DNA of 30,825 nucleotides from a virus. The notes under the pieces were generated by a model. It ran no database searches. It was not told the origin of the DNA and saw only the letters and a program-made list of their open reading frames with translations. The translations under genes were made by a program, and so were the position numbers. Location: IMG/VR virus record IMGVR_UViG_3300037963_000098, positions 1 to 30,825 of that record, one strand, 5' to 3'. Shown here in pieces: positions 1 through 30,825 of this stretch (its first letter is position 1; every line of letters starts with the position of its first letter).

Positions 1-99
1 AATTGTTTTCCTTATCTGGTAAACTTGTTCCCTCTTTATAAATTTGTCTTTCTATACTCTTTATCACATTCTTACACTTATTTGCAATAAATAATGTGC
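1..99. repeat. Terminal direct repeat, left copy (contig overlap)
   Basis: These 99 bases are identical to 30727-30825 at the other end. The repeat lies inside the terL reading frame, and joining the ends restores one uninterrupted gene. That pattern fits the overlap left by a k-mer assembler on a circular or permuted molecule better than a physical terminal repeat. It implies about 30,726 unique bases. Confidence 0.95.
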
Positions 100-1129
100 G
101 AACACCTTTAGCATTTTTTAATTTTGTATTAACTGCGTTTATTCTATCTCTAATCAATGGGTGTGTATTTCTAACTCTTACATTGTACCCTGCGTTTTTT
201 AATATAGATAAATCTGTTCTTCCACCTGCACTAGTTTTTCTTTGCTTTGATGCAGGATCAGGATATACGAATATATGTTTTCCAGAGTAGCGATTATTGA
301 TTTCCTCAACAAGTTCGTCAGTATTACTACTGAAAATGACAATTTCATCGTACACATACAAGTTATCTTGTTTTACTTCTGATATAACAGCAGATACAGG
401 ATCTATATTAAAATCAATTCCTATGTGTATTGAATTAGTTGTAGGTGCATATTCTTCTATAACATTTTGCTCTCTATCAAAGTTGTAATATATTTGACCC
501 GAATACTTCTCAAAAGATGCCATATACTCTTGTCTAAATGTTCTATCATCTAGGTCGTTCTTAGCTTGATCTATTTCATTTTGTGATACTTGACCACCAT
601 CTAATGTAGTAAATTGAAAAGACTTCCAATTCTTATCATTGTCTTGTCTTGTATAAAGATTATAACTCCAATTACCAAATCCTCTAGGTGTACCAAGAAA
701 CAAAGCTGATCCTTCTCTAGATTTATCTGATAATGTAGGCCGCAATACTTCAAACCATGCTCTCTCATCTACGTCTGAGAACTCATCTATACAAATAAAA
801 TCTAATCCAACACCCCTTAAAGAGTTAAAATTATCTGATGATCTAAGCTGTATTAATGATTTGTTTTTAAGTGTAATTGTTAGGTCAGAATAGTTTACTT
901 TGCTAATCCATTTATGTTTAGTCATTTTCTCTACTAATGGATCAAGCATAATGTCTTTACACATTCTAAATGTTGGTGCTATATACCAAACCTTCTTTCT
1001 TGGATATCTTGAAAACTTAGCTAATTCATTCAAAGCAAGAAATGTTTTACCAAATCTTCTACCTGTTATAAGAACTCTAAATCTAGCTTCTGATGTAAAT
1101 ACTTCTTTTTGTGCTTTAGATAATGGCAT
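1..1129 (-). CDS. terL: Terminase large subunit (N-terminal 376 codons; continues at 30726)
   Basis: This is the ATP-driven DNA-packaging motor and nuclease that docks on the portal. The gene runs off the left edge and continues in frame at 30726-30632, giving a 407-residue protein. The ATPase domain shows a Walker-A-like GRRFGKT (residues 23-29), Walker B ending ICIDE (D115, E116) and a coupling motif GTP (146-148). The RNase-H-like nuclease starts with GIDF (D239). The ATG at 1129 overlaps the stop of the upstream methyltransferase (TAATG). The nuclease half ends in the right-hand fragment. About 400 residues is a normal compact size for the family. Confidence 0.95.
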   Translation of the reverse strand, partial: MPLSKAQKEVFTSEARFRVLITGRRFGKTFLALNELAKFSRYPRKKVWYIAPTFRMCKDIMLDPLVEKMTKHKWISKVNYSDLTITLKNKSLIQLRSSDNFNSLRGVGLDFICIDEFSDVDERAWFEVLRPTLSDKSREGSALFLGTPRGFGNWSYNLYTRQDNDKNWKSFQFTTLDGGQVSQNEIDQAKNDLDDRTFRQEYMASFEKYSGQIYYNFDREQNVIEEYAPTTNSIHIGIDFNIDPVSAVISEVKQDNLYVYDEIVIFSSNTDELVEEINNRYSGKHIFVYPDPASKQRKTSAGGRTDLSILKNAGYNVRVRNTHPLIRDRINAVNTKLKNAKGVRTLFIANKCKNVIKSIERQIYKEGTSLPDKENN

Positions 1130-1623
1130 TAATACATTCTGGTATATTTGATTTCACCAATGTAATTTCTTTTGAAATATATACACCCAACTATAAAACC
1201 CATTTTAAAACCATGTTGTGATCCTGTACCCATATTTAATAATTCTTTTATATCACCATAATTTTTGACCATTAAATCATTAGACTTAGATTTGAATAGC
1301 TTTGAAAATGGAACAAAAAAAACAATATTACTAGATATACTCATAGATTTTTCTAAGAATTGGTCATAAATACTATATGGTGGATTTGTTATTATCCAAT
1401 CTACTTTTTTATTATATTCAAAGAAATCTCTACCTAAATCTATTTCACACCAATCTTTATCACCATTTAATTGATCGTAAAAAGCACCTGTACCTTTGCA
1501 TGGCTCTAAAATTTTACCAGATGGTTTAAAGTATTCTATAATTGTTTTTGCAGTTTTAGGATTTGTCATCACTCTATCTTGTTGAGTAGCATTTCCTGTT
1601 TTATTAGGTTTTGTTGGTTTCAA
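1129..1623 (-). CDS. Small N6-adenine DNA methyltransferase
   Basis: A 164-residue methyltransferase-like protein. The SAM-binding motif is visible as ILEPCKGTGAF (about residues 38-48) and the catalytic motif as NPPY (about 79-82), preceded by the usual D-W-I-I-T stretch; together these point to methylation of adenine N6. It is short and has no obvious separate target-recognition domain. It sits between terS and terL, with its stop overlapping the terL start, so it is made with the packaging proteins. Likely roles are protecting phage DNA from restriction or marking DNA for packaging; both are inferences. No partner restriction enzyme is present. Confidence 0.85.
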   Translation of the reverse strand: MKPTKPNKTGNATQQDRVMTNPKTAKTIIEYFKPSGKILEPCKGTGAFYDQLNGDKDWCEIDLGRDFFEYNKKVDWIITNPPYSIYDQFLEKSMSISSNIVFFVPFSKLFKSKSNDLMVKNYGDIKELLNMGTGSQHGFKMGFIVGCIYFKRNYIGEIKYTRMY

Positions 1624-1641
1624 TCAACTTACCAATTCGTA

Positions 1642-1944
1642 TCATTCTACATTAAATGGTAATGGTGTATCATCATCTTCCATCATTCCATTATCTGATT
1701 GACCTAATATATTCTTACCTAACCAGATACCCATAACTGCATTACCCTTCTCAGCTATCTGCCATTGTATCTTTCGTAATCTGATTTTACCTTCACTTCT
1801 GCCTTTTGTGAGATATTCGCCATAACGTCTTATAGTGTTCTCACTACAACCATAGAAATCAGCTATTTCGGTATTAGTACACCCATAACTAGCTAATTTG
1901 ATTATTTCTTCAGGGTTAATATTATATTCTTTAGGTCTTGCCAT
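1642..1944 (-). CDS. terS: Terminase small subunit-like HTH protein
   Basis: A 100-residue protein with an N-terminal helix-turn-helix (residues 10-45, containing TNTEIADFYGCSENTIRR). The following segment, LRKIQWQIAEKGNAVMGIWL, resembles the small terminase-like HTH family of marine phages. An acidic tail (EDDDTPLPF) closes it. It should bind the phage packaging site and recruit TerL. Its position two genes before terL, in the same direction, supports the call. The start overlaps the end of the upstream zinc-ribbon gene by 14 bases. Confidence 0.8.
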   Translation of the reverse strand: MARPKEYNINPEEIIKLASYGCTNTEIADFYGCSENTIRRYGEYLTKGRSEGKIRLRKIQWQIAEKGNAVMGIWLGKNILGQSDNGMMEDDDTPLPFNVE

Positions 1945-2095
1945 TAGTTTCTTTTTCTATTTCTTTTGGTAAATAAACTTCAACATAAGATTCACATTTT
2001 GGACATGAATTGGTTACCATACAATAAATATCATCTTCTTCTATTTCGTAATTACCACCCCAAATTAATTCTAATTTACAATGCCAACAGTTCAT
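1931..2095 (-). CDS. Small zinc-ribbon protein, 54 aa
   Basis: A short reading frame beginning MNCWHCKLELIWGG and containing a second CPKC pair near residues 31-34. The C-x2-C ... C-x2-C arrangement should bind one zinc ion. It starts one base beyond the end of the upstream 59-residue gene and overlaps terS by 14 bases, so it fits the packed operon. Similar tiny zinc ribbons are common in phage replication and packaging regions, but I cannot name a function. Confidence 0.6.
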   Translation of the reverse strand: MNCWHCKLELIWGGNYEIEEDDIYCMVTNSCPKCESYVEVYLPKEIEKETNGKT

Positions 2096-2275
2096 TTAAT
2101 GATAAGTTATATTCGGTTGCAATTTAAATCCCATTAAATCCATAACTAACTGCAATCCTTTTTCAGCATCAGATTTACTTTCAAAGTTTGCATATCTAAT
2201 AAAAGCTGAGAATGTTCCATCTTTCTCTTCTATAATTAGATAATGTTGTGGTTGTGGCTCTTGCTTGTTTTCCAT
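2096..2275 (-). CDS. Hypothetical protein, 59 aa
   Basis: The frame starts MENKQEPQPQHYLIIEEKDG and ends at 2096, directly against the next gene's ATG at 2095. The mix of hydrophobic and charged residues looks like a small folded domain with two strands and one helix (SKSDAEKGLQLVMDLMGF). No family is recognised. Upstream of the ATG, CTATCTTTCACTT carries no strong ribosome-binding site, so expression may depend on coupling. Support comes from exact tiling between neighbours and protein-like composition. Confidence 0.5.
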   Translation of the reverse strand: MENKQEPQPQHYLIIEEKDGTFSAFIRYANFESKSDAEKGLQLVMDLMGFKLQPNITYH

Positions 2276-2289
2276 AAGTGAAAGATAGT

Positions 2290-3039
2290 TTAATTAGATT
2301 GTTTTGCAAGTTCTTCAAGTTTATCTAAATCTTGTTTACTCCAAGTTGGTAATCTAATTCCTTTACTATACATATCAACATGAGATTTTAATTTATAATC
2401 TTCTTCTTCTTCTCTTGAATATTCTTTAGGTTTTTCATCTAAATACTTTTCTGCTGATAACCAGAATGCAGGTTGTTTTGCATATTTCTTCTCACTAATA
2501 GAATTATAGTAATCATTGTATGCTTCAGCTAGTTCTTTAGGTTGTAATGCCCATTCTTTATCTAATCGTTGATAATTCTTATTAGCTTGTCCTTTACTGA
2601 CTTTATTATTTACTAATTCCCAAAACTCTTTGAATTGATCTATATATATATCTTTATTAGTTTTAGTATTAGTTCTTGTTTTAGTTATAGTAGCTGAAGG
2701 ATCGCTATGCGTTGGCTCTGCGTTCGCATATCGTTTCTTAGCTGACTCACTAGCCTTAAAAGATACTTCCATAGCATACTGATACTCTTTCAACATTCTT
2801 TTCTGGTAAAAACCTTTATCATCTTCTGTCCAAAATAATTTAAGTATTTTATCAACTAAGGCATCATTAGGTTTTTTTGGTAAACAATAAATAATTTCTT
2901 TGTCATTTGGTAAATAAGCATCATGTGTCCAAGCATAAAAAATCATTCTCATATATAGACCTAGTTCTTCTTCTGATAAGTAAACTGTGTCTGAATTAAA
3001 TGCGTCTACGAATAAGTTCATCTTCGGTAATTTTGCCAT
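2290..3039 (-). CDS. DUF1376-type replication-region protein
   Basis: A 249-residue protein. Residues 1-100 (MNLFVDAFNSDTVYLSEEELGLYMRM, then CLPKKPNDALVDKILKLFW) look like the DUF1376/YdaU family found beside phage replication genes. A charged linker with TITKTRTNTKTN follows. The C-terminal part (about 133-205, FKEFWELV ... KQPAFWLSAEKYLDE) resembles the helical domain of phage replication-initiator or helicase-loader-like proteins. No helicase or polymerase is encoded, so it may recruit host replication proteins; this is inference. The start is set by AGGAGAG ten bases upstream of the ATG. The 61-residue upstream gene overlaps it by 44 bases. Confidence 0.75.
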   Translation of the reverse strand: MAKLPKMNLFVDAFNSDTVYLSEEELGLYMRMIFYAWTHDAYLPNDKEIIYCLPKKPNDALVDKILKLFWTEDDKGFYQKRMLKEYQYAMEVSFKASESAKKRYANAEPTHSDPSATITKTRTNTKTNKDIYIDQFKEFWELVNNKVSKGQANKNYQRLDKEWALQPKELAEAYNDYYNSISEKKYAKQPAFWLSAEKYLDEKPKEYSREEEEDYKLKSHVDMYSKGIRLPTWSKQDLDKLEELAKQSN

Positions 3040-3181
3040 CTTTATCTCTCCTGTTATAACATTTTATACATAATCTTAAACTGTATGTCTGGTTTATGAT
3101 AATACACATTGCCTTAGTGTATTTCTTTTTGCAATCCAAACACACAGTCTTTTCAAGTTGTTCTGGTGCGAATATACCCAC
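2996..3181 (-). CDS. Small zinc-finger protein, 61 aa
   Basis: It contains CLDC (residues 14-17) and CIKC (38-41), a paired C-x2-C arrangement expected to bind zinc, and ends in a charged tail. It appears to start with GTG two bases after the stop of the winged-helix-like gene and has no visible ribosome-binding site, so translation is probably coupled. Its 3' end overlaps the DUF1376 gene by 44 bases, more than usual here. The cysteine pattern is the main support. Function unknown. Confidence 0.55.
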   Translation of the reverse strand: MGIFAPEQLEKTVCLDCKKKYTKAMCIIINQTYSLRLCIKCYNRRDKDGKITEDELIRRRI

Positions 3182-3183
3182 AA

Positions 3184-3399
3184 TTATAAAAATTTTATTG
3201 AGTATGATCCATAATGTGTTTTTGTATTATGGTTTTTGACCATTTTACAGTCAATATCCCAACCTTCTTTTTTGAGATCATTAATCCTAGAAGCTAATCT
3301 AGTACAATTAAATAATCTAATTGCTTGTAGCTGTGTTAGACTTTTTCCTGCTAAAAGGTGGTCTAATATTCTTGCGTTTTGTGATAGTTCTTTTTTCAT
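3184..3399 (-). CDS. Winged-helix-like small protein, 71 aa
   Basis: The sequence LSQNARILDHLLAGKSLTQLQAIRLFNCTRLASRINDLKKEG is typical of the helix-turn-helix proteins found in phage replication blocks, with a conserved R-x2-S/A-R-I-x2-L-K/R recognition helix. It could be a DNA-binding regulator or accessory protein. AAGGAG lies about seven bases before the ATG, which fixes the start even though it falls inside the 3' end of the HNH gene (83-base overlap). I do not see evidence that it is a lysogeny repressor. Confidence 0.7.
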   Translation of the reverse strand: MKKELSQNARILDHLLAGKSLTQLQAIRLFNCTRLASRINDLKKEGWDIDCKMVKNHNTKTHYGSYSIKFL

Positions 3400-3691
3400 T
3401 ATATTTCTCCTTGTATTGTTCGTACATTTGTTTTGCTTTTATTCTAGGATCTACTTTAAATAAATCCCAAAATTTCTTTTCTCCATACTTAGTATGAATT
3501 TTATGATGACAATTGAAGCATATTACTATGCCATTACTATCATCTCGTAACATAGCACCACCGGCCTTGTTTCGTTCTAGTTGAATGTGGTGGAACTGAA
3601 GTTGATTGTAGTTTGCATATCCAAGAAGTGAGCATGGATAACAGTCAAATTTATCCAATGCCCACATCATGTATTTTTTGTTTTTAATCAA
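3317..3691 (-). CDS. HNH endonuclease-like protein
   Basis: A 124-residue protein with the order C18, C20, FHHIQLER (H34, H35), then ICFNCHHKIH (about 57-66). This fits a metal-binding beta-beta-alpha HNH fold, similar in layout to the Ref/DUF968-type recombination nucleases. It lies directly after the SSB-like gene in an Erf-SSB-HNH block, so a role in recombination or branch processing is likely, though inferred. The last 27 or so residues (TITKRKNIRPPFSRKKS...) overlap the next gene and look like low-complexity basic read-through; the functional part probably ends near residue 98. Confidence 0.7.
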   Translation of the reverse strand: MIKNKKYMMWALDKFDCYPCSLLGYANYNQLQFHHIQLERNKAGGAMLRDDSNGIVICFNCHHKIHTKYGEKKFWDLFKVDPRIKAKQMYEQYKEKYNEKRTITKRKNIRPPFSRKKSNTATSN

Positions 3692-4023
3692 AATGGTATG
3701 TCATCATCAATATCAACAGGTTTTGGTTTTGGTTGTTCCTCTGTGATATGATGTAGATTTTTTTCAACTACTTCATTTTGATTTGCCCAATACTCACTTT
3801 CTCTAATAGTGATAGATAACCTGTGTGTGGGTTTTCCTTCTCTATCTAAATATTGAACTTTGTCAAAGTCATGCGTATTCTTAAACAATGACATTTCATA
3901 CACAGTATCAGCTTTCAACACTATATCGTGCTTAGGTTGAAATTTACTATTTGTGTATGGTGGTGCTAATGGATTTGTTTTCTTATTCTCATTAACAAAC
4001 AAAGTAAGATTTACTTTTGTCAT
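3688..4023 (-). CDS. Putative single-stranded DNA-binding protein
   Basis: A 111-residue protein whose C-terminus, VDIDDDIPF, is the classic acidic tip of bacterial and phage SSBs that recruits replication and repair partners. The body is beta-rich with alternating hydrophobic residues (HDIVLKADTVYEMSLFK, HRLSITIRESEYWA), compatible with an OB-like fold, but I do not recognise a standard SSB signature. A proline/glutamine/lysine linker (about 95-103) connects body and tip, as in SSBs. It lies immediately downstream of the Erf annealase with a 4-base overlap, the usual phage pairing. SSB by tip and context; the fold is not confirmed. Confidence 0.65.
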   Translation of the reverse strand: MTKVNLTLFVNENKKTNPLAPPYTNSKFQPKHDIVLKADTVYEMSLFKNTHDFDKVQYLDREGKPTHRLSITIRESEYWANQNEVVEKNLHHITEEQPKPKPVDIDDDIPF

Positions 4024-4511
4024 AATTCTAATCCTCCTATGTTGTCGTCTATTATTTCTGCTGTAGTTTGTTTTTTAGGTGTTTTTACCTGTGGAGGTGT
4101 TTTTACCTGTGATGCTTCATTACCATCATCTTCAAAATCACCTTCTAAGTTCAACATAGCTTGAATATGGTATCTTCTCATGTAAGTGATTGCTGATCCT
4201 AATGCTTGACTTGTCATTTGAGCATTACCCAAGATTGATGTTGATGTTTCTTTTTGACCACTAGATACATGATGTAATGTTGTAGTCAAAAAATTCATAC
4301 CTTCGTTATATGAAAGATTATACATGATGTTGAGATCATTTTTCATTAAGGCATCTCTACAAGCTGTAAACACATCATTCAATGTACTATATTCATGTGC
4401 TTTACCACCTGCTGTTTTGAAGAAATTATTTTTTCCAGACTTTTTAAGTTCCTTAAATTCCTTCCTTGCTTTTTCTAATGCTTTGATTAGATAGTCATTT
4501 CTTTTTTCCAT
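4020..4511 (-). CDS. erf: Erf-family single-strand annealing protein
   Basis: This 163-residue protein matches the Erf family of phage recombinases, which anneal complementary single strands during recombination, end repair and genome circularisation. Visible landmarks are YSTLNDVFTACRDALMKNDL (about 42-61), the SGQKETST strand and the conserved SQALGSAITYMRRY motif (about 101-114), followed by the acidic DFEDDGNE. The tail is short and threonine/proline/lysine-rich with a repeated QVKTPPQVKTP, smaller than in P22 Erf. AGGAG before the ATG sets the start. A compatible SSB-like gene follows. Confidence 0.88.
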   Translation of the reverse strand: MEKRNDYLIKALEKARKEFKELKKSGKNNFFKTAGGKAHEYSTLNDVFTACRDALMKNDLNIMYNLSYNEGMNFLTTTLHHVSSGQKETSTSILGNAQMTSQALGSAITYMRRYHIQAMLNLEGDFEDDGNEASQVKTPPQVKTPKKQTTAEIIDDNIGGLEL

Positions 4512-4514
4512 AGT

Positions 4515-4820
4515 TTATTCTCCTGTTAATACTGCATGACCTCGCAAAGTCATACATTTGTTTACCATTGGTTTATAAGTGTAAGCCATTTCATCTGGTA
4601 AAAATAATAAAGATGGTCTTACATACCAATTATGTACTACTTTAAATCCCTCTAGTACATTATTAGTATTTTCTTTTGCAATCATTTTACAATGATGCAA
4701 GTCGTTTGTCATGTGTTCTGCTCTTGACTCATCAAAAGTTCCACTTCTACCAACTGAATCAATCGTTGGGTTGTAGCTGCATGATGTAATTATTAACATA
4801 CTTAACAACTTCCTTAACAT
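4515..4820 (-). CDS. Small lipoprotein, 101 aa
   Basis: The N-terminus MLRKLLSMLIITSCSYNP is a short lipoprotein signal with lipobox I-T-S-C (Cys14), so the mature protein should be anchored to a membrane, probably the outer one. It resembles small phage lipoproteins with a Y/H-x-x-D-L-x-x-C-K pattern (NDLHHCKMIA) that often carry a glycine zipper, but here the glycine zipper is missing. GAACAGGAGGAAAT before the ATG is a strong ribosome-binding site. It lies in the early region, away from the lysis genes, so superinfection exclusion is one possibility (inference). Confidence 0.7.
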   Translation of the reverse strand: MLRKLLSMLIITSCSYNPTIDSVGRSGTFDESRAEHMTNDLHHCKMIAKENTNNVLEGFKVVHNWYVRPSLLFLPDEMAYTYKPMVNKCMTLRGHAVLTGE

Positions 4821-4923
4821 TTATTTCCTCCTGTTCATATTTGCATAATGGATAATGTTTATAACCATAATTAATATAAAGTTTCGCAACAATACAAATA
4901 AATGGTTTAAGCTGATCTGGCAT
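4759..4923 (-). CDS. Hypothetical protein, 54 aa
   Basis: Starts MPDQLKPFICIVAKLYINYG, with GGAGA nine bases upstream; this start also forms a TAATG junction with the upstream gene and is better than the ATG seven codons earlier. The protein has a central KHYPLCKYEQEE segment and two predicted helices. It overlaps the lipoprotein gene by 62 bases in another frame. No family recognised. Confidence 0.55.
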   Translation of the reverse strand: MPDQLKPFICIVAKLYINYGYKHYPLCKYEQEEINVKEVVKYVNNYIMQLQPND

Positions 4924-5096
4924 TATCTTTTCTCCAAAAAACAAGTATTAGTCATTTGTGTAAAAATATCATGCCAAGTTGATGTCATGTTTTTCTCACC
5001 AAATGCTTTTTTTATTCTACTTAAATCAGATGTCTTAACACGAATTGTTGTGTACTTTTCTGATTTATCTTTACCTGTGAATTTAAGTATTTTCAT
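4923..5096 (-). CDS. Hypothetical protein, 57 aa
   Basis: Starts MKILKFTGKDKSEKYTTIRV. AGGAGAAAC sits right before this ATG, while the ATG 15 codons upstream has no such site, so 5096 is chosen. The beta-strand followed by a basic helix (SDLSRIKKAFGEK) could be a small DNA- or protein-binding fold. The stop overlaps the next ATG by one base. No family recognised. Confidence 0.6.
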   Translation of the reverse strand: MKILKFTGKDKSEKYTTIRVKTSDLSRIKKAFGEKNMTSTWHDIFTQMTNTCFLEKR

Positions 5097-5328
5097 TTGT
5101 TTCTCCTTTCTCGTCTGGAAATACTTTTGGATTGTTTTCATTACTTACACTTTCATGTTTCCAATTTGGTACAAGTATTCCCAAATCTTCTATTGCATGG
5201 CGATATCCGGTTAAAAACTCATCTTGCCTACCGCCCTTTTCTTTTGAATAAACTTCTAATTTGTGAAGTTTCATTTTAAGCTGACCTTGTAAGTCATACT
5301 TAATCTCTGCTAGTTTTTGTCTATTCAT
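5083..5328 (-). CDS. Hypothetical protein, 81 aa
   Basis: A mostly helical, charged protein (KLAEIKYDLQGQLKMKLHKLEVYSKEK, then GYRHAIEDLG) with a polar tail rich in N, E and K. Its strong ribosome-binding site (GAACAGGAGGAAGC) is almost the same string as the one before the lipoprotein gene. It overlaps the next gene by 14 bases. No family recognised. Confidence 0.65.
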   Translation of the reverse strand: MNRQKLAEIKYDLQGQLKMKLHKLEVYSKEKGGRQDEFLTGYRHAIEDLGILVPNWKHESVSNENNPKVFPDEKGETNENT

Positions 5329-5377
5329 ATTTTGCTTCCTCCTGTTCTTTCGGATAGTTTCTTTTTAAGATTACTCA
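5324..5377 (-). CDS. Possible 17-residue microprotein
   Basis: Reading frame MSNLKKKLSERTGGSKI. AAAGGAG lies about seven bases before the ATG, and the stop TGA overlaps the ATG of the 81-residue gene. The frame contains that next gene's ribosome-binding site, so it may act as a coupling leader and not as a functional peptide. Support comes only from the ribosome site and junction geometry. Confidence 0.4.
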
Positions 5378-5457
5378 TTGAACAACTCCTTTACAAAATA
5401 AAGTGTGAAACCAATCATGGCTATATGAACAAATGTATTAATAATTATGTTAATCAT
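5371..5457 (-). CDS. Small single-pass membrane protein, 28 aa
   Basis: MINIIINTFVHIAMIGFTLY followed by a short charged end (VKELFNE) forms one transmembrane helix. AAGGTGG stands about six bases before the ATG. It overlaps the DnaJ-like zinc-finger gene by 8 bases and ends just past the start of the 17-residue frame. Too small to assign to a family. Confidence 0.5.
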   Translation of the reverse strand: MINIIINTFVHIAMIGFTLYFVKELFNE

Positions 5458-5842
5458 AAAAGACCACCTTGTTTTCTTTTTCCCAATCAAAGTTTTCATC
5501 AACCACAATAACTTCCATATCTTTTTCTTCTGGTGGATTAGGATATTGTTCTCTACTACAGCTATAATAAGTTTCCATTTCATAAGCATGAGAGTATTCG
5601 TGAACTTTTCTAATAAGAATAAGTTTTTCAACATCATGTTTTGAAAAGTATTTTGTGACATGAGTAAAATTATCGTGAATTAACTCATGTATAAAATTGC
5701 CAGAGCCACCACAATTTTCACATTGTTCATATCCCTCATTTGTGTTCACTTCACCACGACCTCTACAAGTAGTACAAGTCTTACGATTGGTTGATGCGTT
5801 TACTAATATCTTTGCACCCATAGTCTTAAATAATAGTTTCAT
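5450..5842 (-). CDS. DnaJ-type zinc-finger protein without a J domain
   Basis: A 130-residue protein with CTTCRGRGEV (about 23-32) and CENCGGSGNF (about 41-50), two C-x2-C-x-G-x-G repeats like those of DnaJ. Together they can bind one zinc ion. There is no J domain, so it is not a full co-chaperone. The second half is acidic and helical with HDNFTHVTKYFSKHDVEKL and HEYSHAYEME. Free DnaJ-type fingers are common in small phage proteins, often beside replication genes. TAGGAG precedes the ATG, which overlaps the previous stop. Confidence 0.7.
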   Translation of the reverse strand: MKLLFKTMGAKILVNASTNRKTCTTCRGRGEVNTNEGYEQCENCGGSGNFIHELIHDNFTHVTKYFSKHDVEKLILIRKVHEYSHAYEMETYYSCSREQYPNPPEEKDMEVIVVDENFDWEKENKVVFYD

Positions 5843-6057
5843 TATTTTACTCCTATTTCATTACTTAATTTTGCAATCAAAACATCTACATCTCTAATAT
5901 TTATTTCTAATCTTTTTTGAGCAGTAGTCATAATGTTGCCATTCCCATCAGTTAGATATCTAGCTTTGGTTTGAAGATCTTTTTTCATAGAATATTTATA
6001 AGTAATCAAACTTAGTATAATGAATGCACGTTCTATTGAATTTAATTCGTATTTCAT
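5842..6057 (-). CDS. Hypothetical protein, 71 aa
   Basis: A helical protein beginning MKYELNSIERAFIILSLITY and ending with a helix (RDVDVLIAKLSNEIGV). AAGGAG precedes the ATG, and both ends use a one-base TAATG overlap. The first helix is hydrophobic but broken by charged residues, so membrane insertion is doubtful. Second gene of the early block; function unknown. Confidence 0.65.
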   Translation of the reverse strand: MKYELNSIERAFIILSLITYKYSMKKDLQTKARYLTDGNGNIMTTAQKRLEINIRDVDVLIAKLSNEIGVK

Positions 6058-6392
6058 TATTTCACTCCTTTATAAAAGTTTGCGAATGGTGAATTAGAAT
6101 AAGTGTTGTTAAGTGCTTTAGCAATTCTACCTTGTGCAAATAACTTTTCTTGTTTTTCTAATTTTTCTTCCCACTCAATACTATCTGCAATTCTGTCCAT
6201 AGCATTTAAATAATCAATGTATGTCCAATGTGCAGGTAAAGTTGGTCTTGATCCATAATGACTTTTATGACTATCTGAATAAGCATTTTTTAAAATGTCT
6301 ATTTTAGAAAGTGTATTAGATTCTTCCATATGGATAGTGCTAATGCAGTCCATTAAAGACTGCATTCTTTTTGTGATTATAAGTGTACTCAT
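6057..6392 (-). CDS. Hypothetical protein, 111 aa; first gene of the early block
   Basis: Starts MSTLIITKRMQSLMDCISTI. The ribosome site AAAGGAG lies ahead of this ATG; an ATG nine codons earlier would begin almost at the predicted transcript start, so 6392 is preferred. The protein is helical and charged (IEWEEKLEKQEKLFAQGRIAKAL near 72-94). It is the first gene downstream of the genome's only long gap and so probably among the earliest expressed, as host-takeover proteins are. No family recognised. Confidence 0.65.
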   Translation of the reverse strand: MSTLIITKRMQSLMDCISTIHMEESNTLSKIDILKNAYSDSHKSHYGSRPTLPAHWTYIDYLNAMDRIADSIEWEEKLEKQEKLFAQGRIAKALNNTYSNSPFANFYKGVK

Positions 6393-6420
6393 GTTTTGAT
6401 TCTCCTTTGTGTTTAACATG

Positions 6421-6449
6421 ATTATATTTCTATAGGAACTTTATAGAAA
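6421..6449 (-). promoter_or_regulatory. Candidate early promoter with overlapping operator palindrome
   Basis: Reading the minus strand, an exact 8-base palindrome TTTCTATA-AAGTTCC-TATAGAAA (6449-6427) is followed directly by TATAAT (6426-6421), a perfect -10 box. No good -35 box is seen at 17 bases. Transcription would start near 6414, just before the ribosome site of the first early gene. The dyad is placed where a regulator would block or help RNA polymerase. A related string occurs before the gene at 28278. Confidence 0.5.
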
Positions 6450-6596
6450 ATGCAAATTATTTTTATAATTATTTTTTGTCTAATTTAGATATTGATTTAG
6501 ACATAAAAAAAGGTAGAAAATAAGTAGAACACTTCTTTTTTATAAGAGTATTCCTCCTAAGGCACTAAATCACTAGATATAGTGTCGTTTAACATT

Positions 6597-6639
6597 CACC
6601 CCTCACTAACTATAGTATATTTTCGCAAAAAGAGGGGTG
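6597..6639. repeat. GC-rich inverted repeat in control region
   Basis: Arms CACCCCTC (6597-6604) and GAGGGGTG (6632-6639) are exact complements separated by 27 AT-rich bases. A T-run follows only on the plus strand, where there are no genes; on the minus strand an A-run precedes it, so it is not a standard terminator for the phage transcript. On the minus strand the second arm would hide a GAGGGG just before the ATG of the 12-codon leader frame. Confidence 0.55.
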
Positions 6640-6707
6640 TTTTTGGAATATATTATTTTTCTAGTATGAATGCCTATTAGAATGGCTAGATTGCTTTGTA
6701 TGGCTCT

Positions 6708-6950
6708 CTATTTGGCTTTTTTTGGGTATTCTTTTATCGAAGTGATAGTAGATTTGAGAATTACATGGCATGATCCCATTTCTTCCCCACCAAGCATGGT
6801 TGCTAGGTAATATGCAAGATTGTCCTCACGAATCAAAAATCCGATTACCTCGCATTCCAAAATTTTAGTTTTAAGAATTAAATCTAAGTCGTGCCATTCA
6901 TTCGTCAATGACATATGATCGTAAAATTTAATATGAAGTATTTTTGACAC
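6708..6950 (-). CDS. Hypothetical protein, 80 aa; last gene of the late block
   Basis: Begins with GTG (residues MSKILHIKFYDHMSLTNEWH), with AAGGA about ten bases upstream. It looks like a compact alpha/beta protein: ECEVIGFLIREDNLAYYLATML in the middle, then CHVILKSTITSIKEY. I recall similar small proteins in other phages but can assign no function. It overlaps the 43-residue basic frame by 23 bases and is followed by the main control region. Confidence 0.65.
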   Translation of the reverse strand: MSKILHIKFYDHMSLTNEWHDLDLILKTKILECEVIGFLIREDNLAYYLATMLGGEEMGSCHVILKSTITSIKEYPKKAK

Positions 6951-7059
6951 GCAAAATCTTTTCCTTTGCTTTATATTTCTTTGATCGTTTTTTCTTTCTG
7001 CGTTTACCAGATGATCTTGGTATGAGTTCTTGAATTAGAGTTGTTGTAGTTATTCCCAT
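6928..7059 (-). CDS. Possible small basic protein, 43 aa
   Basis: Begins MGITTTTLIQELIPRSSGKR and then becomes almost entirely lysine and arginine (RRKKKRSKKYKAKEK). Such composition could bind nucleic acid. No ribosome site is obvious, but the GC-rich hairpin at 7069-7091 lies just upstream. The coding status is moderate because an A-rich minus strand yields lysine-rich frames easily; the ordered first 17 residues argue for a real gene. Confidence 0.45.
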   Translation of the reverse strand: MGITTTTLIQELIPRSSGKRRKKKRSKKYKAKEKILRVKNTSY

Positions 7060-7068
7060 GACATTTGT

Positions 7069-7091
7069 AGGGTGGGAATGATACCCACCCT
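7069..7091 (-). terminator. GC-rich hairpin between late microgenes
   Basis: Minus strand AGGGTGGG-TATCATT-CCCACCCT forms an exact 8-bp stem with a 7-base loop, very GC-rich for this genome. No T-run follows on the minus strand, so it may be a processing, stability or partial-termination element and not a simple terminator. Its core resembles the hairpin after the capsid gene at 23383-23402. The T-run on the plus side is the antisense of a lysine-coding tract. Confidence 0.45.
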
Positions 7092-7095
7092 TATT

Positions 7096-7173
7096 TTATT
7101 TTTTTTTCTTTTTCCTTTTTTTCTTTTTGCTTTTTTTCATTCCTTTTGAATAATTACTACTATGGTATGGCAT
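7096..7173 (-). CDS. Lysine-rich microprotein, 25 aa
   Basis: MPYHSSNYSKGMKKSKKKK plus five more lysine/arginine residues. Its ATG overlaps the stop of the small membrane gene upstream (TAATG), the standard junction in this genome, which is the best evidence that it is translated. Similar MPYH...KKK microproteins occur in other marine phages as I recall. Function unknown; nucleic acid or membrane surface binding is plausible from charge. Confidence 0.5.
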   Translation of the reverse strand: MPYHSSNYSKGMKKSKKKKRKKKKK

Positions 7174-7286
7174 TAGTGTAGTACCCAATGATGTAGCATT
7201 ACAACTAGTATTACTACCGCTAATACTTTTACCCATGATTTAAGTTTCATAAAATCCTCAAACCAATCTTTTATCATATCTATCAT
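7173..7286 (-). CDS. Small membrane protein, 37 aa
   Basis: MIDMIKDWFEDFMKLKSWVK leads into one strongly hydrophobic helix (VLAVVILVVML) and ends HHWVLH. The ATG overlaps the stop of the holin gene (ATGA) and its own stop overlaps the next ATG (TAATG), so the three genes are translationally linked. Its place right after the holin suggests a lysis accessory such as an antiholin or spanin-like partner, but nothing in the sequence proves this. Confidence 0.6.
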   Translation of the reverse strand: MIDMIKDWFEDFMKLKSWVKVLAVVILVVMLHHWVLH

Positions 7287-7696
7287 TTGCTTATCCCCTT
7301 TTGTTTCTCGTATGTTCTGAGTCCTGCCATTCCCAGCAATGACATGACCAGAGGCATCAAAACACTCATATCAAGACTTGGCAAGTCTAAAGTTTCAACT
7401 TCAAACACTGCAAGAAAAAACACTATGAATTGCTTTAAAACAAATTCCCAAAAGATTGCTAATGCACAAGACATTCCTATTAATGGTCTCCAGCTTCTTT
7501 GCATCATACCGCCAATGCCTTTAGCAGTAGATTTTGCATCAGCTAAATTAATATCTGTTTGTGCTTTATTTAATGCGTTATCTAATTCTTTTAATTTTAT
7601 TTTTGCTTGTGCCTTTTCTTCATCAGAAGTGTGTAGTTCATCTACAATCTTTCCTACACTATCTACTAATCCACCACCTAATAATTTACCTAACAT
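7283..7696 (-). CDS. 3TM-type phage holin
   Basis: A 137-residue membrane protein resembling the GTA/3TM holin family. An amphipathic N-terminal part with a charged helix (TSDEEKAQAKIKLKELDNAL, about 24-43) is followed by QRSWRPLIGMSCALAIFWEF (about 68-87), where the Q/W-R-P motif before the first membrane helix is characteristic. A second hydrophobic stretch and a third (MSVLMPLVMSLLGMAGLRTYEK, ending near residue 131) follow. It should open or depolarise the inner membrane to release the lysozyme encoded just upstream. Start overlaps the lysozyme stop (TAATG). Confidence 0.85.
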   Translation of the reverse strand: MLGKLLGGGLVDSVGKIVDELHTSDEEKAQAKIKLKELDNALNKAQTDINLADAKSTAKGIGGMMQRSWRPLIGMSCALAIFWEFVLKQFIVFFLAVFEVETLDLPSLDMSVLMPLVMSLLGMAGLRTYEKQKGISK

Positions 7697-8142
7697 TATA
7701 CATCTCTCATTCTAGCTGATAATTCAGTTATTCTATTTACTAAACCTCTGACATCTGACTTACCCATTTTGCTATCTAAAAGTTCTTCTGAAGCTAATAC
7801 ATAGTCTTTATCTAATAATGCTTGTTTACACCTCTTGAAGCCCTGTAGTCGTGGTAAACCAATCCAAAAGCAAAGATGTACGCAGACTTCAAAAGCCTCT
7901 GGCTCAATGGTTGCAGGATCAATAAATTTTTTTGTATCTTCTATTGCATTAGATAAGTCTTTATCAAAGATTGTTAATACTTCTTCATTGTTTAATGGTT
8001 TTTGTCTATTCAATAGTTCTTGCTCATTATCTCTAATCATGTGACCTACTCCAATAGTCCAAAGTCCAGATGTGCATTTATATTTTTCGTATCTGATACC
8101 TTCCCACCTTGTAATGTCTTTACCTAATCTTTCTCTATTCAT
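7696..8142 (-). CDS. GH24 lysozyme (endolysin)
   Basis: A 148-residue T4/P21-type lysozyme that cuts peptidoglycan glycan strands. The catalytic signature E-x8-C-x5-T is clear: E14 in RWEGIRY, C23 and T29 in GLWTIGVGH. Cysteine replaces the aspartate of T4 lysozyme, a known variant in this family. The rest of the fold is visible (NNEEVLTIFDKDL, FWIGLPRLQGFKRCKQALL, NRITELSARM). There is no signal peptide or SAR helix, so export depends on the holin that follows. Its start overlaps the stop of the DUF3310 gene. Confidence 0.92.
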   Translation of the reverse strand: MNRERLGKDITRWEGIRYEKYKCTSGLWTIGVGHMIRDNEQELLNRQKPLNNEEVLTIFDKDLSNAIEDTKKFIDPATIEPEAFEVCVHLCFWIGLPRLQGFKRCKQALLDKDYVLASEELLDSKMGKSDVRGLVNRITELSARMRDV

Positions 8143-8348
8143 TAGTTGCTATACCTCTCTATTAATCTTGATAAATACCATTGTGCTTTTTTAAGATCTT
8201 CTATTTTTCCTTTGCTCTTGTATCTTACAATATATTTCAAACAACAAGCCTCATGGTGTCCAAGTTTAAATTCCTCAATGACATCTATAAGCTGTATCTT
8301 TGTTCCAATATAATATGCAGGATTTATCTTATCTTCGTAATCACTCAT
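8142..8348 (-). CDS. DUF3310 protein
   Basis: A 68-residue protein matching the DUF3310 pattern: INPAYYIG, IQLIDVIEEFKLGHHEACCLKYIVRYKSKG, then EDLKKAQWYLSRLIE. The family is widespread in phages, typically encoded near nucleotide or nucleic-acid enzymes, and lacks a firm function. Here it sits between a metallophosphoesterase (4-base ATGA overlap) and the lysozyme. Confidence 0.88.
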   Translation of the reverse strand: MSDYEDKINPAYYIGTKIQLIDVIEEFKLGHHEACCLKYIVRYKSKGKIEDLKKAQWYLSRLIERYSN

Positions 8349-9064
8349 ATATAGATATTTTTATCCCAAGATCCGTTTTTATTCAATACCATAGGTGTAA
8401 TGTGTGGATATCCCTCAGTTATTAGACCACAAGAAAGTATAGGTTTTGACAGGTTAATCTTCATATATGCCATAGCTAGACTATCTTTATTTACCAGACA
8501 CCCTACTGTCATACCCCAATTTAAATGAAATTGATTGGCTACAAATACTGTACTTGCAGTACAATGAAAATGACCTTGCACCACGCATTGAGAATATTCT
8601 CTTACAGCTTTTTCAATATTCTTAGAAAATTGATGTCCGAATAATATTTTTTTATTATCATATTCAATTTGGTGTTTATCTTTCCAAACCCACCCATCAT
8701 TAACTTCTAAAATATCATTGTACGATTTGATAAATTTTCTTGACATGCCTTTGGCAACTGCCCTACGCAATACCATAGATCCATGATTACTTTCTAAAAT
8801 AACCATCTTTGGAAATAGTTTTTCTAATCTATGCAACCAACTTTTAGTGACTTCTAATTCATCTCCTGCACTTCCTAAATCAGGATCTATTTCGTGAAAG
8901 TGTATGGAATTGTATGATGCCTCATCTCCAATATTTATTATTGTTGAGGGCTTATAAACTTTTTTTAATTTTTCTAAAAAAGAAATACTATCTACATGGC
9001 AATATGGTGCATGAAGATCGCTTATTACTAAAATCCTATCATGTTTCTTCATAGTCTTTTGCAT
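8345..9064 (-). CDS. Calcineurin-like metallophosphoesterase
   Basis: A 239-residue protein with the five metallophosphoesterase motifs in order: ISDLH (D16, H18), GDE (46-48), SNH (92-94), FGH (142-144) and GHFH (164-167). These ligate two metal ions and hydrolyse phosphomono- or diesters. The second motif has E after GD and lacks a following G, as in several phage relatives. Possible substrates are nucleic acid ends, cyclic nucleotides or RNA caps; the sequence does not decide. An alternative start lies four codons in (9052). It overlaps the upstream gene by 26 bases and the DUF3310 gene by 4. Confidence 0.88.
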   Translation of the reverse strand: MQKTMKKHDRILVISDLHAPYCHVDSISFLEKLKKVYKPSTIINIGDEASYNSIHFHEIDPDLGSAGDELEVTKSWLHRLEKLFPKMVILESNHGSMVLRRAVAKGMSRKFIKSYNDILEVNDGWVWKDKHQIEYDNKKILFGHQFSKNIEKAVREYSQCVVQGHFHCTASTVFVANQFHLNWGMTVGCLVNKDSLAMAYMKINLSKPILSCGLITEGYPHITPMVLNKNGSWDKNIYI

Positions 9065-9230
9065 CTACGCAAAAAAATAAATATTTGCGAATATTATTTT
9101 TATCCAAAATTGACTTTATGTAATCACCTTGCATTTTGCAATCATTTACATTTTCATATCTTTCATTGATAGAAACGCATACTGAGTTCATACAAAGATA
9201 TCCTACTAGGAAGATTGTGCCTAAATTCAA
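9039..9230 (-). CDS. Small secreted or membrane-targeted protein, 63 aa
   Basis: Chosen start is a TTG at 9230, overlapping the upstream TGA (TTGA). The N-terminus MNLGTIFLVGYLCMNSVCVS looks like a signal sequence; the mature part (INERYENVNDCKMQGDYIKS...) has two more cysteines that could form a disulfide. An ATG at 9191 preceded by AGGA is an alternative and would remove most of the hydrophobic signal. It belongs to a run of envelope-type proteins. Function unknown. Confidence 0.5.
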   Translation of the reverse strand: MNLGTIFLVGYLCMNSVCVSINERYENVNDCKMQGDYIKSILDKNNIRKYLFFCVDAKDYEET

Positions 9231-9421
9231 AGAATTATATCTCTGAGCAGAATAATTAGATTTGAAAAAACAAGAATACCAACAGTCCACAATACTTTTT
9301 GGACACTTAATAATCTTTTGTCCAGATGAACGAGATGGTTTGTTTTAATAATATCAATATCTTTTTTAATTAAAGATACTTCTTTATCAAGTTTGTTGAT
9401 TTTCTCTGATTGTGTCGCCAT
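9227..9421 (-). CDS. Coiled-coil protein with C-terminal membrane helix, 64 aa
   Basis: Residues 5-45 have heptad-like spacing (EKINKLDKEVSLIKKDIDII...LDKRLLSVQKV), followed by one membrane helix (LWTVGILVFSNLIIL). The layout resembles haemolysin-XhlA-type phage membrane proteins that work with holins. It lies one kilobase before the lysozyme-holin pair, so a lysis accessory role is plausible but unproven. Confidence 0.65.
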   Translation of the reverse strand: MATQSEKINKLDKEVSLIKKDIDIIKTNHLVHLDKRLLSVQKVLWTVGILVFSNLIILLRDIIL

Positions 9422-9719
9422 TGTCTATACCATCGGTATTTAACTTAACTTGTGCTTGTTTGTCAAATGCTTCTATTACTTCCATATCTTTTTTGTACTT
9501 TTCTTCATACTCTGCTTTTGCTTTTTGCATTGAAACTACATCATCTATAGTCATGTTTGATATTTTATTATTTAGTGATTGATTTTTTTCTGCCCAATTA
9601 TCTAGTCTTTCAAGATATAGTTTTTCCCTAATCTTTGATTCTTTAACTTCTTCTCTAGCTTCTCTTAGTTCTTGTTTTGCTTTTTTAAGTTGTTGTTTTA
9701 GTTCTTCTGATGTTGCCAT
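9387..9719 (-). CDS. Coiled-coil protein, 110 aa
   Basis: Almost entirely helical and charged: SEELKQQLKKAKQELREARE through about residue 60 is a continuous heptad pattern, and a second helix covers VVSMQKAKAEYEEKYKKDM. No signal peptide or membrane helix. It is flanked on both sides by membrane-anchored coiled-coil proteins and may interact with them. The start overlaps the upstream stop (TAATG). Confidence 0.65.
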   Translation of the reverse strand: MATSEELKQQLKKAKQELREAREEVKESKIREKLYLERLDNWAEKNQSLNNKISNMTIDDVVSMQKAKAEYEEKYKKDMEVIEAFDKQAQVKLNTDGIDNGDTIRENQQT

Positions 9720-10168
9720 TATTTTACTCCTGCTAATGGGTTAGCTAATATCTTTTGTATTTTATCTTCTAATTCTTGCTCAATCACCTTTAAATCTTTC
9801 GATAATTCTCTTTCAGTATCTTTTACCCTGTCCTCAATATCATTAACTACCTTATCTATTGATCTTATGTCTTGTTTTAAATCTTTCAAATCATCATTTA
9901 TGTTTTTAGATAAATTACTAGCCACATCATTGACTAAACTAACTTCTTCTAAAACTGTTGATATTTCAGATTTCAACACAGCTATTTGCTCGTCATAGTG
10001 GCTCATGTCTGGTGATACAAAATCGTTTACTCTTTGTTGTAGTAGTTGATAATCCTTCCAAAATTCAAAAGCACCCCAAAGACCACCACCAAGAGTACCA
10101 AGCAAGGAAAACAAAATAAATATTTTCCCACCTTTTAATTTAATACCTTGATATTCTACCTCTGCCAT
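9719..10168 (-). CDS. Membrane-anchored coiled-coil protein, 149 aa
   Basis: After a short polar start (MAEVEYQGIKLKGGK) comes one membrane helix (IFILFSLLGTLGGGLWGAF, about 16-34). The rest is long coiled coil (about 40-140) with repeated pattern LKQDIRSIDKVVNDIEDRV. This places a long rod on one side of the inner membrane. I recall similar proteins near tail-fibre genes of marine phages, but function is unknown. It overlaps the acidic secreted protein gene by 13 bases. Confidence 0.65.
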   Translation of the reverse strand: MAEVEYQGIKLKGGKIFILFSLLGTLGGGLWGAFEFWKDYQLLQQRVNDFVSPDMSHYDEQIAVLKSEISTVLEEVSLVNDVASNLSKNINDDLKDLKQDIRSIDKVVNDIEDRVKDTERELSKDLKVIEQELEDKIQKILANPLAGVK

Positions 10169-11487
10169 TGTAAATCCACTAATTCATTCATTCCTAAATA
10201 ATCCATATAAAATAAATCTAAATGAGTATCTTCTATCATGTTTTGATCTAGATACAAATTCACATCTTCATAAAATTGTTTATCAAGTAATTCTCTATCT
10301 GTATATGTGTTATAATCGTTATCTGATAAAACTATCATTAATGCTAATTGTGTAGTTTGTGACTCTACAGACATCTTATCTTTAAGATTAGCAATAATCT
10401 TTTTAGCAATCTTTTGTTTCATTTCTCTAGGATTTGGTCTTTCAGTTTCAGCTTCTTCTACCTCTTCTTGCTCTGGCTCATCTACTGTTTCTTCAACAAC
10501 TTCTTCTACAATTTCCTCTTGGGTTTCTTCTGTAATTTCCTCAGGTTGTTCTTCAGCTATTTCTTCGGGTTGTTCTTCTACAACTTCTATCTCAATCTCC
10601 TCTGGCATTTCTTCAATAATCTCTGGTAATTCTTCCATGATTTGATCATCTAATTCAGCATAAAGTTCTACTTCAATCTCTGGTAAATCCTCAAGTATCG
10701 GAATATCAATAGAAATATCTAAATCTTCAACAGGTGCAAAATCAATTTCAAAAGATATATCTTCATTAAAATAATCTTCTATAACAACTTCAAAAGATAC
10801 TTCTTCATATTCTATTTCTTCAAAAAAAATATCATTTACAATATCATCTATAATATCAGTAATTATATCTATTGTTTGATATTCAACAGTTAAGAATGGA
10901 TCTGAAATTATTCCACCATAGAATCCAGACGTATATCCTGCATCTACAGACCATATATCCATTTGAAAGTTTATATCTAAATAATTATTTACACCTAGAG
11001 ATTGATTGTAAGAATAATCTTGAACTCCTACATAATTCATTTCAACTGTATGCTGATGTGTTTTAAATATTGTTCCTGTTTCGTCTGATAATTTTAAAGT
11101 AATTGTAAAATAGTCTTTACAGTCACTATTTGTGTTTGAACAGCTAGGAACATTTGTGTTACTGACATGACTTTCAATACTCGCACCATATTCATAATCA
11201 AATCCTTGTTGTATTTCTTCTATAGATAATCCTTGATTTATAAGACTTATTTGGTCTGAAACAATCTTACCACCATCATTTTCATTGTAGCCACCACGAA
11301 TACTTGAACTTCCTGTGCATACTTCACCATCTTGTAATTGACCAGAATAACTACATTGGGTGATTGATGCTTTGTTTTCTAATGTCCACTCATCAGCAGG
11401 TGGAACTAGATTACCTGTATCTATTTCTTCAGCTTTAGAGGAATACGAGCATACTAAGAGCCAAAAGACCAAAATCCTTAATATCAT
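10156..11487 (-). CDS. Secreted protein with long acidic repeat tract, 443 aa
   Basis: The ATG at 11487 follows AAGGA. The N-terminus MILRILVFWLLVCSYSSKA is a signal peptide, cleaved likely after KA. Residues about 35-200 form a beta-rich, cysteine-containing domain (QCSYSG, GEVCTG, SCSNTNSDC). Residues about 203-350 are extremely acidic with repeats of the type E-E-Q-P-E-E-I. The final 90 residues turn basic then mixed (MKQKIAKKIIANLKDK). Such a tract could bind cations or cell-surface material. It is the largest member of the envelope-directed cluster; no family recognised. Confidence 0.7.
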   Translation of the reverse strand: MILRILVFWLLVCSYSSKAEEIDTGNLVPPADEWTLENKASITQCSYSGQLQDGEVCTGSSSIRGGYNENDGGKIVSDQISLINQGLSIEEIQQGFDYEYGASIESHVSNTNVPSCSNTNSDCKDYFTITLKLSDETGTIFKTHQHTVEMNYVGVQDYSYNQSLGVNNYLDINFQMDIWSVDAGYTSGFYGGIISDPFLTVEYQTIDIITDIIDDIVNDIFFEEIEYEEVSFEVVIEDYFNEDISFEIDFAPVEDLDISIDIPILEDLPEIEVELYAELDDQIMEELPEIIEEMPEEIEIEVVEEQPEEIAEEQPEEITEETQEEIVEEVVEETVDEPEQEEVEEAETERPNPREMKQKIAKKIIANLKDKMSVESQTTQLALMIVLSDNDYNTYTDRELLDKQFYEDVNLYLDQNMIEDTHLDLFYMDYLGMNELVDLQWQR

Positions 11488-12004
11488 CAAAAGTTCCTTC
11501 TTGTTTTTTTTCTTCTACAATTTGCTCTTTTATATCTTCATAGTCAGGTCTTAGATGTGGGTTTGCTTCCCAATAATCTTGTGCCTCTTGTCCAATTAGA
11601 GAAACTTTTTTTACAGGATCATAGACAGGGCAACTTGTTCCAGAATTTTGCATGGCTACAAATACTCTTTTGTCTTGACACAAAATACTTACACTTGCGA
11701 TTTTAAGCCCTTGTTTGAATAAAGTTTGAGAAAGCAATAATCTCTCACAATTCAAGTCCACAATAGTCATACCGCTGCTAATACCGAGTATTTGGGTCTG
11801 GACAGCACCAGACACTCCAGATCTACATATAAAACTATTCACAGAATTTATAGATGGTGAATTTGCTGATGGTGGTGTTTTATCTACTGTGACTGTTGAA
11901 TTAGAAACTGTATTTGTATTGGCATTAACTTGACTACAAATTAAAAGTGTAATTAAAAATATTACACAGCAAGAAGTGACATACATAAACCAATCATTTC
12001 TCAT
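11435..12004 (-). CDS. Secreted or membrane protein, 189 aa
   Basis: Residues about 8-27 (YVTSCCVIFLITLLICSQVN) form a signal or anchor. A threonine/serine/proline-rich stretch follows (TVTVDKTPPSANSPSINSV), then a domain with five spaced cysteines (FICRSG, LNCERL, ILCQDKR, SCPVYD). The end is charged helix plus a hydrophobic tail (FGLLALSMLVFL). That tail coincides with the 52-base overlap with the next gene's signal-peptide region, so two membrane segments are read from one DNA stretch in different frames. Function unknown. Confidence 0.65.
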   Translation of the reverse strand: MRNDWFMYVTSCCVIFLITLLICSQVNANTNTVSNSTVTVDKTPPSANSPSINSVNSFICRSGVSGAVQTQILGISSGMTIVDLNCERLLLSQTLFKQGLKIASVSILCQDKRVFVAMQNSGTSCPVYDPVKKVSLIGQEAQDYWEANPHLRPDYEDIKEQIVEEKKQEGTFDDIKDFGLLALSMLVFL

Positions 12005-12222
12005 TATTCAACCTTACTCAAAGACCTAATAAATTCTACACCTTCTATAGTTTCTATTTGTGCTTCTACTTTTGCACAAGATACTCTTGCAGTATCTGAT
12101 TGCATATTACGTTCAATGATTCTTTTCTTTTCAAGGCAATCTTTAACACCATCAGTTACAGTATGTTCAATCATAGTACCACCTGAAAATAAAATTAAAG
12201 CTATAATTACTTTAGTTACCAT
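12004..12222 (-). CDS. Small secreted protein, 72 aa
   Basis: MVTKVIIALILFSGGTMIEH is signal-like. The mature part holds two cysteines (KDCLEKKR and RVSCAKVE) in a helical charged segment, compatible with one disulfide in the periplasm. AAGGT precedes the ATG. Shares the pattern of small secreted two-cysteine protein with the product at 9039-9230. Function unknown. Confidence 0.6.
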   Translation of the reverse strand: MVTKVIIALILFSGGTMIEHTVTDGVKDCLEKKRIIERNMQSDTARVSCAKVEAQIETIEGVEFIRSLSKVE

Positions 12223-12571
12223 TATGTCTTACCTTATCTTTTAATTTTTCTATATCTTCCAATGCTTTTTCCATGTCTGCTTGTAATCTCATAATGTTCA
12301 CTTTGTTATGTGCCATGTTTTCTAAATCTTCTGACATGCTTTCTACTTGTCCAGCTATGAACTCTAGCAACATAAACTGTTCTTGATCAATAGGTGTTTG
12401 AACTGCATTCTTAACAAGATCAGACTCAAATAGTGTTGCTCTAGTTTCAATATTATTTAGTCTTTCGATAATTCCAAAGTATGCCCAAACCGCAGTTGCT
12501 GTAACTGCTAATAAACCTAAAAGATTTTTTAATGGTAATCCTATTTCAGTTTTTTCTGAAATACTTGGCAT
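12212..12571 (-). CDS. Membrane-anchored coiled-coil protein, 119 aa
   Basis: A membrane helix near the N-terminus (LKNLLGLLAVTATAVWAYFGI, about 14-34, read as two segments) is followed by coiled coil to the end (IERLNNIETRATLFES; DLENMAHNKVNIMRLQADME). It has the same plan as the product of 9719-10168. It starts the envelope-type cluster, directly after the tail-fibre-associated genes. Confidence 0.65.
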   Translation of the reverse strand: MPSISEKTEIGLPLKNLLGLLAVTATAVWAYFGIIERLNNIETRATLFESDLVKNAVQTPIDQEQFMLLEFIAGQVESMSEDLENMAHNKVNIMRLQADMEKALEDIEKLKDKVRHNGN

Positions 12572-12912
12572 TATCCTTTACTATTTGCGTCTTTAACTGC
12601 TTTGATATGCTTATACCAAGAACCTGTCTTATTTAGTTTACCATCATTAATATCATGGTACAGTTTATCCAATTGTTCCTGCCATGATAAGTATTCTGTT
12701 CTTCTTTTTACATCTATGGCTGCGTTTGATTCAGCAGTATTACCAGCAGTTTCATAAGAAGCTATTTGTGAATTAGTAGGTTTAGAAAAACTATATGTCC
12801 ATGTTTTTATATAATCACCACTACCATCATTTTGTAAAGATACTTTTGTATTATCCCAAGTTTTAGAATTTGCTTCTATGTATAATTTAACTTTTGTACT
12901 TAATTGTGCCAT
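12571..12912 (-). CDS. XkdW-like tail-associated protein, 113 aa
   Basis: The second half contains RRTEYLSWQEQLDKLYHDI, then W and IKAVKDANSK, matching the E-Q-L-D-x-L-Y-H-D-I ... W-x3-I-x2-V-K pattern of XkdW-like proteins found next to phage tail-fibre genes. A role in fibre assembly or as a small tail component is likely by context. GGAG precedes the ATG; the stop overlaps the next ATG. Confidence 0.7.
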   Translation of the reverse strand: MAQLSTKVKLYIEANSKTWDNTKVSLQNDGSGDYIKTWTYSFSKPTNSQIASYETAGNTAESNAAIDVKRRTEYLSWQEQLDKLYHDINDGKLNKTGSWYKHIKAVKDANSKG

Positions 12913-12915
12913 GTT

Positions 12916-13377
12916 TTACTCCATTAACTTAAATCCACTAAATCTAGTATGACTTGCATGATATGTTCTCGTTTGACCTACATTATGTTGAGTATAAATT
13001 TCTATATAATCAGATGCACTTAGGTTTAATAAAAAAGTATTTTCTATAAAATGCTCTCCACTATCAAAACCTGTATATTGAAATTGTCTAGCTCGATTAT
13101 CCTCACTACCATTTTTGTAAACTTTTAATTCTACTCTTTCTCCATCATCTATAGTGTCAATTTGAAACTGAGCAGTAAAAAGATATTTACCACCCTCCCC
13201 AGAAGGTACAACAAATTTACTATTACTAGCATCATAACAACTACCACTATCAAATTCTTCTGTATTATATAAAAGTTTTGTTGCTGTTGCGTTTGCCACA
13301 GATTGATTTGAACCTAAGTATGCTGAAAAATTAGGTGTGTTAAAAGAAGTAGCTGGCTCTTTTCCTATATATGGCAT
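12916..13377 (-). CDS. C1q-like fibre or decoration protein, 153 aa
   Basis: Begins MPYIGKEPATSFNTPNF, the G/P-Y-I-G-K-x-P-A start common in marine phage tail fibres. Residues about 35-153 look like a C1q/TNF-type trimeric jelly roll: FDSGSCYDASNSKFVVPSGE, GKYLFTAQFQI, the N-G-S-E-D-N-R turn and the final FSGFKLME strand. Such domains form trimeric tips that bind host surface sugars or proteins. It shares its opening with the next upstream gene, suggesting both attach to the same tail site. Confidence 0.75.
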   Translation of the reverse strand: MPYIGKEPATSFNTPNFSAYLGSNQSVANATATKLLYNTEEFDSGSCYDASNSKFVVPSGEGGKYLFTAQFQIDTIDDGERVELKVYKNGSEDNRARQFQYTGFDSGEHFIENTFLLNLSASDYIEIYTQHNVGQTRTYHASHTRFSGFKLME

Positions 13378-13919
13378 TAAGCTAATATCTCCATAACTGT
13401 TGCATTAAATTTTGCGGTATTTGCAAAATTGACTGTGTTAGCACTCACTTTTACATAAGGTGAATAAATTACTGCACTAGTTGTACTAGGTGATGATAAA
13501 TAGTGCCACGAAGCAACATCATAATTACTTGTTGAACTTTGATAGTTTGAATATCTACTTATTTCACCTGAATCATCTCCATATGATCCACCGCCTACAC
13601 TTTTATAAATATTCATAAAAAATCCAGTGTTAGCAGCAGCACTTAGAAAAGGGAAACTTACAAAATATAATATTTTTGAATCTGTAGCAGAAGGTGTTAT
13701 CGTTACTCTGCATGAAGAACTTAACTCAGTTAAAGAAGTTTCTGTTCTATCTTGATTAAGTGCTGTTGATGTTGTTACAATTTGACCAACCTTACCAAAA
13801 CCTGTGGCTTTGGCCGCAGTTACCGCATCATCAGCTATTTTGGCAGTAGTTATAGCACCATCTGCAATATCAGCAGAACTTAGTGCTGCACTAGCTGGTT
13901 TTTTACCAATATAACCCAT
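13377..13919 (-). CDS. Tail fibre-like protein, 180 aa
   Basis: Begins MGYIGKKPASAALSSADIAD. Residues about 15-42 carry short D-I/A-x-D-G-A-I-T-T-A-K-I repeats typical of triple-stranded fibre shafts. The rest is a beta-rich distal domain (CRVTITPSATDSKILYFVSF ... ANTAKFNATVMEILA) with many serines and threonines, common in host-range proteins of marine phages. AGAGG precedes the ATG. Confidence 0.75.
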   Translation of the reverse strand: MGYIGKKPASAALSSADIADGAITTAKIADDAVTAAKATGFGKVGQIVTTSTALNQDRTETSLTELSSSCRVTITPSATDSKILYFVSFPFLSAAANTGFFMNIYKSVGGGSYGDDSGEISRYSNYQSSTSNYDVASWHYLSSPSTTSAVIYSPYVKVSANTVNFANTAKFNATVMEILA

Positions 13920-13926
13920 TTTACCT

Positions 13927-14277
13927 CTACGTTATTTCTAATATACTTAATGTTGCATCTATCTTTGCAGTAACTGAACAATCAATTTTAATTATATCGG
14001 TTGCTTGAACTACTACTTTTCCGCCTGTTAAAACTTCCAATGAAGTACCTGCTGGAATATCAACATCTTTTGCCAAGAATACTGTTTCGTTAGTTTCAGT
14101 ATCAGAAGTATCTGAAACTAATTGAACATCAGCAGTTACAGCAGCACTATGCACATTGCAAAGAATTAAACCAATTACAACAGTAGTAGTAGAACTTGGC
14201 ACAGTATATAAAGTTAATGGAGTTCCTGCACTAGCTGGCATTGCTGCGTTTGTTTTAGCTTTGAATGTATTTGCCAT
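13927..14277 (-). CDS. Small virion-associated beta-rich protein, 116 aa
   Basis: MANTFKAKTNAAMPASAGTP is followed by strands TLYTVPSSTTTVVIGLILCN, then TETVFLAKDVDIPAGTSLEV and DIIKIDCSVTAKIDATLSIL. This layout is common to small proteins between the tail-tip and fibre genes of marine phages. It looks like a beta-sandwich structural or decoration protein. AGGAG precedes the ATG. No enzymatic motif. Confidence 0.65.
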   Translation of the reverse strand: MANTFKAKTNAAMPASAGTPLTLYTVPSSTTTVVIGLILCNVHSAAVTADVQLVSDTSDTETNETVFLAKDVDIPAGTSLEVLTGGKVVVQATDIIKIDCSVTAKIDATLSILEIT

Positions 14278-14285
14278 TTATTCTC

Positions 14286-14600
14286 CTATCCTAATGCAAT
14301 CGCCAATGGTAAAGCATTGGGATCACTTTCTGTTACAGTACCTGTTACACTCATAGCACTGGTTATTGCATTTGAAGAAATATTGATTTGTAATATTTCA
14401 ACATTATCACTTCCGTCATTCATTTTTAACTTTAAAACACCTGATGTTGCATTATCTACCCATAAAGTACCTGTTGCTACACTACTAGGAGCAGAACTCC
14501 CAATGTGTTGTGTGTTTAAAGCACCTAAAATATTGTTTAATTCAGTTCTAAAAGCTGAAAATCCTTGATTTGCTATTGATACGTCTGATACTTGACTCAT
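14286..14600 (-). CDS. Small tail-associated protein, 104 aa
   Basis: Contains FRTELNNILGALNTQHIGSS (about 17-36), then the segment APSSVATGTLWVDNATSGVLKLK, a T-L-W-V-D-x4-G-x-L-K motif frequent in phage tail-fibre proteins. It follows the gpJ-like gene and AGGTTATT precedes the ATG. Probably a structural component at the tail tip or fibre base; no more specific assignment. Confidence 0.65.
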   Translation of the reverse strand: MSQVSDVSIANQGFSAFRTELNNILGALNTQHIGSSAPSSVATGTLWVDNATSGVLKLKMNDGSDNVEILQINISSNAITSAMSVTGTVTESDPNALPLAIALG

Positions 14601-14621
14601 GTAATAACCTATAAATTATTT

Positions 14622-17495
14622 TTAACTGCTTTGCAAACCAAAACCTTTAGAAATATAATCAAATGTCCTATCTACAGCAGATCCAGAAGAATTGAAAAAG
14701 TTTATTGTAAAGCCTGTTCTTGTCTTACTTGTGATTGTATAAAAATCACCTGTCTGCATATTTTGAGTTGCTATACCAACAGCAGGAGTTGATTGAAATG
14801 GATTGGTATATGTAATTGTTTTTGTTCCAGAAGATGTAGCTAAATCATTTTCAGAGAATGTTCTTTCTTCCATATTTAATTTAATAGCAATACTTTTAAC
14901 ATTACTTGATGTCTGGGCATCATCATTAGTTAGTTTCAATCTAAATTTAGCAAATCTAAATTTGAATGTTGCAGACTGTGTAATATCAACAAAAGTCGTG
15001 CAATCTGCTAAAGATGTTGTTGATGTTGCTATTTGTACTCTATGAAATGCTGACAGTTGCTCATTCCCATCAAAAGGTGCTTTAGCCTCGTCAAATAATA
15101 ATGCACCCCTTCCACTATCAAACTTATCATAAGGGTTTTCTGCATCTAGTGTTATTGTTGGCTCTATATTGCCATCAAATATATTTGATAAAGAAATGCT
15201 ATTTGTAAAATTATAAAAACCTTTTGCATCTCTATTAGAATTAAAATTGTTAGAATTTGATGTGGTATCTGTGCCACCTAATTCAAAATCTCCCTCAACA
15301 CTATCAAAGTTTCCTACTGTATCATCAAAGTTTGTGACTGTATCAAGTGTTAATACTGTATCACCAGACGCATCTATTTTTACAGCTAATGGAAAAGAAC
15401 TATCCATACTTGCACTAGCTGTCAGAATATTAGGTGTTTCAGTAAATGTAGATATTTGTTTGTATGCTTGTATGTCAGATATATTGGTTGTGACTATACT
15501 TGGCTCTAATGATGAGTTCCCATTTTTATCAATGGCACGAATTAGATATGATCCTGTTCTAGCAGGAATTATAGCATGATCGCATTTTCTTCTAACACAT
15601 CTAACTAAATTTGTTGAATTTATCCAAGTAGCACCAGATGTCACATTTTGATATCTAATATCATAGAATGATATATCTAAATCTGTGTTTGCAGAGGGTG
15701 GTGTCCAAGTAAGTTTCATATGATCTTGTCCATGCATCTCTATAGCAAAATCTTCTACATTTGATGGTGCATCAACTCCACCTACAATATCTCTTGTTGC
15801 TGTTATAAATGATGATGAAACACCAAGACTATTTACAGCTTTTGCTCTAACAGAATAATTTTCTCCATCAATTACATTTAACATCTCATAGTTTAATTCT
15901 GATCCTTGCCCAATAAGTTTGAAAGCACTTTCAGATGTTTTCTTTGCCTCAACGATATAGTTTTGAACAAAGTTATCTGTCGAAGCACCAATTAAAATAT
16001 TTAATCTTGTCAAAACAACCCCATCACCATATTCAATTAACTCATCTGTAAGTGTGATTGAAGCCGGTGGTTGTGTTGTAAATGGATCAGGGAATGAAGT
16101 ATTTGGAACTGAAGCAACTTCTGTTTTACTTGCAAATGTGTACCAATCATCATCATGTTCTATTAAAGATAATGAAACCTCAAAAGATGGATTGATTGCC
16201 ATTCCCATAACTCTAAATATTTTGGAACTAAAACCTGTAATTGCATGAGTCACAGCAACAAGATCACCTATAGCTAAATTCATAGCTTCATAATTTGCTG
16301 TTATTTCTAATCCTAAATTATCTCTACTTCGTTTTAAAACTATTTCACCAAATTCTAATGCTTGATATGGGTTTGTAATTGTAGGTAAATCAATAACACC
16401 TTCTTGTAAAAATCCACCATCTGCTGTTTTTAATGTGCTGTGGTCTGTATCGTAAATGATTGTATCTGATTGATAGTTTTTATCTGGATTGACAAAGTTT
16501 ACTTGTACTCTATTAAACTTTTCATTTTTTCTTGAACTTGATACTTTAATACCACCAATAATATTATCTTCATCTAATGTTAAAACACTTGATCCTGTAG
16601 TTTCAATTATAAGTTTATATTTTCCTTGTGTATAAGGTAGAAAACCTCTCATGCCTTTTAATATTGTTCTAGTATTATCAATAAGTTTTTGTCCTGTATC
16701 AATAACAGCATTACAATCAAATAAATTTATTTGAGACCCCCCTGAGTATGGTGTGACTTGAGTTACAGCAGTTTGACTAGCAGAATAAAAAGTAGGAATA
16801 TCTATATCACCAATGGGAATCCCTTTGCCATATCGTGTATTGGTTAAATAATCTAATAAACACCAACTAGGATTACTAGAAAATGCTGCTGATTGTGCAA
16901 CACTACTTGAATTATAAGCTACAACTTTTTTACCTTGCACTATCGCTTGTATATTTGGAATACCTGTATATTTATCATTATCCCATGTAAATCTAAATGC
17001 TATGTAGCATAATCCAGATAGTTTATGATTGCTTGTCCAAGAACTTAGAGTAGTAAGCAAAGAACTAGCTGATTGATCGTCAGTACCATAAAAGGGTTGA
17101 ACTTGGATTGTAGTACCAAACTTACTATCATTTGATGTGATTGTTGTACCATTTGCAATACTTGCAGAAAATGTCACAGCACTATCATTAACAATTATGC
17201 TTGTAATGGCATTAACTTCCCCTTCACATAAAACAATAGCACCATATAAATATTGATTATCTGTTCCAGATGTTTCTAAAAAAACTCTTGTTCCCCCTAC
17301 TTTTCTTGTTCCATATACAACAGGAATATTTGCATTATTAGATTGTTTATTTAGCAATACTCCTTGTGCTTCAGTATCTTGTTGAAATTCTGGTACTTCA
17401 GGTTTAGGTGCTAACCAAGAAATTGCTTTTGATATTGCAAAACCTGTAATAACACTTTTTGCTAAATAGGTAATAATTGGTATAAAAAATCCCAT
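14622..17495 (-). CDS. Tail tip/host-specificity protein (gpJ-like)
   Basis: A 957-residue protein, by position and content the central tail-tip subunit. The N-terminus has a hydrophobic stretch (MGFFIPIITYLAKSVITGFA). The region NKQSNNANIPVVYGTRKVGG (about 50-69) and LYGAIVLCEGEV match the opening of gpJ-type proteins. The middle is the beta-rich ring part (GRGEIVLKRSRDNLGL-like segment near 380-395). Two fibronectin-III-like domains lie at about 480-680 (IVEAKKTSESAFKLIGQGSE; LTWTPPSANTDLDISFYDIR). The C-terminal part (about 690-957) is serine/threonine-rich and probably binds the receptor. The start overlaps the upstream stop. Confidence 0.82.
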   Translation of the reverse strand: MGFFIPIITYLAKSVITGFAISKAISWLAPKPEVPEFQQDTEAQGVLLNKQSNNANIPVVYGTRKVGGTRVFLETSGTDNQYLYGAIVLCEGEVNAITSIIVNDSAVTFSASIANGTTITSNDSKFGTTIQVQPFYGTDDQSASSLLTTLSSWTSNHKLSGLCYIAFRFTWDNDKYTGIPNIQAIVQGKKVVAYNSSSVAQSAAFSSNPSWCLLDYLTNTRYGKGIPIGDIDIPTFYSASQTAVTQVTPYSGGSQINLFDCNAVIDTGQKLIDNTRTILKGMRGFLPYTQGKYKLIIETTGSSVLTLDEDNIIGGIKVSSSRKNEKFNRVQVNFVNPDKNYQSDTIIYDTDHSTLKTADGGFLQEGVIDLPTITNPYQALEFGEIVLKRSRDNLGLEITANYEAMNLAIGDLVAVTHAITGFSSKIFRVMGMAINPSFEVSLSLIEHDDDWYTFASKTEVASVPNTSFPDPFTTQPPASITLTDELIEYGDGVVLTRLNILIGASTDNFVQNYIVEAKKTSESAFKLIGQGSELNYEMLNVIDGENYSVRAKAVNSLGVSSSFITATRDIVGGVDAPSNVEDFAIEMHGQDHMKLTWTPPSANTDLDISFYDIRYQNVTSGATWINSTNLVRCVRRKCDHAIIPARTGSYLIRAIDKNGNSSLEPSIVTTNISDIQAYKQISTFTETPNILTASASMDSSFPLAVKIDASGDTVLTLDTVTNFDDTVGNFDSVEGDFELGGTDTTSNSNNFNSNRDAKGFYNFTNSISLSNIFDGNIEPTITLDAENPYDKFDSGRGALLFDEAKAPFDGNEQLSAFHRVQIATSTTSLADCTTFVDITQSATFKFRFAKFRLKLTNDDAQTSSNVKSIAIKLNMEERTFSENDLATSSGTKTITYTNPFQSTPAVGIATQNMQTGDFYTITSKTRTGFTINFFNSSGSAVDRTFDYISKGFGLQSS

Positions 17496-18040
17496 TACTT
17501 TCTACCCCAAATTAAATCTTGAACTGTTAATGCAGAAAATTCCATGCCTTTATCACTAGAAAAAAAGTTTTGTTGACTGCCCTCATTTGTTTTTCTACCA
17601 GAGACTCTACTAAAATCAGCAAAGTGAGAAGTACAACTTAATATCAATCTTGCTTTATCTGTGTCTATACTAAAACTTTCAATAAAACCTATGTCATAAT
17701 TAAAAGTTCCAATTAAAGCATCTGAACTATTTAGAAGTCCAATATCTATTGTGACTTCATCATTAGAAACATTATTGTTTAAAACAATAGAAACAAATGC
17801 ACTATCTACTGCTGAGAGTTCAATTTGAAAATTACCTACATCAAGTTCTGATTTTTCAGCTTTACCACCAATAGATATTAGATGTCCACTAGATGTATAA
17901 GTATTTGAATTATGGGTAATATCTTTGTAATGGTTTGTAATTCTTTGTGGTGTTGGGAATAATATTTCTATAAGTACAATGGGTTTTATATTCTGATTTT
18001 GTAATTCAGTTGTAATTGCACTAGATAATCCTCTAGTCAT
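17495..18040 (-). CDS. Distal tail protein with DUF2163-like N-terminus
   Basis: A 181-residue protein. LIEILFPTPQRITNHYKDIT, SGHLISIGG and the AVDSAFVSIVL segment resemble DUF2163/BR0599-type tail proteins, which lie between the tape measure and the tip protein in siphoviruses and gene transfer agents. The end, KGMEFSALTVQDLIWGRK, carries the family's typical closing W-G. It probably links the distal tail ring to the tip. Start and stop both use one-base overlaps with neighbours. Confidence 0.75.
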   Translation of the reverse strand: MTRGLSSAITTELQNQNIKPIVLIEILFPTPQRITNHYKDITHNSNTYTSSGHLISIGGKAEKSELDVGNFQIELSAVDSAFVSIVLNNNVSNDEVTIDIGLLNSSDALIGTFNYDIGFIESFSIDTDKARLILSCTSHFADFSRVSGRKTNEGSQQNFFSSDKGMEFSALTVQDLIWGRK

Positions 18041-18630
18041 TACAATGCCTCAATAAAATCTACTTCGTATCTAAATGTATCTAAGTTATCTGTTGTAAAC
18101 TGTTGTATATCGCTTGTTAGTCTAACTGTAAACTCTACTCCATCATAAGTCACAGCGGCATTATCTGATATTGCTGATCTTAAAGGTGGCTCAATAGTAA
18201 GTGTAGCTTCATTACTTCCATCTGCTGTCACATCTGAAACTACCATGTAAACTTTTGTATCACCTGCAAATTTTACTAAATCTCCTGCTTTCAATGTCCC
18301 TGTCATAGCATCTACAGTTATTGTTGTATCTCCTGCTGTATGTGCGTTTTTTACTAATACAGTTCCAGATACATTTCCTTTTGCATTTTTAATATCTGGT
18401 AAAGATATTTGGAATGTTTCTTTTTGTGATCTTTGTTTCATAACAAAAGCAAAAACAGGTGCAAAGTCTGATCTACTTAAAGCAGAATAACTTGCAGAAA
18501 ATTTAAATCTTTGACCATCTATTTGTGTAGAAAACATTTTTCCACTATCAGTAGTTGATACTTTTGTTCTTTGCTCTGATCCAAAGTTTATGGATCTAAA
18601 TTCAGGTGATGTTGGATATGTGCCACTCAT
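18040..18630 (-). CDS. Distal tail-type structural protein, 196 aa
   Basis: Located directly after the tape measure. N-terminal FRSINFGSEQRTKVSTTDSG, then FAPVFAFVMKQRSQKETFQI, and a central insertion with VLVKNAHTAGDTTITVDAMT and GDLVKFAGDTKVYMVV, which looks like a small beta-barrel (Hint/SH3-like) inserted between two halves of the outer fold. The last 30 residues return to the main fold (EVDFIEAL). Position suggests a distal tail (Dit-like or gpM-like) subunit. Confidence 0.7.
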   Translation of the reverse strand: MSGTYPTSPEFRSINFGSEQRTKVSTTDSGKMFSTQIDGQRFKFSASYSALSRSDFAPVFAFVMKQRSQKETFQISLPDIKNAKGNVSGTVLVKNAHTAGDTTITVDAMTGTLKAGDLVKFAGDTKVYMVVSDVTADGSNEATLTIEPPLRSAISDNAAVTYDGVEFTVRLTSDIQQFTTDNLDTFRYEVDFIEAL

Positions 18631-20648
18631 TAGACTAATGCCTCTTTACCTTGTCTGTTCAAAGCATCATTTATAACATTGATTATGGTGCTTCGTCTAT
18701 TTGTAAGTAATTCATCTACTCCTGTTGCATCTACTGTGTTGATTGTAAAGTTAATATTTGTAGATCCACCTGTTTGATTATTTGGTACGATAGTTCCAGA
18801 AGATTGAGGAATAAAAATTTCACGACCTGCTTCACCCACCGATACAGGCATACCCGCATTTACTCTACCACCAGATGACCTTGTAGGTAATAAACCACCA
18901 ATATTAAATCCAAATATATTACCACCAAACAATCCTGCTACTTTTTGTATAGCTATCAATGCTTGTTGCTTTGCAATCATTCTAGCTATGTCTGCTATGA
19001 CAGATCTTGCAAAGTCTTTAAAAGCAAACTTTCCTGTCATGATGCTATTAGCTAGAGTATCAGCAAAACCATTAAATGTGTTAGTGAATAATTGATCAAG
19101 TTGTTTTGTTGTATTTCCTGCATCTTCAAGTGTTTTTGTAAATTGTGGAAATTTCTCTTTAAGATCATCTACTTGTTTTCCTAAATTATTAAATCTTTTT
19201 TTATGTGCAAGAGTAGGAAATAAATCTATAAAATCATTATCAAGTAATCCTACAACTTCTCTAAATGCTTCTACTTTTTCAGTTCCCTCTTTAGCAAATT
19301 CATTTGTTTTATCTATACTTTTAGACATTACTGAATTAAATCCACTAAGGCTTTTTGACATAGAGTCGATAAAAACCATATTTTGTTCTTGGTCAAATAC
19401 AAATAAACTTTCTTGTAGCCTTAAAACTTTTGAAAGCAAAGTTTTATATCGTTCAACTTGTGTACCTATTTCTGGAAACATTTTTAATAATTCAGAATTT
19501 GGACTAACTGTAAAATCTAAGATATTATTTAAATCTATTCCTGCTTGTTTTAAAGAAGGTGCTAAAAATTCCATTTCCTTTGTAAATTCTGCTATGTCAG
19601 CTTTCGCTTTATTTACTTCTTCCATATCAACTAAAGGTCTAGTTAAACCTGCACTTGATTTATCAATTATATCTTCTATTTGCCCCATTAAAAAACTAAC
19701 AGCACTAAATGCAAGAAATCCTTTTTTACCAAATAATAATGCTGCAATTATTCCAGATGATTGAACAAATGTAGGTAGTGATGTAAACCCTGTAATTGTA
19801 GTTCCAAACGCATCAGCAATAGTTTTTACAGCAGGTGCTACACCTTTAATCGTATTTGATGTTTTTGTAATAGCACCTGCAAAATTTTCACCTATAGCTG
19901 TTGCAATATCTCTTATTTGATCTTCATTTGCTTCTAAAAATTGGTTGAGATCACCAAACTCACCTTTAAGTTCATCAAAAAATCCCTGTGCTACATCTTT
20001 TTGAAAATTAAAGAACTTATCACCTAACATGGATATAGTTCCTTCAAGTGTTGTTGCTAAATCTTTTGTTGCACCTGCAAACCTTCCATTACCAGAAAAT
20101 AATTCTTCAAATCTTTTTACTGTTTCTTCTGCTGAAACTTTTGCACCTGCTTCAAATCCTAATAAGGCTCTAACACCCCTTTCTCTAAAAAGATCTGCCG
20201 CACCTATACCACCTGCAAATGCTCTTTGGATTTGTGAAGAAGTTGTTTCAAAATCAAGTCCTGTAACAGCGGCAACATTACCTGTGATTTCTAAAACTCT
20301 ATTAAGATCGTCTGCATCTTTTGCAACAACAGCTAGATTTCCAGATGCTCTTGAAATTTCTTCTAATGAGAATGGAACTGTACCTGCAAACTTTGCAAGA
20401 TTATCAAATGCTTTTGAGCCTTCTTCTACAGATCCGAATAGAAATTTAAATCTTATGTTTAGACTTTCTACTTCTTTACCAACATTGACAAATGACCTTA
20501 TTGCTAATCCTGCACCTAATCCTACAAAAGCAGATCTCAAACTAAATACTGATTTTCTAAGATTTCCTAATCTTGTTTGAACTTGTGATAATGCTTGTTT
20601 TGATTTATCTCTTGCAAGGATATCAATATTTAGTTTTTTTGTAGTCAT
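18630..20648 (-). CDS. Tail tape measure protein
   Basis: A 672-residue helical protein that sets tail length and is ejected with DNA. The early segment is typical of tape measures (ARDKSKQALSQVQTRLGNLR, LRSAFVGLGAGLAIRSFVNV, about 11-60), followed by EISRASGNLAVVAKDADDLN. Hydrophobic segments near 295-325 may cross the host membrane. The C-terminal part has FKDFARSVIADIARMIAKQQ, a glycine-rich GGLLPTRSSGGRVNAGMPVS and VGEAGREIFIPQSSG, a common tape-measure ending. The length predicts a short to medium tail, near 100 nm by the usual 1.5 angstrom per residue rule. Start overlaps the chaperone extension's stop. Confidence 0.93.
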   Translation of the reverse strand: MTTKKLNIDILARDKSKQALSQVQTRLGNLRKSVFSLRSAFVGLGAGLAIRSFVNVGKEVESLNIRFKFLFGSVEEGSKAFDNLAKFAGTVPFSLEEISRASGNLAVVAKDADDLNRVLEITGNVAAVTGLDFETTSSQIQRAFAGGIGAADLFRERGVRALLGFEAGAKVSAEETVKRFEELFSGNGRFAGATKDLATTLEGTISMLGDKFFNFQKDVAQGFFDELKGEFGDLNQFLEANEDQIRDIATAIGENFAGAITKTSNTIKGVAPAVKTIADAFGTTITGFTSLPTFVQSSGIIAALLFGKKGFLAFSAVSFLMGQIEDIIDKSSAGLTRPLVDMEEVNKAKADIAEFTKEMEFLAPSLKQAGIDLNNILDFTVSPNSELLKMFPEIGTQVERYKTLLSKVLRLQESLFVFDQEQNMVFIDSMSKSLSGFNSVMSKSIDKTNEFAKEGTEKVEAFREVVGLLDNDFIDLFPTLAHKKRFNNLGKQVDDLKEKFPQFTKTLEDAGNTTKQLDQLFTNTFNGFADTLANSIMTGKFAFKDFARSVIADIARMIAKQQALIAIQKVAGLFGGNIFGFNIGGLLPTRSSGGRVNAGMPVSVGEAGREIFIPQSSGTIVPNNQTGGSTNINFTINTVDATGVDELLTNRRSTIINVINDALNRQGKEALV

Positions 20649-21171
20649 TATCTTCTTTTACCTTGCATCTTTGCTTTATTCAATGCTTTTTGTTCTTCTT
20701 CATGTTTTAAAGTATAATAAGCTATCCAAGTTGTAAATTCTTCTACAGGCATTTGTAGAATTTCACCAATAGTTTTGTGTAATTTTTCTGCTAAGAAATA
20801 ATAGAATCTAAAGTCTTGGTCTGAATTTAGTTTTTTTTTAGTGCTGTGGTATCTTGTGAAGTGCCAAGAATTTGACTTGCAACTCTACTAAGAATATCTG
20901 GATCTACAAATCTTTTCATTTTGATTTTAGCTTCAAGATCAAACATTTTATCACCATTTTTTGTCAATGCTTTTTTAACAATGACATCAATAAGAACTGT
21001 CAAGCTGTTGTCAGATGTACCTTTGAATATCTCATCTTTCTCAATGAGAGTAAAAGGTTTTACATAGATAGCATCTTCACCTACTAAGTTCCATTCTGGA
21101 ACTTCAATAATTCTTGTTTCTTGGTGCTTAAAATGTGTTATAGCACCTTCAAGAAAATCTTTTTTAGCCAT
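20648..21171 (-). CDS. Tail assembly chaperone, -1 frameshift product (gpGT-like), 174 aa
   Basis: When ribosomes slip back one base at the A-AAA-AAC site (20836-20830), the protein gains about 61 residues beyond residue 113. The extension (KLNSDQDFRFYYFLAEKLHK, later MPVEEFTTWIAYYTLKHEEE) is open all the way to a TAA overlapping the tape-measure ATG. Extensions of this type bring tape measure and tail-tube subunits together. The extension resembles tail-chaperone C-terminal domains with a P-x-x-E-F-x-x-W core. Without a frameshift this 180-base stretch would be unexplained. Confidence 0.85.
20827..21171 (-). CDS. Tail assembly chaperone, unshifted form (gpG-like), 114 aa
   Basis: The main product of the chaperone gene, ending ALKKN at 20827. 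It coats the tape measure until the tube forms. Landmarks are WNLVGEDAIYVKPFTLIEKD (about 27-46) and DVIVKKALTKNGDKMFDLEA, followed by a helical end (RVASQILGTSQDTT). Its length and place between major tail protein and tape measure are standard. The ATG has no visible ribosome site and lies on one arm of a palindrome (21171-21189), unusual for this genome. Confidence 0.85.
   Translation of the reverse strand: MAKKDFLEGAITHFKHQETRIIEVPEWNLVGEDAIYVKPFTLIEKDEIFKGTSDNSLTVLIDVIVKKALTKNGDKMFDLEAKIKMKRFVDPDILSRVASQILGTSQDTTALKKN
20830..20836 (-). promoter_or_regulatory. Programmed -1 frameshift site A-AAA-AAC
   Basis: Minus strand codons CTA AAA AAA AAC TAA contain the slippery heptamer A AAA AAC in the correct frame (X XXY YYZ), immediately before the zero-frame stop. 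The full A-run is nine bases (20839-20831). After a -1 slip the frame stays open to the tape-measure start. No clear downstream stem is seen, but A-rich heptamers can work alone. Confidence 0.85.
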
Positions 21172-21189
21172 ATAATACTAGATATTATA
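21171..21189. repeat. Palindrome over the tail chaperone start
   Basis: TATAATA (21171-21177) and TATTATA (21183-21189) are exact complements around a 5-base loop. It covers the first base of the chaperone ATG and the stop of the major tail gene, exactly where a ribosome site would be expected. It may tune chaperone output against tail-tube subunits; weak AT-only stem. Confidence 0.4.
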
Positions 21190-21571
21190 CAGATAAGTGA
21201 GATATGCCACCAGAAATTTGAAAGTTAAAAGTTCTGGAAATAATACCATCAAGAGTCACAGCTATAGAAGCACCTGTCACAATACCTGTGCCAGAATAGT
21301 ATTTATCACCACTATCTGCACCTTCTGGATATAATTCCAAAGTTGCTGATGTGCCTACATCTAATGCTTCTTGACCAGTGTCTGTTTCGTCAAAGTGACA
21401 TTCAACAGTTGCTGTAGCATCTCCCCTTAAAACTTTGTAGCTTTTTTTTGAGTCAGTTAAGGTTGTATCTTCTACAGTATCTTGTGTTTCATCAATAGAA
21501 AAACCAATTACTTCACCGACAGTAGTACCGCCAACTTTAACTAATCCACTTGTTCCGACATGGGTTGCCAT
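21185..21571 (-). CDS. Major tail (tube) protein
   Basis: A 128-residue beta-rich protein: LVKVGGTTVGEVIGFSIDET (about 10-29), TVEDTTLTDSKKSYKVLRGD, then ATVECHFDETDTGQEAL and ATLELYPEGADSGDKYYSG, ending with TFNFQISG. This matches the small tube proteins of siphoviruses related to gene transfer agents. AAAGGAG lies before the ATG and predicts strong expression. The gene sits between the tail terminator block and the chaperone gene, the standard order. Confidence 0.85.
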   Translation of the reverse strand: MATHVGTSGLVKVGGTTVGEVIGFSIDETQDTVEDTTLTDSKKSYKVLRGDATATVECHFDETDTGQEALDVGTSATLELYPEGADSGDKYYSGTGIVTGASIAVTLDGIISRTFNFQISGGISHLSV

Positions 21572-21729
21572 TCTTCATTCTCCTTTGTTTTTTCTTCTAC
21601 CTTTTTTTTCTTTTTGGTAGATTTTTTTTCTTCATTAAGTGTATAACCTAATGAAAGAAATTTGTCTAGTTCGGTATCCCAAATTTCTTTGGAATATCCA
21701 TCTTTCCATAAAGTTATTCTTTTTGCCAT
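21541..21729 (-). CDS. Small charged protein of the tail block, 62 aa
   Basis: Begins MAKRITLWKDGYSKEIWDTE, a compact domain with two tryptophans, then a lysine-rich linker (KKSTKKKKKVEEKTKENEE). It overlaps the major tail gene by 31 bases and the terminator gene by one. Its opening and the K-rich tail resemble the protein at 23214-23366. Function unknown. Confidence 0.6.
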   Translation of the reverse strand: MAKRITLWKDGYSKEIWDTELDKFLSLGYTLNEEKKSTKKKKKVEEKTKENEEWQPMSEQVD

Positions 21730-22172
21730 TAAGCTGTACCTCTAGTAAAACTATATAAAACTCTTACCACAATTCTCACTCCACCCAAAGGGTAAAGTGT
21801 TCCCTCATCAGAAGAAACTTCTACTATTTTAGTTTCTAATGCATTCCCGCCACGAGTTCTATCAGCATCTAGTGTTTCCTCAATAACCTCTATTAATTGA
21901 TTTCTTTTTGTATCTATGTTTGTATCTGTGCCTTTTGCAAAAGCAACAATCACAAAATCTATTGATCCACTTCTTGTTCCACTTGCAGTTGCACCCAAAC
22001 TTAAATCTTCTCTTGACTCATCTCCTGTTGATATAAACATAGCGGGGAATTGAGCATTAGATAGTTCCTCTGGGTCAAATGGCTCTCTTGTAAGTTTTTT
22101 AAATTCTATAGGTGATGATACAGCATCTAATACTGTGATTATGTTTCCTGCAATATTCTCTCTTTTACTCAT
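21729..22172 (-). CDS. Tail terminator-like protein, 147 aa
   Basis: Features are the N-terminal helix (IAGNIITVLDAVSSPIEFKK), the FPAMFISTGDESRE strand-turn, SGSIDFVIVAFAKGTD and the closing strands ALETKIVEVSSDEG and GVRIVVRVLYSFTRG. This alpha/beta layout fits the neck proteins that cap the tail tube (gpU-like or minor tail protein family). Position between the tail completion protein and the tube protein supports it. Overlaps the upstream gene by 4 bases. Confidence 0.72.
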   Translation of the reverse strand: MSKRENIAGNIITVLDAVSSPIEFKKLTREPFDPEELSNAQFPAMFISTGDESREDLSLGATASGTRSGSIDFVIVAFAKGTDTNIDTKRNQLIEVIEETLDADRTRGGNALETKIVEVSSDEGTLYPLGGVRIVVRVLYSFTRGTA

Positions 22173-22693
22173 TGTAATATTTTACCAATTTTACTATTAA
22201 ATACTTTTACTATTTGATTTTCTTCTTGTCTATTAATACTAAAGAATGGTCTAACAACTCTACCTTTTCCTGCACCTGCAATATCATGGAAAAATGCTTT
22301 TTTATTTTCTGCTTGTCTTCTAAAAAATAAAGATGCTTGATTCGCAGTTATTTTTGTTGTCATAGATGAAAGCATCTTACCGCTAAAATTTAGGTCTGGT
22401 TTTGTTGATCTTCCTTTAGATGCTCTAAATTCTCTATAGCCACCTTCAAAAAATTTATATACAGGTTTTGATTCTGGTTTTGTATTGAAAAAAAATGGTT
22501 TTGTAGAATATGGTGCAAATGGTGATCCATTAACACTTTTACCCTTTTCTGTTCTAATCCTTATATTTCTAATTTGAATTGCAGATACATTTGCAAGAAT
22601 TTCTTTGATAGTTCTAGGAAATTTTCTTTGTATAGCTAGTATTTCTTTTTGAAGCTGTATCGTATTAGATTTGATGCTAACAGAAGCAACCAT
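22169..22693 (-). CDS. HK97 gp10-like tail completion protein, 174 aa
   Basis: A basic protein with ILAIQRKFPRTIKEILANVS (about 17-36), RTEKGKSVNGSPFAPYSTKP and KSSGKML-like LNFSGKMLSSMT (about 102-113), followed by RVVRPFFSINRQEENQI (about 146-162). The G-x-P-F/W-A-P-Y-S and F-S-G-x-M-L-x-S motifs are shared with gp10/Mu gpG-type neck proteins. It joins head and tail. The ATG overlaps the stop of a 12-residue microgene. Confidence 0.75.
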   Translation of the reverse strand: MVASVSIKSNTIQLQKEILAIQRKFPRTIKEILANVSAIQIRNIRIRTEKGKSVNGSPFAPYSTKPFFFNTKPESKPVYKFFEGGYREFRASKGRSTKPDLNFSGKMLSSMTTKITANQASLFFRRQAENKKAFFHDIAGAGKGRVVRPFFSINRQEENQIVKVFNSKIGKILQ

Positions 22694-22731
22694 TATCTAC
22701 AAACGCATTCACCATTACAAAATTCACACAT
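22693..22731 (-). CDS. Possible 12-residue cysteine-rich microprotein
   Basis: Reading frame MCEFCNGECVCR, with four cysteines as C-x2-C ... C-x-C. GAGG lies seven bases before the ATG, and the stop overlaps the next ATG as TAATG, the same junction used by real genes here. It might bind a metal, or exist only to couple translation of the neck genes. Evidence is sequence geometry alone. Confidence 0.45.
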   Translation of the reverse strand: MCEFCNGECVCR

Positions 22732-22734
22732 TTT

Positions 22735-23214
22735 CTACCTCTGCAATCTTAACATATGAATTGGCTCTTTTTCACTAGCTTGGATTGTACCGCTACTATC
22801 CTCATCATATTCAACACCATCTCTTAGTACCGCTTGAAATTCTTCATTATATTTTTGTCTATAAAAATCCATTTTGTTTTGAAAAGCATCTTTGCCATCT
22901 CCACCATCAGGATCTTTGAACTTTGATAGTATTGGGTAAATATACTCTGCTAATGCTTTATAAATAATTGATCTTTTCCATTGGGCATCAGTGAGTTTAC
23001 TGTTATCCATTTCCAAAGTAGTAACTTTAGTAATATCTTTGTATCTAACTGTATGGCGGTATCTCTCCCACCATTCTTCTCTAATTTGTCTTAAAACATC
23101 ATTTTCTGCGAATTGTAATTGAGTATCAAAATTTGTTATTCCAAATTCGAGTATATCAGGTTGGTAAGATGTAATATCTGAACTACCTACTGTGAATACT
23201 GATGTTGCTGCCAT
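22735..23214 (-). CDS. Head-tail adaptor-like protein, 159 aa
   Basis: A mainly helical protein: NDVLRQIREEWWERYRHTV, LTDAQWKRSIIYKALAEYIY and KDAFQNKMDFYRQKYNEEFQ (about 108-127). This helical layout, right after capsid genes and before the neck proteins, fits the gp6/gp15-type adaptor ring that binds the portal. No single diagnostic motif is seen. Start overlaps the upstream stop (TAATG). Confidence 0.65.
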   Translation of the reverse strand: MAATSVFTVGSSDITSYQPDILEFGITNFDTQLQFAENDVLRQIREEWWERYRHTVRYKDITKVTTLEMDNSKLTDAQWKRSIIYKALAEYIYPILSKFKDPDGGDGKDAFQNKMDFYRQKYNEEFQAVLRDGVEYDEDSSGTIQASEKEPIHMLRLQR

Positions 23215-23366
23215 TATTTATCTTTCTTTTTCTTTGGTTTCTCTACCTTATCAACTTTAGGCTTATCTTCAACAGGTTTCCAACCACGCATTTCCCAAAT
23301 CTTTTTATTTTTTTCATAATCTATTTGTGATCTTTCAATAGTTTTTTTTCCATTAGTAAGTTTCAT
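23214..23366 (-). CDS. Small lysine-rich protein after the capsid gene, 50 aa
   Basis: Begins MKLTNGKKTIERSQIDYEKN with AAAGG before the ATG. A start 13 codons upstream would place the codon inside the hairpin at 23383-23402 without a ribosome site, so 23366 is preferred. It has WEMRGWKPV then a lysine/aspartate tail. Similar short proteins follow capsid genes in related phages; function unknown. Confidence 0.6.
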   Translation of the reverse strand: MKLTNGKKTIERSQIDYEKNKKIWEMRGWKPVEDKPKVDKVEKPKKKKDK

Positions 23367-23382
23367 GTTTGCCTTTCTAACA

Positions 23383-23402
23383 GGTGGGGAATTAACCCCA
23401 CC
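23383..23402 (-). terminator. GC-rich hairpin following the capsid gene
   Basis: Minus strand GGTGGGG-TTAATT-CCCCACC is a perfect 7-bp stem with 6-base loop, 13 bases after the capsid stop. No T-run follows, so it may protect the 3' end of capsid mRNA or end only part of the transcripts. It would lower expression downstream relative to the capsid gene. Confidence 0.55.
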
Positions 23403-23414
23403 CATAAAGTATTA

Positions 23415-24257
23415 TTACTGGATTGATGAGTCTGCTATTACTTCAATACCATATGAATCATGTAGTTCACCAACACCATAAACTGCTGTTGCTACAATCT
23501 CATCTGCTCTTAAAGAAGCATCTCTTTGTGTTTCAATCTTAATGTCTTGCATCATAGCTAGAGCAAGTGCATCTTTGTGGAACATTCCACCTTTATAGTC
23601 ACCTGCTGTACCTGTGTTGTCCATGTTGCCTGTTTCAAAGATTTTGATACCTGCTAATTGTCCAATAAAGCCATTTCTTAATGCTTCATTAGATAAATCA
23701 TGGTCTAAACCTGCAAAGGTATTTGTTAAACCTGATTTGAGGTCATATGCAACTTTTGGGTGTAATACAAGATATGTTTCATTAACAGGTAAACCTGCTG
23801 CCCTTAGTGTTGATGCTGCATTAAATACAGTTGCAGGAGTTAATGCTGCACTATCTGTACCTGCTGCTGTGCTAAAGCCATCAAATAGAGCAATTAAGTC
23901 TTGATCCATTTTCTTAGCGATAGCTTCACCAAATAATCTACCAATATCCGCAGCAACATTTCTTGGTGCTGAGTTTCTTGCTAGATCTGTTAATGTAGTC
24001 ATTACTCCAACTTCTGATGCTGTTATAGTTACAGAAGTAGGATTAATTGCGGTATTAGATAAATCTGTTGCTTCGTTTACTGCTGCGGCTGATACTGCTG
24101 CATAAATAGGAACTTCAACTGACTTTCCACCACCTGCAATTGCGTAGTTCTTCACAAGATTTTTCATTATAGATTTCTCTTGAATGACAAATTGTGCTTC
24201 AGCTACGATCTCTGTATATAGTTCACTTAACGTTGAACTGGTGCTTTCATTAGCCAT
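23415..24257 (-). CDS. Major capsid protein (HK97-fold)
   Basis: A 280-residue protein with the features of compact HK97-fold coat proteins of marine phages: helical arm (LSELYTEIVAEAQFVIQEKS, about 9-28), VEVPIYAAVSAAAVNEATDL, the strand and turn TSVTITASEVGVMTTLTDLA, a spine helix (NVAADIGRLFGEAIAKKMDQ), and AGLPVNETYLVLHPKVAYDL in the axial domain. The end (GELHDSYGIEVIADSS) is a typical final strand. AAAGGAT precedes the ATG. No prodomain is seen, and the scaffold is a separate upstream gene. Strong expression is expected. Confidence 0.9.
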   Translation of the reverse strand: MANESTSSTLSELYTEIVAEAQFVIQEKSIMKNLVKNYAIAGGGKSVEVPIYAAVSAAAVNEATDLSNTAINPTSVTITASEVGVMTTLTDLARNSAPRNVAADIGRLFGEAIAKKMDQDLIALFDGFSTAAGTDSAALTPATVFNAASTLRAAGLPVNETYLVLHPKVAYDLKSGLTNTFAGLDHDLSNEALRNGFIGQLAGIKIFETGNMDNTGTAGDYKGGMFHKDALALAMMQDIKIETQRDASLRADEIVATAVYGVGELHDSYGIEVIADSSIQ

Positions 24258-24278
24258 AGTTATATCCTTTCATAGATA

Positions 24279-24989
24279 TTATTTATTTAAGTTAATAATC
24301 GTACTAACACTATCTCTTTGCTTTCTATGTTCTGCATAGAGTTTCCTGTCAGCAGGATTATTCATGTCTAGTTCCGAAATATTTAGAGTCTTATTCGTGT
24401 CTGACTTACCCACATTCGACACACTTCCACTCCCAGAGGGAGTTGCTGCTTGGAAATGTGCGTTTTGCGTCAAAAACTCTTGGACTGCTTCATCAACAGT
24501 TAGTAGTTCACCTTTTGAGTTATATCTTGGAGTTTTATCTTTATCAAGTATTTCTACTCTACCATCTGCATTTAATTGAACATTATCTTTTAAAAGTTCT
24601 TTAATCTGTTCTGGATTGACTGCATTATTTTTAGAAGCAGAGTTTATTAATTGTTTATCAATTCTTTCGTTCTTTAGTTCTTTCTCTAGCTTTGCGACCT
24701 TATCTGTAAATTCTTGTGATTTCTTTTTTATCACTTCATCAAACTTACCTCTTTCTAATGCAAGTTCTTCTTCTTTCTTTGCTTTCTCAGCAATAGCTAA
24801 TTTTGCATCTTCAAGACTTTCAATACCTAAATCTTTCATTATGGATAGTTTTTGTCTTGCTAACCTCTCTTGCACTATTTTATCTATATCAGCTTGTTTG
24901 GGTTGAGATTGTTCTTTAGTTTCTTTTACTACTTCTTCTTGTTTTGTTTCTTCCTGTACTGTTTCCGGTTTTAGATTCTCGTCAGACAT
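24279..24989 (-). CDS. Capsid scaffold protein
   Basis: A 236-residue acidic, coiled-coil protein without enzymatic motifs. Residues about 1-30 are glutamate/lysine-rich, 31-125 form long helices (DKIVQERLARQKLSIMKDLG; KSQEFTDKVAKLEKELKNER), and the C-terminal part has AHFQAATPSGSGSVSNVGKS and a basic helix (PADRKLYAEHRKQRD), which in scaffolds binds the capsid. The gene precedes the capsid gene directly. AAGGAG stands before the ATG, below a possible promoter. Confidence 0.82.
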   Translation of the reverse strand: MSDENLKPETVQEETKQEEVVKETKEQSQPKQADIDKIVQERLARQKLSIMKDLGIESLEDAKLAIAEKAKKEEELALERGKFDEVIKKKSQEFTDKVAKLEKELKNERIDKQLINSASKNNAVNPEQIKELLKDNVQLNADGRVEILDKDKTPRYNSKGELLTVDEAVQEFLTQNAHFQAATPSGSGSVSNVGKSDTNKTLNISELDMNNPADRKLYAEHRKQRDSVSTIINLNK

Positions 24990-25040
24990 AATAATTCTCC
25001 TTAATATTTATAGATTTAGTATAAATATATTCTTTTTCAA
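24990..25040 (-). promoter_or_regulatory. Candidate promoter before scaffold and capsid genes
   Basis: One of few gaps in the head module. Minus strand shows TTGATT, 15 bases, then TATACT, followed by AATCTATAAATATTAAGGAG. The boxes are fair but the spacing is short. The AATCTATAAA string also occurs in the leader at 28279-28336. A promoter here would boost scaffold and capsid production; weak evidence. Confidence 0.35.
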
Positions 25041-25241
25041 TCAATATCTTTCACCCTCTTTTCTATCAGAAATATCAGCAAATAATTTTATTTGTTCATC
25101 TGTAAGTTTTTCATTGTTTAATATTGCTTCTTCTAAAATATCTGCAAGTTCTGGTTTTTCCCCATAGTTTACCTCTACAATACTAAATGGTAATTTTTCT
25201 ATCTTTTCTTCGTATATTCTGTGTAATCTTGTATAACTCAT
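25041..25241 (-). CDS. Hypothetical head-module protein, 66 aa
   Basis: Begins MSYTRLHRIYEEKIEKLPFS and is acidic, with a helical end (ADILEEAILNNEKLTDEQIK). The ATG overlaps the stop of the MuF-peptidase gene (ATGA). It lies between that gene and the scaffold gene. Possible roles are a peptidase partner or a minor capsid component; nothing in the sequence decides. Confidence 0.6.
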   Translation of the reverse strand: MSYTRLHRIYEEKIEKLPFSIVEVNYGEKPELADILEEAILNNEKLTDEQIKLFADISDRKEGERY

Positions 25242-27163
25242 AATACATTCTCCATTTCTCTAATCATTTGTTCAAACATTTCTGTTGTTTCTGGTGCGTA
25301 GTATCTCATTAGTTTGAGATATGACTGTCCATATTTTGCTTCTGTTGTTAGTGCAACAAAATTAGCAAATGCTTCTGATGTATGACCATCTGTGACTGCA
25401 AACCCATATTTTCTGCTTATAGTAGTAAAATCTCTATAATATTCAATAGTATGTCCAAATCCTACTTTATTTTGTGAAATTGCACCTACATAATCCATAA
25501 ACAAATCCATATGATCGTCTAATCCTTTATCAACAGTAGTTCTTGTTATAAGATTTAACATCTCACCCCTATTGAAATTACCTTGAAATTCAAAAAGACT
25601 ATAAAGTTCTTTTTTAGATAAAGGAAAGTCTGGGTTATCTTTTAGAACTTGTGTTAAATATTTATCAAAATCATCATCATTTACAGGTCTGCTATTTTTA
25701 ATAGCTAATCTTTTTTTCTTATTATCTTCAAAGTTTCTTTTAATTCTTCTTCTATCATTCAATATTTTCATACTCGCATAATTAGAATAGGTATTTCTAA
25801 CATTTTCAAAGATATATCCTTGCTCTGCATTATCTATTGCACCTAATTTTTTCAGTTTTTCTTTTATCTGTTTTCTTTTGTTTTCTGGTAAATATCTTAA
25901 AAAATTATCGTCAATTCTATGTCCATATTCATGCCTATAAACTTCTGCAAATTTTTGTGGATCTGAATATTGACGCATAGATAGTTCATCTCTAGATTGG
26001 TTGTAAAAAGACTTTCCTTTGTTTGTAGTATATTTTTTAAGTGCAGGTAATATAGATATTGCTTTGACTATGGTATTGTTGGCATCATCTTTAATGTCTA
26101 AGAAAGAGCTATCTAATAATTTTTTTTCTGTGCCTGTTTTTTTAAAACTGTTTTGATCTTTTCTAACCTTTTGATTTACTTTTGTTTGCTCTTGAATATT
26201 GTCATCTGTTTCTTCTGTAAACCAATCATCATCATAAAGTATAAAGCTGTGCCTACATCTATATCCACCTCTATTAATAAATGGATCTGTGCCAGACTTT
26301 CCTCTCCAAGATTGTTGCCAGATAGATCTTGCTTCTTCTTCTGTAAATACTCTATCTAAATATCTTCTACAAAAACTTCTGGTTGTAGTTATGTTTGTTC
26401 CTACATATTGGAACTTAGAAATACCTGCTTCTTTGCCTTTGTATAAAGTAAACTGCCCATCAAACTGCATCAAACTATCTTGTGCTATTTGACTTGCATA
26501 TCTTCTCATATTGTTGCCCAGAATATCTGAAGCATATTTTGTGTGAAGTATCTCTCTTGCTTTTTTTACTTTTGCAATAATCTGTGCATTCTCTGAATAT
26601 CTATTTTTATCTATATAATCTACAAGTCTATTAACTGCGTTCTCGTTTGATCTTTGATATACACCACTTATCTGTCCTCTGATGTTCTTTACCATTTCGT
26701 TAAATGGTCTGCCTGTCACAGAAGATTGATATACTTCGTTTGAAATAGTATCTAAAAACCTATTTCCTACATCTTCAAACCCTGAGTATGATAGCATCTT
26801 TAAATCATTGATTACTTTTAGATCTGGTTTTGTTAGTGTTTTAAACTGATCTGGAATTGGTAATGGTTTTATAAATCTTTGATATTCTTTTACTATTTCA
26901 TCATATTCAGAAACAATACTATCAGCTTCTTTTAGAAAGTTTTGCTCTATTAGTCTTTTTAAGTTTGGTCTTAGTTCCATAGCCAGTCTAGTATTAAGTT
27001 TGGCTCCGCCATCGGTAATTGATGTGAGATCAGCAATAATCTCATCTTCTAAGTTCTTTAATGTATTGATTATGCGTTCTTCGTGACTATCAGCTAATTT
27101 TGAAAGTATTTCTTGTTTTTTATTAGCGAATTGTTTGAAACTATCTTTGAATGCGTCTGCCAT
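25238..27163 (-). CDS. MuF-type minor head protein fused to a zinc-peptidase-like domain
   Basis: A 641-residue protein. Residues about 100-315 look like the SPP1 gp7/Mu gpF head-morphogenesis domain: LSYSGFEDVGNRFLDTISNE, GRPFNEMVKNIRGQIS, YASQIAQDSLMQFDGQF, and the conserved TTTRSFCRRYLDRVFTEEEA ... NRGGYRCRHSF (C265, C303). After a polar linker, the C-terminal part (about 380-641) has HEYGH (411-415) in FAEVYRHEYGHRIDDNF, a zincin motif, and a later H-T-S-E-A-F-A-N-F (E597) that could supply the third ligand. The C-terminal domain could be injected or act during head maturation. The ATG lacks a good ribosome site and lies in a palindrome. Confidence 0.8.
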   Translation of the reverse strand: MADAFKDSFKQFANKKQEILSKLADSHEERIINTLKNLEDEIIADLTSITDGGAKLNTRLAMELRPNLKRLIEQNFLKEADSIVSEYDEIVKEYQRFIKPLPIPDQFKTLTKPDLKVINDLKMLSYSGFEDVGNRFLDTISNEVYQSSVTGRPFNEMVKNIRGQISGVYQRSNENAVNRLVDYIDKNRYSENAQIIAKVKKAREILHTKYASDILGNNMRRYASQIAQDSLMQFDGQFTLYKGKEAGISKFQYVGTNITTTRSFCRRYLDRVFTEEEARSIWQQSWRGKSGTDPFINRGGYRCRHSFILYDDDWFTEETDDNIQEQTKVNQKVRKDQNSFKKTGTEKKLLDSSFLDIKDDANNTIVKAISILPALKKYTTNKGKSFYNQSRDELSMRQYSDPQKFAEVYRHEYGHRIDDNFLRYLPENKRKQIKEKLKKLGAIDNAEQGYIFENVRNTYSNYASMKILNDRRRIKRNFEDNKKKRLAIKNSRPVNDDDFDKYLTQVLKDNPDFPLSKKELYSLFEFQGNFNRGEMLNLITRTTVDKGLDDHMDLFMDYVGAISQNKVGFGHTIEYYRDFTTISRKYGFAVTDGHTSEAFANFVALTTEAKYGQSYLKLMRYYAPETTEMFEQMIREMENVL

Positions 27164-27185
27164 ACCCCTAGAATTATAGGGATAT
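27162..27185. repeat. Palindrome over the MuF-peptidase start
   Basis: ATACCCCTA (27162-27170) pairs with TAGGGATAT (27177-27185) with one mismatch and a 6-base loop. It covers the first two bases of the start codon (ATG at 27163-27161) and the space where a ribosome site should be. It may limit translation of this low-copy minor head protein. Confidence 0.45.
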
Positions 27186-27187
27186 GG

Positions 27188-28054
27188 TTAATATTTCAAT
27201 GTATTATTTAATCCTTGAAAAAGATGTGCAATCACTTCGATAGTCCAACCATCACCTAAAAGATCTTGTGCTTGGTTGTATGATACTGAATTTGTATATC
27301 CTAATGGAACTGTTTGTGCTTGTTCTAATTCTTGTCTTGTAAGAAACCTACAAAATTCTTCAAACTCAATTAGACCAGAATTTGGTGATCTATCTTGTTT
27401 TCTTGTAAGACAATAAACTTTATTAGAATGTGTAATGTTTGCACAAGTTTTTCTACTTGATGTTTTTTTACCATTGTTCCACATTTTTATTCTTGATGGT
27501 GTATTGTTTAGCTTATAAATTTTACAAACATCATAATTAGTTTCTTTAAAATCTTGAAAATTTATATTTCTATCTTTTGGAACACAAGCATTTGGAATAT
27601 TAGTCCAATAGATTCTCGGTCTTTTTTGATAACTAACTAATTCAGAATTAATGTGTAAACCTTTAATGCCAAGATAATCATTTAATTGCTGCTCTGAATC
27701 TTTCTTCATTTTAACATTTTCTAATAAGAAATATTTAGGTTTTATTTCCTTTAATATTCTTAAATAATCATAAAATAATTTTGACTTATCTCCTTCTAGT
27801 CCTTTACCATTTGTTTTCATTTGTGAAAAATCTTGACATGGTGATCCACCAATTAATAAATCAATTTTTGGTAGTGATGATAAATCTATTTTTGTGACAT
27901 CTCCAATATGGATAGTGTTTGGAAAGTTTTGTTTTGCAACTTTGATTGCGATAGGCTTGATCTCAGATGCATAATAATTATCATATGGAATACCTGCTCT
28001 ATGAAGTGCTAATTGACCACAAGACATTCCATCAAATAAAGAGAGTACATTCAT
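27188..28054 (-). CDS. C5-cytosine DNA methyltransferase
   Basis: A 288-residue enzyme that methylates cytosine carbon 5. Motifs in order: FDGMSCG (7-13, SAM binding), GGSPCQDFS (69-77, catalytic Cys73), LLENV (110-114), QKRPRIYW (143-150), a short target-recognition part, and the C-terminal TVPLGYTN / GDGWTIEVIAHLFQGL that completes the fold. The order and FDGMSCG style resemble the Dnmt3-like phage branch. The start at 28054 is chosen by AAAGGAAAT and the TAATG overlap with the upstream stop. No restriction endonuclease is adjacent, so protection of phage DNA from host restriction is the likely role. It is oddly placed inside the head module. Confidence 0.92.
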   Translation of the reverse strand: MNVLSLFDGMSCGQLALHRAGIPYDNYYASEIKPIAIKVAKQNFPNTIHIGDVTKIDLSSLPKIDLLIGGSPCQDFSQMKTNGKGLEGDKSKLFYDYLRILKEIKPKYFLLENVKMKKDSEQQLNDYLGIKGLHINSELVSYQKRPRIYWTNIPNACVPKDRNINFQDFKETNYDVCKIYKLNNTPSRIKMWNNGKKTSSRKTCANITHSNKVYCLTRKQDRSPNSGLIEFEEFCRFLTRQELEQAQTVPLGYTNSVSYNQAQDLLGDGWTIEVIAHLFQGLNNTLKY

Positions 28055-28278
28055 TATTTTATTTCCTTTGCTTTGTTCATTGTTTCTTCCCAATATGGGT
28101 AATTATCTAAATTTTCAAATTTGATATGCTTATAATATGCTGCTTTTTCTAGTGTTGCGTCATATACATAAAATCTTTTTGCAGTTCTTTTTAGTAAAAC
28201 ACCAATAACCCAACACTCATCATCTTTTCTAGTTTGTAAAACAATGCAAGGTGTGTATTCGTAATTTTTGGTATTCAT
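28054..28278 (-). CDS. Hypothetical protein linked to the methyltransferase, 74 aa
   Basis: Begins MNTKNYEYTPCIVLQTRKDD; AAGGAG precedes this ATG, so it is preferred over one eight codons upstream. It looks like a small beta-barrel (CWVIGVLLKRTAKRFYVYDA) with a helix near the end. It overlaps the methyltransferase start by one base and may be its partner or an independent small DNA-associated protein. Unknown family. Confidence 0.62.
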   Translation of the reverse strand: MNTKNYEYTPCIVLQTRKDDECWVIGVLLKRTAKRFYVYDATLEKAAYYKHIKFENLDNYPYWEETMNKAKEIK

Positions 28279-28336
28279 TGTGATCTCCTTATTATTTAAC
28301 ATATAGATACTTTATAGATTATTTATAAGATTGCAA
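28279..28336 (-). promoter_or_regulatory. Leader with motif shared with the early promoter
   Basis: Minus strand carries TTGCAATC, then TCTATAAAGTATCTATA, then ATGTTAAATAATAAGGAG. The early leader at 6393-6449 has TCTATAAAGTTCCTATA and ATGTTAAACACAAAGGAG. The agreement in both blocks suggests a shared regulator or promoter type for the methyltransferase unit and the early genes. Confidence 0.5.
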
Positions 28337-28615
28337 CTATATCTTGAAACTTTTTTTCCAAGATTGTACTGCCCAATATGCTGGTGATAGGTTTTTTTGA
28401 CCTTTAACTTTGGCTAAAATCGGTCTAAATCTAGCCATAAAACTTTTTTGTCTAGCTGGTATATTCTTCTTGATTGATAAATTAGGATCACCAAATCTTA
28501 CTATTTTGACATTACCAGATGATCTATCTCTTACATAGACTCCAAATTTCTTGCTTTTATTGGGTGTTCTAAATGGTTTATTTAGCTTTACAGATCTACC
28601 TTTATAGGTTGCCAT
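28337..28615 (-). CDS. Basic DUF6321-like protein, 92 aa
   Basis: MATYKGRSVKLNKPFRTPNK, KKFGVYVRDRSSGNVKIVRF, GDPNLSIKKNIPARQKSFMA and the closing S-P-A-Y-W-A-V-Q-S-W match, as I recall, a family widespread in cyanophages and other marine phages. The V-R-F-G-D-P ... P-A-R-x-K-S-F-x-A-R motif is distinctive. It is strongly basic and lies after the portal gene with three other basic proteins. A nucleic-acid-associated or virion role is likely; no proven activity. Confidence 0.72.
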   Translation of the reverse strand: MATYKGRSVKLNKPFRTPNKSKKFGVYVRDRSSGNVKIVRFGDPNLSIKKNIPARQKSFMARFRPILAKVKGQKNLSPAYWAVQSWKKSFKI

Positions 28616-28797
28616 TACTTACCTACATTTCTCATAGCAGTAGTATGTGCTTGACCAAAGGTTTTCCCGTTCTTCATAGATCTAGCCATTGATCTCATGT
28701 GTTTTAAACTGTGGTGTCTAGCATGACTACGCATAGTTTTTTGTTGTCTAGGTGTCAAATCTTTAATGATATTTTTAATTGAGTTTACTTTAACCAT
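28615..28797 (-). CDS. Small basic protein rich in H, R and M, 60 aa
   Basis: Contains LTPRQQKTMRSHARHHSLKH and MRSMARSMKNGKTFGQAHTT, helical and positively charged. I recall similar proteins (P-R-Q-x-x-x-M-x-x-H-x2-H-H-x2-H/K-M) in other phages. Four histidines within a short helix could also bind metal. TAATG overlaps at both ends. Exact role unknown. Confidence 0.68.
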   Translation of the reverse strand: MVKVNSIKNIIKDLTPRQQKTMRSHARHHSLKHMRSMARSMKNGKTFGQAHTTAMRNVGK

Positions 28798-29036
28798 TAT
28801 TTCTTTTTCTTTCTTAAATCTAAATCATGTTTTCTTGATCCTCGAAGAAAACTATTGACTCTACCCATAGACCAAGCGGCCATCGGAACTCTTCTACTTC
28901 CTGCTGATAAAAATGCACCTTGCCCTCTACGATATACTTTAGCAAGGGTTGAATAAGTATATCTCTTAGATGCTTTTGCTTTTCTTTTAAGTGTAGCAAC
29001 AACTGAAGCTGATAAAGGTTTTCTTTTAATTGCCAT
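28797..29036 (-). CDS. DUF5824-like basic protein, 79 aa
   Basis: The segment TLAKVYRRGQGAFLSAGSRR followed by PMAAWSMGRVNSFLRGSRKH matches a family found in large and small phages (Y-R-R-G-x-G-A-F-x-S-A-G-S-R ... W-x-x-G-R-V-x-S-F). It is highly basic and ends in a lysine tail. The family has no firm function; location after the portal hints at a virion or DNA-handling role. Confidence 0.75.
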   Translation of the reverse strand: MAIKRKPLSASVVATLKRKAKASKRYTYSTLAKVYRRGQGAFLSAGSRRVPMAAWSMGRVNSFLRGSRKHDLDLRKKKK

Positions 29037-29233
29037 TATGCTTTAGTCCTTGCTCTTAATAAAGATACAGGTATGCGTTTCCCTGCTTTATATAATGCTG
29101 AAACTCTTTTGATAAGTCTTGCTCGTCTTTTGCGTTCTTCTTCTTTTTTAAGACCAGATAAATACTTTTTGGGTACACCTGTTTTTTTATCTTTTGGAAC
29201 TTTGCGTCTTTTATTCTTTGGCAATTTCTTCAC
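29036..29233 (-). CDS. Small basic protein, 65 aa
   Basis: Almost half lysine and arginine: RRKVPKDKKTGVPKKYLSGL (about 9-28), then KRVSALYKAGKRIPVSLLRA. The T-G-V/L-P-K-K-Y-L/V-S-G-L motif is shared with small proteins of other phages. The apparent GTG at 29233 has GAGG immediately beside it, so a TTG three codons in may be the true start. It overlaps the portal 3' end by 23 bases. Confidence 0.65.
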   Translation of the reverse strand: MKKLPKNKRRKVPKDKKTGVPKKYLSGLKKEEERKRRARLIKRVSALYKAGKRIPVSLLRARTKA

Positions 29234-30632
29234 CCTCGATTGCAGGTGTAGAGAACTGTCCTATTGGTCTAGGTTTTGCTTCTATTTCATTATCAATATT
29301 TGCTATCTTTTCATCATCTTCTACAACTGCTCTAGCTATTTGTTTATCTATTTCTTTTGCAAAAGTATCAGAGGAAACTCCAGATGCTTTGGCTACTTGT
29401 AAAAATTGTAAATCAGCAGAATAATCTCTTAAATTAAAGCTGTCTGGGTATTCTATTTCACCATCAAACTCTTTGTCCTGCCATTTAGCATACAATCTCC
29501 AAATATGTTCTTCTGCATTTTCTAAATAATCTGCTTTTTCTGATAGTCTTGCATTTAATAATTCAAACTCTGTTTGTAAAGCTATGCCTGAGTTAATAGT
29601 CTTTTCTGTGCCTCTTACTGATCCCATATGGGTGACTCTATTAATTGCATCTACTTTCATTTGGATATTTGACATGATGCCATCTAGTGATTGTGATGAT
29701 GGTTGTATAATGTAGGGTTTTAAGTTGGAGTCCATATCTTCTGGCATTTCAATAATTGATCCTGCACCTGCACTGGCTTCTACATTGGGTGTTTTAACTA
29801 AACTTGGGTGATTAGATAATCTAATAAGCTGTTCTATCTCTGAGTAATCATTATAAATAGATTTTTGTAGTTCTGCTACGTCTTGTAAATCACTTATACC
29901 AATACCTCGTCTTTGTGACTTTTGATTGTATAGGGTTATAGCAGGTATCTCACCGATCATGTTTGGCATCTCATCAATTAGTATTGGATTTGATGTGGAA
30001 TAACCTTTGCTAAAGTCTTTGACCATAACTGTAGTAATATCTTCTTTAGTCCATACTCTAATTGTGGCTACATCATTAGATAGGTTTTCTAATAGTGTTA
30101 AGGAAGTAAGTTCATATCTTCCATTAATCATTCTTTGATAATTCCAGTTTAAGACATTTTCAGGTGTGTAAATGGATAAGTATGGTCTGATATCAAGCTG
30201 TATTTCTTCTGCTCTAGTTTCTGTTTGCACAGCGGGTTTATCCATGATTGCCCAACAGGTGCCATAGATAGAAGCATTGATTTGCATTTCTCTGATAATA
30301 TTATCAAATGACCGACCATCTAAATCTGCATCTTTTAAAAAGTTCTCTAGCTGCTCGTCACCAGATAATGTGCCATAGTTCCTTGTGGGCGGTACTCTAA
30401 ACAGGAATGATGAATAGATTTGCACTACATTTTTACAATGATTATCAATAGGAGTATTATTAGTTCTCTTAATATATTCCTCGTCTGATTCTAATACATA
30501 TCTGTTAAGTAGATAGCCATTCTGATAGTCTTGACCACCTATATAAGATAGTAAATGAAAGTGCCAATCTTGGAATTTATCTTCATAATCATCATGTCTT
30601 TCGGTTAAAAAATCTCTTTTGTAATTTGGCAT
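29211..30632 (-). CDS. Portal protein
   Basis: A 473-residue protein forming the 12-subunit vertex ring through which DNA passes. Visible parts include YVLESDEEYIKRTNNTPIDN and VVQIYSSFLFRVPPTR near the N-terminus, INASIYGTCWAIMDKP (about 136-151, clip/wing), IGEIPAITLYNQKSQRRGIG, the long helix DLQDVAELQKSIYNDYSEIE (about 247-266), GSIIEMPEDMDSNLKPYIIQ and LSEKADYLENAEEHIWRLYA. This resembles the DUF4055-like portals. The ATG overlaps the terL stop (TAATG), the standard order terL-portal. Confidence 0.88.
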   Translation of the reverse strand: MPNYKRDFLTERHDDYEDKFQDWHFHLLSYIGGQDYQNGYLLNRYVLESDEEYIKRTNNTPIDNHCKNVVQIYSSFLFRVPPTRNYGTLSGDEQLENFLKDADLDGRSFDNIIREMQINASIYGTCWAIMDKPAVQTETRAEEIQLDIRPYLSIYTPENVLNWNYQRMINGRYELTSLTLLENLSNDVATIRVWTKEDITTVMVKDFSKGYSTSNPILIDEMPNMIGEIPAITLYNQKSQRRGIGISDLQDVAELQKSIYNDYSEIEQLIRLSNHPSLVKTPNVEASAGAGSIIEMPEDMDSNLKPYIIQPSSQSLDGIMSNIQMKVDAINRVTHMGSVRGTEKTINSGIALQTEFELLNARLSEKADYLENAEEHIWRLYAKWQDKEFDGEIEYPDSFNLRDYSADLQFLQVAKASGVSSDTFAKEIDKQIARAVVEDDEKIANIDNEIEAKPRPIGQFSTPAIEGEEIAKE

Positions 30633-30825
30633 TAGCTAAACCTCTTTGGTTTTGAGGGTTTAAAATCTCTTTTGATTGGGTATAAAAACTCAACTAAATA
30701 TCCTAGAGCATCATTCATGTGATCGTAATTGTTTTCCTTATCTGGTAAACTTGTTCCCTCTTTATAAATTTGTCTTTCTATACTCTTTATCACATTCTTA
30801 CACTTATTTGCAATAAATAATGTGC
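30632..30825 (-). CDS. terL: Terminase large subunit (C-terminal end; completes the gene at 1-1129)
   Basis: The unique part, 30632-30726, encodes residues 377-407 and contains YDHMNDALGYLVEFLYP (D378, D382), the last acidic motif of the nuclease active site. Positions 30727-30825 repeat codons already present at 1-99. The codon for residue 377 is split across the join (one base at position 1, two at 30726-30725) and still reads Tyr. The TAA at 30634-30632 overlaps the portal ATG. Confidence 0.93.
   Translation of the reverse strand, partial: TLFIANKCKNVIKSIERQIYKEGTSLPDKENNYDHMNDALGYLVEFLYPIKRDFKPSKPKRFS
30727..30825. repeat. Terminal direct repeat, right copy
   Basis: Exact copy of bases 1-99, ending at the edge of the record. 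See the left copy for why this is read as an assembly overlap of a circular or permuted genome. Confidence 0.95.

What the first reader, a model, noticed from the sequence alone, without database searches (positions are those of the whole stretch)
25238..27163. MuF minor head protein carrying a C-terminal zinc-peptidase-like domain
The N-terminal half is MuF-like. The C-terminal half has HEYGH and a downstream H-T-S-E-A-F-A motif, the geometry of a gluzincin-type metallopeptidase. MuF proteins are known to carry variable C-terminal effector domains, including toxins. A peptidase here could act in capsid maturation (no other prohead protease is visible) or be delivered into the host with DNA.
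Basis: partly seen in the sequence, partly recalled or inferred. Interest (0 to 1): 0.72.

Follow-up and report, generated by a model that had tools for sequence, protein, structure and literature searches.

The report
Swappable peptidase on phage head protein
A marine phage related to phages of the abundant ocean bacterium Pelagibacter carries, on the tail end of a capsid protein, a zinc-peptidase domain that is swapped between phages as one cassette together with a tiny partner gene, which looks like an injected effector with its own antidote rather than a capsid-maturation enzyme.

Summary
The gene lies on the MINUS strand (27163-25238, 641 aa). H411, E412, H415 and E597 are invariant in 30 aligned relatives, and the domain is predicted confidently (pLDDT 86, pTM 0.89) as a zincin whose closest solved folds are M34-type catalytic domains. 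The N-terminal half is MuF-like by predicted fold, gene order and sub-threshold profile match.

The capsid-maturation idea is not supported. About half of the relatives, including isolates HTVC111P, HTVC112P and HTVC202P, end just after the MuF core and have no zincin.

All 69 complete extended relatives carry HExxH, and 68 (the other contig ends too early) have a small ORF immediately downstream. Short relatives have a real extra ORF there in at most 2 of 91 cases. Zincin and small ORF co-vary (r=0.90; 0.89 after controlling for flanking genes), and swap junctions fall at the zincin start and the small-ORF stop. Near-complete relatives have no recognisable integrase.

Best explanation: a virion-borne MuF-type polymorphic effector (metallopeptidase) with a cognate inhibitor or immunity protein, here in apparently non-temperate pelagiphages. 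Delivery, substrate and inhibition are inferred. New variant of a known kind.

The parts
25238..27163 (-). MuF-like minor head protein with C-terminal zincin domain (641 aa, P0001)
   Evidence: open frame; gene order portal - MuF - small ORF - scaffold - capsid as in HTVC026P
26222..27163 (-). MuF-like core, residues 1-314
   Evidence: conserved in all relatives; predicted fold matches minor capsid / head morphogenesis proteins, best named E 6.9e-6; TIGR01641 E 0.02, below cut-off
26153..26221 (-). linker, residues 315-337; the 5' cassette junction falls at its end
   Evidence: nucleotide similarity to relatives with another cassette stops at 26153 (L053, L051) or 26181 (L055)
25241..26152 (-). 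class I zincin (gluzincin-like) peptidase domain, residues 338-641
   Evidence: AlphaFold2 pLDDT 86, pTM 0.89; VIA Z 8.0-8.4 to M34 catalytic domains
25919..25933 (-). HEYGH active-site motif, residues 411-415
   Evidence: H411, E412, H415 invariant in 30 relatives
25451..25453 (-). H571 of the invariant GxGHxxxY motif, candidate extra active-site residue
   Evidence: invariant in classes I and III
25373..25375 (-). E597, predicted third zinc ligand in SEAFAN
   Evidence: invariant; an E in ExFA/ExFT context also in 27 of 27 class II proteins
25041..25241 (-). 66-aa partner ORF, candidate inhibitor/immunity protein; its ATG overlaps the MuF stop by 4 nt
   Evidence: co-inherited with the zincin
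25047..26153 (-). exchangeable cassette of about 1.1 kb: zincin domain plus partner ORF
   Evidence: flanks align at 82% and 87% nt identity to L053, nothing aligns between
24279..24989 (-). scaffold protein gene, downstream flank of the cassette
   Evidence: phrog_2303 head scaffolding, E 0.00075; HTVC026P gp32 annotated scaffolding
23415..24257 (-). major capsid protein gene
   Evidence: PF25209 E 1.9e-10
29211..30632 (-). portal protein gene
   Evidence: phrog_145 E 2.6e-62

Best explanation
The protein is a MuF-like minor head protein whose C-terminus is an accessory zinc metallopeptidase, part of a MuF-type polymorphic effector system. Shown by sequence: the zincin domain and the downstream 66-aa ORF form one exchangeable cassette inserted between the MuF core and the scaffold gene, gained, lost and swapped as a unit. 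Inferred: the MuF part holds the peptidase in the head near the portal, so a few copies enter the next cell with the DNA; the peptidase cleaves host (or co-infecting phage) proteins early in infection; the small acidic protein made with it binds the peptidase and keeps it inactive in the producing cell until it is packaged. Rough confidence by step: zincin fold 0.95; dispensable accessory 0.9; small ORF a cognate inhibitor 0.7; delivery with DNA 0.65; antibacterial action on host proteins 0.5.
For: Zincin residues invariant and fold predicted. 69 of 69 complete extensions carry HExxH; 68 of 69 have a small ORF after the stop (the exception has 88 nt of contig left), against 3 of 91 short MuF genes, one of those being a frameshifted scaffold; Fisher p 2.5e-40 on non-independent loci. 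Distance correlation zincin~small ORF 0.904; partial 0.892 given core and scaffold, 0 of 2000 permutations; zincin~scaffold partial 0.013. L128 and L141 share an identical MuF core and 91% scaffold, yet zincin 23% and small ORF 21%, with junctions at the zincin start and small-ORF end. All three zincin classes occur in MuF backgrounds only about 37% identical, and related zincins occur in phages with unrelated MuF parts, again with a small ORF downstream; Kolga gp60 is homologous to HTVC026P gp31 (hhalign P 95.6). Small ORFs are mostly acidic (class means -6 to -8), zincin parts basic (+5 to +9); dN/dS about 0.6 for both against 0.23 for the core. Precedents: MuF toxins with small downstream ORFs, 20% metallopeptidases (PMC5576092); Bxa and Apk2 MuF toxins neutralised by adjacent immunity proteins (PMC11699363, PMC12226406).
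Against: No experiment shows toxicity, inhibition, zinc binding or delivery. Classic MuF toxins are mixed (nucleases, ADP-ribosyltransferases and others); here every complete extension is a zincin, which could mean one specific housekeeping job. MuF toxins were reported only in temperate phages (PMC5576092), whereas no integrase or resolvase was found here. The MuF assignment does not reach curated HMM cut-offs. The small ORFs of class I and class III are not linked confidently by profile comparison.
Confidence: 0.62

Rival explanations
1. Prohead protease: the domain processes scaffold, capsid or portal protein during head maturation, and the small ORF is a regulator of that step.
For: No other protease family matched in the window proteins scanned; the gene sits in the head operon between portal and scaffold.
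Against: Relatives with the same head genes lack the domain, including isolates HTVC111P, HTVC112P and HTVC202P with no such zincin elsewhere; five near-complete short-MuF relatives have no class I/III zincin. The domain turns over while scaffold and MuF core stay 90-100% identical. B054 has a MuF-zincin and a separate head maturation protease.
Confidence: 0.06
2. Self-processing peptidase: it cuts the MuF fusion (before packaging or after ejection) and releases one part, as proposed for MPTase domains of polyvalent phage proteins; the small ORF times the cleavage.
For: Zincin domains of DdrB-type and N4-type injected proteins are proposed to autoprocess (PMC5512222); a 20-30 residue polar linker precedes the domain.
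Against: The peptidase is the C-terminal and only payload, so there is nothing else to release except itself; rapid class switching is not explained by a purely internal substrate when the linker is conserved.
Confidence: 0.12
3. Counter-defence or host-takeover peptidase: a virion-delivered protease degrading host defence proteins, exchanged because hosts carry different defences; the small ORF is only a safety lock.
For: Same anatomy; high turnover and elevated dN/dS; apparently non-temperate phages gain little from killing competitors.
Against: No target known; many relatives do without it. It overlaps with the best explanation and differs only in target.
Confidence: 0.15
4. The small ORF is unrelated to the zincin: a structural accessory (for example a head-tail or scaffold cofactor) whose link is only map position.
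For: Small ORFs are common in phage operons and have no informative family match.
Against: It is lost whenever the zincin is lost and follows the zincin, not the scaffold, in the distance tests; homologous pairs occur in unrelated phages.
Confidence: 0.05

Closest known systems
MuF polymorphic toxins of temperate phages (Jamet 2017, PMC5576092; Apk2, PMC12226406; Bxa, PMC11699363)
   Same: MuF-like N-terminus in the head module, variable C-terminal enzymatic domain, small ORF directly downstream, short forms without domain and ORF; about 20% of the known ones carry a metallopeptidase
   Different: Apparently non-temperate marine phages without a recognisable integrase; all extensions here are zincins of three classes without their own Pfam family; MuF core below curated profile cut-offs; no toxicity test exists
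Listeria phage B054 gp4 + gp5
   Same: MuF (TIGR01641 E 5.6e-32) with a C-terminal zincin related to class III (hhalign P 98.2), followed by a 56-aa ORF
   Different: Different MuF sequence, host phylum and genome; a separate head maturation protease is annotated next to it; relation of gp5 to the pelagiphage small ORFs not established
M34-type zincins (lethal-factor-type catalytic domain, PPEP-3) and minigluzincins
   Same: HExxH plus downstream glutamate on a helix; best solved-structure matches Z 8.0-8.4 over about 152-165 residues at about 4 A; PPEP-3 Z 6.0
   Different: 16-18% identity, no Pfam ATLF match for class I, an insert of about 160-180 residues between HExxH and the third ligand; carried on a phage head protein
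MPTase domains of phage polyvalent proteins (PMC5512222)
   Same: Zincin domains on proteins thought to be packaged and injected
   Different: Those are multi-domain proteins where the peptidase is thought to process the polypeptide; here it is the single payload with a dedicated small partner

Membership tests
Zincin (gluzincin-type) metallopeptidase | HExxH with a downstream glutamate as third ligand | tested here: met
   H411, E412, H415, E597 invariant in 30 class I/III sequences; ExF[AT] glutamate in 27 of 27 class II
Zincin (gluzincin-type) metallopeptidase | zincin catalytic fold | tested here: met
   pLDDT 86, pTM 0.89; all rows with Z of 6 or more are lethal-factor-type, Certhrax or PPEP-3 chains, then jannalysin, selecase and ArdC. 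Foldseek alone gave no PDB match at E 0.001 or better
Zincin (gluzincin-type) metallopeptidase | zinc binding and proteolysis | not testable with these tools
   needs protein
MEROPS M34 / ATLF | profile match to PF07737 above cut-off | tested here: not met
   window protein: no match; class II HTVC026P gp30 19.7 bits against 27.4, Kolga gp59 18.6
MuF / SPP1 gp7 minor head proteins | PF04233 or TIGR01641 above curated cut-off | tested here: not met
   TIGR01641 15.2 bits against 39.65; no PF04233 match. Hence called MuF-like, not filed as a member
MuF / SPP1 gp7 minor head proteins | MuF fold | tested here: met
   predicted core (pLDDT 83) matches minor capsid / head morphogenesis proteins in BFVD, 32 matches at E 0.001 or better; the PDB second look shows only generic helical bundles
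MuF / SPP1 gp7 minor head proteins | gene between portal and scaffold/capsid | tested here: met
MuF polymorphic toxins | exchangeable C-terminal domain of 100 aa or more on a conserved N-terminus | tested here: met
MuF polymorphic toxins | small ORF immediately downstream, absent from short forms | tested here: met
   68 of 69 against 3 of 91
MuF polymorphic toxins | toxicity neutralised by the cognate small protein | not testable with these tools
   needs expression assay
MuF polymorphic toxins | temperate phage | tested here: inconclusive
   no PF00589 in 12 and no PF00239 in 14 near-complete records, none in the HTVC026P annotation; records may be incomplete
Prohead (capsid maturation) protease | needed by all phages that share the head module | tested here: not met
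   absent from about half of the relatives and from three cultured phages

The most novel reading that the evidence does not exclude
Apparently virulent pelagiphages use a hypervariable, zincin-only effector/antidote locus on the capsid for phage-phage conflict: an incoming virion injects a peptidase that disables a co-infecting or resident competitor (or cells infected by it), and only phages making the matching small inhibitor are spared, giving kin discrimination among SAR11 phages.
Probability: 0.18. Interest if true: 0.85.

Novelty: new variant of a known kind. Interest (0 to 1): 0.6.

Why it matters
MuF toxins were described as confined to temperate phages, mainly of Firmicutes. The same layout, here with zincins only and a co-swapping small partner, in phages of the ocean's most abundant bacteria would extend virion-borne effectors to apparently non-temperate phages and give a testable effector/antidote pair in a cultured phage (HTVC026P gp30 and gp31). 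It also explains a hypervariable spot in the head operon of these genomes and supplies names for two families now annotated as hypothetical proteins.

Tried and rejected
Capsid maturation: rejected from relatives without the domain. First clustering of extensions by BLAST put all 69 in one group; repeated on the catalytic part only with coverage limits. Profile comparison to unite small ORFs of class I, class III and B054 gp5: no significant link, although a pattern (LY..KF... ...I..AI..N..I) looks shared by eye; not claimed. Pfam and PHROG scans of the small ORFs gave nothing informative; one member's E 6e-44 PHROG has no function. Sequence search of the PDB with the whole protein: no match. 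Foldseek against PDB: no match at E 0.001 or better for the zincin; the second look was needed. PDB search with the MuF core returned only generic helical bundles. SPP1 record not held. Genome-wide scan of bacterial genomes for the class I domain: no relative; for the MuF core: five distant matches, none in Pelagibacterales, so no prophage evidence. The zincin-small ORF complex could not be modelled (single-chain prediction, no coordinates returned). Exceptions among short forms were inspected: L015 is a frameshifted scaffold, L058 has a 70-aa ORF, L178 a 42-aa ORF in a 506-nt gap, L161 a MuF ending 23 residues after the core with 96 nt to the scaffold, perhaps a deletion remnant.

Full report
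What is there. The reported stretch holds one open frame, but on the minus strand. It encodes 641 aa between a portal-side block (portal 29211-30632, small ORFs, a cytosine methyltransferase) and scaffold (24279-24989) plus major capsid protein (23415-24257). No Pfam family covers the protein; PHROGs gives only a weak peptidase match over the HEYGH region (E 0.016). The record is a 30,825-base linear viral contig.

The N-terminal half. Residues 1-314 are the conserved core. The nearest isolates are Pelagibacter phages HTVC026P, HTVC111P, HTVC112P and HTVC202P, 33-35% identical over that part. A predicted model of the core (pLDDT 83) matches proteins named minor capsid protein, head morphogenesis protein and MuF-like minor capsid protein in the viral structure library. 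NCBIfam TIGR01641 (SPP1 gp7) matches at E 0.02, below its cut-off. I therefore call it MuF-like, not a formal member.

The C-terminal half is a zincin. In 30 relatives down to about 20% identity the two histidines, the glutamate of HExxH, D418, H571 and E597 are invariant. The predicted structure is confident (pLDDT 86, pTM 0.89). VIA-align gives Z 8.0-8.4 to lethal-factor-type M34 catalytic domains over 152-165 residues at about 4 A, and Z 6.0 to the pro-pro endopeptidase PPEP-3; lower rows are minigluzincins and ArdC. The tool warns that Z near 8 can be a common arrangement, but here the top rows are all zincins and the catalytic residues were found independently. Foldseek alone found no significant PDB match. 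The viral library gives a head morphogenesis protein (E 1.8e-4) and a minor capsid protein (E 0.018), that is, the same architecture elsewhere.

It is an accessory. Scans with the protein and with the MuF cores fetched about 170 distinct relatives. After removing duplicates, 160 loci have a complete gene: 69 with an extension and 91 that end shortly after RGGY(R/N)CRH. All 69 extensions contain HExxH. Cultured HTVC111P, HTVC112P and HTVC202P have the short form and no class I, II or III zincin elsewhere. So the domain is not needed to build heads, which removes the maturation hypothesis. Listeria phage B054, whose MuF gp4 ends in a class III-like zincin, has a separately annotated head maturation protease.

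It travels with a small gene. In the window a 66-aa ORF (25041-25241) starts inside the last codons of the MuF gene (ATGA overlap). Of the 69 extended loci 68 have a small ORF, nearly always 51-80 aa, at that place (L154 and L136 are frameshifted: the ORF called in L154 is a zincin fragment, that in L136 lies after the rest of the domain); the exception ends 88 nt after the stop. Of the 91 short loci three were scored: one is a frameshifted scaffold, one a 42-aa chance-like ORF, one a real 70-aa ORF. Fisher's p is 2.5e-40, to be read with care because loci are related. The gap to the scaffold is about 200-310 nt with a zincin (larger only in frameshifted loci) and nearly always 8-60 nt without. 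The genes are under protein-level constraint: pooled dN/dS about 0.62 for the small ORF, 0.57 for the zincin part and 0.23 for the core (pairs are not independent).

The two swap together. The catalytic parts fall into class I (38 loci, including the window), class II (27, including HTVC026P) and class III (4), and each class is found in both MuF backgrounds, which are only about 37% identical to each other. Across 36 dereplicated loci the distance of the zincin part correlates with that of the small ORF at 0.904, and at 0.892 after regressing out core and scaffold (0 of 2000 permutations); zincin against scaffold is 0.013 once core and small ORF are regressed out. L128 and L141 have identical MuF cores and 91% identical scaffolds, but zincins of different classes (23%) and small ORFs 21% identical. 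Nucleotide alignments show the junctions: for the window against L053, similarity (82%) stops at 26153 and resumes (87%) at 25047, which is the start of the domain and the end of the 66-aa ORF; L128/L141 and L046/L116 break at the same two places. One near-complete contig carries a class III cassette at its left end and a class II cassette at its right end, each beside the same scaffold (96% nt identity over 481 bases), so two cassettes probably occur at one locus in one population, unless the assembly is chimeric.

The pair is wider than this phage group. Pelagibacter phages Kolga and Aegir carry a canonical MuF protein (PF04233 E 4.4e-15 for Kolga) with a class II zincin and a 56-aa ORF homologous to HTVC026P gp31 (hhalign P 95.6). 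A scan with the zincin alignment found further viral contigs with different N-termini (L242-L250, two of them with arginine-rich, GC-rich-looking sequence) where the zincin is again C-terminal and, wherever the contig continues, followed by a 71-95 aa ORF overlapping the stop. No relative of the class I domain was found in bacterial genomes by the pattern scan.

Lifestyle. Twelve relatives of 29-34 kb have no tyrosine integrase (control genomes all ring); fourteen records including HTVC026P and the window have no resolvase, and HTVC026P has no annotated integrase. MuF cores were found in only five distant bacterial contigs, none in Pelagibacterales. The phages are therefore probably not temperate, which matters because MuF toxins were reported as exclusive to temperate phages (PMC5576092).

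How it most likely works. SPP1 gp7, the studied MuF protein, sits at one or two copies per capsid with the portal (PMC5576092). Fusing an enzyme to such a protein puts a few copies in every virion near the exit, and MuF fusions are proposed to be delivered with DNA (PMC5512222; PMC5576092). MuF toxins Apk2 and Bxa are toxic to bacteria and neutralised by adjacent small proteins, some by direct binding (PMC12226406, PMC11699363). By analogy the zincin here cleaves one or more proteins in the newly infected cell, and the small acidic protein (class mean net charge -6 to -8, zincin part +5 to +9; HTVC026P gp31 is -7 where other small proteins of that phage average +5) blocks it while new virions are made. 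Packaging, delivery, inhibition and target are inferred. The zincin-only repertoire is unusual for a polymorphic toxin and suggests that peptidase activity itself matters, for example against host defence or against competing phages.

Limits. Most relatives are short metagenomic contigs, a few with frameshifts. Counts are not corrected for relatedness beyond removal of duplicates and the partial test. The small-ORF finder accepts ATG, GTG and TTG starts of at least 35 codons. No complex could be modelled.

Noticed in passing
window 27188-28093 (-): Cytosine C5 DNA methyltransferase gene directly upstream of the MuF gene; the same gene sits there in L005/L045 and L044 but not in most relatives, so the space upstream of MuF is also variable.
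   Followed up: partly
L256 and L257 (the two ends of the 32,403-base contig of L051): The two ends carry different zincin cassettes (class III and class II) beside the same scaffold gene (96% nt identity over 481 bases): mixed population or assembly chimera broken at the hypervariable cassette.
   Followed up: yes
L161, MuF end to scaffold: MuF ends 23 residues after the core with only 96 nt to the scaffold, in a group where nearly all others have the cassette: possible remnant of a deletion that removed zincin and small ORF together.
   Followed up: partly
L058, downstream of a short MuF gene: A 70-aa ORF follows a MuF gene that has no zincin; possibly an unrelated insert or an orphan partner gene.
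   Followed up: no
window 10156-11490 (-): 444-aa protein with a long Glu/Val/Ile-rich acidic repeat region and no PHROG match.
   Followed up: no
window 18040-18630 (-): Distal tail protein containing a stretch that matches the C-terminal part of a major head protein family (phrog_283, E 7.6e-13), perhaps a shared Ig-like insert.
   Followed up: no
window 1129-1623 (-): 164-aa DNA methyltransferase matching only part of its family profile (phrog_799), near the contig end.
   Followed up: no
L190 21400-21813 (HTVC026P gp47): Annotated as toxin-activating lysine-acyltransferase inside the tail module.
   Followed up: no
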